From NCBI RefSeq assembly GCF_029814825.1, contig NZ_CP122379.1, positions 2,728,001 through 2,792,000 of the forward strand: a stretch of 64,000 bases of DNA, written 5' to 3'. Shown here piece by piece: positions 1 through 64,000 of the stretch. A program made the translations under genes and the position numbers. This DNA comes from Aequorivita marisscotiae (GTDB lineage: Bacteria; Bacteroidota; Bacteroidia; Flavobacteriales; Flavobacteriaceae). Every line of letters begins with the position of its first letter. Within the stretch, counting starts at the first letter, position 1. Below the pieces are notes generated by a model. It worked only from the letters and a program-made list of their open reading frames with translations. It made no database searches and was not told where the DNA came from.

Positions 1-1943
1 CTAAGCGACATCCCGATGCTGCTGGAGTAAATCTTGCTCGGAGCGCCATAAAGCGTATTTTCAAACCGCGAATACTCCACTACTTGTGCAGCTTCATCGG
101 CGGTTTGCGGGATTATAAATTCGTCGTAATACCTGTCAAAAGCAGGGTTAATGTTATAACCAATTGATGGGCGAACTACGTGGCGAATGGCTTGAATTTT
201 TTTATCGTTTCCAAAGTTAAAAAGACCGTATAGCGTAGTTCCTAGACTGGTGGAAAAATTATAGGTTCTGTAGCTTTCAAATCCGGCAACAGTATCTTGT
301 ACAACGCCTCCCAAACCATTGTTTATGGTTTCATCAAATCGTTTTCGAGTGCTTTTTAATACCCAGGTTTCACGGTAATTAGTTCCCGCGGAAGCACTTA
401 AATACTTAAAAATTTTAAAATTGGTCGTCAACGGAATATTGTGCTGTGCCCCAATTTGCGCACTGTTGAACATTTCGGGTTTAAAGAAAAGTGAATCGGT
501 AGTCTGAATTCTATTTTCGGCCGTTACATCGTACTGAAAATTGATGTTTTCAATAATTCCTTTTTTGGTGCCATCTTTTGGTGCGAAAGGATAAATTCGT
601 GATACATTTACATTTAAATTGGGCAAAGACATTGATATAGCCTGCGTTTTTGTATTCTGCGAATGTGTTGCGGCCAGCGAAAGATTAACCTGTGGCTCGC
701 CTTCAAAGGTTTTGGAATATGAAACAGAAGAACTCAAAGTGTTTACCAAAGCACTGGCATTATTGGTTTGGTTAATAGATTCTGAAAAATATTTACTGCT
801 ACCAATATTTACCGAAGCCGAAAAACGAGAGTTAGGGCTACTCTTCGGATCTTGTGAATGCGACCATCTAATGTTGTAAATACTTCGTTCGCCAAAACCG
901 GGAAAACCTCTTTCTTCGTCTATTAGTTTTTCAAATCGCGCACTAACGTTTCCTCTAAATTTATATCGCAGGGAATAAGAAGTTTCTCCCCGCAGCGCGT
1001 AACTTCCGTTTGTGTAATAATCTCCCAGCAAGCTAAAGTCTAAATATTCACTTATAGCAAAATAATATCCACCGTTTTGAAGAAAAAAGCCCCTGCTGTT
1101 ATTATCTCCAAAAGACGGAATGATAAAACCCGAGGTTCGGTCTTCAGTTAGCGGAAAATACGCAAAAGGCAGACCTACAGGCGTAGGAACATCTGCAATA
1201 AACATATTGGTAAGACCCGTAACAATTTTCTTTTTAGGAACAAATTTTGCTTTTCGAGTATAGAAATAATATTCGGGATCGTCTATGTTTTTTGAGGTAG
1301 TAAACTTCACATTTCGCAAATAAACAACCGAATCATTTACTTTTTTGGTGACTTCGGAAATTACCCTAAAACCATTCTGATCTGTTCGGCTATTAAAAAC
1401 TAAAGCTTTTTCCGAATCAAAATTATAGCGAATGGAATCTGGTTCTACCTTGTTTGTTGCCTGAACAAAAACGGGACGTTGGCTGTAAACGCCAGCACTG
1501 TCTATTCCTTTGGCATAAACTTCGTTTTTGTTGTAATCCAGAATTATTAATCCTGCATCAATGCGCATATCACCGTAGATTATATAAGCATTGTTATACA
1601 TATATACTTTGTTTTCCTTTCGGTTCAGCAATACGTAATCTTCGCCGTAATAATCTACAATATTCGTTAATGTTTCTTTTGGCGGTTTTATAGAATCGGT
1701 CTTTACAGTATCCTGTACCAATTCATTAGCTTCTTCTAAAACAGGTTTTAAATTTACCTTAAGAGTGTCTTCCGGAGTAGTTTTTGGAAGGTTGGCCTCA
1801 TTCTTTGGCGGAATGTCCTGCGCATGCAAAACTGCACTGCAAAGTAGCAGTATTGTTAAAAAGATTGTTAAGTAATGCCCGTTGGTCTGCAATGCGCTGA
1901 TGCTATTATTTTGTAGATTTGGCTCAATATTTGAAACGGTCAA
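1..1943 (-). CDS. lptD: LptD-like LPS-assembly outer membrane protein, 3' end outside the window
   Basis: This minus-strand frame is open from about 1943 to the window edge, so at least 647 residues are visible and the C-terminus is missing. The product starts with a hydrophobic signal segment ending in HAQDIPP, followed by an OstA-like region (residues about 70-200) rich in short beta-strands, and then a long beta-barrel region containing the phrase VGLPFAYFPLTEDRTSGFI, typical of LptD. LptD inserts lipopolysaccharide into the outer leaflet of the outer membrane. The only start in frame before the signal sequence is a TTG at 1943 (or a later TTG near 1895); no ATG is available, so the exact start is uncertain. 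It is divergent from the amidase at 2176, an arrangement common in flavobacteria. Family assignment is confident; start is inferred. Confidence 0.85.
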   Translation of the reverse strand, partial: MTVSNIEPNLQNNSISALQTNGHYLTIFLTILLLCSAVLHAQDIPPKNEANLPKTTPEDTLKVNLKPVLEEANELVQDTVKTDSIKPPKETLTNIVDYYGEDYVLLNRKENKVYMYNNAYIIYGDMRIDAGLIILDYNKNEVYAKGIDSAGVYSQRPVFVQATNKVEPDSIRYNFDSEKALVFNSRTDQNGFRVISEVTKKVNDSVVYLRNVKFTTSKNIDDPEYYFYTRKAKFVPKKKIVTGLTNMFIADVPTPVGLPFAYFPLTEDRTSGFIIPSFGDNNSRGFFLQNGGYYFAISEYLDFSLLGDYYTNGSYALRGETSYSLRYKFRGNVSARFEKLIDEERGFPGFGERSIYNIRWSHSQDPKSSPNSRFSASVNIGSSKYFSESINQTNNASALVNTLSSSVSYSKTFEGEPQVNLSLAATHSQNTKTQAISMSLPNLNVNVSRIYPFAPKDGTKKGIIENINFQYDVTAENRIQTTDSLFFKPEMFNSAQIGAQHNIPLTTNFKIFKYLSASAGTNYRETWVLKSTRKRFDETINNGLGGVVQDTVAGFESYRTYNFSTSLGTTLYGLFNFGNDKKIQAIRHVVRPSIGYNINPAFDRYYDEFIIPQTADEAAQVVEYSRFENTLYGAPSKIYSSSIGMSL

Positions 1944-2175
1944 AAATAAACATATTTTTTCGGGTACGTTTTTTTAAATGACATTTTTGAGAAAAAGGAT
2001 ATAGCGAAATTAATAATTGGAACTAAACCGAAACTTTAGGACAATAAATTAACAGTATTTGTAGCTGTAATTTTTGTTTAAAAAGAAATTTTCACAAAGT
2101 TTCGTATCGCTGAAACATTAGTTTTCAGGGTTCGTTTTAAAATACTATTCACTAACAACAATCGTTAAAACATAT
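1944..2175. other. Divergent intergenic region, lptD / amidase
   Basis: AT-rich spacer of 232 bases between two divergent genes. It must hold promoters for both, but I see no clear TTG-N-TAnnTTTG pair, no hairpin terminator and no open frame worth calling. Confidence 0.5.
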
Positions 2176-3297
2176 ATGTACACAAAACTTTTTGCTTCAC
2201 TTTTAGTAATAGGAACCTTTTTACTTTTTTCCCTGAAAACAACTGCTGCAGAAAATCCTACAAAACCATTTGTAGTTGTATTGGATGCTGGTCACGGTGG
2301 GCACGATCACGGAAATAAAGGGAACGGGTATAAAGAATCGGAAATATCGTTAAACATTGTTTTAAAAGTAGGAGCGGAGTTAGAAAAGTTACCAAACGTA
2401 AAAGTAATCTATACCCGAAAAACCGATGTTTTTATTGAATTACGCGAACGTGCGGCCATTGCAAATAGGGCTGATGCCGATCTATTTGTATCTGTACATT
2501 GCAATGCCCATCACTCGAATGCCTATGGCGCTGAAACTTTTGTTTTGGGGCTTCATAAAAGCCAAGCAAACTTTGAAGTAGCCAAAAAAGAAAACGAGGT
2601 AATTTACTTAGAAGATAACTATCAAGAAAAATACGGTGGTTTTGACCCCAATGCACCAGAATCGCTGATAGGAATGGTTTTAATGCAGGAAGAGTATCTA
2701 GACCAAAGTATTTTATTGGCTAGCTTGGTTCAGAATAACGTAATTAACAACTTAAAACGAAAAGATAGAAGTGTAAAACAGGCGGGTTTTTGGGTATTAC
2801 ACAATACCTATATGCCCAGCGTTTTGATTGAAACGGGTTTTCTTACCAACAAAACCGAAGGTGCTTATCTAAATTCTGTCAAAGGACAAACCGAAATGGC
2901 TCGCGAAATAGGCAATGCTATAAAATCGTACATTAGTAGTCTCTCCATTTCCACCGAAAAAATTAGAGATCCACAAATTGAACAGATTCAAGTAGAAAAA
3001 ACGATTGAAACTACAAAAGAAGATATTTACGAAAACGTAACCTTTAAGGTTCAATTGGCTGCAAGTGGTAAAAAGCTGGATCCTAAGCCGCAGAACTTTA
3101 AAGGGCTTAACGAGGTAACTCGCGAAAAGGAGGACGGACTTTTTAAATATTACTACGGTGAAACATCAGATTATAACAAAATTCAGGTAATGAAAACCTT
3201 TGTGCAGCAAAAAGGATATCCTTCGGCATACATTGTAGCTTTTAAAAAAGGAAGAAAAGTTAATCTACCGGAAGTGTTAAAATCGAAAGCCAATTAG
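2176..3297 (+). CDS. N-acetylmuramoyl-L-alanine amidase (Amidase_3) with C-terminal SPOR-like region
   Basis: Periplasmic zinc amidase that cleaves the bond between MurNAc and L-Ala in peptidoglycan, releasing stem peptides during cell separation. Residues 1-25 form a signal peptide ending TTAAE. The Amidase_3 domain covers about 31-232: VVLDAGHGG (zinc His40), KES with Glu54 (zinc ligand), SVHCNAH (His108) and the catalytic glutamate Glu219 in LIETGFLTN. A linker follows, and residues about 285-360 (FKVQLAASGKKL ... YPSAYIVAF) resemble a SPOR peptidoglycan-binding fold. Length (373 aa) is normal for the flavobacterial form. The MCE gene starts 54 bases downstream, so the two are probably co-transcribed envelope genes. 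Confidence 0.92.
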   Translation: MYTKLFASLLVIGTFLLFSLKTTAAENPTKPFVVVLDAGHGGHDHGNKGNGYKESEISLNIVLKVGAELEKLPNVKVIYTRKTDVFIELRERAAIANRADADLFVSVHCNAHHSNAYGAETFVLGLHKSQANFEVAKKENEVIYLEDNYQEKYGGFDPNAPESLIGMVLMQEEYLDQSILLASLVQNNVINNLKRKDRSVKQAGFWVLHNTYMPSVLIETGFLTNKTEGAYLNSVKGQTEMAREIGNAIKSYISSLSISTEKIRDPQIEQIQVEKTIETTKEDIYENVTFKVQLAASGKKLDPKPQNFKGLNEVTREKEDGLFKYYYGETSDYNKIQVMKTFVQQKGYPSAYIVAFKKGRKVNLPEVLKSKAN

Positions 3298-3321
3298 CGT
3301 GCATTCTTTATATTTATCACT

Positions 3322-3329
3322 TAAATTTG
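3322..3329 (+). promoter_or_regulatory. Possible -7 element TAAATTTG before the MCE gene
   Basis: TAAATTTG matches the Bacteroidota -7 consensus TAnnTTTG 22 bases before the TTG start at 3352. No TTG is found at the expected -33 distance, so this is weak support for a second promoter inside the amidase-MCE pair. Confidence 0.3.
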
Positions 3330-3351
3330 TTCACAATCTAAAAATATACAC

Positions 3352-4299
3352 TTGAAACTATCGAAAGAAGTTAAAACCGGAATTCTTGCCATTGGCGCTA
3401 TCTTGCTGCTAATCTTTGGCTACAGCTTTTTAAAAGGCACAAATCTGCTCGAAAAAAATCGCGAATTCTATGTAAAATACGATAATGTAGAAGGTCTTGC
3501 CCAAGCTGCTCCGGTAACAATAAACGGACTTACAGTCGGAAAGGTTCAAAATATTTCTTTTGCCAATACCAAAGGTAGCTTGGTTGTAAAGTTTACTGTA
3601 GAAAAAGATTTCGATTTTTCAAAAAACAGCATCGTTAGAATTTACAGTACTGGATTAATTGGTGGGAAAGCATTGGGGATTTTTCCACAATACGACGCTA
3701 ATGTAGCCAAAAGTGGCGATACACTTCGCGGCGATGTTGAAGATGGTATGCTTACAGCGGTTTCAAAAGCATTGGGACCTTTGGAACGGAAAGTGAATAA
3801 CACATTGGCAACTGTAGATACCTTATTGCTAAGCATAAATGCAATTATAGATGAAGACACACGCCGAAACCTCCAACAATCTATTGCAAATTTAAACACA
3901 ACGCTAAATTCTTTTGCAGGGGTTTCAGAGAATTTAAATCAAATTTTGTCAAAAAATACTGGCAAACTGGACAATACGTTTACAAATTTAGACAAAACAG
4001 CGGGCAACCTTTCAAAACTTACCGATTCGCTTGCGCAACTTGAAACAGGTAAACTGGTTACCGACCTGCAGAGCGTAGTAGATAAAATGGATAAAATTGT
4101 CTCAGGTGTTGAAAATGGCGATGGATCTATGGGAAAACTTTTAAAAGACGACAAACTTTATGAAAATTTAGAAGGCGCTTCAAAACAACTGGAGCAGCTA
4201 CTTCAGGACCTAAAACTAAACCCGAAACGCTACGTACATTTTTCAGTGTTCGGCAAAAAGAACAAAGAGTACGATCCACCAGCCAACCCAGACCAATAA
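3352..4299 (+). CDS. MCE/MlaD-family lipid transport protein
   Basis: Inner-membrane anchored MCE protein of the kind that passes phospholipids between membranes as part of an Mla-like ABC system. It begins with TTG at 3352; there is no better ATG, and the resulting start places a positive segment before a single transmembrane helix (about residues 9-26, ILAIGAILLLIFGYSFLKG). The MCE domain follows (about 37-115: FYVKYDNVEGLAQAAPVTI, GLTVGKV). Residues about 140-290 are a long amphipathic helical region with repeated NLxxTxxxL-type spacing, as in other flavobacterial MCE proteins. ATPase and permease partners are not next to it. Family call is confident; substrate is inferred. Confidence 0.88.
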   Translation: MKLSKEVKTGILAIGAILLLIFGYSFLKGTNLLEKNREFYVKYDNVEGLAQAAPVTINGLTVGKVQNISFANTKGSLVVKFTVEKDFDFSKNSIVRIYSTGLIGGKALGIFPQYDANVAKSGDTLRGDVEDGMLTAVSKALGPLERKVNNTLATVDTLLLSINAIIDEDTRRNLQQSIANLNTTLNSFAGVSENLNQILSKNTGKLDNTFTNLDKTAGNLSKLTDSLAQLETGKLVTDLQSVVDKMDKIVSGVENGDGSMGKLLKDDKLYENLEGASKQLEQLLQDLKLNPKRYVHFSVFGKKNKEYDPPANPDQ

Positions 4300-4305
4300 A
4301 CCATC

Positions 4306-5610
4306 ATGCAGTACATTCCAAACATTTTATTTTTAATAGCACTTATAGCAGGTATTGGTTTTTTTACAATCAATATCCGCAAAGTTATCCGCAATATTAA
4401 ACTAGGTCAAAAGGTTGATGCCTCAGACCACAAAAGCGAGCGATGGGGCAATGTGTTTCGCATTGCATTAGGCCAATCTAAAATGGTTGTGCGGCCCATT
4501 TCTGGATTTTTGCATATAGTTGTGTACCTCGGTTTTATAATTATAAATATTGAAGTACTCGAAATTATAATTGACGGTATTTTCGGAACACACCGGATCT
4601 TCTCCTTTCTAGGAGGTTTCTACGGATTTTTAATTGGTTCGTTTGAAATTTTAGCCCTATTGGTTTTTGTATCGGTAACAATTTTTTGGTTGCGAAGAAA
4701 CGCCCTAAAATTGCAACGTTTCTGGAAACCTGAAATGAAAGGCTGGCCAAAAAATGACGGAAATATCATTCTTTATTTCGAAATGGTTTTAATGGGGCTG
4801 TTCCTAATTATGAATGCTACAGACATTCCTTTTCAGGAAATGAATAACGGTAATATCGTTTCGGGATATATAGCTAATTGGTTCAGCAGTACTTCAGAAA
4901 GTACGCTTCATATTATTGAGCGAACCGCTTGGTGGCTGCATATTTTGGGAATACTTGTATTTCTTAACTATTTGTATTTTTCAAAACATCTGCATATTAT
5001 GTTGGCCTTTCCGAATGTATACTTCGGAAAAGTGGTTCCTAAAGGAAAATTTAAAAATCTGGAATCAGTTACCAACGAAGTGAAAATGATGATGGATCCA
5101 AACGCAGATCCCTTTGCCGCACCTGCCGAAGGAGCCACAGAAGCCCCTGCCAAGTTTGGAGCCAGTGATGTAATGGATTTGAGCAGAATTCAGCTATTAA
5201 ACGCATATACTTGTACGGAATGTGGCCGTTGCACAGACGAATGTCCTGCAAATAATACCGGTAAAAAACTCTCGCCACGTAAAATTATGATGGATACTCG
5301 CGATCGTTTGGAAGAAATTGGAAAAAACATAGATAAAAATGGCGAGTTTAAACCCGACGGCAAACAATTGTTAGACGATTATATTACGCGGGAAGAGCTT
5401 TGGGCGTGCACCACTTGCAACGCCTGTGTAGAAGCCTGCCCGGTAAGTATTGATCCGCTTTCTATTATTATGGATATGCGCCAATATTTGGTAATGGAGC
5501 AATCGGCTGCCCCAACAGAACTGAATGTTGCAATGACAAATATTGAAAACAATGGCGCACCATGGCCCTACAATCAAATGGATAGATTAAATTGGAAAGA
5601 TGAAAACTAA
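4306..5610 (+). CDS. Membrane-bound electron-transfer protein with two [4Fe-4S] motifs (HdrC-like)
   Basis: An integral membrane N-terminal half (about residues 3-260) has five or six transmembrane helices with histidines in FLHIVVYLG and AWWLHILG that could bind b-type haem. It is fused to a soluble ferredoxin-like part with two 4Fe-4S motifs: Cys303-x2-Cys306-x2-Cys309-x3-Cys313 and Cys368-x2-Cys371-x2-Cys374-x3-Cys378. This is the architecture of quinone-linked HdrC/GlpC-type electron-transfer subunits. The CCG-domain partner at 6168 is two genes downstream, and together they resemble a split heterodisulfide-reductase-like module that passes electrons between a soluble oxidoreductase and the quinone pool. 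The electron donor is not identified here. It starts 6 bases after the MCE gene ends. Confidence 0.85.
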   Translation: MQYIPNILFLIALIAGIGFFTINIRKVIRNIKLGQKVDASDHKSERWGNVFRIALGQSKMVVRPISGFLHIVVYLGFIIINIEVLEIIIDGIFGTHRIFSFLGGFYGFLIGSFEILALLVFVSVTIFWLRRNALKLQRFWKPEMKGWPKNDGNIILYFEMVLMGLFLIMNATDIPFQEMNNGNIVSGYIANWFSSTSESTLHIIERTAWWLHILGILVFLNYLYFSKHLHIMLAFPNVYFGKVVPKGKFKNLESVTNEVKMMMDPNADPFAAPAEGATEAPAKFGASDVMDLSRIQLLNAYTCTECGRCTDECPANNTGKKLSPRKIMMDTRDRLEEIGKNIDKNGEFKPDGKQLLDDYITREELWACTTCNACVEACPVSIDPLSIIMDMRQYLVMEQSAAPTELNVAMTNIENNGAPWPYNQMDRLNWKDEN

Positions 5611-5670
5611 ATAACTGAGTCTGGCGTTTTTTAACCCCAGCTGTATTCGTGTTCAAAAAAGTAGCGTATT

Positions 5671-6105
5671 ATGAAAAAAGAAGAAGTAGAAAAAATGTTG
5701 CACGATAAAGTAGAAAAAGGCGAGCACGTTAGCCCAATTTTACCCGAAGGAATAAAAAACTACTTAATAGATATAGACGGAACCATAACCGAAGACATAC
5801 CCAATGAAGAGCCAGAGCGCATGGCAACGTGTAAACCCTTTCCAGATGCACTAAAAACGTTGAATAAATGGTATGACGAAGGGCATATAATTTGCTTTTT
5901 TACTTCCCGCACCGAGGCCCACCGCCAAGTAACCGAAACGTGGTTGAGCAAACACGGATTTAAATACCATAGTATGCTTATGGGAAAACCCCGCGGCGGC
6001 AATTACCATTGGGTAGATAATCATTTGGTAAAAGCAACGCGCTACAAAGGAAAATTTACCGATTTGGTAGAAAAAGAAGTGACAATTGAAGTGTTTGAAG
6101 ATTAA
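5671..6105 (+). CDS. HAD-family phosphatase
   Basis: Small HAD-like hydrolase (144 aa) with motif I YLIDIDGTITED (nucleophile Asp in DxDGT), motif II near FFTSRTEAHR (Ser/Thr), and a motif III/IV region with K and D residues (MGKPRGGNYHWVDN). Members of this family in flavobacteria are often labelled phosphoheptose isomerase, but the sequence shows a HAD phosphatase core rather than a SIS domain. The substrate is unknown. It lies between two Fe-S electron-transfer genes in a same-strand run with 60-base gaps. Confidence 0.75.
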   Translation: MKKEEVEKMLHDKVEKGEHVSPILPEGIKNYLIDIDGTITEDIPNEEPERMATCKPFPDALKTLNKWYDEGHIICFFTSRTEAHRQVTETWLSKHGFKYHSMLMGKPRGGNYHWVDNHLVKATRYKGKFTDLVEKEVTIEVFED

Positions 6106-6167
6106 ACCGAAAAAATAATAAGCACCCTGCGTATTCTATAAGGGGTGAAACCAGAAATAATAGCAAA

Positions 6168-6959
6168 ATGAGTGAACCAATAAAAGTACCAACAATGGCC
6201 GAATATGCGGCCCAAGGCAAAATACCCGAAGTTCTTTTTTTCGTGGGTTGTGCAGGAAGCTTTGACGATCGCGCTAAAAAAATAACCAAAGCCTTTGTGA
6301 AATTGCTTCACAAAGCAAACATAGATTTTGCCGTGTTAGGAACCGAAGAAAGTTGCAATGGAGATCCAGCTAAAAGAGCCGGAAATGAATTTTTGTTTCA
6401 AATGCAAGCCATGACCAATATTGAAATACTAAACGGTTACGGTATAAAAAAAATAGTAACTACTTGTCCGCACTGTTTTAATACCATCGGTAACGAATAT
6501 CCAGAACTTGGCGGAAAATACGAAATAATGCATCATACCCAATTTTTAAAAGCATTATTAGATGAAGGAAGATTAAAAGTAGAAGGCGGCAAATTCAAGG
6601 GTAAAAAAATAACCTTTCACGACCCCTGCTATTTAGGGAGAGCAAATAACGAATACGAAGCGCCAAGAAATTTACTCGAAAAATTAGAGGGCGAACTCGT
6701 TGAAATGCGTCGAAATAAAAAACACGGTATGTGTTGCGGTGCGGGTGGTGCGCAAATGTTTAAAGAACCCGAACCAGGTAATAAAGACGTAAACGTAGCA
6801 CGCACCGAACAAGCTATGGAGGTTTCCGCAGATATAATTGCTACTGGTTGCCCATTTTGTATGGTAATGATGACCGATGGAGTAAAAGCTAAAAATGCTG
6901 AAGACAATGTTCAAGTAATGGACGTTGCAGAAATGATTGCAAATGCAGAAGATTTATAA
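6168..6959 (+). CDS. CCG-domain (Fe-S)-binding protein, HdrB/LutA-like
   Basis: 263-residue soluble protein of the cysteine-rich CCG family found in heterodisulfide reductase B, GlpC and lactate utilisation protein A. The first cysteine-rich half shows FFVGCAGSFDDR and TTCPHCFN; the second shows FHDPCYLGRAN and the signature GMCCGAGGAQMF, then TGCPFCMVMM. Such CCG motifs bind an Fe-S cluster used in two-electron chemistry or quinone-linked transfer. The neighbour at 4306 supplies the membrane and ferredoxin parts, so the two very likely work as one complex. The gene at 6963 starts 3 bases after this one, indicating translational coupling. Confidence 0.87.
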   Translation: MSEPIKVPTMAEYAAQGKIPEVLFFVGCAGSFDDRAKKITKAFVKLLHKANIDFAVLGTEESCNGDPAKRAGNEFLFQMQAMTNIEILNGYGIKKIVTTCPHCFNTIGNEYPELGGKYEIMHHTQFLKALLDEGRLKVEGGKFKGKKITFHDPCYLGRANNEYEAPRNLLEKLEGELVEMRRNKKHGMCCGAGGAQMFKEPEPGNKDVNVARTEQAMEVSADIIATGCPFCMVMMTDGVKAKNAEDNVQVMDVAEMIANAEDL

Positions 6960-6962
6960 ATA

Positions 6963-7448
6963 ATGTTGACAGAATTTAAAAACCTGCCCGATGATTCAAG
7001 AGTTTGGGTTTATCAGGCCAATAGAAAACTAAGTAACGACGAAGTTGCCGAAATTACAGAACTAACAAACGATTTTTTAACCAAATGGACCGCCCATGGT
7101 GCCGAGCTCGAGGCCGCTGCAGAAATAAAATACAATAGGTTTATTGTTATTGGGTTAAACCAAGCCAATGCCTCTGCATCTGGCTGTAGTATTGATGCTT
7201 CGGTACATTTTATTCAGTCACTGCAAGAAAAATTTGACGTGGATTTGCTAGACAAAATGAACGTTACTTTTTATACCGGCGAATATATAGCTTATAAACC
7301 TTTGACCGATTTTAGAAAAATGGCCAAGGATAAATCGGTTTCAAAAAACACCATTGTTTTTAATAATCTCGTAAACACCAAAGCAGAATATCTGGAAAAT
7401 TGGGAAGTACCCGCACATGAAAGTTGGCACAATAGATTTTTATCATAA
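6963..7448 (+). CDS. Conserved flavobacterial protein of unknown function
   Basis: 161 residues with no signal peptide or membrane segment. Proteins like this are sometimes labelled ABC transporter ATPase, but I see no Walker A (GxxxxGK[ST]), no signature LSGGQ motif and no Walker B, so that label is not supported. Visible features are an acidic helix-rich N-terminus (NRKLSNDEVAEITE), a central hydrophobic strand (RFIVIGLNQANASASGCSID) and a C-terminal tryptophan-containing end (ENWEVPAHESWHNRF). It is tightly coupled to the CCG-domain gene (3-base gap) and followed 13 bases later by the GH3 gene, so it may serve the electron-transfer complex. Confidence 0.7.
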   Translation: MLTEFKNLPDDSRVWVYQANRKLSNDEVAEITELTNDFLTKWTAHGAELEAAAEIKYNRFIVIGLNQANASASGCSIDASVHFIQSLQEKFDVDLLDKMNVTFYTGEYIAYKPLTDFRKMAKDKSVSKNTIVFNNLVNTKAEYLENWEVPAHESWHNRFLS

Positions 7449-7461
7449 ATAATGAATACTT

Positions 7462-10380
7462 ATGAAAAATTTGTTGCTCACCTTCGTATTAGCGTTATTT
7501 TCAATCGCTGCCTTTTCACAAGATAGAAACCCACTAATTGTAAAGAAAGATTTTCAAAACCAAAAAAAATGGGTTGATAGTATTTTTGACTCCATGACTT
7601 TGGAAGAAAAAATGGGCCAGCTTTTTATGGTCGATATTTTTTCCAGCGATCCCAAAGCCAAGACAGACAAAATAAAAGACCTAATTGCCAATTATCACAT
7701 TGGTGGCGTTATCTTTTCAAAAGGAGGTCCCGTGCGCCAAGCAAAATTAAATAACGAATTTCAAGACCTTGCGAAAGTTCCATTAATGATTGGGATGGAT
7801 GCCGAATGGGGACTGGCCATGCGGCTGGATTCTACCTATGCTTTTCCATGGAATATGACTTTGGGTGCTATTACTGACAATAAAATTGTTGAAAAAGTTG
7901 GCCGTAGAATTGGCGAACAATCTAAACGCCTGAGAGTGCATATTAATTTTGCGCCTGTGGTAGATATAAATACCAACCCAAAGAATCCAATAATCGGCAA
8001 CCGATCTTTTGGGGAAGACAAAGAAAATGTTACCCAAAAAGCCCTCGCTTTTATGAAAGGTATGCAAAGCGCTGGCATTATGGGAAGTGCAAAACATTTT
8101 CCAGGCCATGGCGATACCGATATGGATAGCCACAAAACCTTACCAACCATTGATTTTTCTAGGGAGCGCTTAGATTCATTAGAATTGTATCCTTATAAAA
8201 AATTAATAAACGAAGGGCTTAATAGTGTTATGGTTGCTCATTTAAATGTTCCCGCTTTGGAAATTCAAATGAATTATCCTTCTTCGCTCTCTTCAAATAT
8301 TGTAACCGATCTGTTAAAAGATGAACTCGGTTTTAACGGACTTATTTTTACCGATGCCCTAAATATGAAAGGGGCTTCTAATTTTAAAAATCCAGGCGAG
8401 ATTGAACTAGCTGCATTTTTGGCAGGAAATGATGTTTTGTTAATTCCAGAAAATGTGCCTAAAGCAATGGATTTTCTCATTAATGCGTATAACGACAAAA
8501 TTATTACCGAAAAACGATTAGCCTATTCCGTAAAGAAAATCCTTTACGCTAAATATAAAGTTGGGCTAAGCAACTATACCCCTGTAAATATTAACTATTT
8601 ATATGAAGATTTAAATTCGGTTTACGACAATTCGCTATACGAAGAAGCCATGGATAATGCACTAACGGTAATTAAAAACGACCGGGCCATTCTACCTATA
8701 AAAGATCTTCAAGAAAAAAAGATAGCCTATATAAATTTTGGTGATGATTCTGGCGAAGTTTTTTTAAACGAATTGAAAAAATATGGTGATGTAGATTGGG
8801 TAAAAGCAAACAGCCTTGACGATTATGTGCAAAAGTTGAAAAATTATAACTATGTAATTATTGGCTTCCACAAAAGCAACGAAAACCCTTGGAAAAAGTT
8901 TGAATTTTCTCAAAATGAAATTGTATGGCTTTATGAAATTGCACGGACCAATACAGTTATTTTAGACGTTTTTGCTAGGCCCTATGCGATGTTAGATTTA
9001 AAGACCACCGCCAATTTTGAAGGGGTAATTATGTCGTACCAAAACAGTGAAATTTCACAAAAACTCTCTGCACAACTTATATTTGGCGCCCGGGAAGCTA
9101 AAGGAAAGTTGCCAGTTTCATTAGGCGAAGATTTTCCGTTAAACACAAGTTATAAAACAAAATCGTTGCGAAGACTGCAATATGGCACCCCCGAAAGTGT
9201 GGGCGTAAATAGTTATAAATTAAGAAAAATAGACTCACTCGTAAATTTAGGGATGACCCAAGGTATGTTTCCCGGAGCGCAGGTTCTAGTCGCCAGAAAA
9301 GGGAAAGTTATTTATCAAAAGAATTTTGGATTCCACGAATACAATAAAAATATTGAAGTTAAAGACAGTACCATGTACGACCTCGCTTCACTGACGAAGA
9401 TTTTGGCTTCGCTGCCCCTTGTAATGCAACTTGTAGATAACAAGGAATTGAGCTTAAATACCAAACTTTCTGAAATGTTACCCGCGTATAAAAACTCGAA
9501 CAAAGCGAATATTACTTTAAAGGAAATGCTCTCGCACTACGCACGTCTAAAGGCTTGGATTCCATTTTATCGCTATACATTAAATGAATCAAAAACAAAT
9601 GTTTCATCAAAATACTATTCTGATGTTGCGGGAAAAGACTTCAACGTACATGTGGCAGAAAACCTGTACATGCGTAGAGATTATATGGACACCATTTATA
9701 AAACCATTCGCGAAAGTGAACTCAATTCCAGATTAGAATACAAATACAGCGATTTGCCCTATTATATTCTAAAAAAATATTTTGAACAAAAGTTTGGCAA
9801 ACCAATGGAAACAGTGGTTCAGGATAAAATTTATGAATCTTTGGGCGCCAATTATACTACCTATTTACCCTTGTCAAAATTTACTAAAGACAATATTACA
9901 CCAACGGAGCAGGATAATATTTTTAGAAAACAGAAAGTACAAGGGTATGTTCACGACCAAGGGGCTGCAATGCTTGGTGGCGTTAGTGGTCATGCTGGAT
10001 TGTTCAGTAATGCTAATGATGTAGCTAAAATTATGCAAATGTACCTCTGGAAAGGCTTTTACGGAGGTACACGGTATTTTAATCCCGACGTGCTCGACCT
10101 TTTTAACACTTGCTATTATTGCAATAAAAACGTGCGAAGAGGCGTAGGATTCGACAAACCCCAATTAGGCACCTCAGGGCCAACCTGTGGTTGTGTGTCT
10201 ATGACAAGTTTTGGGCACAGTGGTTTTACCGGAACGCTTGCTTGGGCAGACCCAGACGAAGAAATTGTATATGTTTTTCTGTCTAACAGAACTTTTCCGG
10301 AAGCAGAAAACCGCAAGTTAATTAGAAGCGATCTGCGAAGTAAAATACAAGAAGCCATTTACGATGCTATAGATTATTGA
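7462..10380 (+). CDS. Glycoside hydrolase family 3 fused to a serine beta-lactamase-like domain
   Basis: 972-residue exported enzyme with a signal peptide (residues 1-19, ending AAFSQ). The N-terminal GH3 domain (about 30-370) carries NagZ-type features: KHFPGHGDTDMDSH and the nucleophile region IFTDALNMKGA, so beta-N-acetylhexosaminidase activity on cell-wall fragments is likely. A GH3 C-terminal-like domain follows (about 400-560). Residues about 590-970 are a class C beta-lactamase/penicillin-binding-like domain with SLTK (SxxK), YSD (YxN equivalent) and HSGFTGT (KTG equivalent). This fusion is known in Bacteroidota and suggests coupled sugar and peptide (or ester) trimming of peptidoglycan fragments in the periplasm. 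It lies in the operon ahead of bshA. Confidence 0.9.
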   Translation: MKNLLLTFVLALFSIAAFSQDRNPLIVKKDFQNQKKWVDSIFDSMTLEEKMGQLFMVDIFSSDPKAKTDKIKDLIANYHIGGVIFSKGGPVRQAKLNNEFQDLAKVPLMIGMDAEWGLAMRLDSTYAFPWNMTLGAITDNKIVEKVGRRIGEQSKRLRVHINFAPVVDINTNPKNPIIGNRSFGEDKENVTQKALAFMKGMQSAGIMGSAKHFPGHGDTDMDSHKTLPTIDFSRERLDSLELYPYKKLINEGLNSVMVAHLNVPALEIQMNYPSSLSSNIVTDLLKDELGFNGLIFTDALNMKGASNFKNPGEIELAAFLAGNDVLLIPENVPKAMDFLINAYNDKIITEKRLAYSVKKILYAKYKVGLSNYTPVNINYLYEDLNSVYDNSLYEEAMDNALTVIKNDRAILPIKDLQEKKIAYINFGDDSGEVFLNELKKYGDVDWVKANSLDDYVQKLKNYNYVIIGFHKSNENPWKKFEFSQNEIVWLYEIARTNTVILDVFARPYAMLDLKTTANFEGVIMSYQNSEISQKLSAQLIFGAREAKGKLPVSLGEDFPLNTSYKTKSLRRLQYGTPESVGVNSYKLRKIDSLVNLGMTQGMFPGAQVLVARKGKVIYQKNFGFHEYNKNIEVKDSTMYDLASLTKILASLPLVMQLVDNKELSLNTKLSEMLPAYKNSNKANITLKEMLSHYARLKAWIPFYRYTLNESKTNVSSKYYSDVAGKDFNVHVAENLYMRRDYMDTIYKTIRESELNSRLEYKYSDLPYYILKKYFEQKFGKPMETVVQDKIYESLGANYTTYLPLSKFTKDNITPTEQDNIFRKQKVQGYVHDQGAAMLGGVSGHAGLFSNANDVAKIMQMYLWKGFYGGTRYFNPDVLDLFNTCYYCNKNVRRGVGFDKPQLGTSGPTCGCVSMTSFGHSGFTGTLAWADPDEEIVYVFLSNRTFPEAENRKLIRSDLRSKIQEAIYDAIDY

Positions 10381-10405
10381 AAGCATATTCATAAAAAATA
10401 AAAGA

Positions 10406-11536
10406 ATGAAAATAGCAATAGTATGTTATCCAACCTTTGGAGGGAGCGGAGTAGTGGCCACTGAATTAGGTTTAGCCTTGGCAGAAGAAGGACACGAAAT
10501 TCATTTTATAACCTACAAACAGCCCGTTCGTTTAGAACTGCTGTCAAAAAACATTCACTTCCACGAAGTTTCGGTACCTGTATATCCACTTTTTCACTAT
10601 CAACCTTATGAACTTGCGCTTTCCAGCAAATTAGTAGATATGGTAAAGCTTCATAAAATTGAAGTGCTGCACGTTCATTATGCAATTCCCCACGCTTATG
10701 CGGGTTATATGGCTAAAAAAATGCTTGAGGAAGAAAATATCCATATACCCATGGTAACCACACTTCATGGAACAGATATTACCTTAGTAGGAAATCATCC
10801 TTTTTATAAGCCAGCGGTTACTTTTAGTATAAATAATAGCGATGTGGTTACTTCCGTATCAAAGAGTTTAAAGGAAGATACCCTTCACCTATTCGATATA
10901 AAAAAGGAAATTCATGTTGTTCCCAACTTTATTGACATTCCAAAAAAAATAAATACATTTACTGAGTGCCAACGCGACTTAATGGCTAAACCCGAAGAAC
11001 GTATTGTTACCCATGTAAGTAATCTTCGGCCTGTAAAACGCATCAAGGATGTAATTGAAATTTTTGATAACATTCAGAAAAAAATTCCTGCTAAATTAAT
11101 TATCGTAGGCGAAGGTCCCGAACGCGAAGCTTCTGAACAACTTTGTACCGAAAAAGGAATTGAGGAAAAGGTGTTGTTTGTTGGCAATAGTAACGAAGTT
11201 GATAAAATATTGTGCTTTACTGATCTTTTTATTCTTCCTTCTGAAAAAGAAAGCTTTGGGCTCGCGGCTTTGGAAGCTATGGCGTGCGGAGTTCCAGTAA
11301 TTTCAAGTAATGCGGGTGGATTGCCAGAAGTAAATATTGATGGGGTTAGCGGATTTTTAAGCAATGTTGGAAATGTTACTGAAATGGCTGAAAATGCTTT
11401 AAAGATTTTGGAAACCGATGAAACGTTAGCTAAGTTTAAAAAGCAAGCAATTGAAGCTGCAATGGTTTACGACACCAAAAGAATTGTTCCTATTTATGAA
11501 AAATTATACCAAGAAGCTATATTGCAAATTCGCTAA
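10406..11536 (+). CDS. bshA: N-acetyl-alpha-D-glucosaminyl L-malate synthase BshA
   Basis: GT4-family glycosyltransferase that transfers GlcNAc from UDP-GlcNAc to L-malate, the first step of bacillithiol biosynthesis. The N-terminus MKIAIVCYPTFGGSGVVAT with the GGSG loop and the HGTDITLVG motif are characteristic. The C-terminal Rossmann half has the E-x7-E region (SEKESFGLAALEAMACG) that binds the nucleotide sugar. Length (376 aa) matches the family. bshB and bshC are not in the window. It follows the GH3 gene by 25 bases and overlaps the next gene. Confidence 0.93.
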   Translation: MKIAIVCYPTFGGSGVVATELGLALAEEGHEIHFITYKQPVRLELLSKNIHFHEVSVPVYPLFHYQPYELALSSKLVDMVKLHKIEVLHVHYAIPHAYAGYMAKKMLEEENIHIPMVTTLHGTDITLVGNHPFYKPAVTFSINNSDVVTSVSKSLKEDTLHLFDIKKEIHVVPNFIDIPKKINTFTECQRDLMAKPEERIVTHVSNLRPVKRIKDVIEIFDNIQKKIPAKLIIVGEGPEREASEQLCTEKGIEEKVLFVGNSNEVDKILCFTDLFILPSEKESFGLAALEAMACGVPVISSNAGGLPEVNIDGVSGFLSNVGNVTEMAENALKILETDETLAKFKKQAIEAAMVYDTKRIVPIYEKLYQEAILQIR

Positions 11537-11993
11537 AGGATTTTTCTTTTTTATGGCCATCACTTTAGTATTTTCCTGTAAACCCACTGCTTATAAAAAT
11601 AGTGAGTTGCAGAAAAATATTTCCTTCGATGTGTTACTTAGTAATTCCCAAAGCAATATTGTAAAACAAAAGAATGTAATACTTCAAACTTCAAAAGAAT
11701 TAAAACAGATATTCAATTCTATTAACACCACACGAACCCCACATATTCCTATTCCGAAAGTAGATTTTAAAACGGAAATAGTTGCTTTTATAAATATAGG
11801 CGAAACCTCTACCGGAGGTCATTCTGTTGCCGTAAAAGAAATTATTGAAAAAGAAAATACGCTAGTAGTTTTTTACGAAGGTAATAGTCCGAAACCCGGT
11901 GAAAACGCCACGATGGTAATAACTACGCCTTTTACAATGGTTAAATTTAAAAAACAACCAAAATCTATAATCTTTAAAAGGGTTGTAAAATAG
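11496..11993 (+). CDS. Lipoprotein with PrcB-like C-terminal domain
   Basis: About 165 residues. The ATG at 11496 gives a typical lipoprotein signal with lipobox LVFSC just after a FFFF hydrophobic run; an earlier in-frame ATG at 11451 would add 15 residues that do not fit a signal peptide. The chosen start lies inside the last 41 bases of bshA. Residues about 60-165 (SKELKQIFNSI ... TEIVAFINIGETSTGGH ... TPFTMVKF) match the PrcB_C type, named for a subunit of a Treponema protease complex. Specific role unknown; probably periplasmic or outer-membrane attached. Confidence 0.7.
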   Translation: MKNYTKKLYCKFAKGFFFFMAITLVFSCKPTAYKNSELQKNISFDVLLSNSQSNIVKQKNVILQTSKELKQIFNSINTTRTPHIPIPKVDFKTEIVAFINIGETSTGGHSVAVKEIIEKENTLVVFYEGNSPKPGENATMVITTPFTMVKFKKQPKSIIFKRVVK

Positions 11994-12005
11994 TTCTAAA
12001 ACTTT

Positions 12006-13460
12006 TTAATAGTTCCTTTTTATAAATTCCATGGCATTTTCATGCATTACCCGTTCAACTATACTTTCGGCGCTAATTCTATTATAGGCTTTTAGCTGGT
12101 TTATATTTTTTGATATATAATCGTTGGCGTGATTTAGCATTTCTTCGGCCAAATCTTTCATGTTTTCTGCGGTCCATAAACCGTTTATAGGATTTACGAT
12201 ACCGTCAAAATCACTTCCAATAGATTGTATTCCCCAGCAAAAGAGACCTTTGTTATCAAGCACTTCGGCAATATGCTGCACTTGCCGCCATACTAAAAGT
12301 GCCTTTTTTCGCAATTGTTTACGTTTGTTCGGGAAGTATATTTTACTTTTATTAATCGCCCTTTTGCTCCCAATACGGCGTTCATCCAGCTGAATTCCAA
12401 AGATTCCGTTGCTCCGCGCAATTCGTATTAATTCGTCGTCATATAGGTTAATATCAATATTGCAAAACCAATCTTCATGTGCACTAATACCGGTTTGTTG
12501 CCACTGTTCTATTGCGCGTTTGCCGTTACAGGCACCGTGGCTGGCAATAATTGGAATGTTTTCATTGCCGTACTTTGTTTCGAGTAAGTTGTAATAAGCC
12601 TTCCTGGAAGTTGTGCTTAAATGTTTTATATCTATTAAAATACGTTTATTATCGGTATTGTCTAACAGCAAATCTATTGCTTCTACTCCTAAGTCCGTGA
12701 GACCCGAATTTAAACCCCGATATTGATTTTTCTTTAATATTCCAATGGAAATGCTACTTGCATGTCCCGCAAGTTCATTGTAAAAATGGTGGGCAAGTGT
12801 TATAAAAAGTGGGCGATGTTCCCAATTTTTAATAACGTTAATGTTACCGATAACTTCTGTGCGGCTAGCCATATCCTTATCCATATCTAAGCCTGTATTA
12901 AAGCTATGCCCGCCTTCAATAGTTAGAATAATATTTATAATTTTTTTGGAATCTGTTTCCTGCGAAAAGTTGTCATCAATATCCTGAAAATTGCTTACCA
13001 AACGGTAGGTGTAGAATTTGCCGTCAATTTTTTCAACTTGATTGTGAAGCTGCTGAAAGTATTTATACTCATCCATTAAATCGGCGAAATAGTCGTAATT
13101 GCTACGTATATAATCCATACGCGATTGGCTGATACTCGCTGCTAGATTAACCAAAACATCGGTTACTCCTTTGATGCCAATTACCTCTTTTCCGAAAAAA
13201 TGCTTTTCAAAAGGATAAAGGGCAACCACTACAACTTTTGCTTTAGATTTTGCCAGTGCGGTTAAATCAGTTTGCGTAAATTTTGTAAGGGTAACAATTC
13301 GGTTAACAAGCTTCTCTAAAAAATTTGGAGGACTGTAATGCCAAATAGAATTTTTTCTATTAGGATCTATATCATTGATTTTTCGGGGCTTGTATTTAAA
13401 ACTTTTACTGAAAGGCTTTAATGAGGGATGGCAATGCAGATCTACATAATGCTTTTCCAT
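12006..13460 (-). CDS. M19-family (membrane dipeptidase-like) zinc hydrolase
   Basis: 484-residue amidohydrolase-superfamily enzyme. The N-terminus has the metal-binding motif VDLHCHP; later motifs are LTIEGGHSF (bridging Glu), TLAHHFYNE, an IIASHGACNG segment (His ligand) and IGSDFDGI (Asp near the second site), the standard order of peptidase family M19. These enzymes hydrolyse dipeptides, often with D-residues. It is longer than typical M19 members because of an N-terminal insertion (residues about 20-130). No signal peptide is visible, so it is probably cytosolic. It converges with the PrcB-like gene, with 12 bases between the ends. Confidence 0.82.
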   Translation of the reverse strand: MEKHYVDLHCHPSLKPFSKSFKYKPRKINDIDPNRKNSIWHYSPPNFLEKLVNRIVTLTKFTQTDLTALAKSKAKVVVVALYPFEKHFFGKEVIGIKGVTDVLVNLAASISQSRMDYIRSNYDYFADLMDEYKYFQQLHNQVEKIDGKFYTYRLVSNFQDIDDNFSQETDSKKIINIILTIEGGHSFNTGLDMDKDMASRTEVIGNINVIKNWEHRPLFITLAHHFYNELAGHASSISIGILKKNQYRGLNSGLTDLGVEAIDLLLDNTDNKRILIDIKHLSTTSRKAYYNLLETKYGNENIPIIASHGACNGKRAIEQWQQTGISAHEDWFCNIDINLYDDELIRIARSNGIFGIQLDERRIGSKRAINKSKIYFPNKRKQLRKKALLVWRQVQHIAEVLDNKGLFCWGIQSIGSDFDGIVNPINGLWTAENMKDLAEEMLNHANDYISKNINQLKAYNRISAESIVERVMHENAMEFIKRNY

Positions 13461-13520
13461 TTTCGTGGTTTTTGTGAATTTTTAGTAAATACTATAAAAT
13501 TGCACAAAATAATTTTCTTA

Positions 13521-13579
13521 AAAAACAGGGTTTTTCCTGTTTTTTATAAAGGAAAATGCCCCATAAAACTATGAGGCAT
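13521..13579 (-). terminator. Two stacked terminator hairpins after the beta-barrel gene
   Basis: Reading the minus strand from 13605: the first hairpin is at 13556-13579 (ATGCC arm with inner CAT/ATG pairs and GGCAT arm), and the second at 13521-13544 (AAAAACAGG paired with CCTGTTTTT) ending in a T-rich tract. They separate the beta-barrel gene from the dipeptidase gene. Confidence 0.75.
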
Positions 13580-13605
13580 GTATTACAAAAATTATGTTGT
13601 AATAA

Positions 13606-14097
13606 TTAAAATTGATATCGCGCGCTTAATCCAACATCAAAACTTACATCGTCTCTATAGCCTAAATTAAATTGCGGTCGCATATCTAAAGAAAGGATAA
13701 GTGGTATGTCAAAATTATATTCAATACCTATATCGCCAGTAATAAACGCAAATACGTCTGTTTCGTTATCTCTAAACGGTGGGACGTCATCGTAGTCATA
13801 GCTCACAAATCCAATTCCCGCACCGGGACCTGCATACCAGTTAAAGCCGCCGTCTATGTTCCAAACCCATTGGTAAATACCAGTAAGTTTTACTGCGTTC
13901 CAATCGCTCTTACTGTGCCAGGCTAAACCCAATTCCAGCCTGTTGTTGTCGCCCAAATGTCTTTGATAATTAATCTCCGGTCCAAAACCATCACTATCTC
14001 CAAAGCGAAGTCCGATGGCATTTTTAGAAATTTCCTGCGAATTTGCCTGCCAAGTAAGGGCAGAAATGATGGTAAATAAAAAAATGACTTTTTTCAT
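13606..14097 (-). CDS. Small outer-membrane beta-barrel protein
   Basis: 163 residues with a signal peptide (MKKVIFLFTIISALTWQANS), then alternating strands rich in aromatic and glycine residues (LRFGDSDGFGPEINYQRHL, WYAGPGAGIGFVSYDY, GDIGIEYNF) ending in phenylalanine (LSARYQF), the classic C-terminal signature of outer-membrane barrels. It resembles eight-stranded OmpX/OmpW-like proteins of Bacteroidota. Function is unknown. It is monocistronic, with terminators downstream. Confidence 0.8.
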   Translation of the reverse strand: MKKVIFLFTIISALTWQANSQEISKNAIGLRFGDSDGFGPEINYQRHLGDNNRLELGLAWHSKSDWNAVKLTGIYQWVWNIDGGFNWYAGPGAGIGFVSYDYDDVPPFRDNETDVFAFITGDIGIEYNFDIPLILSLDMRPQFNLGYRDDVSFDVGLSARYQF

Positions 14098-14229
14098 GAT
14101 TTGAGTTTTAGTTAATACGAAGGTAAAAATACTTGTATTAACAGTAGCTTGTAGTTAAAGCAATGCCAATCTATACACCGTATTTTAAAATTTTATGTTA
14201 AGAAGTTTTTTACCTTTACACATGCTACT

Positions 14230-17160
14230 ATGAAACACACATTACACAAATTCAAGGAAAATTTTAAAGGCGAATTATTTTCCGATCCCCTACATACAGC
14301 AATCTATGCTACAGACGCTTCGGTTTACCGAAAAGTGCCGCTAGCAGTGGCTTATCCTCAAAATAGTGAGGCAATTAAGCAACTTGTTCAATTCGCTGTA
14401 AAAAACAACACCTCGCTCATTCCACGAACAGCGGGCACTTCGCTCGCCGGACAATGTGTAGGCGATGGTATTGTAGTTGATGTTTCAAAACACTTTACCG
14501 ATATAATTTCTTTAGATATTGAAAATAGAACCGTTACAGTACAACCCGGTGTTATTCGGGATGAATTGAACGCCTATTTAAAGCCCTACAGACTTTTTTT
14601 CGGACCCAATACTTCTACAAGTAATCGTTGTATGATCGGAGGTATGGTTGGCAATAACAGCAGTGGTACCACTTCAATCCAGTACGGCGTAACCCGCGAT
14701 AAGGTCTTAAAGCTAAAAACTATCCTCTCTAACGGCGAAGAAGTTGTTTTTGAACCTCTTTCAAAAGAAGTGTTTTTAGAAAAAACCGCGCTGAATTCTC
14801 TGGAAGGAAAAATTTATAAAACTCTTTATAATGAATTAATTTCCGATGAAACACAGCAGGAAATTTGGAGGGAATTTCCAAAGCCGGAAATCCATCGTAG
14901 AAATACGGGCTACGCCGTTGACAGCCTGTTAAACACAACGGTTTTTGGCGATTTTAATGATGAATTAAATATTTGCAAATTGCTCTGTGGAAGTGAAGGA
15001 ACCCTGGCATTTACAACCGAAATTACACTACAGTTAGATCCGTTGCCTCCAGCGTTTACTGCAATGGTAGCTACGCATTATCCAACCTTAGAGGCGTGCT
15101 TGCAGGATGTTGTAGTGGCTATGCAGCATAATTTACACACCTGTGAAATGATGGACGATCTAATTTTAGATTGCACAAGAAAAAGTAAAACATACGAACC
15201 GTACCGTTTTTTTGTACAAGGCAATCCGAAAGCCATTTTACTTCTTGAATTAAAAAGTGAATCTGAAGAAGATCTACAGCTGCAAATTTCATCACTATTA
15301 AAATCGATTTCTCTTTCAAAATATAGTTATCACAGTCCAATATTACGTGGAGAAGAAATAGAAATGGCTCTGGAACTGCGTAAAGCGGGACTGGGTTTGC
15401 TGGGCAATATGGTGGGCGACCAAAAAGCAGTTGCGTGTATTGAAGACACTGCAGTTGCTTTAGACGATTTGCCTAACTACATTCTAGAGTTTTCGGCACT
15501 GATGAAAAAATACAACCAACAAGCGGTGTATTACGCACATGCTGGAGCTGGGGAATTGCATTTACGGCCAATACTAAATTTAAAGGACGGAGAAGGTGTT
15601 GCCTACTTTCGAAAAATTACAACAGATGTAGCCAAACTTTGCAAAAAATACAAGGGTTCGTTTAGCGGCGAGCACGGTGATGGTATTGTACGGGCAGAAT
15701 TTATTGCGCTGATGATAGGCGATAAAAATTATGAATTATTAAAACGAATTAAAACAATTTTCGATCCCCACAATATTTTCAATCCGGGCAAAATTGTGGA
15801 TGCGTTTAAAATGGACAAATCCCTTCGTTATAAAACCAATAGAACGGAGCCAAAGATTGAAACGCTGATGGATTTTAGCGATTACCAAGGAATACTTCGG
15901 CTTGCCGAAAACTGTAATGGCAGCGGCGATTGTAGAAAAACAGCAGATGCCGCCGGAGCAATGTGCCCAAGTTATCACGCTACAAAAAACGAAAAAGATA
16001 CAACTCGCGCACGTGCAAATGCGCTGCGCGAGGTTTTAACCAATAACGAAGCGGTAAATAAATTTAATTCGAAGGAATTAAAAGAAGTTTTCGACCTCTG
16101 TATAAGTTGTAAAGCGTGCGCCAGCGAATGCCCGAGCAATGTAGATATAAGCACCGCAAAAGCCGAATTTTTGTACCAATACAACAAAACTAATGGCGTA
16201 TCTTTTTCAAATAAATTATTTGGAAAAAGCACTCAATTAAATAAAACGGCATCGGCCTTTCCAAAGGTTTCCAATTGGTTTTTTACCAACGGTTTTACTT
16301 CATCAATTATTAAAAAATTTGCTGGAGTTCATCAAAATAGAACGCTGCCAAAGGTTTCAATTAAAAGTTTTAATAATAGCGTTAAACATATTAAAAATGA
16401 AACAGATATAAATTATTCACCTAAAGAAAATTACCGTAAAAATGTATTGCTTTTTGTGGATGAATTTAGCAATTATTTAGATGTTGAAATCGCCGTGGAT
16501 GCATTTGAGCTGCTAACGAAATTAAACTACCAAGTTACCGTAATTAATAATTTAGACAGCGGAAGGGCGCTACTGTCTAAAGGGTTTTTAGAAGAAGCCA
16601 AACTAGAGGTTGAAAAAAACATTTCATTTTTAAAAGAAAAGGTGTCTGAAAACAATGTTCTCGTAGGTATTGAACCTTCCGCAATTCTTTCGTTTCGTGA
16701 CGAATATCTTCGACTGGCAGATGATAAACCTTCAGCAGAAGCCATTGCACAACACACTTTTTTAATTGAAGAATTTTTAGCAGCCGAAATTGAAAATGGA
16801 ACTATTTCGGCGGCACAGTTTACCTTAGAAGAAAAAGCTATTAAAATTCATTCCCACTGCCATCAAAAATCATTGAGCAATCAAAAAGTAACTTTTACAA
16901 TATTAAACCTTCCCAAAAACTACAAACCTACCATTATTACAACCGGCTGTTGCGGAATGGCTGGCAGCTTTGGTTATGAAAAGGAACATTATGAAGTGAG
17001 CATGAAAATAGGGGAGTTAAAGTTATTTCCGGCTGTTCGCAAAGCGTCGGCAGATACTGTTATTTCTGCTAACGGCACGAGTTGCAGACATCAAATACTC
17101 GATGGTACAGGGCGTGATGCACTACATCCGGTTACGATTCTTAAAAATGCACTTCTGTAG
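14230..17160 (+). CDS. FAD-linked oxidase / Fe-S / CCG fusion, D-lactate or D-2-hydroxyacid dehydrogenase-like (Ydij type)
   Basis: 976-residue three-part enzyme. Residues about 15-240 form a PCMH FAD-binding domain (RTAGTSLAGQCVGDGIVVD, GGMVGNNSSGTTS). About 250-530 is the FAD oxidase C-terminal domain, ending at SGEHGDGIVRAEF and FDPHNIFNPGKI. Two ferredoxin motifs follow (starting at Cys562, and Cys624-x2-Cys627-x2-Cys630-x3-Cys634). The C-terminal CCG part has HSHCHQKSLS and TTGCCGMAGSFGYEK. This fits a membrane-associated oxidation of D-2-hydroxyacids such as D-lactate with electrons passed through Fe-S clusters. Substrate is inferred. It is preceded by a 132-base spacer and followed by a long spacer, so it is probably transcribed alone. 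Confidence 0.88.
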   Translation: MKHTLHKFKENFKGELFSDPLHTAIYATDASVYRKVPLAVAYPQNSEAIKQLVQFAVKNNTSLIPRTAGTSLAGQCVGDGIVVDVSKHFTDIISLDIENRTVTVQPGVIRDELNAYLKPYRLFFGPNTSTSNRCMIGGMVGNNSSGTTSIQYGVTRDKVLKLKTILSNGEEVVFEPLSKEVFLEKTALNSLEGKIYKTLYNELISDETQQEIWREFPKPEIHRRNTGYAVDSLLNTTVFGDFNDELNICKLLCGSEGTLAFTTEITLQLDPLPPAFTAMVATHYPTLEACLQDVVVAMQHNLHTCEMMDDLILDCTRKSKTYEPYRFFVQGNPKAILLLELKSESEEDLQLQISSLLKSISLSKYSYHSPILRGEEIEMALELRKAGLGLLGNMVGDQKAVACIEDTAVALDDLPNYILEFSALMKKYNQQAVYYAHAGAGELHLRPILNLKDGEGVAYFRKITTDVAKLCKKYKGSFSGEHGDGIVRAEFIALMIGDKNYELLKRIKTIFDPHNIFNPGKIVDAFKMDKSLRYKTNRTEPKIETLMDFSDYQGILRLAENCNGSGDCRKTADAAGAMCPSYHATKNEKDTTRARANALREVLTNNEAVNKFNSKELKEVFDLCISCKACASECPSNVDISTAKAEFLYQYNKTNGVSFSNKLFGKSTQLNKTASAFPKVSNWFFTNGFTSSIIKKFAGVHQNRTLPKVSIKSFNNSVKHIKNETDINYSPKENYRKNVLLFVDEFSNYLDVEIAVDAFELLTKLNYQVTVINNLDSGRALLSKGFLEEAKLEVEKNISFLKEKVSENNVLVGIEPSAILSFRDEYLRLADDKPSAEAIAQHTFLIEEFLAAEIENGTISAAQFTLEEKAIKIHSHCHQKSLSNQKVTFTILNLPKNYKPTIITTGCCGMAGSFGYEKEHYEVSMKIGELKLFPAVRKASADTVISANGTSCRHQILDGTGRDALHPVTILKNALL

Positions 17161-17374
17161 TTTTAACAGTTAGAACAGCCAAACGCTTTTAGGAACGATA
17201 TACAAATGTGGCCTTTTCAGATTTTGCTTATTTTCTAATTATAAGCCAAAAAGTCTTCATTTTATAGCTAAAAAAGTTCGTAGAACATTTTAGTTGTATT
17301 TCAAATTTCTTTTAAAAACTTGTTTCCGATTCGTTTTAATAGTTGTTTCGACTAATATTTTTGAAATATAAACT
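17161..17374. other. Intergenic spacer before the aroC promoter
   Basis: No coding frame or convincing hairpin is visible. The segment is AT-rich and leads into the aroC promoter. Confidence 0.5.
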
Positions 17375-17405
17375 TTGAATATTTAAACCCGAAAGTTTAC
17401 ATTTG
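17375..17405 (+). promoter_or_regulatory. Bacteroidota-type promoter for aroC
   Basis: TTG at 17375-17377, a 20-base spacer, then TACATTTG at 17398-17405, an exact match to TTG-N-TAnnTTTG. The ATG of aroC follows 14 bases later, so the 5' leader must be very short. Confidence 0.75.
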
Positions 17406-17419
17406 TTCAAAACACATGT

Positions 17420-18484
17420 ATGGCGGGCAATTCCTTCGGCAAAATTTTTAAACTTACCACTTTTGGTGAATCTCATGGGATAGCTATCGGTGGAATTATA
17501 GACGGCTGTCCTGCAGGACTTTCCCTGGATTTTGATGCGATAAATACCGAAATGCAGCGCCGAAAACCCGGACAATCTGCAATTGTTACCCAACGAAAAG
17601 AAGAAGACCAAATAAAATTTCTCTCCGGAATTTTCGAAGGAAAAACTACAGGCACTCCTATTGGTTTTACAATTGAAAATACCGATCAAAAAAGTAAGGA
17701 TTATAGCCATATAAAAGATATTTACCGTCCGTCTCATGCCGATTTCACCTACGATAAAAAATATGGAATTCGTGATTATCGCGGTGGCGGGCGATCCTCT
17801 GCTCGCGAAACAGCCTGCAGGGTTGTGGCAGGCGCTATTGCAAAACAATTACTGCAAAACTTACAAATTACTGCTTATGTTTCTTCCGTTGGTGAAATAA
17901 ATCTCAATAAATCGTATTCAGAAGTAGATTTTTCCGAAATTGAAAAAAATCCAGTCCGTTGTCCCGATCCACAAATGGCGAAGAAAATGGAGGAATATAT
18001 AAAATCAATTAAGAAGCAGGGAGATACTGTAGGTGGAATTATTACGTGTGTAATTAAAAATATGCCCGTGGGTTTGGGAGAACCAGTTTTTGATAAACTT
18101 CACGCCCAATTAGGCAAAGCTATGTTGTCTATCAACGCTGTAAAAGGTTTTGAATTTGGAAGTGGTTTTGCCGGCACAGCGATGAAAGGTAGCGAACATA
18201 ACGATACTATCAATCCAGATGAAACCACGAAATCCAATTATAGCGGTGGTATTCAAGGTGGTATAAGTAACGGGGAAGATATCTACTTTAATATTGCTTT
18301 TAAACCCGTAGCAACCATTATGCAAAAGCAGAAAACCATAGACAGTAAAGGAAACAAAGCAATAGCCGAAGGAAAGGGCCGTCACGATCCGTGTGTTGTA
18401 CCCAGAGCCGTACCCATCGTAGAGGCAATGGCCGCCTTGGTCTTGGCTGATTTTTGGCTGTTGAATAAAATAACAAAACTTTAA
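17420..18484 (+). CDS. aroC: Chorismate synthase
   Basis: Last step of the shikimate pathway: converts 5-enolpyruvylshikimate-3-phosphate to chorismate with reduced FMN. The start [20 protein letters not shown] carries signature 1 (GESHG); residues around 47-52 (RRKPGQS) and the [19 protein letters not shown] segment are signatures 2-like and 3; the C-terminus has [19 protein letters not shown]. Length (354 aa) is normal. An out-of-frame ATG lies 4 bases before the chosen start. The symporter gene begins 22 bases downstream and may be co-transcribed. Confidence 0.97.
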
Positions 18485-18506
18485 ATCTAATATCTCAAAT
18501 CTAAGT

Positions 18507-19952
18507 ATGAAAAAACTCGCACTACACTGGAAAATTATAATAGGATTAGTTTTAGGAATAGTTTGGGCTTTACTATCCAGTAAGTTAGGTTGGAGCGAGT
18601 TTACTATAGATTGGATTGCGCCCTTTGGAACAATTTTTATCAATTTATTAAAATTAATTGCGGTTCCCCTTGTTTTGGTTTCTATTATTACCGGGGTTGC
18701 TAATATTGGAGATCCCTCGAGCTTAGGTAGAATGGGAGGGAAGACGCTTCTCGCATATTTAATTACAACCTTATTTGCGGTTAGTCTTGGTTTAATTTTG
18801 GTTAATGTAATCCAACCGGGGAAACTTATTGACGAGCAGAGTAGAATAGACAACCGAATTAGCTACGAAATCTGGGCTTCCAATAATGGACACCCGCCAA
18901 AAGACGGAATTAGCTATTTGCAGGATCCTGCTTTTTTTGAACGTGCTAAAAAAATTACCGACCTGTCAAAAAGTGATTTAAAAGACGCCGCTGTTTCGGA
19001 AAAAATGCAGACTGCCGAAAAAACAAAGGACGCGACCCCGCTGCAACCTCTAGTAGATATTGTTCCCGAAAACTTTTTCTTTTCCTTGAGCAACAATGGT
19101 TTAATGCTTCAGATTATTTTCTTCGGAATATTTTTCGGGGTATGCCTACTTTTAATTCCGAATGAAAAATCGAAACCTGTTACAGACTTTATGGATAGCG
19201 CCATGGAGGTTTTTCTAAAAATGGTAGATTTGGTAATGCAGGCGGCTCCCTTCTTTGTATTTGCCTTGTTGGCGGGGGTGGTAAGCAAAATGGCAGGAGA
19301 TGATATCGGGAAGGTATATGAAATTTTCAAAGGTTTGAGTTGGTATTCACTTACCGTATTTGCTGGATTAATGTTGATGATTTTTATTATCTATCCGCTA
19401 TTTATGAAGTTGTTCGTAAAAAAAATTCCGTATAAAGGATTTTTTAAAGCTATGGCACCTGCGCAAACATTGGCATTTTCAACTTCCAGTAGTGCGGCTA
19501 CTTTGCCGGTTACTATGGAATGCGTGGAAGAAAATCTTGGGGTCGATAAAAAAATTACCAGCTTTGTGTTGCCCATCGGAGCCACAGTAAATATGGATGG
19601 AACTTGTCTTTACCAAGCGGTAGCGGTGGTTTTTCTGGCACAACTTCATATGATCGATTTAACCTTAGGTCAACAATTAACTATAGTAATAACAGCCACC
19701 TTAGCTTCAATTGGCTCTGCTGCAGTTCCAAGTGCGGGATTGGTTATGCTAATTATAGTATTGGAATCGGTTGGATTAAACCCCGCTTGGATTGCCATCA
19801 TTTTTCCTGTAGATAGAATTTTAGATATGTTCCGAACCATCGTTAATGTTACGGGAGATGCCACTGTATGCTCTATTATTGCAAAAGGCGAAAACATGCT
19901 GAATTATGAGCCACATGACAACCCATCACAAACTTTCGATATAGATTCTTAA
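18507..19952 (+). CDS. Dicarboxylate/amino acid:cation symporter (DAACS family)
   Basis: 481-residue sodium- or proton-coupled transporter for glutamate, aspartate or C4-dicarboxylates. It shows about eight membrane helices plus two re-entrant loops: the serine-rich FSTSSSAATLPVTMECVEE hairpin (HP1), the NMDGTCLYQ motif in TM7 and the second hairpin near ASIGSAAVPSAGLVML. The DRILDMFRTIVNVTGD stretch in TM8 carries the substrate-binding Asp/Asn pair. A longer periplasmic insertion (residues about 105-175, with IDEQSRIDNRIS) is common in Bacteroidota members. Substrate choice cannot be read from sequence alone. Confidence 0.93.
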   Translation: MKKLALHWKIIIGLVLGIVWALLSSKLGWSEFTIDWIAPFGTIFINLLKLIAVPLVLVSIITGVANIGDPSSLGRMGGKTLLAYLITTLFAVSLGLILVNVIQPGKLIDEQSRIDNRISYEIWASNNGHPPKDGISYLQDPAFFERAKKITDLSKSDLKDAAVSEKMQTAEKTKDATPLQPLVDIVPENFFFSLSNNGLMLQIIFFGIFFGVCLLLIPNEKSKPVTDFMDSAMEVFLKMVDLVMQAAPFFVFALLAGVVSKMAGDDIGKVYEIFKGLSWYSLTVFAGLMLMIFIIYPLFMKLFVKKIPYKGFFKAMAPAQTLAFSTSSSAATLPVTMECVEENLGVDKKITSFVLPIGATVNMDGTCLYQAVAVVFLAQLHMIDLTLGQQLTIVITATLASIGSAAVPSAGLVMLIIVLESVGLNPAWIAIIFPVDRILDMFRTIVNVTGDATVCSIIAKGENMLNYEPHDNPSQTFDIDS

Positions 19953-20130
19953 AAGAATGTCTTTTTTGTTAATATTATAGAACATATTTTAATTGAACGA
20001 GATAAAAGTGTGAATTATTTATTTTTTTGGCTAAAAAGATTATTTTTATTAAATTAGAGCCCTCCCCGTTAAAGTATTCATATAAACTATTTTGAATAAG
20101 TTACTCCCCAGCTGTGTAAAATACATAGCT

Positions 20131-20925
20131 ATGAGAAATTTATTTTTATATTTTGGAGCTGCGTTTTTTATTACAAGTATGTATGGCCAAGTAGGAATTG
20201 GCACCACTAGTCCCTCTTCGGCATCGATGTTGGAAATTAGCAGCACCTCGGACGAAGGCGTCACCTACAAAGGATTGATGCCACCACGCGTGCCAAATAT
20301 TGCCGCTCGCAATGCAATTGTTCCCAATATTTCGGATGTTGGATTATTGGTTTTTGTAATGAATAAAGGAAATGGCGAAGCCGGTCTTCAAATATGGAAT
20401 GGCGAAGGCTGGATTGAAATTATCTCCATTACCATTCCCTCTCCTGAAATTTGGATAAATGAATTTCACTATGACAATGCAGGAACTGATATAGGCGAAT
20501 TTATTGAGATTGCAGGACCAGCCGGACTTAATTTAAATAACTTTTCACTTGAGTTATATAATGGAACTACAGGTACCAATTATAATACCGTACAATTAAG
20601 TGGTATTATTCCAAATGATATGAATGGCTTTGGAATCCTATCATTTGATATCTCGGGTATTCAGAACGGACCCAAGGATGGCATCGCTGTTGTAAAGAAT
20701 GGGGTGGTAATTCAATTTTTAAGCTACGAGGGCACATTTACAGCAACCGGAAGCAATGCTAACGGAATAACCTCAACAGATATTGGTGAGTACGAACCCG
20801 AATCTAATCCTGTAGGCTATTCACTCCAACTTACAGGAACGGGAAATTCGTATAACGATTTTTTATGGAATGCTCCGTCCGTAGATACTCCCGGAGCTTT
20901 AAACACAGGCCAAATATTCAATTAA
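20131..20925 (+). CDS. Exported surface protein with VGIGT N-terminus and lamin-tail domain
   Basis: About 264 residues. The ATG at 20131 gives a clean signal peptide (MRNLFLYFGAAFFITSMYGQ); an in-frame TTG at 20092 would place charged residues before it. Directly after the cleavage site is QVGIGTTSPSSASMLEIS, a module seen at the start of many flavobacterial surface proteins and similar to phage tail-fibre heads. Residues about 120-260 form a lamin-tail domain (EIWINEFHYDNAGTDIGEFIEI ... NFSLELYNG), an extracellular Ig-like fold. No type IX sorting domain is visible at the C-terminus (ALNTGQIFN). Role unknown. Confidence 0.75.
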   Translation: MRNLFLYFGAAFFITSMYGQVGIGTTSPSSASMLEISSTSDEGVTYKGLMPPRVPNIAARNAIVPNISDVGLLVFVMNKGNGEAGLQIWNGEGWIEIISITIPSPEIWINEFHYDNAGTDIGEFIEIAGPAGLNLNNFSLELYNGTTGTNYNTVQLSGIIPNDMNGFGILSFDISGIQNGPKDGIAVVKNGVVIQFLSYEGTFTATGSNANGITSTDIGEYEPESNPVGYSLQLTGTGNSYNDFLWNAPSVDTPGALNTGQIFN

Positions 20926-21327
20926 CTACAAAAACTTCTTCTTTAAATCTGGAGTTGGAATCATACACTCATCCCTTTTACCAAACCATTTATAGCGGTT
21001 TTTGGCGATATAATCATAGACTGCATTTCTGATGAATTTTGGCACAACCATAAATCCAAAAAGTAGGGGATAAGCACCTGAAAGGTATTTGGCTATACGA
21101 AGTGCCGCCGAAGATTTCTCGTAGTGTTTTTCACCATCTATAAGGATAATCGAATCTACTTTTGAAGTATCTATATTGAATTTTGAAATTAGCTTTTGTC
21201 CAATTTCATTTTGAAGCGCAGCGAATTTGAAAACGTTCCTTTTATCACGCTCTATAATAAAAGTAACCGCGCCGTTACAAAGATTGCAAACGCCGTCAAA
21301 GAGTATTATTTTGTGATTGTTATTCAT
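20926..21327 (-). CDS. DCC-family thiol-disulfide oxidoreductase-like protein (DUF393)
   Basis: 133 residues from the ATG at 21327; an upstream in-frame ATG at 21372 adds 15 hydrophobic residues not seen in the family. The DxxCxxC motif that names the family is in FDGVCNLCNGAV near the N-terminus, followed by IERDKRNVFKFAALQ and the conserved YPLLFGFMVVPKFIRNAVYD region. A redox role is suggested by the CxxC pair but not demonstrated. Its stop codon directly abuts the stop of the convergent surface-protein gene with no space for a terminator. Confidence 0.85.
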   Translation of the reverse strand: MNNNHKIILFDGVCNLCNGAVTFIIERDKRNVFKFAALQNEIGQKLISKFNIDTSKVDSIILIDGEKHYEKSSAALRIAKYLSGAYPLLFGFMVVPKFIRNAVYDYIAKNRYKWFGKRDECMIPTPDLKKKFL

Positions 21328-21479
21328 ATTCTTTAAAAAAGCACCAAAAAACAAATCCCAAATAATACTCAATTTTGAAAAATTTAAAGGATTGAAGTTT
21401 ATTTTGTTTTTTTCTTTTTTGAAATTTCAATTTTGTTTTTTATTTGGAATTTAGTGTTTGTGATTTGGAATTTTAAAAG

Positions 21480-23654
21480 CTATACTTTTTCCAGTTCCTC
21501 CAAACTTACATTTGTAGTAAACATCCCGTAATTCACGATTGCTTTATTCTTCTCAATAGTATCAATCGTTCCGATAGCTCGACCATCAATCATACGTACT
21601 CGGTCGCCAATTTTAAGGATAACTTTCGGTTTTGGTGGGGGTAACTTTTTAGCCTTTTCTTTTTCCTCTTTCTTTCGTTCGCGAATTACTTCCACCTTTT
21701 TTTCAACTTCCTGTATTACCTTTTTTTCTTTGGCTTTTACAGCTTTTTTAACCTTAGGTGCCAGCTTTTTGCGTTTGCTGTTCTCAATCATCACTAATCT
21801 CATCAATTCATCAATCAGCTGCTTTTTCTGCTTGTTGTTGAAATATTTTTCAGAAAGCACATCTACTTTTTTACCCAAACTGATTAGCTTTTGGTTGGCA
21901 TCAAACAATTCCTGATAGCTTTCCAGTTTTTCTTGAACACGCGCATTAATTTCCTCCAACTGCTTACTCTCTATTCGTGCCTTTTGTTCTTCCGTTTTTA
22001 GCGATTCCGAGGTTTTTCGAAGATTAGATCGCTCTTTTTGAAGATTCGCGATAGTCTTGTCAAAACGTACTTTGCCGCGTTCAATTTTCTTTTTTGCTTT
22101 ATTGATCAAACTGTACGGGATACCATTTTTCTGTGCAACTTCAAAGGTGTAACTGCTTCCTGCTTCCCCGAGATGCAGCTGGTACAATGGTTCCAACGAT
22201 TTATTGTCAAACTGCATATTCGCATTTATAGCGTGCGGCAGCTCGTTTGCCAATAATTTTAAATTTGTATAATGGGTCGTGATTATTCCAAACGCTTCGC
22301 GCTCATAAAAAACCTCTAAAAATGTTTCGGCCAAGGCACCACCGAGTTCGGGATCGCTACCGGTTCCAAATTCGTCAATTAAAAAAAGTGTTTTTTTGTC
22401 GCACTTCTTTAAAAATTGATTCATCTTTTTTAACCGGTAACTGTAAGTACTCAAATGGTTTTCGATAGATTGATTATCACCAATATCTGTTAAAACCCTT
22501 TTAAAAAAACACATTTCACTTTGCGGTTCTGCCGAAATCAATAAACCGCTCTGCAACATTACCTGCAACAAACCTACCGTTTTCAAAGTAATACTCTTTC
22601 CGCCTGCATTGGGTCCAGAAATCACAATAATTCGCTTCTCAGGCAATAACTCAATATGCTGCGGAAATGTTTTTTCTTTTCGTTTGTTATTTGAAACCAA
22701 CAATAGCGGATGATACGCCTTTAAGAGCGAAATCTTCTTCTCTGATACCAAAATTGGTAAAACGCCGTTTATTTTTAAAGCATATCTCGCCTTGGCGTAA
22801 AGTACATCCATCGTTATCAAATATTCCTGATAGCTTGCTAAAAGTGAAGCGTGCGGACGTACAAATTCGGTCATTGCCTTTAAAATTCGCTTTATTTCTT
22901 CATCTTCCTCGTAAATTAGGTTGCTTAATTCGTTTGCATAATCCAGCGTTTCCTGTGGTTCAATATAAACAATGCTTCCTGTTTTTGAACTGCCCAGAAC
23001 TGCGCCTCTTACTTTTTTTCGATGCATTGCCTTAACTGCCAAAACGCGTCTATTTTCAACAACAGACTCACGAATTTCGTCTAAATAATCGTTTTGGGAA
23101 TACTGTGAGAGCGCCTTGGTGAACGACGAATTTATCTTGCCTTTAACCACGTTCAACCTTCTGCGAATGGCGCCGAGCTCGGTAGAAGCTTCGTCTTTAA
23201 TCTCACCGTACTTATCTACGCGTTTGTTTATTTCCTCAGAAAAAATTGAAGTGTAATTTACTTCTTCAGAAAAGGAATTTAAATGGTCATAAAACTCTTC
23301 ATATTTTTTAAAGAATTTCAATAAAATACGCGTAGTTTCTGAAATTGACAGAATTTTTCGAAATCCGGAAACTTCCAAGGTACTGTTTTCTATATCCAAC
23401 ATTCGAAGTTCACGAAAAATAGGTTCGAAACCGTGATTTGGAATATGATTATCTCCCTCAAACGAAGCTGTAAATTCTTTAACGCGTTGTAATTCTGGCG
23501 CAATCTCATCAAAATTCCGAAAAGGTGTAATTGTAAAAACCTTTTCACGTCCAGGTTCGGTTACGCAAAATTCGGCAACCTGTTTTAGCACGGAGGGAAA
23601 TTCCAGATCTTCTAAAGTTTTATTGTCTATACGGGCTTTCCGCTTTATTTCCAT
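21480..23654 (-). CDS. mutS2: MutS2-family DNA mismatch/recombination ATPase without Smr domain
   Basis: 724 residues from the ATG at 23654 (an in-frame ATG at 23675 would overlap the promoter). Core and clamp domains (about 10-300) precede the ATPase with Walker A ISGPNAGGKSITLK, Walker B LFLIDEFGTGSDPELGG and the ITTHYTNLK region. A coiled-coil, Lys/Glu-rich arm (about 500-680) follows and the protein ends in a small KOW-like barrel (KIGDRVRMIDGRAIGTID). MutS2 proteins of Firmicutes continue into a C-terminal Smr nuclease domain of about 80 residues, which is absent here. It is divergent from ung. Confidence 0.9.
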   Translation of the reverse strand: MEIKRKARIDNKTLEDLEFPSVLKQVAEFCVTEPGREKVFTITPFRNFDEIAPELQRVKEFTASFEGDNHIPNHGFEPIFRELRMLDIENSTLEVSGFRKILSISETTRILLKFFKKYEEFYDHLNSFSEEVNYTSIFSEEINKRVDKYGEIKDEASTELGAIRRRLNVVKGKINSSFTKALSQYSQNDYLDEIRESVVENRRVLAVKAMHRKKVRGAVLGSSKTGSIVYIEPQETLDYANELSNLIYEEDEEIKRILKAMTEFVRPHASLLASYQEYLITMDVLYAKARYALKINGVLPILVSEKKISLLKAYHPLLLVSNNKRKEKTFPQHIELLPEKRIIVISGPNAGGKSITLKTVGLLQVMLQSGLLISAEPQSEMCFFKRVLTDIGDNQSIENHLSTYSYRLKKMNQFLKKCDKKTLFLIDEFGTGSDPELGGALAETFLEVFYEREAFGIITTHYTNLKLLANELPHAINANMQFDNKSLEPLYQLHLGEAGSSYTFEVAQKNGIPYSLINKAKKKIERGKVRFDKTIANLQKERSNLRKTSESLKTEEQKARIESKQLEEINARVQEKLESYQELFDANQKLISLGKKVDVLSEKYFNNKQKKQLIDELMRLVMIENSKRKKLAPKVKKAVKAKEKKVIQEVEKKVEVIRERKKEEKEKAKKLPPPKPKVILKIGDRVRMIDGRAIGTIDTIEKNKAIVNYGMFTTNVSLEELEKV

Positions 23655-23680
23655 TAATTTTACTTTTTTCAGCAATCATG

Positions 23681-23707
23681 CAAAAGTAAGGATAATGAAG
23701 CTAACAA
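23681..23707 (-). promoter_or_regulatory. Promoter for mutS2, overlapping the start of ung
   Basis: On the minus strand: TTG (23707-23705), 16-base spacer, TACTTTTG (23688-23681), then the mutS2 ATG at 23654. The spacer is one base shorter than usual. The site overlaps the first codons of ung on the other strand. Confidence 0.55.
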
Positions 23708-24360
23708 TTGAGCCCGAGTGGCGGGCTATTTTAACAGAGGAATTTGAGAAACCATATTTTAAAAATTTAATTGAATTTGTAACAGCAGAATATGCTGCGG
23801 CAACCTGCTTTCCTCCAATCAATCAGATATTTTCAGCCTTTAACTACATGTCTTTTCAGGAAGTAAAAGTTGTGATAATAGGGCAGGACCCATATCACGG
23901 TTTCGGGCAGGCTCATGGTTTGTGTTTTTCTGTGGGTGAAAATGTAAAAATTCCGCCGTCCCTAAAAAATATTTTTGAAGAAATAAGAAGCGACATCGGC
24001 ACACCTGTGCCAGAAAATGGACACTTGGTGCATTGGGCAAAACAAGGTGTTTTAATGCTTAATGCAACTTTAACGGTTCGGGAAGGACATGCCGGAAGCC
24101 ATCAAAAAAAAGGTTGGGAGAAATTTACAGATGCCGTTATAGAAAAGCTTTCAGAAGAGAGAAGCGGTTTGGTGTTTATGCTTTGGGGTGGCCCGGCCAA
24201 AAAGAAAGGCGCTAAAATAGATACCTCAAAACATTTGGTGCTGAGTAGTGGGCACCCGTCGCCATTGGCCGCTAATAGAGGCTATTGGTTTGGGAACAAA
24301 CACTTCAGCAAAACAAATGAATTTTTAAAAAATAAAGGAGATACTCCAATTGAGTGGTAA
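23695..24360 (+). CDS. ung: Uracil-DNA glycosylase
   Basis: Family 1 UDG that removes uracil from DNA to start base-excision repair. From the ATG at 23695 the protein has 221 residues, the normal length; the longer open frame starting at 23623 runs back into mutS2. The catalytic water-activating loop GQDPYHG contains Asp65; MLNATLTV forms the uracil-binding region with Asn; the Leu-loop motif HPSPLAANRG carries the catalytic His. It shares a 40-base divergent region with mutS2, placing two repair genes back to back. Confidence 0.96.
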   Translation: MKLTIEPEWRAILTEEFEKPYFKNLIEFVTAEYAAATCFPPINQIFSAFNYMSFQEVKVVIIGQDPYHGFGQAHGLCFSVGENVKIPPSLKNIFEEIRSDIGTPVPENGHLVHWAKQGVLMLNATLTVREGHAGSHQKKGWEKFTDAVIEKLSEERSGLVFMLWGGPAKKKGAKIDTSKHLVLSSGHPSPLAANRGYWFGNKHFSKTNEFLKNKGDTPIEW

Positions 24361-24394
24361 ATAGTAAGAAAAGAAATGGGGATATTTCTTGTTC

Positions 24395-24503
24395 TTATTC
24401 TTCTTCTGGAATTTCGGACTCTGTAGCATCGTTACAGCTAAACTGCAACAACAAAAAATTTGTGACTAACAACGCCCCCAGAACGATTAAAAAAGTAGTC
24501 ATA
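24395..24503 (-). pseudogene. Possible frameshifted micropeptide gene
   Basis: From an ATG at 24503 the frame encodes MTTFLIVLG and then meets a stop at 24438 (21 residues). The frame one base over continues as ALLVTNFLLLQFSCNDATES and ends with an acidic tail at a TAA (24395-24397). Skipping one base near 24475-24482 would join them into a 35-residue single-membrane-helix peptide. Either it is a decayed gene, or the extra base is a sequence error, or the resemblance is chance. I do not recognise a family. Confidence 0.3.
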
Positions 24504-24569
24504 ATAGTTGTTTTTATATAAACAAGATGCAATTATACAGCTAGGGTTGCGTAAATATTAAGATATTTT

Positions 24570-25424
24570 TTAGAATTGATGTAAGATGCTGGTTTCCTGA
24601 ATATTATTTTCAATTAAATCTAATTCAACGAGTTTTTCTTGAATATTTTCCAGTTCTTCTGAAGTTAATTGGGTGTTGCTCCACGAGGTAAGTGACAACC
24701 ATTCCCGAACGTCTTCAAGTTTTTGGCCGTATCGTTCTGCAATCATTTCATCTATTTGTGGAATTTGTTTAAAGGTTTTGGTGGTTTTATTTATAATTTC
24801 CAAAATAGCCTGTACGCTTTCTTCATTTTCCAGTAAAACCTCATTGTGCACGGCGATAACAAAACTAGGCCAGGGCGTGGGAGATTCGCCAATTAAACGA
24901 AAAGTGCCATTATCTACGTGTGGTTTGGTCATAAACTTTTCCCACATAAAATAATCGCCTTTTCCTTTTGGCAGCCCTTCCAAAGCGCCTTCCAAATCCT
25001 GAATTACTTCAAACTTTAAATCGGTTTTTAAATTCCAATCGTGGTTTTCGGCATTTACATACGCCATTAAATGCGAGCCAGACCCGTAGCGACTAATGGC
25101 TGCGTTTGTACCCTTTAAGTCTAAAACCGCTTCAAAATCTGAATTGGCCGCAACGTGAATTCCCCATAACAAAGGCGATTTTACAAAAACCTGAACTATT
25201 TTACTATCGTTGCCATTAATGATGTCGCGTACAATTCCTTCGGTGAGAATTACGGCCATATCAATTTCCCTGTTGCGCAAAGCATGCGCCATTGCACCGG
25301 TTCCGCCGGGATAATCCTTCCAACGGAGGTTAATACCTTCTTTTTGAAATTCCTTATTGCGCAACGCGATATACCAAGGAAGGTTAAAATGTTCGGGGAC
25401 ACCACCAATTAAAAAATTCTTCAT
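24570..25424 (-). CDS. Cytosolic type-2 periplasmic-binding-fold protein (NMT1/SsuA-like)
   Basis: 284 residues resembling substrate-binding proteins of thiamine-precursor, nitrate or sulfonate ABC transporters (GGVPEHFNLPWYIALRNKEF, GTGAMAHALRNREIDMAVI, GSGSHLMAYVNA). Unlike those proteins it has no signal peptide or lipobox: the fold begins at residue 3, so it should be cytosolic. It overlaps the upstream nucleoside phosphorylase by 4 bases, so the two are translationally coupled. This points to a ligand-sensing or enzymatic role related to nucleoside or cofactor salvage rather than transport. No permease or ATPase genes are nearby. Confidence 0.75.
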   Translation of the reverse strand: MKNFLIGGVPEHFNLPWYIALRNKEFQKEGINLRWKDYPGGTGAMAHALRNREIDMAVILTEGIVRDIINGNDSKIVQVFVKSPLLWGIHVAANSDFEAVLDLKGTNAAISRYGSGSHLMAYVNAENHDWNLKTDLKFEVIQDLEGALEGLPKGKGDYFMWEKFMTKPHVDNGTFRLIGESPTPWPSFVIAVHNEVLLENEESVQAILEIINKTTKTFKQIPQIDEMIAERYGQKLEDVREWLSLTSWSNTQLTSEELENIQEKLVELDLIENNIQETSILHQF

Positions 25425-26320
25425 TCTGAAATTTTTCGAAGTGTGTATTGAATAAGGGCATCAATGGTTCTAGGGGCATTTTCGCTAAAGGTTCCCGATG
25501 CCCGATTTGCCACAATGGCATTCATAGAAATTGCTCGATGGCCCAATAGTTTTGCCATTCCGTACATGGTGGCGGTTTCCATTTCTAAATTTGTTATTCT
25601 TTTCTTTTTGTATCTAAAGGAGCTAAGTTTTTCGTTTAGATTTTCATCTTTCAATTTTGCGCGAAGCACGCGGCCCTGCGGTCCATAAAACCCCACATTG
25701 GTAATAGTTATACCCTGAAGTGTTTTTTGTTCCTCTCCATCCGTTGTTGAGGAACTAAGTTTTTTAAGCAAGCTTTTATCTGCTTCCACTGCGTACGGCA
25801 CCGAATTATCTGGGTTCCATTGGGTATGATCTATAAAAGACTGGGCAAAATCGCGATTAAAAATTTTGTCTGTTTTATCGTAATAATGCATCACATTATC
25901 CAAACCAATTCCCAAAGTACTGATTAAAAAGCGATCAACTTCTACTTCGGGCGTTAAACCACCCGAGGTACCTATTCTGATAATATCAAGCGATGTAAGT
26001 TTTTTTTTGATTTGCCGTTTTTCAAAATCTATATTCACCAACGCATCAAGCTCGTTAAAAACAATGTCAATATTGTCGGGACCAATTCCCGTGGAAATAA
26101 CACTTATTCGCTTTCCCCTATACGTTCCTGTATGTGTTTTAAATTCACGGTGTTGGGCGGTACATTCAATAGTGTCAAAATATTTTGAAACCATTTTTAC
26201 CCGGTCGGGATCGCCAACGGTTATAATAGTTGGGGCCAATTGCGAAGGTGCAAGATCTAGATGGTATATTTTACCTTCGGGCGTTAATATTAGCTCACTT
26301 TGTTTGATTGTATGTCTCAA
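25421..26320 (-). CDS. Nucleoside phosphorylase (uridine phosphorylase / PNP family 1)
   Basis: 299 residues. The N-terminal phosphate-binding glycine motif is in IITVGDPDRVKMV; the family motif around STGIGPDNIDI and GTSGGLTPEVEVD matches trimeric or hexameric nucleoside phosphorylases; LEMETATMYGMAKLLGHRA carries the Met-Glu ribose-binding pair. It is some 40-50 residues longer than E. coli Udp (253 residues) because of insertions. Base specificity cannot be read reliably. The 4-base overlap with the downstream binding-fold gene implies an operon. Confidence 0.87.
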   Translation of the reverse strand: MRHTIKQSELILTPEGKIYHLDLAPSQLAPTIITVGDPDRVKMVSKYFDTIECTAQHREFKTHTGTYRGKRISVISTGIGPDNIDIVFNELDALVNIDFEKRQIKKKLTSLDIIRIGTSGGLTPEVEVDRFLISTLGIGLDNVMHYYDKTDKIFNRDFAQSFIDHTQWNPDNSVPYAVEADKSLLKKLSSSTTDGEEQKTLQGITITNVGFYGPQGRVLRAKLKDENLNEKLSSFRYKKKRITNLEMETATMYGMAKLLGHRAISMNAIVANRASGTFSENAPRTIDALIQYTLRKISE

Positions 26321-26368
26321 ATTTATCTAATTTTTTAGCAGAAACGAATTGCAACAATTCCCGTCATA

Positions 26369-26698
26369 TTATCCGCCAACCCGTTTCACTTTAAATCCTT
26401 TATCCTTTAAAAATTTCATGATTTTATCGCGATAATCGCCTTGAATAATAATTTGTTCATTTTTAAAACTGCCACCAACACTAAGCAACTGTTTTATTTC
26501 TTTTGAAAGTATTTTAAAATCGTGGTCCGCACCATTATATCCCTCTATAATTGTTATGGGCTTACCTTTTCTTTTTTCGTATTTACAAAGCAAAGGTTCG
26601 TCTTGAAGCCAAATTGAAGGTTCCTTCTTTTCAACAGGAACTTCACTCGGTTCGTGATCGGGAAAAAGATTTTTTAATTGGTCTTCTAAAGAATTCAA
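26369..26698 (-). CDS. SUI1/eIF1-like translation factor
   Basis: 109-residue protein with a C-terminal SUI1 domain (about 40-108: RKGKPITIIEGYNGADHDF ... LKQLLSVGGSFKNEQIIIQGD ... FLKDKGFKVKRVGG). Bacterial members (YciH) affect start-site fidelity in translation. The N-terminal 30 residues are acidic and poorly conserved. It lies between the phosphorylase and oxygenase genes on the same strand with 48- and 69-base gaps. Confidence 0.9.
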   Translation of the reverse strand: MNSLEDQLKNLFPDHEPSEVPVEKKEPSIWLQDEPLLCKYEKRKGKPITIIEGYNGADHDFKILSKEIKQLLSVGGSFKNEQIIIQGDYRDKIMKFLKDKGFKVKRVGG

Positions 26699-26767
26699 TG
26701 TGTGTTTATTTTGAAGGTTTAATTCGAACGTGCCCTATCAGCAGTGGTTTTAAGGTGAATCTACTGT

Positions 26768-27718
26768 TTACTTTTTAATTAGTCCTATCTCTACCAATCG
26801 CTGGTGCAAAAATTGGCCTGCGGTTATATCTTCATACGCTTTAGGATGTTCATCGTCTATACATTCTGCTAAGCAGTTTAATTTCATATCGCTACGAGGG
26901 TGCATAAAAAATGGAATGGAATAGCGCGGGCTGCCCCATTGTTCGCGGGGTGGATTTACCACGCGGTGCACAGTAGATCGGAGTTTATTGTTCGTGAGTC
27001 TTTCTAGCATATCGCCAACGTTTATAACCAGTTCATCTTCGTTCGGAATTGCATCTATCCATTCCCCATCCTTTCTCAAAACTTGAAGTCCGCCGGCAGA
27101 AGCCCCCATTAATAAGGTAATAAGATTTATATCTCCGTGCGCTCCAGCACGCATGGCACCTTTAGGTTCTTCGGTAATTGGCGGATAGTGAATAGGTCGT
27201 AAAATACTGTTGCCATTTGCAGCCCAGTGGTCAAAATAAAACTCGTCTAAACCTATATATAGTGCCAAGGCACGTAGTACATAAACTCCGGTTTTTTCGA
27301 GCATTCTATAGGCCTCCATCCCCGTACTGTTAAAGTCCGGGAGTTCCTCTACTATTACATTGTCAGGATATTTTTCAGATAAATTGGTATCATCTGATGC
27401 CTCTTGCCCGAAATGCCAAAATTCTTTTAAATCGCCTTCTTTTTTGCCCTTGGCATGTTCCTTTCCAAAAGACACATAACCGCGTTGGCCTCCAAGACCG
27501 GGAATTTCATATTTTTCTTTGGTTTCAACCGAGAGCGCAAAAAAAGCTTTTATTTCTTTGTACAACTCTTCTACCAATTGCTCACTGAGAAAATGATTTT
27601 TAAGCGACACAAAACCAATATCTTCGTAGGCGGCGCCAATTTCATCAACAAACTTTTGCTTCCTTTTTGGATCATCAGAAATAAAATCGGCTAAATTTAC
27701 ACTGGGTATATTATTCAT
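26768..27718 (-). CDS. 2-oxoglutarate/Fe(II)-dependent oxygenase, isopenicillin N synthase-like
   Basis: 316-residue member of the IPNS/plant 2OG oxygenase family. The N-terminal DIOX_N region (VNLADFISDD ... FVSLKNHFLSEQLVEELY) is followed by the double-stranded beta-helix with the iron facial triad HGD (GAHGDINLITLL) and the distal His in STVHRVVNPP, plus RYSIPFF, where the Arg-x-Ser pair binds 2-oxoglutarate. The substrate is unknown; related bacterial genes are stand-alone, as here. Confidence 0.88.
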   Translation of the reverse strand: MNNIPSVNLADFISDDPKRKQKFVDEIGAAYEDIGFVSLKNHFLSEQLVEELYKEIKAFFALSVETKEKYEIPGLGGQRGYVSFGKEHAKGKKEGDLKEFWHFGQEASDDTNLSEKYPDNVIVEELPDFNSTGMEAYRMLEKTGVYVLRALALYIGLDEFYFDHWAANGNSILRPIHYPPITEEPKGAMRAGAHGDINLITLLMGASAGGLQVLRKDGEWIDAIPNEDELVINVGDMLERLTNNKLRSTVHRVVNPPREQWGSPRYSIPFFMHPRSDMKLNCLAECIDDEHPKAYEDITAGQFLHQRLVEIGLIKK

Positions 27719-27736
27719 GGTTTGAATTTTAGTTTA

Positions 27737-27744
27737 CAAATATA
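27737..27744 (-). promoter_or_regulatory. -7 element TATATTTG of the 2OG oxygenase gene
   Basis: TATATTTG on the minus strand, 18 bases before the ATG at 27718, matches TAnnTTTG. No TTG is present at the usual -33 spacing, so the call rests on the -7 element alone. Confidence 0.35.
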
Positions 27745-27791
27745 CCAAATTACCAAAGTTTTTCCGAAGATAAAATTTCCTTTAATAATCC

Positions 27792-27820
27792 TTGTTACAA
27801 TGGGTTTTTTTCTACTTTTG
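27792..27820 (+). promoter_or_regulatory. Bacteroidota-type promoter for the fused E1 gene
   Basis: TTG at 27792-27794, an 18-base spacer, then TACTTTTG at 27813-27820, 16 bases before the ATG at 27837. Confidence 0.7.
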
Positions 27821-27836
27821 ATACAGCAAATTTTTT

Positions 27837-29846
27837 ATGATGAAACCAGACACTTCCCCCCAAATTTTCTTCGATTATAATCGAAAAGACCTTGATGACG
27901 ACACTTTACTAAAACTGTATCGCGGTATGTTGAAGCCTAGGCTAATAGAAGAAAAAATGCTTATACTTCTGCGCCAAGGAAAGGTTTCAAAATGGTTTAG
28001 CGGAATTGGGCAAGAGGCCATTTCAGTGGGGATAACAGCTGTTTTAGAAAAAGACGAGTACATTTTACCAATGCATCGAAATCTTGGTGTTTTTACAATG
28101 CGCGATATCCCGTTGCACCGACTGTTTTCGCAATGGCAAGGAAAAGCAAACGGTTTTACGAAAGGACGGGACAGAAGTTTTCACTTTGGAACGCAGGAAT
28201 TTCATATCGTAGGAATGATTTCGCATTTAGGGCCCCAGTTTGGCGTGGCAGATGGAATAGCACTGGGAAACAAATTAAAAGAAAACAATAAAGTATGCGC
28301 CGTATTTACGGGGGAAGGAGGAACGAGTGAAGGCGATATTCACGAAGCTTTAAACGTGGCTTCGGTATGGCAATTACCGGTGCTCTTTTGTGTAGAAAAC
28401 AATGGGTATGGTCTCTCAACGCCTACTAATGAGCAATACAACTGCGAAAATATTGCAGACCGCGGAATAGGCTATGGCATGGAATCCCATATTATTGAAG
28501 GAAATAATATCCTGGAAGTTTATACCAGATTAAAAGATTTGGTTGAGAGTATGCGTACCAATCCACGGCCTATTCTTTTGGAGTTTAAAACATTTAGAAT
28601 GCGTGGCCATGAAGAGGCTAGTGGTACTAAATATGTACCAACTAACTTAATAGATGAATGGGGCTTGCGCGATCCGCTCACAAATTTCGAAAATTATTTG
28701 TTAGATGAAGGGGTGCTTTCCGAAGTAAAGATTGAAACTTTTAAAACCGAATTTAAAAACGAAATTGATAAAAACCTCGACATTGCATTTTCTGAACCAG
28801 CGATTGAATTTAACAAAACAATCGAATTAAATGATGTTTACAAACCTTTTGAATATCAGGAAATTACAGAAAAACAAAATAAAGAAAACATTCGATTAAT
28901 CGATGCTATTTCCCAAGGATTAAAACAATCTATGGAGCGCCATGACAACCTTATAATTATGGGGCAGGATGTGGCAGAATACGGCGGGGTATTTAAAATT
29001 ACAGAAGGTTTCGTGGAGCAATTTGGAAAAGAGCGCGTTCGTAATACACCAATTTGCGAATCGGCCATAATATCCACTGGAATGGGGCTTTCAATAAACG
29101 GATTTAAAGCCGTTGTAGAAATGCAGTTTGCAGATTTTGTTACTTCTGGTTTTAATCCTATAATTAATTATTTGGCAAAAAGTCATTACCGTTGGAACGA
29201 AAATGCCGATGTGGTAGTTCGTATGCCTTGCGGCGCTGGAGTAGGAGCGGGGCCATTTCACAGCCAAACCAACGAAGCTTGGTTTACGCATACTCCAGGC
29301 TTAAAAGTGGTTTACCCAGCCTTTCCGTATGACGCCAAAGGATTATTGGCTACAAGTATTGAGGATCCTAACCCGGTTCTGTTTTTTGAGCACAAAGCCT
29401 TGTATAGAAGTATTCGGCAGGATGTACCTACAGATTATTTTACCTTACCCCTCGGAAAAGCTTCACTTTTAAAACAAGGGGAAGCTTTAACTATAATATC
29501 ATACGGAGCTGGGGTACATTGGGCTTTGGAAACGTTGGAGCAACAACCAGAAATTAAAGCAGACCTCATAGATTTACGTACACTAATGCCGCTAGATACA
29601 GAAGCTATATACAAATCTGTTAAAAAAACAGGGAAGGTAATTATACTTCAGGAAGACTCGATGTTTGGTAGTATGGCTTCAGATATATCGGCCTTAATTA
29701 TGGAAAATTGCTTCGAGTATTTAGACGCTCCTGTTAAGCGAGTAGGCAGCTTGGAAACGCCTATTCCTTTTGCAGCAAATTTAGAAGCAGGCTATCTTCC
29801 TAAGGAAAAATTCAAAGAAATTCTACTGGATTTATTGTCTTACTAA
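27837..29846 (+). CDS. Fused alpha/beta E1 of a branched-chain 2-oxoacid dehydrogenase
   Basis: 669 residues joining the E1 alpha and beta subunits. The alpha half (about 20-320) has the thiamine diphosphate motif beginning GEGGTSEGDIHEALNVAS (Glu instead of the usual Asp in GDG) and ending at ENNGYGLSTP. The beta half (about 350-669) has GQDVAEYGGVFKITEG, MPCGAGVGAGPFHSQ and the C-terminal transketolase-like domain (LIDLRTLMPLD). The complex decarboxylates branched-chain 2-oxoacids to acyl-CoA, which supply iso-fatty-acid primers. E2 and E3 are not in the window. The fusion is usual in flavobacteria. Confidence 0.92.
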   Translation: MMKPDTSPQIFFDYNRKDLDDDTLLKLYRGMLKPRLIEEKMLILLRQGKVSKWFSGIGQEAISVGITAVLEKDEYILPMHRNLGVFTMRDIPLHRLFSQWQGKANGFTKGRDRSFHFGTQEFHIVGMISHLGPQFGVADGIALGNKLKENNKVCAVFTGEGGTSEGDIHEALNVASVWQLPVLFCVENNGYGLSTPTNEQYNCENIADRGIGYGMESHIIEGNNILEVYTRLKDLVESMRTNPRPILLEFKTFRMRGHEEASGTKYVPTNLIDEWGLRDPLTNFENYLLDEGVLSEVKIETFKTEFKNEIDKNLDIAFSEPAIEFNKTIELNDVYKPFEYQEITEKQNKENIRLIDAISQGLKQSMERHDNLIIMGQDVAEYGGVFKITEGFVEQFGKERVRNTPICESAIISTGMGLSINGFKAVVEMQFADFVTSGFNPIINYLAKSHYRWNENADVVVRMPCGAGVGAGPFHSQTNEAWFTHTPGLKVVYPAFPYDAKGLLATSIEDPNPVLFFEHKALYRSIRQDVPTDYFTLPLGKASLLKQGEALTIISYGAGVHWALETLEQQPEIKADLIDLRTLMPLDTEAIYKSVKKTGKVIILQEDSMFGSMASDISALIMENCFEYLDAPVKRVGSLETPIPFAANLEAGYLPKEKFKEILLDLLSY

Positions 29847-29943
29847 TAATTTAACATTCCTTGTTAAACTTTAGATAAAGGCTAATGCTAGCATAGAATA
29901 GTTATTTAATTTAGTGCCATACTAATCATTAAAACCATTAACT

Positions 29944-30105
29944 ATGTTACGTTGGATCGTTATTTTTCTAGTCATTGCAATTATTGCAGCAGTTTTTGGA
30001 TTTGGAGGCATCGCAGAAGGTGCAGCCGATATCGCAAAAATCATTTTTTACATTTTTATAGTGCTATTGGTACTTTCACTTCTATCTAGACTTTTTAGAA
30101 GATAG
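29944..30105 (+). CDS. DUF1328 small membrane protein
   Basis: 53-residue peptide with two hydrophobic helices ([20 protein letters not shown] and [20 protein letters not shown]) joined by [10 protein letters not shown] and ending LFRR, the standard form of the YtjA/DUF1328 family. Function unknown; family members are often induced in stress or stationary phase. It heads a group of envelope genes with the two lipoprotein genes downstream. Confidence 0.88.
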
Positions 30106-30140
30106 GCACTACTTAACCAATTTTAAAAAAATCAAAACTT

Positions 30141-30620
30141 ATGAAAAAACTCCTCATTTTGGCTGTTATTGCAACCACAATATTCGCTTGCGGTACACCG
30201 AAAACCGTACAGGAATCTCGAAAAGTAATTAAAGGATATTGGTCCTTAGACAATATTTCGTACGACTCATCGGGTACGTTTAATGTAACCCTATTTAACG
30301 ATACCTCTGTGGAGTGTATGGAAGGTAGCTCTTGGAGATTTATTCCAAATAACAATACCGGTAATTACACTATTAATAATTCTAACTGTCCTACAGGGGA
30401 ACGTAATTTTATATTTACAATTCAAGAAATTGACCCTGCTTCCGGACTGTATGATTTTCTTTTAAAACCTACAAATGCCAAAGGAAAATCCGAAACCAAT
30501 GCCGGGTATAGATTGCGTTTAGCTCAGCTAGGCGAATCCTCAATGCGTTGGGAACAAACGGTAAGTTTAGACGGCAAGCCTTTTAAAATTAATATGAACT
30601 TCTCTAAAATACAGGAATAA
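30141..30620 (+). CDS. Lipocalin-like lipoprotein
   Basis: 159 residues with a lipoprotein signal (MKKLLILAVIATTIFACG, lipobox ending at Cys17). The mature part has beta-strand pattern KGYWSLDNISYDSSG ... SSWRFIPNNNTGNY ... RLRLAQLGESSMRWEQT typical of lipocalin-like domains in Bacteroidota. Ligand unknown. It is followed after 5 bases by the OmpA lipoprotein, so the two form an operon. Confidence 0.78.
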   Translation: MKKLLILAVIATTIFACGTPKTVQESRKVIKGYWSLDNISYDSSGTFNVTLFNDTSVECMEGSSWRFIPNNNTGNYTINNSNCPTGERNFIFTIQEIDPASGLYDFLLKPTNAKGKSETNAGYRLRLAQLGESSMRWEQTVSLDGKPFKINMNFSKIQE

Positions 30621-30625
30621 TAATT

Positions 30626-31330
30626 ATGAAAACATTTAAAAATATTATAACAGTAGCCTTAGCTTTTACCTTTGTAGTAAGCTTAACAAGTTGCGAAGCC
30701 ACTAGAAATGCTAATAACAAGCAAAAGGGCGCCGTGATTGGAGCCGCAGGTGGTGCCGTTTTGGGAGCCATACTTGGTAACAACGTTGGTAAAGGTGGTA
30801 ATGGCGAAATTGGTGCCGTTATTGGCGGTGTAGTTGGAGGTACGGCTGGAGTACTTATCGGAGCCAAAATGGATAAGCAAGCGCAGCAAATTGAGCAAGA
30901 AATTCCAGGTGCTCAAGTAGAACGTGTTGACGATGGTATTGTAGTAACTTTTGACGAAAATAGTGGTGTTTATTTTGATACCGCGAAATACAATATTAAT
31001 GCCAATTCACAAGCCACATTAGATAAATTGGCCAATGTTCTTAAAGAGTACAAAGACACCAATGTATTGGTGGTTGGGCATACTGATAGCGTAGGTGCAG
31101 ATGAAATGAATATGACGCTTTCTAAAAACAGAGCCCAATCTGTTACTAATTACTTTGTTCAAACCAAAGGATTAAGCGCAAGTAGATTTACAACAAACTG
31201 GTATGGAGAAACCGCACCGGTAGCCGATAATTCTACTGCCGTAGGACGTGCCAAAAACCGTCGCGTAAACCTTGCTATTGTACCCAATGAAAAAATGAAG
31301 CAAGAAGCTCAACAGGAAGCTGGCGAGTAA
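30626..31330 (+). CDS. OmpA-family lipoprotein with glycine-zipper segment
   Basis: 234 residues. Signal with lipobox LTSC, then a glycine-zipper region (about 36-80: GAVIGAAGGAVLGAIL ... GAVIGGVVGGTAGVLIGAKM) likely to insert in or associate with membrane. The C-terminal OmpA domain (about 110-228) has the peptidoglycan-binding residues in VVGHTDSVGADEMN (Asp) and GRAKNRRVNLAI (Arg). It anchors the outer membrane to the cell wall. A strong terminator follows. Confidence 0.92.
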   Translation: MKTFKNIITVALAFTFVVSLTSCEATRNANNKQKGAVIGAAGGAVLGAILGNNVGKGGNGEIGAVIGGVVGGTAGVLIGAKMDKQAQQIEQEIPGAQVERVDDGIVVTFDENSGVYFDTAKYNINANSQATLDKLANVLKEYKDTNVLVVGHTDSVGADEMNMTLSKNRAQSVTNYFVQTKGLSASRFTTNWYGETAPVADNSTAVGRAKNRRVNLAIVPNEKMKQEAQQEAGE

Positions 31331-31351
31331 TAATAAATTTAATTTAAAAAG

Positions 31352-31384
31352 ATCCCGTACCATTTTTGGACGGGATTTTTTATT
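31352..31384 (+). terminator. Rho-independent terminator after the OmpA lipoprotein gene
   Basis: Stem ATCCCGT (31352-31358) pairs with ACGGGAT (31370-31376) followed by a T run. It insulates the polyketide operon that begins 16 bases later. Confidence 0.85.
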
Positions 31385-31392
31385 TAGCTTTA
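31366..31392 (+). promoter_or_regulatory. Possible promoter of the type III PKS operon
   Basis: TTG (31366-31368), 16-base spacer and TAGCTTTA (31385-31392), one mismatch from TAnnTTTG. It overlaps the terminator hairpin and ends 8 bases before the start codon. Only this short stretch is free to hold the promoter, so the call is plausible but weak. Confidence 0.3.
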
Positions 31393-31399
31393 AACCTAG

Positions 31400-32527
31400 A
31401 TGGCTAAAATGAATAAATGGGACGTAATTATAATCGGTGGAGGACTTGCAGGCCTAACTACAGCACTTCACCTTGCCAATAATAATTGCGCTGTTTGCTT
31501 GATTGAAAAAAACGAATACCCAAATCATAAGGTTTGTGGCGAATATGTGAGCAACGAAATTTTGCCGTATTTAAAAACATTAGGCGTGAATCCGTTTTCC
31601 GTTGGCGCGAAAAAAATTTCACAGTTTAAAATTACGGAGGTTGATGGAAATTCCATTGCAGCTTCTTTACCTCTCGGTGGGTTTGGCATTAGCAGATATA
31701 CGTTTGACGATCTGCTTTATTCGGCTATAAAAAGTAAAGTTCAAGTGCTGCTTGATACAGTTGAAACAGTTAATTTTAAAGAAAACCATTTCAAAATTAC
31801 CACAAAAACAAAACAAATCTTAACAGCAGATTTCGTTGTAGGTGCCTATGGAAAACGTTCTAATCTCGATTCATTTTTAAATAGAAAATTTATGCGGCAA
31901 AGTTCGCCATGGCTGGCGGTGAAAGCGCATTACAATTATGATTTTCCGGAAGATACCGTGGCACTGCACAATTTTAACGGCGGCTATTGCGGCTTAAGCA
32001 AAACTGAAAGCAATGCTGTAAACGCCTGTTATTTAACAACTTTTAAATCGTTTAAAAAATATAAGAACATAGATGATTTTCAAAAATTGGAAATGTCGAA
32101 AAATCCGTGTTTACATAATTTTTTTACCCGTGCAACCCCACTGTTTAAAAAGCCTTTGACTATTAGCCAAATAGCATTTCACAAAAAGAATCCGGTTGAA
32201 AACCATATTTTTATGGTTGGCGATAGCGCTGGGCTTATCCATCCACTTTGCGGTAACGGAATGGCGATGGCAATAAAAAGTGCAAAAATTTTTTCTGAAA
32301 TCTTTTTGAAATATTATCGAAAAAATAATTTCAATCGCCGTGATATTGAAATTGCATACGCCAAATGTTGGAAGCGCGAATTTGAAAGCAGACTTACCGC
32401 CGGAAGAACCATTCAACGAATTTTAATGAATCCAGTTGCTTCAAAAATAGGGTTTGCAGCAGCCAAGGCACTTCCGCAATTGCTGCCATTAATTATTAAA
32501 AAAACGCACGGAAAAACAATTACATGA
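31400..32527 (+). CDS. FAD-dependent oxidoreductase (geranylgeranyl-reductase/monooxygenase-like) of the type III PKS operon
   Basis: 375-residue flavoprotein. The Rossmann motif VIIIGGGLAGLTTALHLA is at residues about 9-26, and the second FAD motif, GDSAG, is at 274-278 within HPLCGNGMAMAIKSAKI. The fold is shared by para-hydroxybenzoate-hydroxylase-type monooxygenases and geranylgeranyl reductases, so it could hydroxylate the aromatic product or reduce double bonds. The ATG at 31409 is an alternative start. Its stop overlaps the methyltransferase start by 4 bases (ATGA). The same trio (type III PKS, methyltransferase, flavoprotein) occurs in the Streptomyces phenolic-lipid srs operon. Confidence 0.8.
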   Translation: MAKMNKWDVIIIGGGLAGLTTALHLANNNCAVCLIEKNEYPNHKVCGEYVSNEILPYLKTLGVNPFSVGAKKISQFKITEVDGNSIAASLPLGGFGISRYTFDDLLYSAIKSKVQVLLDTVETVNFKENHFKITTKTKQILTADFVVGAYGKRSNLDSFLNRKFMRQSSPWLAVKAHYNYDFPEDTVALHNFNGGYCGLSKTESNAVNACYLTTFKSFKKYKNIDDFQKLEMSKNPCLHNFFTRATPLFKKPLTISQIAFHKKNPVENHIFMVGDSAGLIHPLCGNGMAMAIKSAKIFSEIFLKYYRKNNFNRRDIEIAYAKCWKREFESRLTAGRTIQRILMNPVASKIGFAAAKALPQLLPLIIKKTHGKTIT

Positions 32528-33243
32528 TAACTTTCAGCAATAAATATAGATCGCAGCAACCAGAGGTAATGGATAGTCTCGATTTTAGAGGTCCCGAAAT
32601 GAAGGATCTCTTAAACGATTTAAAAATGGTAAACAAGTGGTTGGGAGGCAACAAAATCACCATAGACGCCCTACATATATTATTGCGAAATCGTGACAAA
32701 ACGGCAAAAATTACCATAGTAGATTTGGGTTGCGGCGATGGTACAATACTTCGAAAATGCTCCGATTTTGGCAAAAAGTACAACTTCAACTTTGACTGTA
32801 TAGGTTTAGACTTTAACGAAAACATCCTCCAGTTTGCCAAACAGCACAGTAAAAATTATACAAATATAAAATATCTAAAAGTTGATGTTTTTTCAGAAGA
32901 AAATTTAATTCCAAATTGCGATATTGCAATGTGCACACTATTTCTGCACCATTTCAGCAACAATAAAATTGAATACCTCTTAAAAACCCTATTAAATAAA
33001 GCGCAAATTGGTTTAATAGTGAACGATTTGCACAGAAGTAAGCAGGCCTTTACACTGTTTAAAATAGCGAGTAAAGTGTTTTTAAAAACGAAAACAGCCC
33101 GACACGACGGCTTAGTTTCGGTTGCAAGAGGCTTTAAAAAGGAAGAATTAAAACGGATTTCAAAAAATATTCCAAACCAGCAAAGTAGTATTCACTGGCG
33201 ATGGGCTTACCGCTATCAATGGATACTCAAAAAAGAACTATGA
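32524..33243 (+). CDS. SAM-dependent methyltransferase of the type III PKS operon
   Basis: 239-residue class I methyltransferase with motif I IVDLGCGDGT (residues about 65-74), an acidic residue in the second strand region (FDCIGLDFNENIL) and the MCTLFLHHFSN loop. It most probably methylates the phenolic or enol product of the polyketide synthase. It overlaps both neighbours by 4 bases (ATGA at 32524 and 33240), showing strong translational coupling in the operon. Confidence 0.85.
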   Translation: MITFSNKYRSQQPEVMDSLDFRGPEMKDLLNDLKMVNKWLGGNKITIDALHILLRNRDKTAKITIVDLGCGDGTILRKCSDFGKKYNFNFDCIGLDFNENILQFAKQHSKNYTNIKYLKVDVFSEENLIPNCDIAMCTLFLHHFSNNKIEYLLKTLLNKAQIGLIVNDLHRSKQAFTLFKIASKVFLKTKTARHDGLVSVARGFKKEELKRISKNIPNQQSSIHWRWAYRYQWILKKEL

Positions 33244-34292
33244 GCGTAAAAATAGTAAAAGTTGCAAAACAACTACCTAAATACAGTCGGGAAACCGCAG
33301 AGATAATTCCGTTTGTAGAACAATGGATGCAGCATAAAGACAGGCGATTTCAAAGAAAAGTGATAAAAATTTTTGAAGGTGCAAACGTAGATAAACGCTA
33401 TTCTATCATGGATCCGCTGGAAGTTTTTACCAACCCGAGTTTTGAAGCCCGAAACGATATTTATATTCGTGAAATTACGAAACTGGGAAAAGGCTGTTTA
33501 GAAAAAGCGTTACAAAAATCGGACTGGCAACCAACAGACATTGATTTTATAGTTACCGTAAGTTGCACGGGCATTATGATTCCTTCGGTAGATGCATATT
33601 TGATAAACGAACTTAAAATGAAACAAGATATAGTTCGTTTACCGGTTACAGAAATGGGGTGCGCGGCTGGAATATCCGGAATAATTTACGCAAAGAATTT
33701 TTTAAAGGCCAACCCCGGAAAACGGGCAGCCGTAATTGCTTTGGAAGCACCCACTGCCACCTTTCAACTCACAGATTTTTCAATGGCCAACATTGTAAGT
33801 GCCGCAATTTTTGGCGATGGCGCGGCCTGCGTGTTATTGTCCTCAAAAACAGAAGATAGCGGTCCAGAAATTCTTGCCGAAGAAATGTATCATTTTTACG
33901 ACGCCACAACTTTAATGGGTTTTAAGCTGGTAAATACAGGCCTACAAATGATTTTAGACAAAGAAGTTCCCGAAAAAATAGCAGCGCATTTTCCTGCTAT
34001 TATACATCCATTTTTGGAAAAGCACAATTTAAATATTGAAGCTATCAATCACCTAATTTTTCATCCCGGCGGACGGAAAATCGTAGAAACGGTGGCAGAT
34101 TTATTTGGCAAATTGGGTAAAGACATAAACGATACCAAAGAGGTACTTCGTCTGTATGGCAATATGAGCAGTGCCACTGTACTCTATGTTTTAGAACGAT
34201 TTATGGATAAAAACCTACCCGCGGAAGATTTGGGATTAATGCTCAGTTTTGGTCCAGGATTTTCGGCGCAACGCGTGTTGTTAAAATTTTAA
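33240..34292 (+). CDS. Type III polyketide synthase
   Basis: 350 residues from the ATG at 33240 (ATGA overlap with the methyltransferase; an earlier in-frame ATG at 33201 lies inside that gene). The chalcone-synthase-like triad is complete: Cys141 in EMGCAAGISG, His275 in LIFHPGGRK, Asn308 in YGNMSSATV. Homodimeric enzymes of this type condense an acyl starter with malonyl-CoA to alkylresorcinols, alkylpyrones or related aromatics. The dedicated ACP and fatty-acid enzymes downstream suggest a long acyl starter made by the operon itself. Product inferred, not shown. Confidence 0.93.
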   Translation: MSVKIVKVAKQLPKYSRETAEIIPFVEQWMQHKDRRFQRKVIKIFEGANVDKRYSIMDPLEVFTNPSFEARNDIYIREITKLGKGCLEKALQKSDWQPTDIDFIVTVSCTGIMIPSVDAYLINELKMKQDIVRLPVTEMGCAAGISGIIYAKNFLKANPGKRAAVIALEAPTATFQLTDFSMANIVSAAIFGDGAACVLLSSKTEDSGPEILAEEMYHFYDATTLMGFKLVNTGLQMILDKEVPEKIAAHFPAIIHPFLEKHNLNIEAINHLIFHPGGRKIVETVADLFGKLGKDINDTKEVLRLYGNMSSATVLYVLERFMDKNLPAEDLGLMLSFGPGFSAQRVLLKF

Positions 34293-34294
34293 TT

Positions 34295-35068
34295 ATGAGT
34301 GATTTTAAAGGCTATTGGGCAATAATTTTGGGCGGAAGTAGCGGTCTAGGTCTTGCCAGCGCCAAAAAATTAGCGGCAGAGGGAATGAATATTTGTATTG
34401 TACATCGCGATCGGAAAAGCAATTTACCCGCTTTTGAAAAGGAAGTCGATACCATAAAGGCGCACGGCGTTTTAGTAAAAACTTTTAACAAGGATGCCTT
34501 AAACAAGCAGGTGAGAGAAGAAATTTGTAATGAATTTCCAAAGCATAGCGTAAAAGTTCTATTGCACAGCATAGCCAAAGGCACTTTAAAAACAATGCAT
34601 AGCCAGGACGACAATATACTCACAAAACAGGATTTTGAAATTACAATTCACGCTATGGCAATTAGCTGGTACGAGTGGGTACAAACATTATTGGCAAACA
34701 ACGCCTTTACACCCAAAGCGCGAAACCTCGCTTTTACAAGTGAAGGAAATATACGCGTGTGGCCAGGATATGCGGCAGTTTCAGCAGCAAAATCGGTTTT
34801 GGAATCTTTAATGCGAAATATGGCCGTAGAATTGGCTCCTTTGCACATTACCAGCAATTGTATTCAAGCAGGAACTACCGATACACCTTCATTTTTGGCC
34901 ATTCCAAATAGTAAAAAACTTGCCGAAATGGCAAAATATCGTAATCCATTTAACAGGCTTACGAACCCGAACGATGTAGCAAATGCGGTGCTTTTAATGT
35001 GTAAGCCAGAGGCAGATTGGATTAATGGCACCGTAATAAAAGTTGATGGTGGTGAAAGTTTAAGATAA
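34295..35068 (+). CDS. SDR-fold enoyl-ACP-reductase-like protein of the PKS operon
   Basis: 257-residue short-chain dehydrogenase fold with NAD(P) motif GGSSGLGLASAKKL. The HSIAKG stretch and the catalytic spacing Tyr-x6-Lys in PGYAAVSAAKSVLES match FabI/FabL enoyl-ACP reductases rather than the Tyr-x3-Lys of ordinary SDR ketoreductases. This is direct sequence support for an enoyl-reducing step on an acyl-ACP. It begins 2 bases after the synthase stop. Confidence 0.75.
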   Translation: MSDFKGYWAIILGGSSGLGLASAKKLAAEGMNICIVHRDRKSNLPAFEKEVDTIKAHGVLVKTFNKDALNKQVREEICNEFPKHSVKVLLHSIAKGTLKTMHSQDDNILTKQDFEITIHAMAISWYEWVQTLLANNAFTPKARNLAFTSEGNIRVWPGYAAVSAAKSVLESLMRNMAVELAPLHITSNCIQAGTTDTPSFLAIPNSKKLAEMAKYRNPFNRLTNPNDVANAVLLMCKPEADWINGTVIKVDGGESLR

Positions 35069-35102
35069 CATAACCCAAGTTAAAACCATAAATATTTCGA
35101 AT

Positions 35103-35552
35103 TTGAAATCTGAAGAAATAATAGCAAAACTACCGTATTCCGAGCCTTTTTTGTTTGTAAACAACATACAATCTGTTTCGGCCGAGGGTATATGCGGCAC
35201 CTATTTTTTTGGTGGAAATTCCTACTTTTATAAAGGTCATTTTAAAAATAAGCCCGTTACCCCTGGGGTTATTTTAACCGAATGTATGGCGCAGATTGGC
35301 TTGGTTTGCTTTGGAATATTTCTTTTTAACGAAAATCAAATTTCGGGGCATTCTAATTTTGCACTCAGCAATACCCAAATAGATTTTTTCGCACCGGTAT
35401 TTCCCGAAGAAACAGTAAAAGTAATTTCTGAAAAAATATATTTTAGGTTTAATAAATTAAAATGCAATGTAAAAATGCTGAATAGCAAAAATGAAATTGT
35501 GGCAAAAGGTACTATTAGCGGTATGCTTTTAAATGAAACAAACCTTATATGA
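35103..35552 (+). CDS. FabZ-like hotdog dehydratase of the PKS operon
   Basis: 149-residue hotdog protein with the FabZ active-site helix region: GHF (catalytic His) and the PGVILTECMAQIG segment with the catalytic Glu. It begins with TTG at 35103; there is no in-frame ATG nearby that keeps the conserved start (KLPYSEPFLFVNNI). Probably dehydrates beta-hydroxyacyl-ACP made by the operon's ketosynthase. It overlaps the ketosynthase gene by 4 bases. Confidence 0.82.
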   Translation: MKSEEIIAKLPYSEPFLFVNNIQSVSAEGICGTYFFGGNSYFYKGHFKNKPVTPGVILTECMAQIGLVCFGIFLFNENQISGHSNFALSNTQIDFFAPVFPEETVKVISEKIYFRFNKLKCNVKMLNSKNEIVAKGTISGMLLNETNLI

Positions 35553-36820
35553 AAAATCGTGTGGTAATAACTGGTTTAGGGGTAGTAGCACCAAATGGAG
35601 TAGGGCTTACTTCTTTTTCCGAAGCCATCAAATCTGGGGCATCAGGCATTACTTTTTTTCCTGAGTTGCGCGATTTAAACTTTTCGTGTCAGCTGGGCGC
35701 TAAACCTTCTATTTCCGAAGAAAAAAAGAGAGAATACTTTTCAGAATTACAACTTCGTAACTTTAATAGCAGCGGTATTTTATATGGTGTAATTGCGGGT
35801 ATGGACGCATTAAAAGATGCCAAAATTACACCCGCAAATCCTGAGGAAGATCCCCTATGGGATTTAGGGATAATCTTCGGAAGTGGCACCAGTGGAGTTG
35901 AAAAATTCCGGGAAGCCATTAATAAGATTGATGCTAAAAATGTTCGCCGTTTGGGAAGCACCTCGGTAGCGCAAACCATGACGAGCGGCGTGAGTGCGTA
36001 TTTGGGTGGCCTCATTGGCGCGGGAAATATGGTAACCGCAAACTCATCGGCCTGCGCAACAGGTACCGAAGCGCTTTTAATGGGCTATGAACACATTGCA
36101 AATGGTAAGGCCAAATATATGCTTTGCGGTAGTACAAGCGATTCCGGCCCCTATCTTTGGGGTGGGTTTGACGCTATGCGTGTTACAACCTATAAACACA
36201 ATCAGGAGCCAAATAAGGTCGCTGGTCCAATGAGCAGTGAGGCAAGCGGGTTTATTCCGAGCAGTGGCGCCGGTGCTTATTTACTAGAATCCTTAACAAG
36301 CGCGCAAGAAAGAGGAGCTACTATTTATGCCGAAATTTTAGGTGGAGCGGTAAATAACGGCGGACAAAGAATCGGGGGAAGTATGACGGCTCCTAACAGT
36401 GTAGCCGTTCAGAAATGTATTAAAGATGCCTTACAGAACGCAGGCGTAGCTACCGATGATATTGATTATATAAACGGGCATTTAACGGCGACTATTAAAG
36501 ATCCCGACGAAATTAAAAATTGGAGTCTAGCCTTAAATAGGAGGGGAGCGAAGTTTCCGTATATAAATTCACTTAAAGGAATGATAGGCCATTGTTTGGC
36601 TGCCAGTGGAAGTATTGAGATTGTTTCGGCTATACTTCAGTTGCACGAAGGGTTTGTGTTTCCAAATGTGAATTGTAAAAGAATACATCCGGAGATTGAC
36701 GCGTTAATTGCTTCCGAAAAAATTCCGAAGCAATTGCAAAGAGTGCCCCTAAAAATAGTTGCAAAAGCCAGTTTTGGGTTTGGTGATGTAAACGCTTGTG
36801 CTATCTTTAAGAAAATTTAA
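35549..36820 (+). CDS. Beta-ketoacyl-ACP synthase (FabF-like) of the PKS operon
   Basis: 423-residue condensing enzyme with a complete Cys-His-His triad: Cys169 in SSACATGTEA, His311 in INGHLTAT and His348 in KGMIGHCLAASGS, with Lys343 nearby. The NGHLTAT and GHCLAASG motifs are variant forms of NAHGTST and GHTxGAAG, so this is a specialised rather than housekeeping KS. It should elongate an acyl chain on the ACP at 36828, which starts 7 bases downstream. Confidence 0.88.
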   Translation: MKNRVVITGLGVVAPNGVGLTSFSEAIKSGASGITFFPELRDLNFSCQLGAKPSISEEKKREYFSELQLRNFNSSGILYGVIAGMDALKDAKITPANPEEDPLWDLGIIFGSGTSGVEKFREAINKIDAKNVRRLGSTSVAQTMTSGVSAYLGGLIGAGNMVTANSSACATGTEALLMGYEHIANGKAKYMLCGSTSDSGPYLWGGFDAMRVTTYKHNQEPNKVAGPMSSEASGFIPSSGAGAYLLESLTSAQERGATIYAEILGGAVNNGGQRIGGSMTAPNSVAVQKCIKDALQNAGVATDDIDYINGHLTATIKDPDEIKNWSLALNRRGAKFPYINSLKGMIGHCLAASGSIEIVSAILQLHEGFVFPNVNCKRIHPEIDALIASEKIPKQLQRVPLKIVAKASFGFGDVNACAIFKKI

Positions 36821-36827
36821 ATTACCT

Positions 36828-37079
36828 ATGACTTCCAACGAAATATACGAAAAGCTCGAACCAATAATTATTACGTATTTGCCGGAGGATGTGGCGCCAA
36901 AGGCAGTAAATAAAGCCAGCGATTTAACCCGTGAATTGAATATAAATTCTGCGCATTTGGTTGATATTGTTTTGGATATAGAGGACGCTTTTAATATTGA
37001 ATTCAAAAACGAGGATATGGAGCAACTTCGCAGTATTAATGATGCAATCTCCTTGATACAACAAAAAATTTCAGGTTAA
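36828..37079 (+). CDS. Acyl carrier protein of the PKS operon
   Basis: 83 residues from the ATG at 36828 (an in-frame GTG at 36798 lies in the KS gene). Acidic four-helix ACP with the phosphopantetheine site at Ser41 in NINSAHLVDIVLDIEDAF, where the usual DSL is replaced by NSAH. This divergent motif fits a dedicated carrier. It closes the seven-gene operon; no terminator hairpin is obvious in the 130-base gap that follows. Confidence 0.87.
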   Translation: MTSNEIYEKLEPIIITYLPEDVAPKAVNKASDLTRELNINSAHLVDIVLDIEDAFNIEFKNEDMEQLRSINDAISLIQQKISG

Positions 37080-37209
37080 TAAAATGTTTTCATTTTCACA
37101 GAAAATTCAATTTTTGTTAAACCCGTATTTATAAGCCGTTAAATTGCGTTAAACCTATTGGCGACCCATTTCAAATTTATTAAATTAAAAAGTAAAAAAT
37201 TTGAAAATC

Positions 37210-37575
37210 ATGAAAAACGTAGTAGCAGTATTATTTCTATTTATAAGTATTTCGGCCTTTTCACAGGATCCATTTCTTCAAAAGTCTAGTCCTGAGGTGG
37301 AAAAAGAAGCTAAGGTAATTACAAACAAATATCTTCCCGAACTCGGAATGACGGGACAACAGGTATTATTGTTTCAACAAAAAGTAGCCGAGTTTTTAAT
37401 TCGAAAAAATAAAATTGAAACCGAATTAAACGGAAAAGAAAAGCTTAACGCTCTTTATAAACTTCAAGTAGAGGAAACCGCAGAAATGAATGATATTTTA
37501 ACGCAGCCCCAAATGGAAGTTTACAAAAAAGTTAAGCCTAAATTTCAACCTTTGGAAAAAATAGAAACTGAGTAA
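37210..37575 (+). CDS. Small exported protein of unknown function
   Basis: 121 residues from the ATG at 37210 (an in-frame TTG lies at 37201). A signal peptide (MKNVVAVLFLFISISAFSQ) precedes a charged, helical mature part with motifs LPELGMTGQQVLLFQQKVAEF and QVEETAEMNDILTQPQM, resembling periplasmic Spy/CpxP-like helical proteins in composition only. No firm family. Its stop meets the convergent ArsC-like gene directly. Confidence 0.6.
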   Translation: MKNVVAVLFLFISISAFSQDPFLQKSSPEVEKEAKVITNKYLPELGMTGQQVLLFQQKVAEFLIRKNKIETELNGKEKLNALYKLQVEETAEMNDILTQPQMEVYKKVKPKFQPLEKIETE

Positions 37576-38040
37576 TTACTTATTTTTTTCAATAAATTTT
37601 TCGTTCTCAGTATTACTTTCAATATCGGGCTCAGTGCCACTTGGCGTACTCTGCTTTAAACCTGCAGACTCTACTCCAAAGAACTCCATAATTTCTGGTG
37701 GATTGTCAATTTGCTTCGTCCGCTTACCCATAATAGCAATTGGTCTAGAAATAACCGAATCGTTATTTTGAATAATTTTTAGCCAATCATTCGAGTTAAA
37801 ATTAGTAGTGCTTTCAGTGTCTATATCTAATTGGCGCTTGTCTACCAAATCGCCAATTTTAACCCCTAATGAATCTGCAATTTCTGCCCATTGGGTATCG
37901 GCTACTTTGGTTTTTGCCAAATCTATTGCCAAATAACGAGCATCTATTCCGGTTAAATAACTTAAGGTATGTATTCCCACACGGGTGTTGCTGCTGTAAA
38001 TTAAGGTAAGTTGGTTTTCATCTCGTGCTATTACTCCCAT
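37576..38040 (-). CDS. ArsC/Spx-like thioredoxin-fold protein lacking the active-site cysteine
   Basis: 154 residues from the ATG at 38040 (38049 is an alternative). The layout LIYSSNTRVGIHTLSYL ... WAEIADSLG ... WLKIIQNNDSVISRPIAIM matches the ArsC family, whose members have a Cys in the first loop (HNPRCSKS). Here that loop reads SSNTRVG and the visible protein has no cysteine, so it cannot be a standard arsenate reductase. The C-terminal 40 residues are a low-complexity tail (STPSGTEPDIESNTENEK). It follows the HPF gene by 4 bases, suggesting a stress-linked role. Confidence 0.7.
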   Translation of the reverse strand: MGVIARDENQLTLIYSSNTRVGIHTLSYLTGIDARYLAIDLAKTKVADTQWAEIADSLGVKIGDLVDKRQLDIDTESTTNFNSNDWLKIIQNNDSVISRPIAIMGKRTKQIDNPPEIMEFFGVESAGLKQSTPSGTEPDIESNTENEKFIEKNK

Positions 38041-38053
38041 ATTTTTCATACTA

Positions 38054-38356
38054 TTAGTGTGCTTTCAGTTTTTCTTTTCTTTTTTGAAGTTGTGATCTAA
38101 GTTCAGTTATTACTTTAGCAACCGAAGCTTCAAAAGAGGCGCTAGATGTTTCTGCGAAAATAGTAGCGCCCGGCATACTTAAGCGTACGCTACAGATTTT
38201 TCCCTTTTCAGGGTTAGAAGAGTTTTCCTTTTTAAAATATACGTCTCCACTAATTATAGAGTCGTATTTAGTTTCAATTTTATTCAGTCTTTCGGTAACA
38301 AAATCTTCCAATCTTTGGCTAGCCGCTACCTCGTGATACTCGAAATTTATCTTCAT
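38054..38356 (-). CDS. Ribosome hibernation-promoting factor HPF/YfiA, short form
   Basis: 100-residue protein of the S30AE family (INFEYHEVAASQRLEDFV, TKYDSIISGDVYFKKE, ASVAKVITELRSQLQKRKEK), which binds the 30S decoding centre and inactivates ribosomes in stationary phase. The short form lacks the C-terminal dimerisation domain of long HPF. A -7-like element TAAATTTG (38384-38377) lies about 20 bases before the start on the minus strand without a clear TTG partner. Confidence 0.92.
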   Translation of the reverse strand: MKINFEYHEVAASQRLEDFVTERLNKIETKYDSIISGDVYFKKENSSNPEKGKICSVRLSMPGATIFAETSSASFEASVAKVITELRSQLQKRKEKLKAH

Positions 38357-38436
38357 AATCTATTGGTTTTTATTATCAAATTTAAAGATACAATAGCATA
38401 AAAACCACACCAAACTTTTAATATGATTTTGTGAAA

Positions 38437-39396
38437 TTAATCTTCATTAACCACCGGCGGATTGGGGTCTGAAATTACCATTGAGGCTACAATACCTGCG
38501 GCTAAAGATAATCCGATTACACCCAACGAGAGCCATTCGGGTATTTCAACATTGTGGGAGAGTATCATTTTTACGCCAACAAAGGCCAAAATTACCACCA
38601 GACTATAATTTATAAACCTAAATTTGGTAAGCATTCTTGAAATTAAAAAATACATAGAACGCAGCCCTAAAATTGCCAAAATATTTGAGCTAAAAACAAT
38701 AAATGGATCTGCGGTAATTGCCAGAATTGCAGGAATACTATCCAAGGCAAAAAGTATATCGGTAAGTTCAATAATTATTAAAGCAACAAATAGCGGGGTT
38801 GCCGCGCGAATTCCCATTCGTTTTATAAAAAATTTATCGCCGTCCATTCTATAACTTACGGGGAATAGTTTTTTCATAAAACGGAACATTTTAGATTTTT
38901 TGGGGTTAAACTCCGTTTCCTTATGCGTTAGCATTCTAAATGCTGTAAATAGTAGAAAGGCACCGAACACGTATATTATCCAGTCGAATTTGTTGATTAA
39001 GGCAACGCCAAAAAATATCATTAACGCCCTAAAAACAATAGCCCCCAAGATTCCATAAAACAACACTTCGTGTTGGTATTTCTGTGGAATTGCAAACGAT
39101 GAAAATATTACTGCAATTACAAATACGTTGTCTATACTCAGCGAAAGCTCAATTAAATAGCCGGTAATATATTTAAGCGTTGCTACATCCGGAGTTAAAT
39201 TTGTTGGGTTTTCTACGAGCCCTTCTTTAAAAAGCCAATAAATTACTCCTGAAAATCCAAGGGCTAAGGTTACCCAAACAGTAGTCCAAATTGCGGCTTC
39301 CTTTGTTTTAATAACGTGGGGAGTACGGTTAAAAACCCCTAAATCTAACGCCAAGAATAAAATAATAAACCCAATAAAAATTCCCCAAACAACCAT
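38437..39396 (-). CDS. TerC-family integral membrane protein
   Basis: 319 residues with about nine transmembrane helices. Conserved TerC/Alx features are YLIELSLSIDNVFVIAV and IELTDILFALDSIPAILAI, each with acidic residues in the membrane, proposed to move manganese or other cations. The hydrophilic loop FRMLTHKETEFNPKKSK sits between the halves. Family certain, ion inferred. Confidence 0.92.
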   Translation of the reverse strand: MVVWGIFIGFIILFLALDLGVFNRTPHVIKTKEAAIWTTVWVTLALGFSGVIYWLFKEGLVENPTNLTPDVATLKYITGYLIELSLSIDNVFVIAVIFSSFAIPQKYQHEVLFYGILGAIVFRALMIFFGVALINKFDWIIYVFGAFLLFTAFRMLTHKETEFNPKKSKMFRFMKKLFPVSYRMDGDKFFIKRMGIRAATPLFVALIIIELTDILFALDSIPAILAITADPFIVFSSNILAILGLRSMYFLISRMLTKFRFINYSLVVILAFVGVKMILSHNVEIPEWLSLGVIGLSLAAGIVASMVISDPNPPVVNED

Positions 39397-39534
39397 AAAT
39401 TAAAATTTTGCACAAAATTAGGAGGAAAGTACCTTTAAATATGATATGGAAATGTTAATAATTAGCAGCTGCGTTAAATCTTCATTAAATTTTTTTTCCG
39501 CTAAACGAAAGCCATTACATTTAAAACAAAAAAT

Positions 39535-40146
39535 ATGAAAAATAGTACTACCGTAAACAAACAAACCCCTACAGAGCATCCTATTTTAGATAGCATTAAA
39601 AATAGATGGAGCCCGCGAACCTTTGCAGATACGCCAATTAGTGAATCGGATGTTCAGGTGTTGTTAGAAGCGGGGAGATGGGCGCCAAGTTCTTCCAATA
39701 TTCAGCCTTGGCGTATAATCTGGGGTATAAAAGGTACCGAAATGTACGATAGAATTTTTGATTGCTTAGACGAATTTAATCAGAGCTGGGCAGGAAATTC
39801 ACAGGTTTTATGGATAAACGCCTTTAAAAAAACAATGAAAGACGGTACTAAAGAAAACTTTCACGCGCTTCACGATTTGGGACTCTTTATGGGCAATGTA
39901 ATTCACCAAGCAAACAGTATGGGGATTGCCTCACACCAAATGGCCGGATTGCAATTTAAAAAGGCGCAAAGTGAATTTAACTTTACTGAGGATTACCACG
40001 TGGCAACTGCCGTGGCTTTTGGCTATTACGGCGGTAGCTTAGATAATTTACCCGAAGATCTACAACGGCAAGAAGAGCAAAAAATGCGTAAAAGAAAAAA
40101 TATTACTGAATTTGCGTTTAACGGAAATTTTAAAAATAACAGCTAA
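39535..40146 (+). CDS. Nitroreductase-family flavoprotein
   Basis: 203-residue FMN-dependent enzyme: the N-terminal RWSPRTFADTPIS and LLEAGRWAPSSSNIQPWRI motifs bind FMN, and GIASHQMAGL is the second conserved patch. Such enzymes reduce nitro compounds, quinones or other acceptors with NAD(P)H. The next gene starts 2 bases after the stop. Confidence 0.9.
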   Translation: MKNSTTVNKQTPTEHPILDSIKNRWSPRTFADTPISESDVQVLLEAGRWAPSSSNIQPWRIIWGIKGTEMYDRIFDCLDEFNQSWAGNSQVLWINAFKKTMKDGTKENFHALHDLGLFMGNVIHQANSMGIASHQMAGLQFKKAQSEFNFTEDYHVATAVAFGYYGGSLDNLPEDLQRQEEQKMRKRKNITEFAFNGNFKNNS

Positions 40147-40148
40147 TT

Positions 40149-40349
40149 ATGGAAAAGAAGAAAAAGCACGCCGATTTTCAAGACGAATATAGAAAATCTT
40201 CAAATTTTGGGAAACTTCAACAGGAGGAAGATTTAAAAATTAAGGGCGATGGCAAATTAAAAGTTGAAAAAGACGATGCAATGAAATCACGCTCAGACCA
40301 AAAAACAATTTCAGAAACACTTAAAAAAATAAATTCTGAAGAAGAATAA
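40149..40349 (+). CDS. Small charged hydrophilic protein, unknown
   Basis: 66 residues, very rich in Lys, Glu and Asp (MEKKKKHADFQDEYRKSSNF ... KKINSEEE), with no signal peptide or hydrophobic segment. Likely disordered or a short coiled coil. It is coupled to the nitroreductase (2-base gap) and precedes the channel gene by 44 bases. No family recognised. Confidence 0.55.
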   Translation: MEKKKKHADFQDEYRKSSNFGKLQQEEDLKIKGDGKLKVEKDDAMKSRSDQKTISETLKKINSEEE

Positions 40350-40393
40350 GTAAATAAAAAAGACGATTTTTATGGTTGCACAACCTACCGTAT

Positions 40394-41254
40394 ATGCCTA
40401 AACCCAACCCCAGTAAAGCGGAACAACAAAGCAATATTGATGAAGAACTGGAAAACTCTAAGTCATCAGAGATAACCAGTACCAAATCGCACGGCGAAAT
40501 CTTAAAACAGCAAATAATTGATGGGCAGGAAACTTATAATAAAAATGCTATAAGTATACTTCTAAGTTCGCTAACGGCCGGTCTGGAAATAGGTTTCAGC
40601 TACTTATTAATATGTAGCCTTTTTTTCTTTTTACAAGGAAAAGTTGAAGAAGACACTATTATAAAACTCTTGTCTGTGGTTTATCCGGTAGGCTTTATAA
40701 TGATTATTTTGGGGCAATCCATATTATTTACCGAACAAACTTCACTATTAACGCTTCCGGTTCTAAATAAAAAAAGAAGTTTCCGAAGTTTATTAAAACT
40801 TTGGGGGCTGGTTATTTCAGGAAATTTAATTGGGGGCTACCTAATAGCATTTTTATTGGTTTGGATTGGACCACATTTAGGCATATTCAATTTATTAACT
40901 GTCGAAAAAATAGCGGTTCACGTAACCCATTACGATAATTCGGTAATTTTTGTCAGTGCCATTCTTGCCGGTTGGTTAATGGGGTTGCTCTCGTGGTTAA
41001 TAGCAGCTTCAAAAAGTACGCTAAGCCGAATTGTTTTAATATTTATGATTACCGCAGTGCTTTCATTCACCGGGCTTCACCACAGTATTGTGGGCAATGT
41101 AGAGGTTTTTGCTGGCTGGATAAGTTCGTCTGCAATAACATTTGTAGATTATCTGTCCTTTATCCTTTTAGCGTTATTAGGAAATGCCTTGGGCGGAGCC
41201 ATTTTTGTTGCTTTGCTGAAATATCGTGCCTTTGTTTACGATGTAAAAGGGTAG
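40394..41254 (+). CDS. Formate/nitrite transporter (FNT)-family channel
   Basis: About 286 residues from the ATG at 40394 (an in-frame TTG at 40376 is less likely). A polar 45-residue N-terminus precedes six transmembrane helices, with family features ILLSSLTAGLEIGFSYLLI, LWGLVISGNLIGGYL (LxxNxxG-like), AILAGWLMGLLSWLI and LLALLGNALGGAIFVAL. It is closest in outline to the YfdC-like branch of this family. Substrate unknown. Confidence 0.85.
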   Translation: MPKPNPSKAEQQSNIDEELENSKSSEITSTKSHGEILKQQIIDGQETYNKNAISILLSSLTAGLEIGFSYLLICSLFFFLQGKVEEDTIIKLLSVVYPVGFIMIILGQSILFTEQTSLLTLPVLNKKRSFRSLLKLWGLVISGNLIGGYLIAFLLVWIGPHLGIFNLLTVEKIAVHVTHYDNSVIFVSAILAGWLMGLLSWLIAASKSTLSRIVLIFMITAVLSFTGLHHSIVGNVEVFAGWISSSAITFVDYLSFILLALLGNALGGAIFVALLKYRAFVYDVKG

Positions 41255-41291
41255 GTAGAGGAAGCAATTTTTAATTATAAACAACAATAAA

Positions 41292-41320
41292 AAAACCCTT
41301 TTTCAAGGGTTTTATTTTTA
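41292..41320 (+). terminator. Terminator after the FNT gene
   Basis: AAAACCCTT (41292-41300), TTTC loop, AAGGGTTTT (41305-41313), then a T-rich tract; the A-rich left side makes it usable in both directions, so it may also serve the small minus-strand gene at 41345-41464. Confidence 0.8.
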
Positions 41321-41344
41321 AATCTTTTAGCGAGTGGGAATATG

Positions 41345-41464
41345 TTAACCTGGATTAATATTTGCTCCAGGCTTAGGTTTCGCCTTTGGTTTTGCCGAAG
41401 CTTTAGCAGCAATTGGTTTTGCCGGCTTCTTTTTTTCTGTATTGTTTTCTGGTTTTTTCCCCAT
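41345..41464 (-). CDS. Small basic Lys/Ala/Pro-rich protein
   Basis: 39 residues: MGKKPENNTEKKKPAKPIAA followed by further AK and KPK repeats and ending GANINPG. It is strongly basic and probably disordered, resembling histone H1-like or nucleic-acid-binding tails. It has an in-frame ATG, a clean stop and terminator on its downstream side (41292-41320). A TACCTTTA element upstream on the minus strand resembles a -7 box. Coding status is plausible but not proven. Confidence 0.5.
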   Translation of the reverse strand: MGKKPENNTEKKKPAKPIAAKASAKPKAKPKPGANINPG

Positions 41465-41593
41465 GGCTATATTTTTTAGTTAACATATACTGTTTAAAGG
41501 TACTAAATTAACGAACACCCTGCCGTATTTAATCTAAATATTTCGCGCTTAGGCAAATGATTTTAAGTAACTTAGCGAAACTAACCGAAGAAT

Positions 41594-43558
41594 ATGAAGC
41601 TTAGCTCCTTTTTTAAGCAGTGCCACGAAAAGGAAGTCTTTAAAATGTTGTCTATTTATGTGGTTTCTGCGTGGATTATCTTACAAGTTCTCGCAGTAAC
41701 TTGGCAACCATTGGGGCTTCCCGAAAAATCCGTTACTTTTTTAATTATAATTTTATTGCTTTGTTTTCCTATTTATATTTTTCTTCTTTGGAAATTCAGA
41801 TTAGCCAAAATTCATCAAGCTGAAATCGCGCAAAGCGAAAAGAAACCCAAGAAAGAACTAGCCTTTCGGAAAACATATTTCTCGGCTCTTGGAATAATCG
41901 CTTCATTATGTGTAATTGCCGTATTCTTAATAGTAAACAAGAATTTTTTACCCGCTAACAATTCCCTGCCAAAAATTATTAGTAGCGATAAGATTGCTGT
42001 GCTAAAATTTGGTAATAATACGGGAGACCATAAATACGACATTGTAAGTAAAATGGCCTCAGACTGGATAATCCACGGCATTACCGAAAACCAAGTAGCG
42101 CAGGTAATAACACAAGATTTAGTAGATGAATATAGAACAATTTTAAAAGGAAAAAAAATTGAGGAAGACGAATCAACCATTGTACGCGAATATCTAAAAC
42201 CCAGTAAAATAATTTCAGGAAATTTCTATCTCAAAAATGAAAAACTTCTCTTTCAAGGGATGTTGATAGATGGAAAAACCAATAAAACCATTATATCGTT
42301 TAAACCTACACAATGTCTTGCAACCAACCCTCTAGAGTGTATTGAAGATTTAAACGAATCTATAACTGGCTATTTTATTACAAAAGATAAGCAAAAGTTA
42401 ATGCTGCAAGAAACACCGCCAAAATATGAAGCGTACAAATTGCTACTTGAAGCTAAAAACAGCAACGAAAACGAAACTTATATTAACCTTTTAAACAGAG
42501 CAATAGCTTCAGATTCTACTTATTTTGAACCAAAAGTGCTCCGTGTGGCCCATTACTACAACCAACAAGATTTTAAAACGGCAGATTCTCTCTTAAACTT
42601 AATTAAACCAGATTCGTACACCAATAAACGACAGTTAAACCTGCTAAATATGTACGAAGCGCTTTTAAAAGGCGACAATCGTACTGTGTATAAAACGCTT
42701 TTAAATGAGTACAAAATTGCGCCTTTCGATTTAACCACCAATAAAACCGCTATGGTGGTAGCGCTGCAGTTTGTTAATAAGCCGGAAGATGTGGAAGCTA
42801 TTTACAAAGTGATCCCGATGGACAGTATAAACCTTCAAAACTGTTCAGATTGCGTGGCGCGGATTTATGTAAACGCTTATGCCAATATAGAATTGGGCAA
42901 TTATACGGCGGCGCTACAAACCATTGAAGATGCACAAAATAAGTTTGACGCCAAAATTTTAAACAAACCGCTTGCTATTGCCTACGTTCGTGCCAATAAA
43001 ATTGAGGAGCTCGACCAATTTCTTAGAAAAATAGAAATTACGAATTCCCCCGCCGAAGTAAACGACTTGTATTTACAGGTAGGGAAGGAGTTTTTATTGA
43101 AAAATAACAAAACCAAGGCCATGGAATATTTTAAATATATTCTAAATTCAGACTCCGCAATTGTGGCGCCGGTAATGCTTGCAGAAGCACTGTTTTATGC
43201 TGAAGCGTATGAAAAGGCCGAAAAGATTTTAAACACCCACTACGCCAATAATCCCACAGACGTTGAGGCATTGTCAAAGTTGGCAATTTGTAATTTTAAA
43301 ATGGGCAACCAAATAAAAGCCGAATCGTACCTCGAAAATTTAGAAACGTTGCCTTTAAAATATCAATTTGGAAGTATAAACTACGCACTAGCGCAGTATT
43401 ATGCTGCCACAGATAATCAGCCTCAATTTCAAAACCATCTGCTGAAAGCGGTAGCTAACGGACATAAATACCATTGGAAGTTTTTCAAAAACGATCCTCA
43501 ATTTTTGAAATACAGCAACACGGCAGTGTTTAAAGAAGCAATGAACTTTTGGAAATAG
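41594..43558 (+). CDS. Membrane-anchored TolB-like/TPR protein, first gene of the caspase-TIR cluster
   Basis: 654 residues. Three transmembrane helices near the N-terminus (about 18-38, 46-66, 92-113) include the module VFKMLSIYVVSAWIILQV and GLPEKSVTFLIIILLLCFPI, which is common in bacterial TPR/adenylate-cyclase-like regulators. A TolB-N/FlgO-like domain follows (about 130-275: DKIAVLKFGNNTGDHKY, KIISGNFYLKNEKLLFQG). The rest is helical tetratricopeptide repeats (about 280-650, for example DFKTADSLLNLI and AYEKAEKILNTHYANNPTD). Such proteins act as scaffolds or sensors. It is followed 36 bases later by the caspase gene. Confidence 0.8.
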   Translation: MKLSSFFKQCHEKEVFKMLSIYVVSAWIILQVLAVTWQPLGLPEKSVTFLIIILLLCFPIYIFLLWKFRLAKIHQAEIAQSEKKPKKELAFRKTYFSALGIIASLCVIAVFLIVNKNFLPANNSLPKIISSDKIAVLKFGNNTGDHKYDIVSKMASDWIIHGITENQVAQVITQDLVDEYRTILKGKKIEEDESTIVREYLKPSKIISGNFYLKNEKLLFQGMLIDGKTNKTIISFKPTQCLATNPLECIEDLNESITGYFITKDKQKLMLQETPPKYEAYKLLLEAKNSNENETYINLLNRAIASDSTYFEPKVLRVAHYYNQQDFKTADSLLNLIKPDSYTNKRQLNLLNMYEALLKGDNRTVYKTLLNEYKIAPFDLTTNKTAMVVALQFVNKPEDVEAIYKVIPMDSINLQNCSDCVARIYVNAYANIELGNYTAALQTIEDAQNKFDAKILNKPLAIAYVRANKIEELDQFLRKIEITNSPAEVNDLYLQVGKEFLLKNNKTKAMEYFKYILNSDSAIVAPVMLAEALFYAEAYEKAEKILNTHYANNPTDVEALSKLAICNFKMGNQIKAESYLENLETLPLKYQFGSINYALAQYYAATDNQPQFQNHLLKAVANGHKYHWKFFKNDPQFLKYSNTAVFKEAMNFWK

Positions 43559-43594
43559 TATTTTGTTTTTTTGCACTTCCGTAATTTTAAAAAT

Positions 43595-45829
43595 ATGGCA
43601 AAATTAAGAAACGCGCACGCACTGTTAATTGGAGTGGGGAAGGACCTGCCCGAGTCTGCTACAGATGCCAAGGCAATTTACAATATCTTGGCAAGTAAGG
43701 AGTACGGAGGTTATTTCAAAAAAAATATAAACTTACTCACTAATAAAAAAGCTACACGAAAAAATATTCTCGACGCTTTCGAGAAGCTTTCACAAATTAC
43801 GGATGAAAATTCTTCCGTATTAATCTATTATTCCGGTCACGGCGGCACATATAGCGATAATACTTTTATAAAAGACGAAGCGCTTAAAAAGCCAGAAATA
43901 CAAAACCAAAAGTATTTTCATTTATGTCCAAATGATTACGACCCCAACAATTATAAAACCACCTGGGTAAAAGCCGAAGAAATTAAAGACAAAATTCAAC
44001 AATTAAAATCCCGTCGCTTAATTTTTTTTCTAGACTGTTGTCACGCAGCGGGAATGACGGCGGGCGTTTCCAGCTTTGGAGCACGGCCCCAACTTACAAA
44101 TGCAGACGGTCTGGCCCAAAATCTGGACGATGGCCGTGGTATGACGATTGTTTCTGCATGCCGTGCCAACCAACTATCGTATATTATGGAAGGGGATGAA
44201 AACAGCCTTTTTACAAAATGTATGCTCGAAGTTTTAAAAGGTGAAAACAAACAAGAAGACGATGAGCCATTGGTACGTATTTTTGAAGTAGTACAATATT
44301 TATTTAAAAAGGTACCTCAAGTACATCCAGAGCAAAACCCGTATGCTAACTTGCAGATATTTGAAGATTTTGTGGTGAGCTTTGCTTCAAATTCAATAAA
44401 AAATAAAACTGAAATAACTAAAACTAAAGCTTTAGAAAATTCACCTAAAATCACTACAAAAGAGCCTGTTACAAAATTTAGGGAAACTAAAAACGGCAAT
44501 AGCGCCATTCTGTTTATTCACGGTTTTTCAGGAGATGCCGAAAATACCTTTTCCGAAGCCCCAATGTTGCTAATGAACAATAAGGCTTTTGATGGGTGGG
44601 ATATGTTTCCGTTAGGTTACAGCAGCAATATTGTTCCCGAAATGGGCAAGAATATTTGGGCCTGTGCGAGCGATATTAAGCATAATTCAGATTATTTGTG
44701 TTCTTCGATTAAAAATAAGTTTTCAAAATACAAACGCATTGCCATAATTGCGCACGATTTGGGTGGCATTGTAGCCCAACAAGCACTAATTGCTTTAGAT
44801 CCCGCAGATCTTGAAAGAATAAGCCACGTTTTATTTTTTGCTACCCCCAGTAACGGCCTCCCGGAACTTGCGCTCAAAGACTTTTTTACCTACGCCAATG
44901 ACGAAAAGGAGTTAAAGGAGGGAAGTGTCTATATAAAAAATTTGCGGGAGCGATGGAATAAAGCTTTTAAACACGGCTATCCCTTCACCTTTAAAACAAT
45001 TGCGGGCAGCAAGGATGAATATGTACCATTAAGCTCAAGTTTGGCGCCCTTTAACAAAAAATATCACGAGTTAATTGAAGGCAGTCATTTTTCGATAGTA
45101 CAAGTTGAAAATGAAGCCGATGACGGGTATCAGGCTATTTTAAAAACCTTAACCGATAAAAGTTTTCTGAACAAATTCTCCAATAAAGAAGAAATTAACA
45201 TTGCTTTGGGCGAATATAAAGCAGTAATAAATTCACTGCTTCCGAAGATAAAAACGCTGGATGGTAAAGGAGTAGAGCGATTAATATACGCACTGGAAGG
45301 CGCGGGTAGGGAGGAAGAGGCCGTAAAAATTTTGGAAGCACACCCGTTGGCAAAAAACAACTCAAATTTATTGGGAATACTGGGCGGCAGGTACAAACGG
45401 CAATATTTAAAAACGTTTACCGCCCACGATTTATCGATGACATATAAATATTACAACGGTGCTTTAAAAATAGCCGAAGCTAAAAACGATTATTCACAAA
45501 TTTATTATCACGCTATAAATTTGGCTTTTGTAAGTTTAATGAAAGGCGAGAGGCCCGAAATGACGGTATTTGCCAATAAAGCCTATGAGGCAACCATACT
45601 GGATCCGTTCCCCAGTCTCTGGAAGTTTGCCACCGTGGGCGAAGCGTATCTGTATAAAGGAGAATTTGAAAATTCGAAGAACAACTATGCAAAAGCCGCA
45701 GCAATGGCTGGATTACGCGAAAAACTGTCAATTTATACCAATGCGTATAACGCGTACACTAACTTAATGCAAACCGATAATCCCAAAGATGTGTTTGTCA
45801 AATTCCTAAGAATGAATTTTTTATCGTAA
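43595..45829 (+). CDS. Caspase-family protease fused to an alpha/beta-hydrolase and TRAF-binding-type TPR domain
   Basis: 744 residues from the ATG at 43595 (an in-frame TTG at 43571 is less likely). Residues 1-265 are a peptidase C14 caspase-like domain with the dyad His82 (IYYSGHGGT) and Cys149 (FFLDCCHAAGM). Residues about 300-520 are an alpha/beta-hydrolase (AILFIHGFSGDAENTFS; acid and base near Asp474 and His498 in GSHFSIV) whose nucleophile elbow reads AHDLGG, with Asp388 where Ser is expected. Residues about 535-744 are helical, with LGGRYKRQYL and the repeats typical of prokaryotic TRAF-binding (MAP3K-like) domains. The layout matches effector proteins of bacterial conflict systems. 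Confidence 0.85.
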   Translation: MAKLRNAHALLIGVGKDLPESATDAKAIYNILASKEYGGYFKKNINLLTNKKATRKNILDAFEKLSQITDENSSVLIYYSGHGGTYSDNTFIKDEALKKPEIQNQKYFHLCPNDYDPNNYKTTWVKAEEIKDKIQQLKSRRLIFFLDCCHAAGMTAGVSSFGARPQLTNADGLAQNLDDGRGMTIVSACRANQLSYIMEGDENSLFTKCMLEVLKGENKQEDDEPLVRIFEVVQYLFKKVPQVHPEQNPYANLQIFEDFVVSFASNSIKNKTEITKTKALENSPKITTKEPVTKFRETKNGNSAILFIHGFSGDAENTFSEAPMLLMNNKAFDGWDMFPLGYSSNIVPEMGKNIWACASDIKHNSDYLCSSIKNKFSKYKRIAIIAHDLGGIVAQQALIALDPADLERISHVLFFATPSNGLPELALKDFFTYANDEKELKEGSVYIKNLRERWNKAFKHGYPFTFKTIAGSKDEYVPLSSSLAPFNKKYHELIEGSHFSIVQVENEADDGYQAILKTLTDKSFLNKFSNKEEINIALGEYKAVINSLLPKIKTLDGKGVERLIYALEGAGREEEAVKILEAHPLAKNNSNLLGILGGRYKRQYLKTFTAHDLSMTYKYYNGALKIAEAKNDYSQIYYHAINLAFVSLMKGERPEMTVFANKAYEATILDPFPSLWKFATVGEAYLYKGEFENSKNNYAKAAAMAGLREKLSIYTNAYNAYTNLMQTDNPKDVFVKFLRMNFLS

Positions 45830-45833
45830 TTTA

Positions 45834-46076
45834 ATGGCAAAATTAAACTTAATGTTGAAGTTTACCCAAAACAAGACCCCAAAGCTGAATTTCAAAAAAG
45901 CACTTAAAAAGCCTATACCCGTAAAATGTGTTCAGATAGACGAGCCATTTGAGGTAGAAACTATGGAAGGTGTAATGAAAGGCAAAGCTGGAGATTGGCT
46001 AATGATAGGCGTTAACGACGAAAAATACGTCTGCGATGCTTCCATATTTAAAAAAACCTACGAGCTAATGAAATAA
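45834..46076 (+). CDS. Small protein of the caspase-TIR cluster, unknown
   Basis: 80 residues, basic N-terminus (KLNFKKALKKPIPVKC) and a conserved C-terminal motif GDWLMIGVNDEKYVCDASIF followed by KKTYE. This motif (a GDWLxxG ... PCxxxIFxxTYE pattern) is seen in small proteins of phage and bacterial genomes of unknown function. It starts 4 bases after the caspase gene, so it is translated in the same unit. It may be an adaptor or regulator of its neighbours. Confidence 0.65.
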   Translation: MAKLNLMLKFTQNKTPKLNFKKALKKPIPVKCVQIDEPFEVETMEGVMKGKAGDWLMIGVNDEKYVCDASIFKKTYELMK

Positions 46077-46104
46077 AATCAGTTTAATGTAAAACCCGTA
46101 AGCC

Positions 46105-47148
46105 ATGAGTGGAAAAAGAATTTTTATCAGTTATTCCAGGCGAGATATAGATTATGTAAAATCGTTAGTAGAAGCGTTGCGCTCGCAAGGCTTTGAAGTT
46201 TGGTTTGACAAAAATATTATGACGGGCAACGATTGGGACGATACCATAGAAGAAGAAATAAAAAAGGCAGATGCGCTGGTGCTAATTCTGTCTAAAACTT
46301 CGGTATCTTCAGATCCTGTAAAAGATGAAATGTCCTACGCATTAAGCTTAGGAAAGAGTTTAAACCCTATAAAAATAGAGGAGTGCGACGTTCCCATGCG
46401 CTTGGCACGAAAACAATTTATAGACTTTGAAGCACTTGGTCACGAATTGGGTTTTGAGAGATTGGTAAAAGATTTAACCCTTCAACTAACCGATAAGCCA
46501 AAAGAGAAAGTAACCGTACAAAAAGGTACATTTAAACCCCCGGTGAAACAGCAACAACGCCCCCAAAATTATACGGCAAGACGGCCAAAATCTAACAATA
46601 ATTCATTGATTATTGGTGGGATAATAATTGGTGGAGGCGCAGTGGTTATTTTGATAGTTTTTCTTATAGTAGTTTCGTTACAGTCAGATTATTCAGAAGA
46701 TTACGACACATACGACAACACAGACTCTTTTGTAGATTACAATGTTCCCCAACAAACGGGAACAATAGAAGATCAAGATTGGAATACTACTTTAAACAGC
46801 AATAACTTAGACGGGTATTTAGCCTTTTTATATACCTATGGAAGGACTAGTAAATATTACGATCAAGCTTATGAAATAATTAACCAAATGTTGCCAAAAT
46901 CGGCTACGGTCTGGTACGGCGTACAAGGAGGTAATTACAACTTTACGAAATATTTATTCTATGATGGCGACAATTCTACACCGCCACAATACGACGATAT
47001 AATTACCCCAATCTATAAAAGCGAACTCTATGAGGGCGAAAACTTTGTACGCAATGGAAATTATGTGCAACCGGGCCAGCGATTATTGGTTTACGACACT
47101 TGGGTAGATGCCAATTACAATATTTGGGCAAGGATTCGGTATAATTAG
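46105..47148 (+). CDS. TIR-domain membrane protein with extracytoplasmic SH3-like tail
   Basis: 347 residues. The TIR domain (2-130) starts KRIFISYSRRDIDYVKSL and has the conserved SKTSVSSDPVKDEMSYAL region where Glu75 sits at the position of the catalytic glutamate of NAD-cleaving TIRs. A proline- and Gln-rich linker leads to one transmembrane helix (about 167-192). The C-terminal part (about 230-347: ATVWYGVQGGNYNFTKYL ... QRLLVYDTWVDANYN) looks like an SH3-type domain and would be extracytoplasmic. This topology suggests sensing outside and an NADase or signalling domain inside. It ends the four-gene cluster. Confidence 0.85.
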   Translation: MSGKRIFISYSRRDIDYVKSLVEALRSQGFEVWFDKNIMTGNDWDDTIEEEIKKADALVLILSKTSVSSDPVKDEMSYALSLGKSLNPIKIEECDVPMRLARKQFIDFEALGHELGFERLVKDLTLQLTDKPKEKVTVQKGTFKPPVKQQQRPQNYTARRPKSNNNSLIIGGIIIGGGAVVILIVFLIVVSLQSDYSEDYDTYDNTDSFVDYNVPQQTGTIEDQDWNTTLNSNNLDGYLAFLYTYGRTSKYYDQAYEIINQMLPKSATVWYGVQGGNYNFTKYLFYDGDNSTPPQYDDIITPIYKSELYEGENFVRNGNYVQPGQRLLVYDTWVDANYNIWARIRYN

Positions 47149-47206
47149 TGATTTTGCTTCTTAAAATACTTTTTATAGTACAAAGGGAGGAGGCATAAAG
47201 TAATAG

Positions 47207-47259
47207 CATAATATAGGAGTATATTATGGCTTATCGGTTATTCTATTTTACATAATATA
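47207..47259. repeat. Inverted repeat and repeated CATAATATA between TIR gene and toxin gene
   Basis: CATAATATA (47207-47215), loop GGAG, TATATTATG (47220-47228) is a perfect 9-bp hairpin, and CATAATATA recurs at 47251-47259. There is no T tract, so it is not a classic terminator; it may be a regulator site or an mRNA structure after the TIR gene or at the 3' end of the toxin transcript. Confidence 0.5.
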
Positions 47260-47353
47260 AATTATAGGACAAATTATGACTTTAATTTGCCTAATTAAAA
47301 ACTACAACAAGTTATCGCTACATTCTCCCAAAATCCACATTTAATAATCCGAG

Positions 47354-47653
47354 TTATTCTAATTGCAGATTTTGCTCATAATCCATTTGCTGACTCAATA
47401 CCCTAATTATAAAAATTTCGTCTAACGACTTGAAATAAAAAATGGTATGTGATTTAAAACTGAATCTTTTTAAATTATCTATAAATTCAGAAGCATCTCG
47501 ACCTAAATTTACATTTCGGCCTAGAAGTTTAAAAGTTTCTTGCATCTCGAAAAAATACTTCTGAGCTTGAATAAGTCCAAATTTACTTATCCCAAATTCA
47601 TACATAATTTCTAAATCAAACTCAGCTTTACTCGAAAGTTTATAAACGCCCAT
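47354..47653 (-). CDS. RelE/ParE-family toxin
   Basis: 99 residues of the RelE/ParE fold (MGVYKLSSKAEFDLEIMYEF ... FEMQETFKLLGRNVNLGRD ... RFSFKSHTIFYFKSLDEIFIIRVL). Conserved features of ParE (an early Ala-Glu-x-Asp-Leu pattern, the Ser-x-x-Phe strand and a final I-R-V-L strand) are present. ParE toxins poison DNA gyrase; RelE toxins cut mRNA, and which applies is not decided here. It overlaps the antitoxin gene by 14 bases. Confidence 0.85.
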   Translation of the reverse strand: MGVYKLSSKAEFDLEIMYEFGISKFGLIQAQKYFFEMQETFKLLGRNVNLGRDASEFIDNLKRFSFKSHTIFYFKSLDEIFIIRVLSQQMDYEQNLQLE

Positions 47654-47897
47654 CCTTTTTCATACGAGTTTCAACATCCTTCATTATTTCTGGAAGCGTT
47701 TTGTTACCCACACCACTATCCAAACCTTCAATAAGTTTAGACTTTAACGCAAGGAAGTCAACACTTTTAGCTTGATCTTGCCTTACTAGATTGCGTATGT
47801 ATTCGCTATCATTAGTAAATTCTCCCGCTTGGATTTGAGCTTTAATCCATTCATCCTGTTGTTGAGTAAGTGTAATTGTTTTCCGAATTGTTGCCAT
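47640..47897 (-). CDS. ParD-family antitoxin
   Basis: 85 residues with an N-terminal ribbon-helix-helix (TIRKTITLTQQQDEWIKAQI ... SEYIRNLVRQ) and a C-terminal toxin-binding tail. It precedes the toxin on the same strand in the usual antitoxin-toxin order with overlap, and very probably represses its own promoter. Confidence 0.88.
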   Translation of the reverse strand: MATIRKTITLTQQQDEWIKAQIQAGEFTNDSEYIRNLVRQDQAKSVDFLALKSKLIEGLDSGVGNKTLPEIMKDVETRMKKDGRL

Positions 47898-47920
47898 TGA
47901 ATAGATTTTTAAAACGTCAT

Positions 47921-47939
47921 ACTATTGGTGTAATATAGT
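47921..47939. promoter_or_regulatory. Candidate antitoxin operator
   Basis: ACTAT (47921-47925) and ATAGT (47935-47939) form an inverted repeat separated by nine bases, 24 bases before the antitoxin start. Its position and symmetry fit a ribbon-helix-helix operator. Confidence 0.45.
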
Positions 47940-48053
47940 GAATAAAATTGAATTTTGAAATTATATTCCACCACACACAGTTTTCTACCAGGTCCCTGTC
48001 CTTGCAAAAATGAGTGTTTACTTTAATAATTTAAATAGGTACTCGTGAATCTC

Positions 48054-48069
48054 TCCCGAAGCCTCGGGA
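48054..48069. repeat. Short palindrome TCCCGA-AGCC-TCGGGA
   Basis: TCCCGA (48054-48059), loop AGCC, TCGGGA (48064-48069). Perfect 6-bp stem. It lies in the 258-base gap between the antitoxin gene and the end of the DUF3857 gene. Similar CCCGAAGCnTCGGG elements recur between genes in many flavobacteria, as I recall. The rest of the gap shows no gene. Confidence 0.5.
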
Positions 48070-48155
48070 TCAATTTCATTACATCCTAAAAGAAATTTTG
48101 GAAATGACAACTTTTTGAAAAAGCAGTCTATTTTACTATTGCTATTTTATAACAA

Positions 48156-50186
48156 TTAGTGAGTCCCATTTAATTTAATAATTAGGCGTTTACTCTTTGC
48201 ATTAGTAACATTTTCATTTAAATGGTTTAATTCCGTTAGTTTTTCTTTTAGAATTAAATTTTTTAAAATTGTGTAATTAGATTGTATTTTAAGTTGGTTG
48301 TCTTTACTCTGCACTAACTCAAAAAAATATTCACCTAAATCATTTTTAAAATCTATTTTTCCATTTTCCAGTCCTAACACCTCAATTTTACAGGGAAAGT
48401 TTAGATAGAATGTAAAATAATCGGAGTAATTATAATCCAGATAGTAATTTAATTCAGAAGTACCCACCGTTTTCTCCAACTGAAAATGCTGAATAAGTTT
48501 ATCAATAGAAACACTAACCAAACTATCATTAACAAAGGTAATAGCATTATTTAATGTGCCCTCCCCGCTCATAATATTAACAAATGGTTTATAGCCTTTT
48601 TGCAACCTATTAGTAACAGTATCTATCTGAATGGTGTTGTTTTCGCCTTCAAATTCAGATAGTGTACTATAGAAATTGCTTACCTCCTCATCCATACTCA
48701 ACATACTGTAAAAACTCCGCATTTCGGTTGACATACCACCCGAAATCTCGAGCCTATACCTAAAGGTGGTTTTCTTTTTTTCAATATCTACATTGCCAGA
48801 AAATGACTGATTTATATAATTGTAATTTGAATCCATCCCAGGTAGATTAATTGTTGCAACAGACACGGAGTCAACCCTAGCCAATTGTAAATCACGATCA
48901 ATAAATACAGCTTTTTTCTTTTTATTATCTGCCGCATTCGGTTTAACCAAAACTGCCTTCGTACTGTATAATGACGTAGGAATTTCATCAATTAAATACA
49001 TGTATAACTCGTTATGTGGATAAAGTAATTGCATATCACCTTCGGCATTTTTAAAAGCAAAAAATATATGATCAAATTCTCCTTTCCTAATATAGTCAGT
49101 ATCAATAGAGCCTAGGCGTTTGCTTCTCCCAAATACAGCCCAATAATCAATTTCCAAATCTTCTAATAATTGTCTATAAAACCTTCGGATACTTATAGGA
49201 TCAAATCTTTCTTCCTTTAAAAAATAGCCGGTAGATTTTATAAACTCAGATTCATCAATTGGCAACATCTTGAAATTTGCTAATATTTCATTGTAAAGTA
49301 ACTGGAATTGATAATATTTGGAACTGTCTTTGGCGCTTCCAATAACTCTACGCATCCATCTATTATAATAGGACGAATTTTCTTTGTCTAACGCCATTGG
49401 TTGGGTAAGAAAGTTAAATTCTTCATTATAAACATCGCGCCAAGATCTTAACTCACTGTCCTTTTTTTCTAAGGAATAGTACAAATACGGCTTTTCGCAC
49501 GGTAAACAACTGTGCTCATTCTCTTCGAGAGCTATTACATTATTCATTGAAAATTGTAAGTACACAATCGTGTCATTGGCAATAACTGCGGGGGATGGAA
49601 AATCATTATAGGTTTTGTATCGCACCGTAAGTTGCGGTCCTGTTTTTATAGTATATTGTGAATTTACACTTGGCAAGTTGGCGTATAAATTTATATAGCT
49701 CTTCATGTTAGCGGTTTCTATACGCTCCGAATACACATAATGGGTTTCAATGGTGTCTCCCGGTTCTACTGCAGGAATGGGATAATGTATGGCGCCAAAT
49801 TTTTCACGAGGTGAATTTTTTCGAAATACTAAACTAGAATCCAATTCAACAATGGTACCGTTGGCTTTTAGTGTTCTAATTTTAATGCTTTCTATATTGT
49901 TGCTCTCAAATTCATTTAACGTTAAAAAGGCATACTTTTCAACTCCTAAAGGCGTATTAACCACCAATTTATTATCTATTGAAATATGCTTTTTATAACT
50001 GCTCCAAAATTTTTCGTAGGTAACATCTTTATAGGAATGGGTAAAATAGGCGTCAGAATTTTTACAGATTGTTAAAAATGGATCTACCGTTGTATTAGTA
50101 ACAGTAGCGTTAAAACTATAGAAAAGTCCAGCGAGGATGCAAATGGCGAAGCTAGCTCTTTTGGGTTTCGAGAACAATGGGTGCAT
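48156..50186 (-). CDS. DUF3857 / transglutaminase-like exported protein, catalytic residues lost
   Basis: 676 residues with an N-terminal signal-like helix (about 10-28, SFAICILAGLFYSFNATV). A DUF3857 beta domain (about 55-230: KYAFLTLNEFESNNIESIKI, PAVEPGDTIETHYVY) is followed by a transglutaminase-fold region (about 290-430). In its neighbour the catalytic Cys is in GDCKD; here the corresponding stretch is EERFDPISIRRFYRQL with no Cys, the His (FDHIF) is kept and the LDPTDP aspartate is replaced in LYPHNELY. So the fold is probably catalytically inactive. It overlaps the upstream gene by 35 bases and is likely its partner. Confidence 0.78.
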   Translation of the reverse strand: MHPLFSKPKRASFAICILAGLFYSFNATVTNTTVDPFLTICKNSDAYFTHSYKDVTYEKFWSSYKKHISIDNKLVVNTPLGVEKYAFLTLNEFESNNIESIKIRTLKANGTIVELDSSLVFRKNSPREKFGAIHYPIPAVEPGDTIETHYVYSERIETANMKSYINLYANLPSVNSQYTIKTGPQLTVRYKTYNDFPSPAVIANDTIVYLQFSMNNVIALEENEHSCLPCEKPYLYYSLEKKDSELRSWRDVYNEEFNFLTQPMALDKENSSYYNRWMRRVIGSAKDSSKYYQFQLLYNEILANFKMLPIDESEFIKSTGYFLKEERFDPISIRRFYRQLLEDLEIDYWAVFGRSKRLGSIDTDYIRKGEFDHIFFAFKNAEGDMQLLYPHNELYMYLIDEIPTSLYSTKAVLVKPNAADNKKKKAVFIDRDLQLARVDSVSVATINLPGMDSNYNYINQSFSGNVDIEKKKTTFRYRLEISGGMSTEMRSFYSMLSMDEEVSNFYSTLSEFEGENNTIQIDTVTNRLQKGYKPFVNIMSGEGTLNNAITFVNDSLVSVSIDKLIQHFQLEKTVGTSELNYYLDYNYSDYFTFYLNFPCKIEVLGLENGKIDFKNDLGEYFFELVQSKDNQLKIQSNYTILKNLILKEKLTELNHLNENVTNAKSKRLIIKLNGTH

Positions 50187-51981
50187 TGATAATATTTTTA
50201 AAAGATTCTAGAATTTCATTTGTGGTATTACTGTTTTCCCTATCAATAAAGAGATGGTCAATAATAAAATTGTAATGGCATTCTATTTCAGTGTTAGATA
50301 TTGCCCTAACATTTAAATGTAACGATACCCCCTCGCCTATTTTGCTGTGCTCAATGGGATTAAAAGCTTCTATGGGTTCGTCTAATTTTATGCGTACCAC
50401 TACCTTTTTTTGATATGGGTTGTTTAAATATGTGCCTTCTATTAATGCCTCCCTACTTTCAGTTTCAATAAGCCTCGGTAAAAAGTCAATAAATAAATAC
50501 CTGTGAGAGGCATCATTAAAAGTTTTACCGTTGATTACAATATTTCCCTTTAGTTGAAATATATCTGCGGTATTTATGAGTGATAAATCTGAAATGGTCT
50601 GGTTTCCAAAAATTTCCTTATAATAAGTCTCTGCATTCAAAGCAAATTTTTCTTCGCCATCATATTTTTGCATTCGGCGTAAATAATTACTTGAAAGCCC
50701 AGCATAATCAATCTTAAACGTTCCTTTTATAACATTTTCATTGGCATCTAAATTCAAATTTAAGTTGTAGGAAATTTCATTTTGTTGTGCACTAAATGCA
50801 TCTATTTTATAAAATGAACCACCTGTCTTGTTCACAATTAAAATAGTACGGTCCTGTAAACTTTGTACAGGAGTTCTCATTAAATGAACTGGATCCGTAG
50901 GGTCCAATAGTATTGTTTCGTTATTTATATAAGCAATACAAATAACGTGATTGGCCGAGCTTAAAGAAGGAAAATCACAGTCGCTAATATGTTGAAATGT
51001 AGCAGCCAAAGCAATATCACTTTCAATACCCTTGTATTTTAAAGCTTCCGACAAAAAGTTTGAAAGATCCTTACAATCGCCTTCTTTATTTAAATAAACG
51101 TCGTTGGCGTGAGACGGAATAAACGCGCCCATCCCAATCTCAATAGCAACATATTTAAAGTTATTTTTAACGTAATTATAAAGAATTTCTACAATTTCTG
51201 AAGGTTCGGTAACAGTAGCAGTCAAGGCATCAATCTTTTTTTTAACCGAAGGGTTTAATCCTTTTTTAGAAGAAATTTTATTTAAATACCAATCGTTCAT
51301 ATAATTGATGGGGCGGTCGGAATATGAACTGGGCATAACCAAGGTTCGCATAAAGGGTACATTCATGTTTTTATAAATACCAAACATCTGCAGCGGATCG
51401 GGCGCTACCTTTTTTGGAGCCACTTTCATTTTCCACTTAGAACCCGCATTAGTACTGATAGAATCCATAGCAAAAAATGATATGGAATCTTGATAGATGG
51501 TATTGTGAACAAATTTAAATTCATTCGGAACATCTATAATATAGTTTAGCGTGTCTATTTGGTTATATGAAAAGAAATCTAAATTTGAAAAATACATCAA
51601 TTCCTCACAGATTACAGTGTAGGTTAACTGAACCTCTTTGTCTGCGGGAATTGTAACGATTTTTATTTTCTTACTATTTATATAATCCAATTTTACGGCT
51701 TCCTCCTCAATATTTTTTATGGGTAGGCTTTTTAGTCGCCTTCCTTTTTGTTCAAAAAGTTGAATGTTTGAAATCTGCTCCAACTCTGTATCGTAGATAA
51801 TTGGATAAAAACGAGGCTCCTTATTTGATTTAAACTGAATTGAAATTTCGTTTACAAAAGAAGAATCTGCTTGAATTTGAATATTTTCCAATTTCGATTT
51901 TAATTGAAAATCTTGCGCAGCGCCCCATTGGCAGTAAAAAATAGAGACTAGTAAAATCGAGGCATTTATAAAACTCTTCAT
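50152..51981 (-). CDS. DUF3857 / active transglutaminase-like exported protein
   Basis: 609 residues. Signal peptide (about 1-22, SFINASILLVSIFYCQWGAAQ), DUF3857 domain (about 30-210), then a transglutaminase-like domain (about 250-400) with the full Cys-His-Asp set: GDCKDLSNFL, SANHVICIAYI and LLDPTDPVHL. A C-terminal beta-rich region (about 420-590) resembles DUF2569/3858-type modules. It is a periplasmic cysteine-protease-fold enzyme, common in Bacteroidota; its substrate is not known. The start ATG is at 51981, preceded by an AT-rich region with ordered arrays. Confidence 0.85.
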   Translation of the reverse strand: MKSFINASILLVSIFYCQWGAAQDFQLKSKLENIQIQADSSFVNEISIQFKSNKEPRFYPIIYDTELEQISNIQLFEQKGRRLKSLPIKNIEEEAVKLDYINSKKIKIVTIPADKEVQLTYTVICEELMYFSNLDFFSYNQIDTLNYIIDVPNEFKFVHNTIYQDSISFFAMDSISTNAGSKWKMKVAPKKVAPDPLQMFGIYKNMNVPFMRTLVMPSSYSDRPINYMNDWYLNKISSKKGLNPSVKKKIDALTATVTEPSEIVEILYNYVKNNFKYVAIEIGMGAFIPSHANDVYLNKEGDCKDLSNFLSEALKYKGIESDIALAATFQHISDCDFPSLSSANHVICIAYINNETILLDPTDPVHLMRTPVQSLQDRTILIVNKTGGSFYKIDAFSAQQNEISYNLNLNLDANENVIKGTFKIDYAGLSSNYLRRMQKYDGEEKFALNAETYYKEIFGNQTISDLSLINTADIFQLKGNIVINGKTFNDASHRYLFIDFLPRLIETESREALIEGTYLNNPYQKKVVVRIKLDEPIEAFNPIEHSKIGEGVSLHLNVRAISNTEIECHYNFIIDHLFIDRENSNTTNEILESFKNIINAPIVLETQKS

Positions 51982-52112
51982 AAAAAGATTTGAGCAGTTG
52001 GGGCAGGATAAAACCTACTGCAATATAATCTTTCAATTATATTTTAAAAATTTATTTCAAAAAAATATATTATTAATATCTTTTTATTGATTAGTTCGCT
52101 AATGTATATCTA
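51982..52112. other. AT-rich leader of the DUF3857 operon
   Basis: Strongly AT-rich with runs of A and T. No clear TAnnTTTG element was found on the minus strand, so the promoter for the DUF3857 pair is not placed. The tandem arrays described next lie further upstream. Confidence 0.4.
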
Positions 52113-52200
52113 TGTATAGTTCAGAGTACATTAATGTATGGTTCAATGAATATATATGTATTGTTTAGGGTGACTTAATGTATGGTTAGGCCACCCTTCG
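52113..52200. repeat. Four 22-nt units starting TGTATnGTT (LytTR-like direct repeats)
   Basis: TGTATAGTT, TGTATGGTT, TGTATTGTT and TGTATGGTT begin at 52113, 52135, 52157 and 52179, each exactly 22 bases apart. A fifth, degenerate unit (TGATTAGTT) begins at 52088, 25 bases before the first. The exact period and the conserved GTT core resemble paired direct repeats (9 bases plus a 12-13 base gap) bound by LytTR-family regulators. The array is about 130-220 bases upstream of the DUF3857 gene on its 5' side. Confidence 0.6.
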
Positions 52201-52202
52201 TG

Positions 52203-52252
52203 CTACCTTAAAGCTACCTTACTCCTACCTAACCCCTAGTATGGTGCTACTT
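52203..52252. repeat. 11-nt direct-repeat array CTACCT
   Basis: CTACCT starts at 52203, 52214 and 52225, then CTAGTA at 52236 and CTACTT at 52247: five positions exactly 11 bases apart. The first three are near-perfect (CTACCTTA or CTACCTAA). Head-to-tail sites 10-11 bases apart are the normal arrangement for OmpR/PhoB-type response regulators. It immediately follows the 22-nt array. Confidence 0.55.
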
Positions 52253-52333
52253 TCTTAATTTTTAAACTACTTTTAAATGTAAATGAACTTATGTATTGTA
52301 GAGCACAATAATTATATACGTTCCGAACAAAAA

Positions 52334-53140
52334 TTAATTACTAGGATTCTGCACATAACAATCCCGTGTTGTAAATGACCAGGTATTGCTATTAATGGCC
52401 TTTATGGTGTACGAATTAAATAATAAAATATGCTGTGCCCTTCCTGAATTATTTTCTATTTCAGAAATTTTATAATCATTATTATTATTATCAGGGAAAG
52501 ATTTAATGAAAAATTTACGAGTTGAAGAAACTGTGCTCAGTTCATATACATATGATGGATCATCCGTTGTTTTAACCAGTATTTCAATAGATTTATTATT
52601 ATTTAAAATATTATTAGTACTATTAGGGCCATCAAAGGCAATGGCAAACGGTTTGTTTAAGACATTAACAGCCTTCGGCAGTTCTATCGTCAATCGGGTA
52701 GTAGCGTCTGTATAGGTTGTAATATTATTAGTCCTTAACACCACAATACCTCCATCGGGTAAGCTGTTTAAAGCATTCGTCATTTGAGACGATGTCACGT
52801 TTACCTGATTCCCATTACTTCCACTTGGAAGATCAATATTTACATAAATCACTTTATTCGGAACCGCACAATCAGAGAAGTATCCATCAAATTTACCTAT
52901 AGTTACCCATTCAGCTGTAGAGCCAGTACTCATTAATACCTGCCCAACTTTTCCTTTTGATCCCTGAACTGATTCTGTTCCTCCCAAACGTATTCCTCCA
53001 TCAATTTGTATGCTACCACCATCGTTATCAGCGGTTTTCACAATATGCAAATCGCTTTTAGGATCAACGGTTCCTATACCAACCTGCGAATAGCCAATAA
53101 CAACAATCAATAGCGCAATAATTGTTAAACATCTTTTCAT
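52334..53140 (-). CDS. Exported VGIGT-type surface protein
   Basis: 268 residues with a signal peptide (MKRCLTIIALLIVVIGYSQ) followed directly by VGIGTVDPKSDLHIV, the same module as the gene at 20131, and then GSIQIDGGIRLGG and GQVLMSTGSTAEW, a pattern familiar from tail-fibre-like and peptidase-associated surface proteins. The C-terminal 170 residues (Thr/Asn-rich, SNGNQVNVTSSQMTNAL ... TTRDCYVQNPSN) contain two cysteines (SDCAVP, TRDCYV). No known domain and no type IX signal. Role unknown. Confidence 0.68.
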   Translation of the reverse strand: MKRCLTIIALLIVVIGYSQVGIGTVDPKSDLHIVKTADNDGGSIQIDGGIRLGGTESVQGSKGKVGQVLMSTGSTAEWVTIGKFDGYFSDCAVPNKVIYVNIDLPSGSNGNQVNVTSSQMTNALNSLPDGGIVVLRTNNITTYTDATTRLTIELPKAVNVLNKPFAIAFDGPNSTNNILNNNKSIEILVKTTDDPSYVYELSTVSSTRKFFIKSFPDNNNNDYKISEIENNSGRAQHILLFNSYTIKAINSNTWSFTTRDCYVQNPSN

Positions 53141-53178
53141 AAATAACGGTTTTAGATTCTAATCAATTTTAAAAACAA

Positions 53179-53206
53179 CAAATGTAAGTAATATATAATC
53201 CTACAA
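53179..53206 (-). promoter_or_regulatory. Promoter of the VGIGT surface-protein gene
   Basis: On the minus strand TTG (53206-53204), 17-base spacer, TACATTTG (53186-53179), then the ATG at 53140. Confidence 0.65.
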
Positions 53207-53431
53207 TTATTGAAATATACTAAATATTGAACCAATTAAAAAAGTTTCAACACCAATTAAATAGTAAAAAAACCACCCTATTTTCACTTAACAGAACATT
53301 AAACACATCTTATAAATCCTTCCCAATTGCCTGTTAAATAAAATTTAAACCAATCTACACCCCCACCCCTTTTTTATATATTCCCAAAACCATACATGTA
53401 AATAATACAAAACCTAAAAAACAAGTAGCTC

Positions 53432-55267
53432 ATGAAGGCTGAGGCCGATACGGAAAAAGAGGAATTAATTGGTGAACTCGCAGACGGAAAACGCACTGTA
53501 AAAAGTTTGCCTCATGGCGGTTTTCTGTTTTTGGAGCACGATGTACCTTTTCTCCTAATTTATCGGAAACGCCCTGATGATAAAGCTACATTGCGACTTG
53601 CACGAACGGGCGCAAGTTACTTGATTATCGGGGAGGATAATTTTGACTATTTCAGTGAATTTATCCGGCAACTTACCGCAAAAATGAGTGCAAGATTCGG
53701 CAGCTTTTTTTTAATGGAAATCTATAGTGGCCCCACAAACAGTACTGAATTTGTAATTCGCGGTCCTTCCCATAAATTACCAGTTTCTTTAGAAGTACTA
53801 CGTAAAGCCTTAGAAAATATTGAAGGTACAACCTACGGTGTAAAACTTAACGCCACCATAGAACAAACCAAGCAACGGCAACAAAAATCCGAAGATGCCT
53901 TAATGAGCATTTCCGAAATAAAAGATTGTGGCGGTACGCTAATTGGTTTAGAAATCCCACCGGTGTACCGCGCTAAAAATGGAGAGGTTTATCCGTTGTA
54001 CTTTAGGCAATTTCAAGAAAGTGTAGCTGTAGCGATCCATCAATCGGTTTTTGAGTTTTTGCGGGTGCAAACTTCCAGCAATCTGGCCAGCTATTACGCC
54101 CTGGGAAAAAGAGAAATTCACAAGGAGGTCTTTAAAATGGACCGGGAACTTACTGCCATAGAAAACAGTTATCAGTTTCTGTTGTTGGTAGCTCCCGTTA
54201 ATATACAAAGCATCCGATCTAAATTTTTTGAAAGCAATTTTAAAGATGTGGAAGAATATCATTATCGACTTCTGCCAATTGATCCGGATATTCTAAAAAG
54301 ACGACTGTATAACTTAGCGATAGACCAAATTGACGACCCCGCCTTGTCCTACCTTTTTCAGGAAAAAAGAGAGGAACTGGACCAACAGCTAACTATGCTG
54401 AAGGAACGCGGCTCTAAAAACTTTTTTTACAGTAGCGTACGTCTTTACAAAGGATTGGAAAAAACGCTTTCTGCTGAAGCCGAACTAATTCTTCAACATA
54501 TTCCTGAAGATATTTCAGAAGAAAATAAAGAGATTTTAGATGCAACCGCCTTCGCTAAAATGGCTAAAACAGAATTCGAATTCTTTAAACAACAAGATCC
54601 CAATTACCAATGTAAAGTGCATATTCGAAAAGATGTAAACGTAATGATGGTGAGCAACGGCGAACTTTACTTACCGGCAGATTACACTTTAACAAAAAAA
54701 GAGGCACAGGCATTAATTCAGCACGAAATAGGTACCCACGCCCTAACCCATTACAACGGATTGCAACAATCATTAAGCCAGTTAAGTGTAGGTTTTGCAG
54801 ATTACGATCCTTTACAGGAAGGAATTGCGGTGCTTTCGGAATATTTAATTGGCGGGCTTTCTGCCAACCGTCTGCGCATGTTGGCTGGCCGGGTGGTAGC
54901 CGGTGCAGCATTAATGGATAATGCCGAATTTAAAGAAGTATTTCATCTGCTTTATACCACCCATAATTTTTCAAAAGAACGGGCTTTCAATATTACGTCC
55001 AGAATGTTTCAAGGTGGGGGTTTCTTAAAAGATATTATTTACTTAAAAGGCTTGGTTCAACTGCGCGAATACCTTATAAATGGCGGCAATTTAGAATTTT
55101 TGCTAGCGGGAAAATTTGCACTAAAACACGTGCCAATGATTACAGATCTAACAGCCCGTGGCCTTTTAAAACCACCCAAATTAAAACCGAGATACCTACA
55201 GAATAAAGATTTTAAAGAACGAATAAACAAACTTAAACAAGGGGTTTCCCTTTCTAAATTACTCTAA
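53432..55267 (+). CDS. MATCAP-type (DUF1704) zinc metallopeptidase-like protein
   Basis: 611 residues. The DUF1704 family (Pfam) includes the eukaryotic tubulin tyrosine carboxypeptidase MATCAP and bacterial proteins labelled flavohemoglobin expression-modulating QEGLA-motif proteins. The metal site is visible: HEIGTH with His431, Glu432 and His436, followed by PLQEGIAVLSEY (Glu463, the QEGLA motif here as QEGIA). The N-terminal 250 residues are family-specific. No signal peptide is visible, so it should be cytosolic. It is followed after 2 bases by an ATP-grasp ligase and then by an aspartoacylase-family gene, forming an operon. Confidence 0.8.
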   Translation: MKAEADTEKEELIGELADGKRTVKSLPHGGFLFLEHDVPFLLIYRKRPDDKATLRLARTGASYLIIGEDNFDYFSEFIRQLTAKMSARFGSFFLMEIYSGPTNSTEFVIRGPSHKLPVSLEVLRKALENIEGTTYGVKLNATIEQTKQRQQKSEDALMSISEIKDCGGTLIGLEIPPVYRAKNGEVYPLYFRQFQESVAVAIHQSVFEFLRVQTSSNLASYYALGKREIHKEVFKMDRELTAIENSYQFLLLVAPVNIQSIRSKFFESNFKDVEEYHYRLLPIDPDILKRRLYNLAIDQIDDPALSYLFQEKREELDQQLTMLKERGSKNFFYSSVRLYKGLEKTLSAEAELILQHIPEDISEENKEILDATAFAKMAKTEFEFFKQQDPNYQCKVHIRKDVNVMMVSNGELYLPADYTLTKKEAQALIQHEIGTHALTHYNGLQQSLSQLSVGFADYDPLQEGIAVLSEYLIGGLSANRLRMLAGRVVAGAALMDNAEFKEVFHLLYTTHNFSKERAFNITSRMFQGGGFLKDIIYLKGLVQLREYLINGGNLEFLLAGKFALKHVPMITDLTARGLLKPPKLKPRYLQNKDFKERINKLKQGVSLSKLL

Positions 55268-55269
55268 AA

Positions 55270-56322
55270 ATGAAAATATGTTTTGTTATAAGCGACATTA
55301 AAACCGAAGCCTGCGGGACGACGGTAGTTATATTGAAAAAAGCGCACGAGCGTGGGCATAAAGTGTATGTAATGAGTGTGGGCGATTTTATCTTTCATCG
55401 CGATGAAAATATAAGTCTGCGTTGTAAAAAAATACCCGCATCTGTAAAAGGCGAAAGCGTTGAAGAATTTTGGGAACAGGTGCAAGACGATAAATTAAAA
55501 GCAAAAGCGGTGCCCAGCACAGATATGGATGTAGTGTTTTTGCGCAATAATCCTACCGAAGAAACATCAGACAGGCATTGGGCAGAACACAGCGGCATTG
55601 CCTTTGCGCGAATGATTCAGCAAAGTGGGGTTTTGGTGTTAAACGACGCATTTGCCATGAGCCACGCATTTATTGATAAATTATATTTTGAAGAATTACC
55701 TGCCGAAATTAAACCCGACAGTTTAATTACTCGTAATAAAGAAGACTTGCTGGAATTCTGGGAACGAATGGGTAAAAAAATGGTGCTAAAACCTTTGGAA
55801 GGCTCAGGCGGTCAAGATGTGTATTTAATTGATAAGGCCAAAAAAAATCTCAATCAAATAGTAGATACTATTAGTGCTAAAGGCTATATAATTGCTCAAG
55901 AATTTTTACCAGAAGTAAGCAAAGGCGATGTACGGGTAATTTTAATGAATGGGAAAATTCTCGAAGAAAACGGCGAAAAAGCAATTATTAGAAGGGTAAA
56001 TAGCGACAATTCCGAATTTAGAAGCAATCTCTCCTTGGGTGCAAAAGCTAAAAAAGCAAAGCTCACTCCCGAAATAGAAAAAATTGTTTCATTAACGGCT
56101 CCAAAATTAATTAGAGACGGACTCTTCTTCGTGGGATTAGATATTGTAAACGATAAATTAATAGAAATTAATGTTTTAAGTCCAGGTGGATTGGATTATT
56201 GCGAAAACATAAAACTGCCCGCATTTACAGACACCGTAGTTGAAGCTATTGAACGAAAAATTGAATATAAAAAATATTATAAAAATAGCCTGACCAACAA
56301 AGAATTAGCCACCATGGATTAA
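55270..56322 (+). CDS. ATP-grasp ligase, glutathione-synthetase-like
   Basis: 350 residues with a GshB-like outline: N-terminal MKICFVISDIKTEACGTTVV, central HRDENISLR, DVVFLRNNPTEE and the ATP-grasp domain (about 165-315: MVLKPLEGSGGQDVYLI, IAQEFLPEVSKGDVRVILMNG, LIEINVLSPGG with the Mg-binding residues). It forms amide bonds from a carboxyl-phosphate intermediate. A glutathione role is doubtful: a gamma-glutamylcysteine ligase is not next to it, and the window has bshA for bacillithiol instead. Genetic linkage with a MATCAP-type peptidase suggests peptide-tail ligation. Confidence 0.82.
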   Translation: MKICFVISDIKTEACGTTVVILKKAHERGHKVYVMSVGDFIFHRDENISLRCKKIPASVKGESVEEFWEQVQDDKLKAKAVPSTDMDVVFLRNNPTEETSDRHWAEHSGIAFARMIQQSGVLVLNDAFAMSHAFIDKLYFEELPAEIKPDSLITRNKEDLLEFWERMGKKMVLKPLEGSGGQDVYLIDKAKKNLNQIVDTISAKGYIIAQEFLPEVSKGDVRVILMNGKILEENGEKAIIRRVNSDNSEFRSNLSLGAKAKKAKLTPEIEKIVSLTAPKLIRDGLFFVGLDIVNDKLIEINVLSPGGLDYCENIKLPAFTDTVVEAIERKIEYKKYYKNSLTNKELATMD

Positions 56323-56367
56323 TTTGAATTTATACTGTAAGCTGTGTGAAGAAAAATTAAAAATGAA

Positions 56368-57276
56368 ATGAAAAAGTTAGAAAATAAAATACCTAGAATT
56401 ATAGGAACCTATACTTCTAAAATTGAAGGTCCGTTGCTGTTTATATCTGCTGGAATCCACGGCAATGAGCCCAGTGGTGTTTTGGCCCTTCAAAATGTAT
56501 TTAAAATATTAGAAGCCGAAAAACCTGAAATAAAGGGTAAAATTGTCGGTGTATCGGGAAATAGAGCGGCGCTCGAAAGAGACGTTCGTTTTATAGATGA
56601 AGATTTAAACCGAACGTGGACGGTAGAAAATATTCAAAATAAAATAACAGACAGCCAGGAAAAGAAAGAAATGTTTGAAATTATTGACGTTTTAAATCAA
56701 TTTTCTAAAGAAGAATTTACCGAACGATATTTTTTAGACTGTCATACCACTTCTGCAGCTAGCCTACCCTATATTTCAGTTCAGGAAGTGAATGACAATG
56801 ACGCATGGGCACATAAATTTCCCACCCATATTATCCGCGGATTTTCCGATATAGTGCTTGGGTGTATAGACCATTACGAAAGTAGAATTGGAATAACCGG
56901 TTTTGTTTTTGAAGGTGGACAACACGAAAGCAAAGTGGCAAAAATGAATCACGAAGGTATTATCTGGCTAGCAATTCAAAATGCCAACGATTTAGATTTA
57001 AACAAACTAAACCAATACCCCGAAGCCGCTAAAATGCTTCAAAAAAATAAAGAAGAACAAAAAACTTTTGAAATCTGTTATCGTCACGGTTTAAATAACA
57101 ACGATACATTTAAAATGCAACCCGGTTATAAAAATTTCCAACCGATTAAAAAAGGTGAGCTATTGGCACAGCAAAACGGAAAACCCATTTATAGCGAATG
57201 GGATGCCTATATTTTTATGCCATTGTACCAAAAGCAAGGAAATGACGGCTTTTTTGTAGTAACGGAAGCACAGTAA
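56368..57276 (+). CDS. Succinylglutamate desuccinylase/aspartoacylase-family (M14-like) zinc hydrolase
   Basis: 302 residues. The zinc motif HGNEPSG gives His31 and Glu34, and the third ligand His lies in FLDCHTTSA (about residue 126). The fold is that of AstE/AspA, related to M14 carboxypeptidases. It would remove an acyl or amino-acyl group from an amide. As the third gene of the DUF1704/ATP-grasp operon (45-base gap) it may reverse or process the ligase product. It converges with the SDR gene. Confidence 0.83.
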   Translation: MKKLENKIPRIIGTYTSKIEGPLLFISAGIHGNEPSGVLALQNVFKILEAEKPEIKGKIVGVSGNRAALERDVRFIDEDLNRTWTVENIQNKITDSQEKKEMFEIIDVLNQFSKEEFTERYFLDCHTTSAASLPYISVQEVNDNDAWAHKFPTHIIRGFSDIVLGCIDHYESRIGITGFVFEGGQHESKVAKMNHEGIIWLAIQNANDLDLNKLNQYPEAAKMLQKNKEEQKTFEICYRHGLNNNDTFKMQPGYKNFQPIKKGELLAQQNGKPIYSEWDAYIFMPLYQKQGNDGFFVVTEAQ

Positions 57277-57293
57277 ACAAACCGCACTTTTCG

Positions 57294-58142
57294 CTACCCT
57301 CCTATTATTTCTCCACCGTTTACGTGTATAAACTGTCCAGTTACATAACTGCTATCCTCACAAGCCAAATAAACATAAGCGGGCGCCACCTCGCTGGGTT
57401 GGCCCGGCCTACCCAAAGGTGTATCTCTACCAAAGTCCGAAACATTGTCTAGGGTTGCAGGAATTAAAGGTGTCCAAATTGGTCCGGGCGCCACGCCATT
57501 AACGCGGATTTTCTTTGCTGCAAGATTTTTAGACAAGGAACGTGTAAAACTTACAATTGCTCCTTTGGTACTTGCGTAATCTATTAAATGATCACTCCCC
57601 CGATATGCCGTAACCGAACTCGTATTTATTATACAATCGCCTTCGTTTAAATATTTCAAGGCAGCTCGCGTTATGCGGAAATACGAATAAATATTGGTTT
57701 CAAAAGTTTGGTGCAATTGTGGATCGTTAATCTGCAATAGACTGTCTTGGGCAAATTGCATTGCGGCATTATTTACTACGACATTCAGCTTTCCGAATTT
57801 GGATATACATTGCTCCACCACCTTTTCACAAAAAACAGCATCTCTAAGATCTCCTGCAATAATAATACAGTCGCTCCCTTCTGCTTTAACCATTTCGCTG
57901 GTTTTTTTGGCATCTTTGTCTTCTTCCAAATACACAATAGCAATATTGGCGCCTTCTCTTGCAAAATGCACAGCTACGCTCCTACCAATTCCGCTGTCGC
58001 CACCGGTTATTAGAGCCACTTTATTTTTTAATTTTTCACTTCCTTTATACCCCTTACGAATAATTTCGGGCTGCGGTTTCATCTTTGTTTCCTTACCGGG
58101 TTGCCTTTGTGTTTGATCGGGTATTTTTTTCTCCTTTTTCAT
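57294..58142 (-). CDS. SDR-family oxidoreductase, general-stress type
   Basis: 282 residues with a 40-residue basic N-terminal extension (KKEKKIPDQTQRQPGKETKM), then the NAD(P)-binding GGDSGIGRSVAVHFAREGA, NNAAMQ, the catalytic Ser and Tyr-x3-Lys in INTSSVTAYRGSDHLIDYAS followed by TKG (YASTK), and VNGVAPGPIWTP. This layout matches YhdF/YhxC-like stress dehydrogenases. Substrate unknown. Confidence 0.88.
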   Translation of the reverse strand: MKKEKKIPDQTQRQPGKETKMKPQPEIIRKGYKGSEKLKNKVALITGGDSGIGRSVAVHFAREGANIAIVYLEEDKDAKKTSEMVKAEGSDCIIIAGDLRDAVFCEKVVEQCISKFGKLNVVVNNAAMQFAQDSLLQINDPQLHQTFETNIYSYFRITRAALKYLNEGDCIINTSSVTAYRGSDHLIDYASTKGAIVSFTRSLSKNLAAKKIRVNGVAPGPIWTPLIPATLDNVSDFGRDTPLGRPGQPSEVAPAYVYLACEDSSYVTGQFIHVNGGEIIGG

Positions 58143-58358
58143 AGAAACTTCATTTAAACCATTAAAATAATAAAAAAGAAAAATGAGTATATTATTTTTA
58201 ATAGGAAATTAACAGCGCTAGTATTTGCTAATCTGCATAGGTGTTAAATTCCACTTAAAGGGGATTTAAAGTTTTATAAATGTGAAGGTTGTGCTTTAAA
58301 GTATTATTTAATTTTAAAGTACAAAACACTAAAAATTAATCATCAAATAAATTATATT

Positions 58359-58496
58359 ATGGGAGATACAACGAATGGTTTTGGTAAAAAACGAGATTAC
58401 AACCAATATGGCGAAGTGGAAAAAGATCCGGAGGACACAAAGAAAGAACGCGATTTACCCAAACCTGCCAATAAGGGTGTTAAAAAGAAAAAATAG
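58359..58496 (+). CDS. Small hydrophilic protein, unknown
   Basis: 45 residues, MGDTTNGFGKKRDYNQYGEV then KDPEDTKKERDLPKPANKGV and a KKKK end. It has a proper ATG and stop, and it lies on the plus strand facing the LigD gene (31-base gap). Highly charged and probably disordered. No family recognised, and no function assigned. Confidence 0.5.
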   Translation: MGDTTNGFGKKRDYNQYGEVEKDPEDTKKERDLPKPANKGVKKKK

Positions 58497-58527
58497 GTCT
58501 AGACTTTTATTAGAGTGGGTTATAAAC

Positions 58528-60957
58528 TTACTTTTCTGAATTCAAATTATCAATTGCGGCCTCCATTGAAATACCTGTTTGTAATACAGGGGAAAAAATA
58601 TCGCCCATTTTTTTAATTCGTTCGGGCATGGTCTTTATTGTAAAGTCCAAAATAGATAATCCAGAAGTTAGTTCGCTCCAAAGCAGCGGTGCAGAAACCG
58701 GAGCTCCTTCTTTCGGCCGTACACAATAGGGCGCTGCCAAGGTTTGTCCGCGTCGGTTTTGCAAATAATCCAAGTATATTTTCCCTTTGCGTTTTGTTAA
58801 TGCGCGTTCCATAGTTGTAAACTTTGGGAGTTTTTCTTGAACAAAATAACACAGCAGTTTTGTAAAATCCCGCGCTTCTTCAAAGCTGTATTTGTTATCT
58901 AAGGGGATATAAATATGCAACCCCGAGGAACCCGAAGTTTTTGGATAGCCTTCTATATTTGCAATATCCAAAACTTCTTTTACGGCAAGAGCTACTTCAA
59001 TTACATCTTCAAAAGTGTTTTTAGCCGAAGGATCTATGTCTATAACCGTGTATGTGGGGCGCTCCAAATTTTGAATGGTTGCGTTCCAAGGATTTATTTC
59101 AATACACCCTAAATTCGCCATATAAAGCAACGTTGCCACATTTTGGCACAACAAATACGCAATGTTTTTCTTTGACGATTTAGAATATATTTCTTCCGTT
59201 TTTACCCATTCCGGCAAAGTTTCATTGTCCTTTTGATAAAAAGAGGCATTGCGAATACCATTGGGATGTCTGTGTAAATTTTGAGGTCTATCTATGAGGT
59301 AGGGCAATATGATGTCTGAAATATTTAAATAGTAATCTATTAAATCGTATTTGGTATATCCGGCATCCGGCCAATACACCTTCTCCAAATTAGTAAGAGG
59401 CACATGAAAACCATCTACTTCTAAGGTTGAAGAATTTTTTTTCGAATTAGAAACTGATCCTTCTTTTACAGTTTGCGGACTTATTTCTGCGGGTTCCTTA
59501 TCATTTCGCAGGCTTTTATAAACGGGATGCCGCATTAGACCGTTTTTGGTCCACTCAGAAAATTTTACTTCGCAGATTAATTTTGGAGCTACAAAATGTG
59601 GAATTCTTCCTTTTAACGGCAATTTTTTGGCAAATGGGTTTATATCGGTTTCTATAGCTTTCAACTTTTTTAATAATTCCCTTTGCTCTTTATTTGAAAA
59701 ACCAGAACCACAATTACCAACATACACCAACTTTTCGCCTTTATACATCCCTAAAATCAAGGAGCCGAAAATACTTCCTCCGCTCTCAGACTCGGTGTAA
59801 CCACAAATTATGGCTTCTTCAGTAGTACTATCTTTTATTTTTAACCACTTTTCACTTCTATAACCAGGTGTATAAGTAGAATCGGCCTTTTTGGCAATTA
59901 CCCCTTCCATACCTGCAGCAATAGCCCGGTTGTAAAGTGTTGGCCCCATACCTTCAATATGGTCACAATAATAAACGTGCTTTAAACCTTCTAAAATATC
60001 GGGAAGCAGACTTTTTCTTTCAAGTAACGATAAGGCAATAGTATCGTGACCGTTTAAGTGAAGCAAATCAAAAACGTAATAGCGCAATTCCCCAACGGTT
60101 TTATTAGGATCGTACTTTTGAAGTTTCTGAAAATTGGGCTTTCCTTGTTTATTTACAATAACTACTTCGCCATCCAGAATACAATTATGTGGAATGTTTT
60201 GCAATTCGTTTTGCAAGAGTGCAAACTTAGTATTGTACATTACCCCATTCCGCGAATAAAGCGACACTTCGCCATTTTTTATATGAGATAACATTCTATA
60301 TCCATCCCATTTTAACTCGAAAACCCATTGTGGATCCTTAAAAATGTTTTTTGCCGGACTGGCAAGCATGGGCTTTACAAATTGATCTATATTTAATGAA
60401 ATTTCACTTGCAACGGTTTTAGATTGTGGTGTGGCTGCAAAAATTTCGGCGTCGTAATGCAGTTGGGTTGCGTATTTATCTGTTTTTTTAATCAGTAGCC
60501 ATTGGTTTTTCTCTTCGCCTCGCGCAGTGCGTACAAGTGCAAAACTCCCTTTAATTTTTTCCCCAAAGAATTCAATTTTTAAATCGCCGTTTTTTAATTG
60601 TTTTACGGGGTCGCTTCCCACTTCACTTTTTAATACGCTATATGTTCCCTGGTCCCAAATGCTCATAACCCCGGCGCCATAGTTGCCTTTTGGGATAGTG
60701 CCCTGAAAGCTTAAATATTTTACCGGATGATCCTCGGTCATAATCGCCAAACGTTTGTCCGTAGGATTTAAGGATGGCCCTTTAGGTACTGCCCAACTTT
60801 TAAGAACGCCTTCCATTTCCAAACGCAGGTCATAATGCAAGTGGCGCGCTTGGTGCCTTTGTATTACAAAACGCAACCCGTTAGATTTATCTAAATCGCC
60901 CGGCGGCTCAGGGGTTTTGTTGAATTCACGTTTCTTTATGTATTCGTTCAATCCCAC
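58528..60957 (-). CDS. ligD: DNA ligase D, three-domain NHEJ enzyme
   Basis: 809 residues in the order phosphoesterase, ligase, polymerase. Phosphoesterase: RHQARHLHYDLRLEMEG (about 34-50, metal site His/Asp). Ligase: FELKWDGYRM with the adenylated Lys216, and an OB fold containing GLMRHPVYKSLR. Polymerase (about 520-800): TVIDIDPSAKNTFEDV (catalytic Asp pair), SGSSGLHIYIPL and DYLQNRRGQTLAAPY. It repairs double-strand breaks with Ku. Ku ends 2 bases before its start, so the two are one operon. Confidence 0.96.
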   Translation of the reverse strand: MGLNEYIKKREFNKTPEPPGDLDKSNGLRFVIQRHQARHLHYDLRLEMEGVLKSWAVPKGPSLNPTDKRLAIMTEDHPVKYLSFQGTIPKGNYGAGVMSIWDQGTYSVLKSEVGSDPVKQLKNGDLKIEFFGEKIKGSFALVRTARGEEKNQWLLIKKTDKYATQLHYDAEIFAATPQSKTVASEISLNIDQFVKPMLASPAKNIFKDPQWVFELKWDGYRMLSHIKNGEVSLYSRNGVMYNTKFALLQNELQNIPHNCILDGEVVIVNKQGKPNFQKLQKYDPNKTVGELRYYVFDLLHLNGHDTIALSLLERKSLLPDILEGLKHVYYCDHIEGMGPTLYNRAIAAGMEGVIAKKADSTYTPGYRSEKWLKIKDSTTEEAIICGYTESESGGSIFGSLILGMYKGEKLVYVGNCGSGFSNKEQRELLKKLKAIETDINPFAKKLPLKGRIPHFVAPKLICEVKFSEWTKNGLMRHPVYKSLRNDKEPAEISPQTVKEGSVSNSKKNSSTLEVDGFHVPLTNLEKVYWPDAGYTKYDLIDYYLNISDIILPYLIDRPQNLHRHPNGIRNASFYQKDNETLPEWVKTEEIYSKSSKKNIAYLLCQNVATLLYMANLGCIEINPWNATIQNLERPTYTVIDIDPSAKNTFEDVIEVALAVKEVLDIANIEGYPKTSGSSGLHIYIPLDNKYSFEEARDFTKLLCYFVQEKLPKFTTMERALTKRKGKIYLDYLQNRRGQTLAAPYCVRPKEGAPVSAPLLWSELTSGLSILDFTIKTMPERIKKMGDIFSPVLQTGISMEAAIDNLNSEK

Positions 60958-60959
60958 AA

Positions 60960-61739
60960 TTATGAGGCTTTGGCTTTTTTCTTTTTCTTCTCTAAACTGG
61001 CTTTTAACTTAGCCATTAAATCTTTGGCGGGGGTTGGAGTATTGTCAATTTTTGTGGTTTTGGTCTTTTTTCCTGAGCTTTTATTGTCAATTATTTTCAT
61101 CAACTGTTTGTTGTAAACATCTTTGTATTTATCCAGTTTAAAAGTTTCGGTATAATTTTCAATTAGTGATAGGGCCATTTCAACTTCCTTTTTTGAAACT
61201 TTTGTGTCTGATAATTTTAAATCTGCAGGATCGCGAATTTCCTCCGCAAAACGGATAACGTGTAGCACCAGCACATTTTTATAAACCCCGATTAAACTCA
61301 GGTTTTCCTTTTGCCGCATTACAAATGTTGCAACTCCCAATTTCCCGGTTTTTTTTAGTGCGTCTCGCAAAAGGTTGTAACTTTTGCCTCCTTCCTTTTG
61401 GGGTTCCAAAAAATAAGGGCTCTTAAAAAGTAGGTCGCTTACCTCCTCCTCGTCCACAAATTCTTCAATGTCTATGGTTTTGCTTTTTTTCATATTGGCT
61501 TTTTCAAAATCATCTTTCTCCAAAACCACATAGGCATCGTCTTTTTTAAATCCCTTTACTATATCCTTCCAAGCTACTTCCTTCCCAGTTTCCTCATTAA
61601 CACGTTTATACCGGATACGCGCATTATCGTGTTTATCCAACATATCCAAGTCCAGCCTTCTATCTTCCGTTGCGCTGTACATTTTTATGGGAATAGACAC
61701 AAGGCCAAAACTGATGGAGCCGTTCCAAATTGATCTCAT
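60960..61739 (-). CDS. ku: Bacterial Ku end-binding protein
   Basis: 259 residues: MRSIWNGSISFGLVSIPIKM is the Ku signature N-terminus, the core beta-barrel includes RIRYKRVNEETGKEVAW and PYFLEPQKEGGKSYNLL, and the C-terminal tail is Lys-rich (KASLEKKKKKAKAS), as in other bacterial Ku proteins. It threads onto DNA ends and recruits LigD, whose gene follows directly. Confidence 0.96.
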   Translation of the reverse strand: MRSIWNGSISFGLVSIPIKMYSATEDRRLDLDMLDKHDNARIRYKRVNEETGKEVAWKDIVKGFKKDDAYVVLEKDDFEKANMKKSKTIDIEEFVDEEEVSDLLFKSPYFLEPQKEGGKSYNLLRDALKKTGKLGVATFVMRQKENLSLIGVYKNVLVLHVIRFAEEIRDPADLKLSDTKVSKKEVEMALSLIENYTETFKLDKYKDVYNKQLMKIIDNKSSGKKTKTTKIDNTPTPAKDLMAKLKASLEKKKKKAKAS

Positions 61740-62048
61740 AATTATATTTTTATTTAAAATTAAAACTATTGTGGGTAATTGCTGTTTCCTTTCACGATTC
61801 TTTAGCTTTTTATCCTTTAAGTTGAAGTAGATAGGCTGTGGTTTAAAAGGAATAATAATATGGAAACAATACCACCCTGAGTTGTAAATAGAATCTGGTA
61901 TAAAAGTAAAACGCCTTTTTTTTGAAGAACAGCCAAATTTCCTTTAATACCCCCTTAACAACCGATGTTAAACAACATATAAATTATTTTATTTTCTAAA
62001 GACGATGCGTAGCTTTAGCTTAATTAAAAACCAAAAAAAACTAAAACT
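61740..62048. other. Divergent spacer between ku and the VOC gene
   Basis: 309 AT-rich bases without an open frame of note. It must hold the promoter of the ku-ligD operon on the minus strand and one for the VOC gene, but no clear consensus was found. A small inverted repeat ATGTT-AAAC-AACAT lies near 61972-61985. Confidence 0.5.
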
Positions 62049-62450
62049 ATGAGAATTGAAGCCAATTTAGCCTTTAGCGGAAACTGTCGGGAAGCGTTTA
62101 ATTTCTACCAAGAAATCTTCGGAGGCGAAATTAAAAATACGGAAACCTATGAAAACAACGAAATTGATATTCCAGACAATTATAGAAATAAATGGCAGCA
62201 CGCCGAACTAAAAGGAAAAAATTTCACATTACTCGGTTATGATGCCTCTCCGGATACTCCGTTAACCGACGGCACAAATATACATCTAGGTGTAGATATG
62301 GATACCGAAAACGAAGCCAAGGAAGCCTTCGAAAAGCTTGCCAGCTCGGGTAAAATACACACCTCTTTTCAAAAAACTTCGTGGGGCGCTCAATATGGCA
62401 GATGTACTGATAAATTCGGTATTGGGTGGATGATTAATTATAAAAAATAA
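62049..62450 (+). CDS. VOC-superfamily protein (PhnB/glyoxalase-like)
   Basis: 133 residues with the paired beta-alpha-beta-beta-beta modules of the VOC superfamily: EANLAFSGNCREAFNFYQEI FGGE start, NFTLLGYDASPD, THLGV-like IHLGVDMDTENEAKEAF and WGAQYGRCTDKFGIGW. This is the PhnB/3-demethylubiquinone-methyltransferase-like branch. Function unknown. Monocistronic, with a terminator downstream. Confidence 0.87.
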   Translation: MRIEANLAFSGNCREAFNFYQEIFGGEIKNTETYENNEIDIPDNYRNKWQHAELKGKNFTLLGYDASPDTPLTDGTNIHLGVDMDTENEAKEAFEKLASSGKIHTSFQKTSWGAQYGRCTDKFGIGWMINYKK

Positions 62451-62533
62451 ATGCTGCTCTATAAAATATAGTCTATTGGCGTTAGTAACCTATACGCCAC
62501 TAGAAACTGCTATTTATTGTTTCCAGCAAATTA

Positions 62534-62570
62534 AAACAAATTACAGGCTACGCTTGTAATTTGTTTTTTT
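62534..62570 (+). terminator. Terminator after the VOC gene
   Basis: CAAATTACA (62537-62545) pairs with TGTAATTTG (62555-62563) followed by seven T (62564-62570). Confidence 0.85.
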
Positions 62571-62638
62571 ATATCTGTATTCCTAATAACCTTTAGCGAA
62601 CTTTATAATTAAAGGCCCGCTGCGCTTTATCTTAATTG

Positions 62639-62646
62639 TATCTTTG
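62639..62646 (+). promoter_or_regulatory. -7 element TATCTTTG before the DEAD-like gene
   Basis: TATCTTTG, an exact TAnnTTTG, 37 bases before the ATG at 62684. No TTG at the usual -33 spacing. Confidence 0.4.
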
Positions 62647-62683
62647 CCTAATTCACTTCTTGTTATAACCCTTTATAAGTAAT

Positions 62684-63298
62684 ATGCCTTTTAAAAAACT
62701 ACACTCCGATATCAAGGAAAAGTTGGAACAACTTGAAATTACAACACCTACCCCCTTTCAGAGTGCGAGTATTCCCGTTATTAAAAGCGGTGCCAATGTA
62801 TATTGCATGGCGCCAGAAAGTAGTGGCAAAACCACTACACTCATTATTACTACACTTCAAAAATTAAAATGTAGGGCTATAGGAAATGCACCGCGGGCCG
62901 TAATTTTAGTTGAAAATAAAGATTTGGCTATGCAGCTGTACGATCAATTTTTAATGTACACAAAACACAGTTCGCTGCGCGTATATGTTGGTTATGAAGA
63001 GTTGCACGTAGATGTTCAAAAATCGGAGATTGCCATGGGGATAGATATTCTTATTTCGACCCCAAAATCTATGAACAAGTTATTTTTAATGAATGGCGTA
63101 AGCATTGCCGACCTAAAACTTTTTAGCATAGACGACGCCGAATTTTTAACACAAAAATCGGCGTATGCTGCAATTATGTCTATTACCCAAAGTATTCAAA
63201 AATGCCAATATGTGCTTTATGCCGAAAAAATGCACCCCATGCTTAAACGGTTCGAAAATTATTTTATGGAGTATTCAAAAAAGGTTTCAATATCTTAA
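62684..63298 (+). CDS. One-lobed DEAD-box-helicase-like protein
   Basis: 204 residues, about the size of a single RecA lobe. It has the Q-motif region (TTPTPFQSASIPVIKSG), a Walker A-like ESSGKTTT, an ISTPKSM (motif Ib) and FSIDDAEFL in place of the DEAD box. The second RecA lobe, with motifs IV-VI, is missing entirely, so it cannot be a normal helicase. It ends naturally at 63298 with a stop, and the following 289 bases hold no continuation. It may be a regulatory or RNA-binding relic conserved in flavobacteria. Confidence 0.72.
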   Translation: MPFKKLHSDIKEKLEQLEITTPTPFQSASIPVIKSGANVYCMAPESSGKTTTLIITTLQKLKCRAIGNAPRAVILVENKDLAMQLYDQFLMYTKHSSLRVYVGYEELHVDVQKSEIAMGIDILISTPKSMNKLFLMNGVSIADLKLFSIDDAEFLTQKSAYAAIMSITQSIQKCQYVLYAEKMHPMLKRFENYFMEYSKKVSIS

Positions 63299-63587
63299 AG
63301 TTTTTTTCGAAATCTAAAGTTTCAAATTAAAAATAAAGTCCTAAAATAATAGCCCATCCATCGTTTGCCTTTTTACTTGTAAACCAATGTAAGTTGCAAA
63401 TTCTGTGCGATTTAAAAATTATCATTCTTTCCCAAACCATTAATAAATGGAGTTTTAATTGTGCATATTGGTCTAAATTGAAATATATATTTCGGCCTCA
63501 TCAGAAATTTTAATTTAAAAAATCATTTTTTTTTCCGACATTGACCATTCAAATTTTAAAATTTTACAAACTTTAAAAATAGCTACA

Positions 63588-64000
63588 ATGGCAGACGATT
63601 TCGATTTATTAGAAACAGATAAAAACACCACGCAGGGAAAGGTTGATGTAAACTGGGGCAAGGCCGTAGACCAAATGAAAAGCAAGTTGGCCCAGGAAGA
63701 TGATCCCGAAGTTAGACAGCGCATTTTAAACGCAACCTTAGACGACGTTGTTGAAATGGCTGAAAAAGACCGGGGTAACTTGTTAGATGCCATTAAAGAC
63801 CTCACCGACTATCAAGATGAGGTAGGAATCGTTTTTGAAAAATTTAGCACCTTAAATCCTGCCGAACAAAAAGTAATAGATCAAGCTGTAAAAGCATTGG
63901 AACGCGCCAAAATGGAACTGGAAGATGCCGAAAAAGTTACCGATAACTGGTGGAACAATCTCTGGGGCCGAAAGGCGAGAATTAGAAAAAAAGAACAAGA
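63588..64000 (+). CDS. Acidic helical protein, C-terminus outside the window
   Basis: At least 137 residues are visible from the ATG at 63588: MADDFDLLETDKNTTQGKVD and a run of charged helices (RQRILNATLDDVVEMAEKDR, LDAIKDLTDYQDEVGIVFEK) with a late aromatic cluster (DNWWNNLWGRKARIRK). No signal peptide. I do not recognise the family; the N-terminal part is acidic and probably forms a helical bundle or coiled coil. Confidence 0.6.
   Translation, partial: MADDFDLLETDKNTTQGKVDVNWGKAVDQMKSKLAQEDDPEVRQRILNATLDDVVEMAEKDRGNLLDAIKDLTDYQDEVGIVFEKFSTLNPAEQKVIDQAVKALERAKMELEDAEKVTDNWWNNLWGRKARIRKKEQ

Follow-up and report, generated by a model that had tools for sequence, protein, structure and literature searches.

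Passages of two reports describe type IV Thoeris as a characterised TIR-caspase defence system (Rousset et al. 2025; PMC12847820, PMC13373217), in which N7-cADPR made by the TIR protein activates a caspase-like protease (PMC12847820). The original prediction for the locus described here knew of no characterised system with this exact set; as far as those passages go this needs correcting in that a characterised defence pairing TIR with caspase exists. A second relevant arrangement is the EACC1-caspase system, for which a passage of Kaur et al. (2020, PMC7159879) gives a small membrane gene 5′ of the gene for a caspase whose C-terminal domains vary. The complete set considered below (g1, caspase/hydrolase/TPR-S, g3 and a membrane TIR) is not described in the passages of PMC7159879, PMC8195603, PMC9503650, PMC13232231 and PMC13174449. 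Literature on TPR-S with caspase and TIR in prokaryotes, on caspases in Aequorivita, on PGDYG, or on Thoeris with a CHAT domain was not found in the collection searched, which is no proof of absence elsewhere.

The window is a 64,000 nt stretch (2728001-2792000) of the genome of Aequorivita marisscotiae (3.45 Mb, one contig). All four ORFs of the same-strand cluster were found open on the + strand at the positions first claimed: g1 (41594..43558), specifying a 654 aa membrane protein with TPRs; the caspase gene (43598..45829; 743 aa from the ATG), specifying a caspase, alpha/beta-hydrolase and TPR-S protein; g3 (45834..46076), specifying a small PGDYG-type protein; and the TIR gene (46105..47148; 347 aa, single TM). 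The intergenic gaps are 39, 4 and 28 bp, and with this spacing the four genes probably form one operon. The TTG at 43571 is a mechanical call for the caspase start and homologues start at ATG 43598, while the true start of g3 may be ATG 45852. A TIR protein and a caspase-like protease encoded in one operon is the arrangement of type IV Thoeris as well, according to the passages describing it.

The caspase domain (43616..44341, + strand) matches Peptidase_C14 in Pfam (E 2e-19), and its His81 and Cys148 are invariant in 38 aligned homologues; these residues had been given as His82 and Cys149, and only the numbering changes when counted from the ATG. The 38-row alignment (A3) is without L036 (contig end), L042 (run of N) and L105, without L088 and L092, which duplicate L046 and L047, and without caspases shorter than 400 aa or missed by the profile at 1e-20. 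An alpha/beta-hydrolase domain follows (44495..45157, + strand, borders approximate; DUF676 2e-4, PGAP1 4e-4), and then a TPR-S domain (PF20308; 45215..45532, + strand; E 1.7e-11), which scores 45.0 bits against a curated cut-off of 27.6 and is a predicted messenger sensor. Both parts of the predicted fusion, hydrolase and TPR region, are therefore present, the latter being TPR-S in Pfam rather than TRAF-binding-type. This fusion sets the window caspase apart from the metacaspase/paracaspase fold. TPR-S is reportedly predicted, by Burroughs and Aravind in 2020, to sense NAD-derived signals; the window TPR-S, fused to a peptidase beside a TIR, resembles such systems, and a role as sensor of the caspase protein is plausible. 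Solved structures searched by sequence with TPR-S gave only two matches, both with E above 0.4. In a 22-row alignment of the hydrolase, the nucleophile position (AHDLGG) is Asp in 17 Aequorivita rows, the window protein among them, Gly in G002 and Ser in the 4 outgroup copies. The window protein thus does not have the Ser in a GxSxG-like elbow of a serine alpha/beta-hydrolase, suggesting that the hydrolase, the third enzyme of the set, may be dead in the genus. The Ser to Asp change was not noticed in the original prediction.

The TIR protein carries a TIR domain (about residues 1-130; TIR_2, E 9e-26 in Pfam), a TM segment (170-192) and then a helical and beta-barrel part. Its predicted NADase glutamate, Glu75, has indeed been kept (Glu in 32/33 TIR homologues), so that the TIR fold and the catalytic Glu of a TIR NADase are both present. 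The TIR alignment (A4) is without the truncated TIR L083:3741-4940; alignment A5 leaves out L031 and L087, and in it the first row begins nine codons into the ORF as listed. Charged loops point to an external C-terminus, with the TIR domain and the caspase internal. An SH3-like fold for the external domain is a reading from the secondary structure of a structural model, since TIR matches filled the structure-search lists. Among 14 Aequorivita-type TIRs the TIR domain aligned in 91/91 pairs (median 68%). The C-terminal part aligned in 37/66 pairs (median 29%) among 12 of them, the other two having almost no C-terminal part, and one TIR C-terminus is Fib_succ_major. This pattern is what a diversifying external sensor would show. 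Among the matches listed, eight loci (L046, L047, L048, L085, L090, L093, L097 and L099) have a stand-alone TM gene following, and these genes belong to one family; the L048 protein matches the C-terminal part of the window TIR protein (27%, E 6e-8), so the window protein appears to fuse parts that are kept apart in other loci.

Compared with type IV Thoeris, the window thus has a caspase-like protease with catalytic His and Cys, and an NADase-Glu TIR in the same probable operon (gaps of 4 and 28 bp). Inheritance of the caspase with the TIR was not found: the two do not covary among 27 Aequorivita genomes (p 0.54), and G005, G011 and G018 (99% complete) have the caspase and no TIR_2 match at E <= 1e-6. 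It follows that a TIR of this kind is not a constant requirement of the caspase. Adjacency, by contrast, is common outside the genus, where the TIR adjoins 13 of 16 long-caspase loci (not L081, L087 or L091) among the matches listed. Going by the passages on type IV Thoeris, the window may further differ in its TM TIR with a variable outside domain, in the hydrolase and TPR-S carried by its caspase, and in having g1 and g3, separable modules and a co-occurring unlinked CHAT/TPR-S gene. Neither PADLOC nor NCBIfam returned a match under the name type IV Thoeris, and such a model may not exist there. Types I and II are not indicated, as the ThsA effector (SIR2-SLOG or TM-macro) is not beside the TIR, whose neighbours are g3, the caspase and parDE. 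In outline the locus is a TIR-caspase system of the type IV Thoeris kind, a candidate rather than an established member; its new points are a TIR of receptor type and a CHAT/TPR-S companion that is unlinked.

The reading preferred here, to which an even chance is given, is that a messenger from a membrane TIR receptor licenses proteases bearing TPR-S, both in cis and in trans. Through its variable external domain the receptor would detect a trigger at the inner membrane or beyond it, most likely damage to the envelope or attack by phage, and the cytoplasmic TIR, to judge from its fold and the kept Glu75, would cleave NAD+ to an ADP-ribose-type messenger. By analogy with type IV Thoeris, the TPR-S of the adjoining caspase would bind this messenger and release the protease, which would then stop or kill the cell. 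Co-occurrence suggests that in Aequorivita the same receptor may also serve an unlinked CHAT-type TPR-S protease. The g3 protein would be a small partner of the TIR/TPR-S step, and g1 a membrane partner of the caspase, able to go without the TIR in some species. Weighing against this reading are the missing covariation of TIR and caspase in the genus, the genomes that have CHAT but no TIR or TIR and caspase but no CHAT, the sister-pair result given below, the excess of other TIR genes in CHAT-positive genomes, and the fixed site of the locus. We infer the catalysis, messenger, trigger and topology of the system, and likewise its role in defence.

Of 148 relatives, 21 carry the caspase, and the genus, with 28 genomes, accounts for 18 of these; the TIR (E <= 1e-20) was found in 15 of 148. 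All 21 caspase-bearing relatives have g1, and in the 20 stretches read it is either adjacent to each of the 21 caspase copies or separated from it by a single gene. Outside the genus, g3 is present in 15 of the 16 long-caspase loci (not L048) among the matches listed, and among the scanned loci with a TIR, g3 is missing only from L048, L069 and L099. A TIR match occurs at no more than 6 of 56 more distant caspase loci among the matches listed (unambiguous in L099 and L129, with E 2e-9 in L116, and either weak or fused in L103, L107 and L115), and the difference from 13/16 is significant even with all six counted (Fisher p 2e-7). Contig ends truncate L081, L083 and L090. Other genera keep an identical gene order, so a chance grouping of these genes is very unlikely. 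The caspase and TIR set of conflict-system type is accordingly real and conserved, with its catalytic residues kept, and recurs in other Flavobacteriaceae.

The proposed search of gene neighbourhoods thus bore out the set, but not the four genes as one unit. In G008, G020, G026 and G065, g3 and the TIR gene occur without the caspase at the same chromosomal site, beside a gene which we take to be TerC-like, and g1 and the caspase gene occur elsewhere without the TIR; they are separable modules, and an obligate four-gene unit is ruled out. The adjoining toxin-antitoxin pair, originally cited in support of a defence role, looks incidental, since tblastn found no match to parDE in any of 20 stretches from relatives (one only 4.8 kb long), and it is rejected as a member of the set. 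The independence of the modules could be taken further: two unconnected devices may share one site, a caspase activated by g1, and a TIR held by g3 that acts as an NAD-depleting effector, with no messenger between them. The separate occurrence of the modules at one site, the lack of covariation of TIR and caspase in the genus, the three nearly complete genomes with a caspase and no TIR_2 match, and the conflict between the g1 and caspase trees are all in keeping with this; we nevertheless consider it unlikely, because in other genera, among the matches listed, a TIR adjoins caspases of this architecture far more often than it adjoins other caspases, and because residue 597 of TPR-S tracks g3 in 38/38 caspases, though with about two events on the tree.

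Residue 597 is tied to a TIR-less allele of the caspase. In the caspase tree the copies of G003, G005, G007, G010, G011, G016 and G018 group as a single clade (99/99). The g1 tree, on which G002 has a long branch, rejects this clade of seven (AU p 1e-56), and six of the seven genomes lie scattered on the rpoB tree (G007 is not in that tree). Plain vertical descent is thus rejected, and since the caspase clade conflicts with both trees, the allele with a TIR-less downstream region apparently spread by recombination. In G007, a 69% complete genome, the contig stops after the caspase. Gly597, in TPR-S (codon 45386..45388, + strand; helix 589-606), was the sole site to pass a diagnostic test for the TIR-less allele (Gly597Glu), which called for a residue fixed in the five aligned members of the seven, absent from ten g3-bearing Aequorivita caspases (including L031, which has g3 and no TIR), and replacing a single ancestral residue that is present in 70% or more of the ten taken together with 12 outgroup rows. 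The remaining two of the seven also have Glu in a separate alignment. Across the 38 caspases, Gly597 is found in 26/26 with g3 next door, and Glu, Asp or His in 12/12 where g3 was not found (the contig of L102 ends about 690 bases after the caspase gene). As about two events on the tree would account for this match, the tracking of g3 by residue 597 is suggestive only.

The unlinked gene (2185568-2191063 of the genome, ~583 kb from the TIR gene) codes for a giant protein of 1832 aa with two hydrolase regions, CHAT (7e-27) and TPR-S (1.5e-10) domains, and it precedes biotin-carboxylase genes. It occurs in 16 of 148 relatives, with only 2 of 120 searched non-genus genomes having it (G040, G065). 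A table of TIR against CHAT over the 148 genomes (13/2/3/130) gave p 4e-14 with kinship ignored. On a species tree of rpoB, covering 27 of the 28 genus genomes (G007 had no rpoB match), 12 genomes have both TIR and CHAT, none the TIR alone, two CHAT alone (G014, G021) and 13 neither, and the two covary (LR 24.6, p 6e-5; p 3e-4 without two incomplete genomes). Agreement as strong as that observed was reached by 0 of 8580 simulated independent histories, and with unit branches 25/25 sampled bootstrap trees gave p <= 2e-4. The more cautious test, of independent sister pairs, was not significant (4 same, 0 opposite, 2 ties; sign test p 0.125), so co-occurrence beyond kinship is upheld by two of three tests. 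The giant is absent from all seven genomes with a TIR-less caspase and present in 10 of the 11 other caspase-bearing Aequorivita (not G002; p 3e-4).

A contrast between defence-rich and defence-poor genomes was rejected as the source of this association, CHAT-positive and CHAT-negative genomes being alike in hits to the N6_Mtase family (54 vs 48, p 0.59) and to integrases (90 vs 94, p 0.89). Other TIR genes do differ (20 vs 4 hits, p 0.002), and the link may therefore be to TIRs generally, or reflect an unmeasured lineage effect. It might also be thought that the giant is the true partner of the TIR, and that the caspase is a neighbour reading another signal. The TIR covaries with CHAT and not with the caspase, and CHAT is kept in 4/4 TIR-only genomes; against this, it is the caspase that the TIR adjoins outside Aequorivita, where the giant is so rare, and G032 and G088 (as also G035) have TIR and caspase without it. 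This alternative appears distinctly improbable.

A fuller version of the receptor and messenger reading brings these observations together, and is held tentatively, as somewhat unlikely when taken whole. One TIR receptor would make one NAD-derived messenger, read through TPR-S by two proteases, the adjacent caspase and the distant CHAT protein; the Gly597Glu lineages would be those without TIR, g3 and CHAT together; and g3, a common phage domain, would gate the TIR/TPR-S step. The PGDYG match of g3 (E 1e-5, 26.1 bits) is just under the cut-off of 27. Relatives of g3 occur in 308 of 50,697 phage records, with no functional name among the 15 rows listed, and no solved structure was found by sequence. 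A resemblance of g3 to the N-terminus of the CHAT giant was considered and rejected (hhalign probability 1.1). The g3 protein may be a TIR/TPR-S regulator or a co-opted phage domain.

The g1 protein has three hydrophobic segments (about 15-37, 39-71 and 93-121), and its charged loops suggest that the TPR part is external. It had been called a TolB/TPR membrane protein; the membrane segments and TPR-like repeats are present, the repeats being all that Pfam detects, and the TolB/FlgO-like region is our own tentative reading, and one homologue matches FlgO weakly. A small TM gene, X, lies between g1 and the caspase in 9/16 non-genus loci among the matches listed, and likewise in G002 and in two loci of Saprospiraceae; it was not found in the window or in other Aequorivita loci. 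For X, 12 rows could be aligned, and the L048 entry does not represent an X homologue. X occupies the place of the small membrane gene of the EACC1-caspase system, as the passage on that system gives it. The window itself, being without X, has g1 5′ of the caspase, with no EACC1 match, and its caspase scores 75.4 bits with the NCBIfam model caspase_w_EACC1, below the cut-off of 140. Identity of X with EACC1 was rejected, as neither of the two X proteins scanned matched. In the Saprospiraceae locus L096 the g1 homologue has an N-terminal class III cyclase, and the order is cyclase-g1 fusion, X, short caspase, SIR2-EAD11 and nSTAND1. L104 has the same gene order.

Sixteen of 17 other Aequorivita stretches share the upstream neighbours of the locus, and the remaining one is too short. 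Searches of phage, plasmid and viral collections turned up no full-length copy: phage records had no match at 1e-10, in 9 plasmid records the match was confined to the caspase part, a third of the protein, and the viral collection gave one contig match (22%). A mobile location is thus rejected. Such a fixed site, with no mobile copy found, is unlike many defence genes. These features, the sensor parts predicted outside the membrane and the cyclase of one g1 homologue could point to a device for stress or developmental cell death, or for envelope maintenance, rather than to phage defence. This appears highly improbable, as the variable external part, the patchy presence and the SIR2 and nSTAND1 companions in a Saprospiraceae relative all resemble conflict systems.

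If the receptor and messenger reading is right, bacterial TIR signalling would not be limited to a two-gene operon, and proteases would be driven both in cis and in trans. The TIR protein would be a transmembrane TIR laid out like a Toll-like receptor, with its sensor outside and its TIR domain inside. The natural Gly/Glu difference at residue 597 provides a ready test of the TPR-S ligand, and the 28 sequenced Aequorivita genomes supply natural presence and absence combinations of TIR, caspase and CHAT for comparison.

A small frame of 39 aa, rich in Lys and Pro, lies on the minus strand of the window (41345–41464), divergent from g1, the TPR protein gene of the cluster. Its C-terminal end is KPKPGANINPG, and five relatives (loci L034 and L039–L042) share this ending identically or almost identically. 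The cluster also adjoins a ParE/ParD-type toxin-antitoxin pair (window 47354–47897, minus strand), for which matches were found in none of 20 relative stretches.

In one relative (G088), g1 and caspase genes occur twice in tandem (L047:4259–13645), with g3 and TIR accompanying the second copy only. In another locus, a first g1-caspase-g3-TIR set is followed downstream by a second caspase frame (L093:13071–14633), located where the retrieved sequence ends. The Saprospiraceae version (L096:5143–13695) consists of a cyclase-g1 fusion, the small TM gene X, a short caspase, SIR2-EAD11 and nSTAND1, and no TIR match was found within this locus; L104 has the same gene order; of these two loci, the Pfam domain scan covered L096.

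Elsewhere in the Aequorivita marisscotiae genome, an unlinked gene encodes a giant hydrolase-hydrolase-CHAT-TPR-S protein (G000:C1:2185568–2191066, equivalent to L168:2569–8067), which co-occurs with the TIR module (g3 and TIR) within the genus Aequorivita. Biotin-carboxylase genes follow it. A further caspase domain is fused C-terminally to beta-propeller repeats (L169:6873–10148; C1, ~0.37 Mb). In one fusion protein, a TIR domain is joined to a C-terminal sensor domain of the DeoR type (L170:5290–6645; C1, ~57–59 kb). The small protein next to it (L170:6660–7058) contains two hydrophobic stretches, and the two proteins possibly represent another TIR system. A TIR/DUF4062 protein and its adjoining nSTAND1 gene (L171:3221–6978; C1, ~2.67 Mb) form a candidate TIR-STAND pair.
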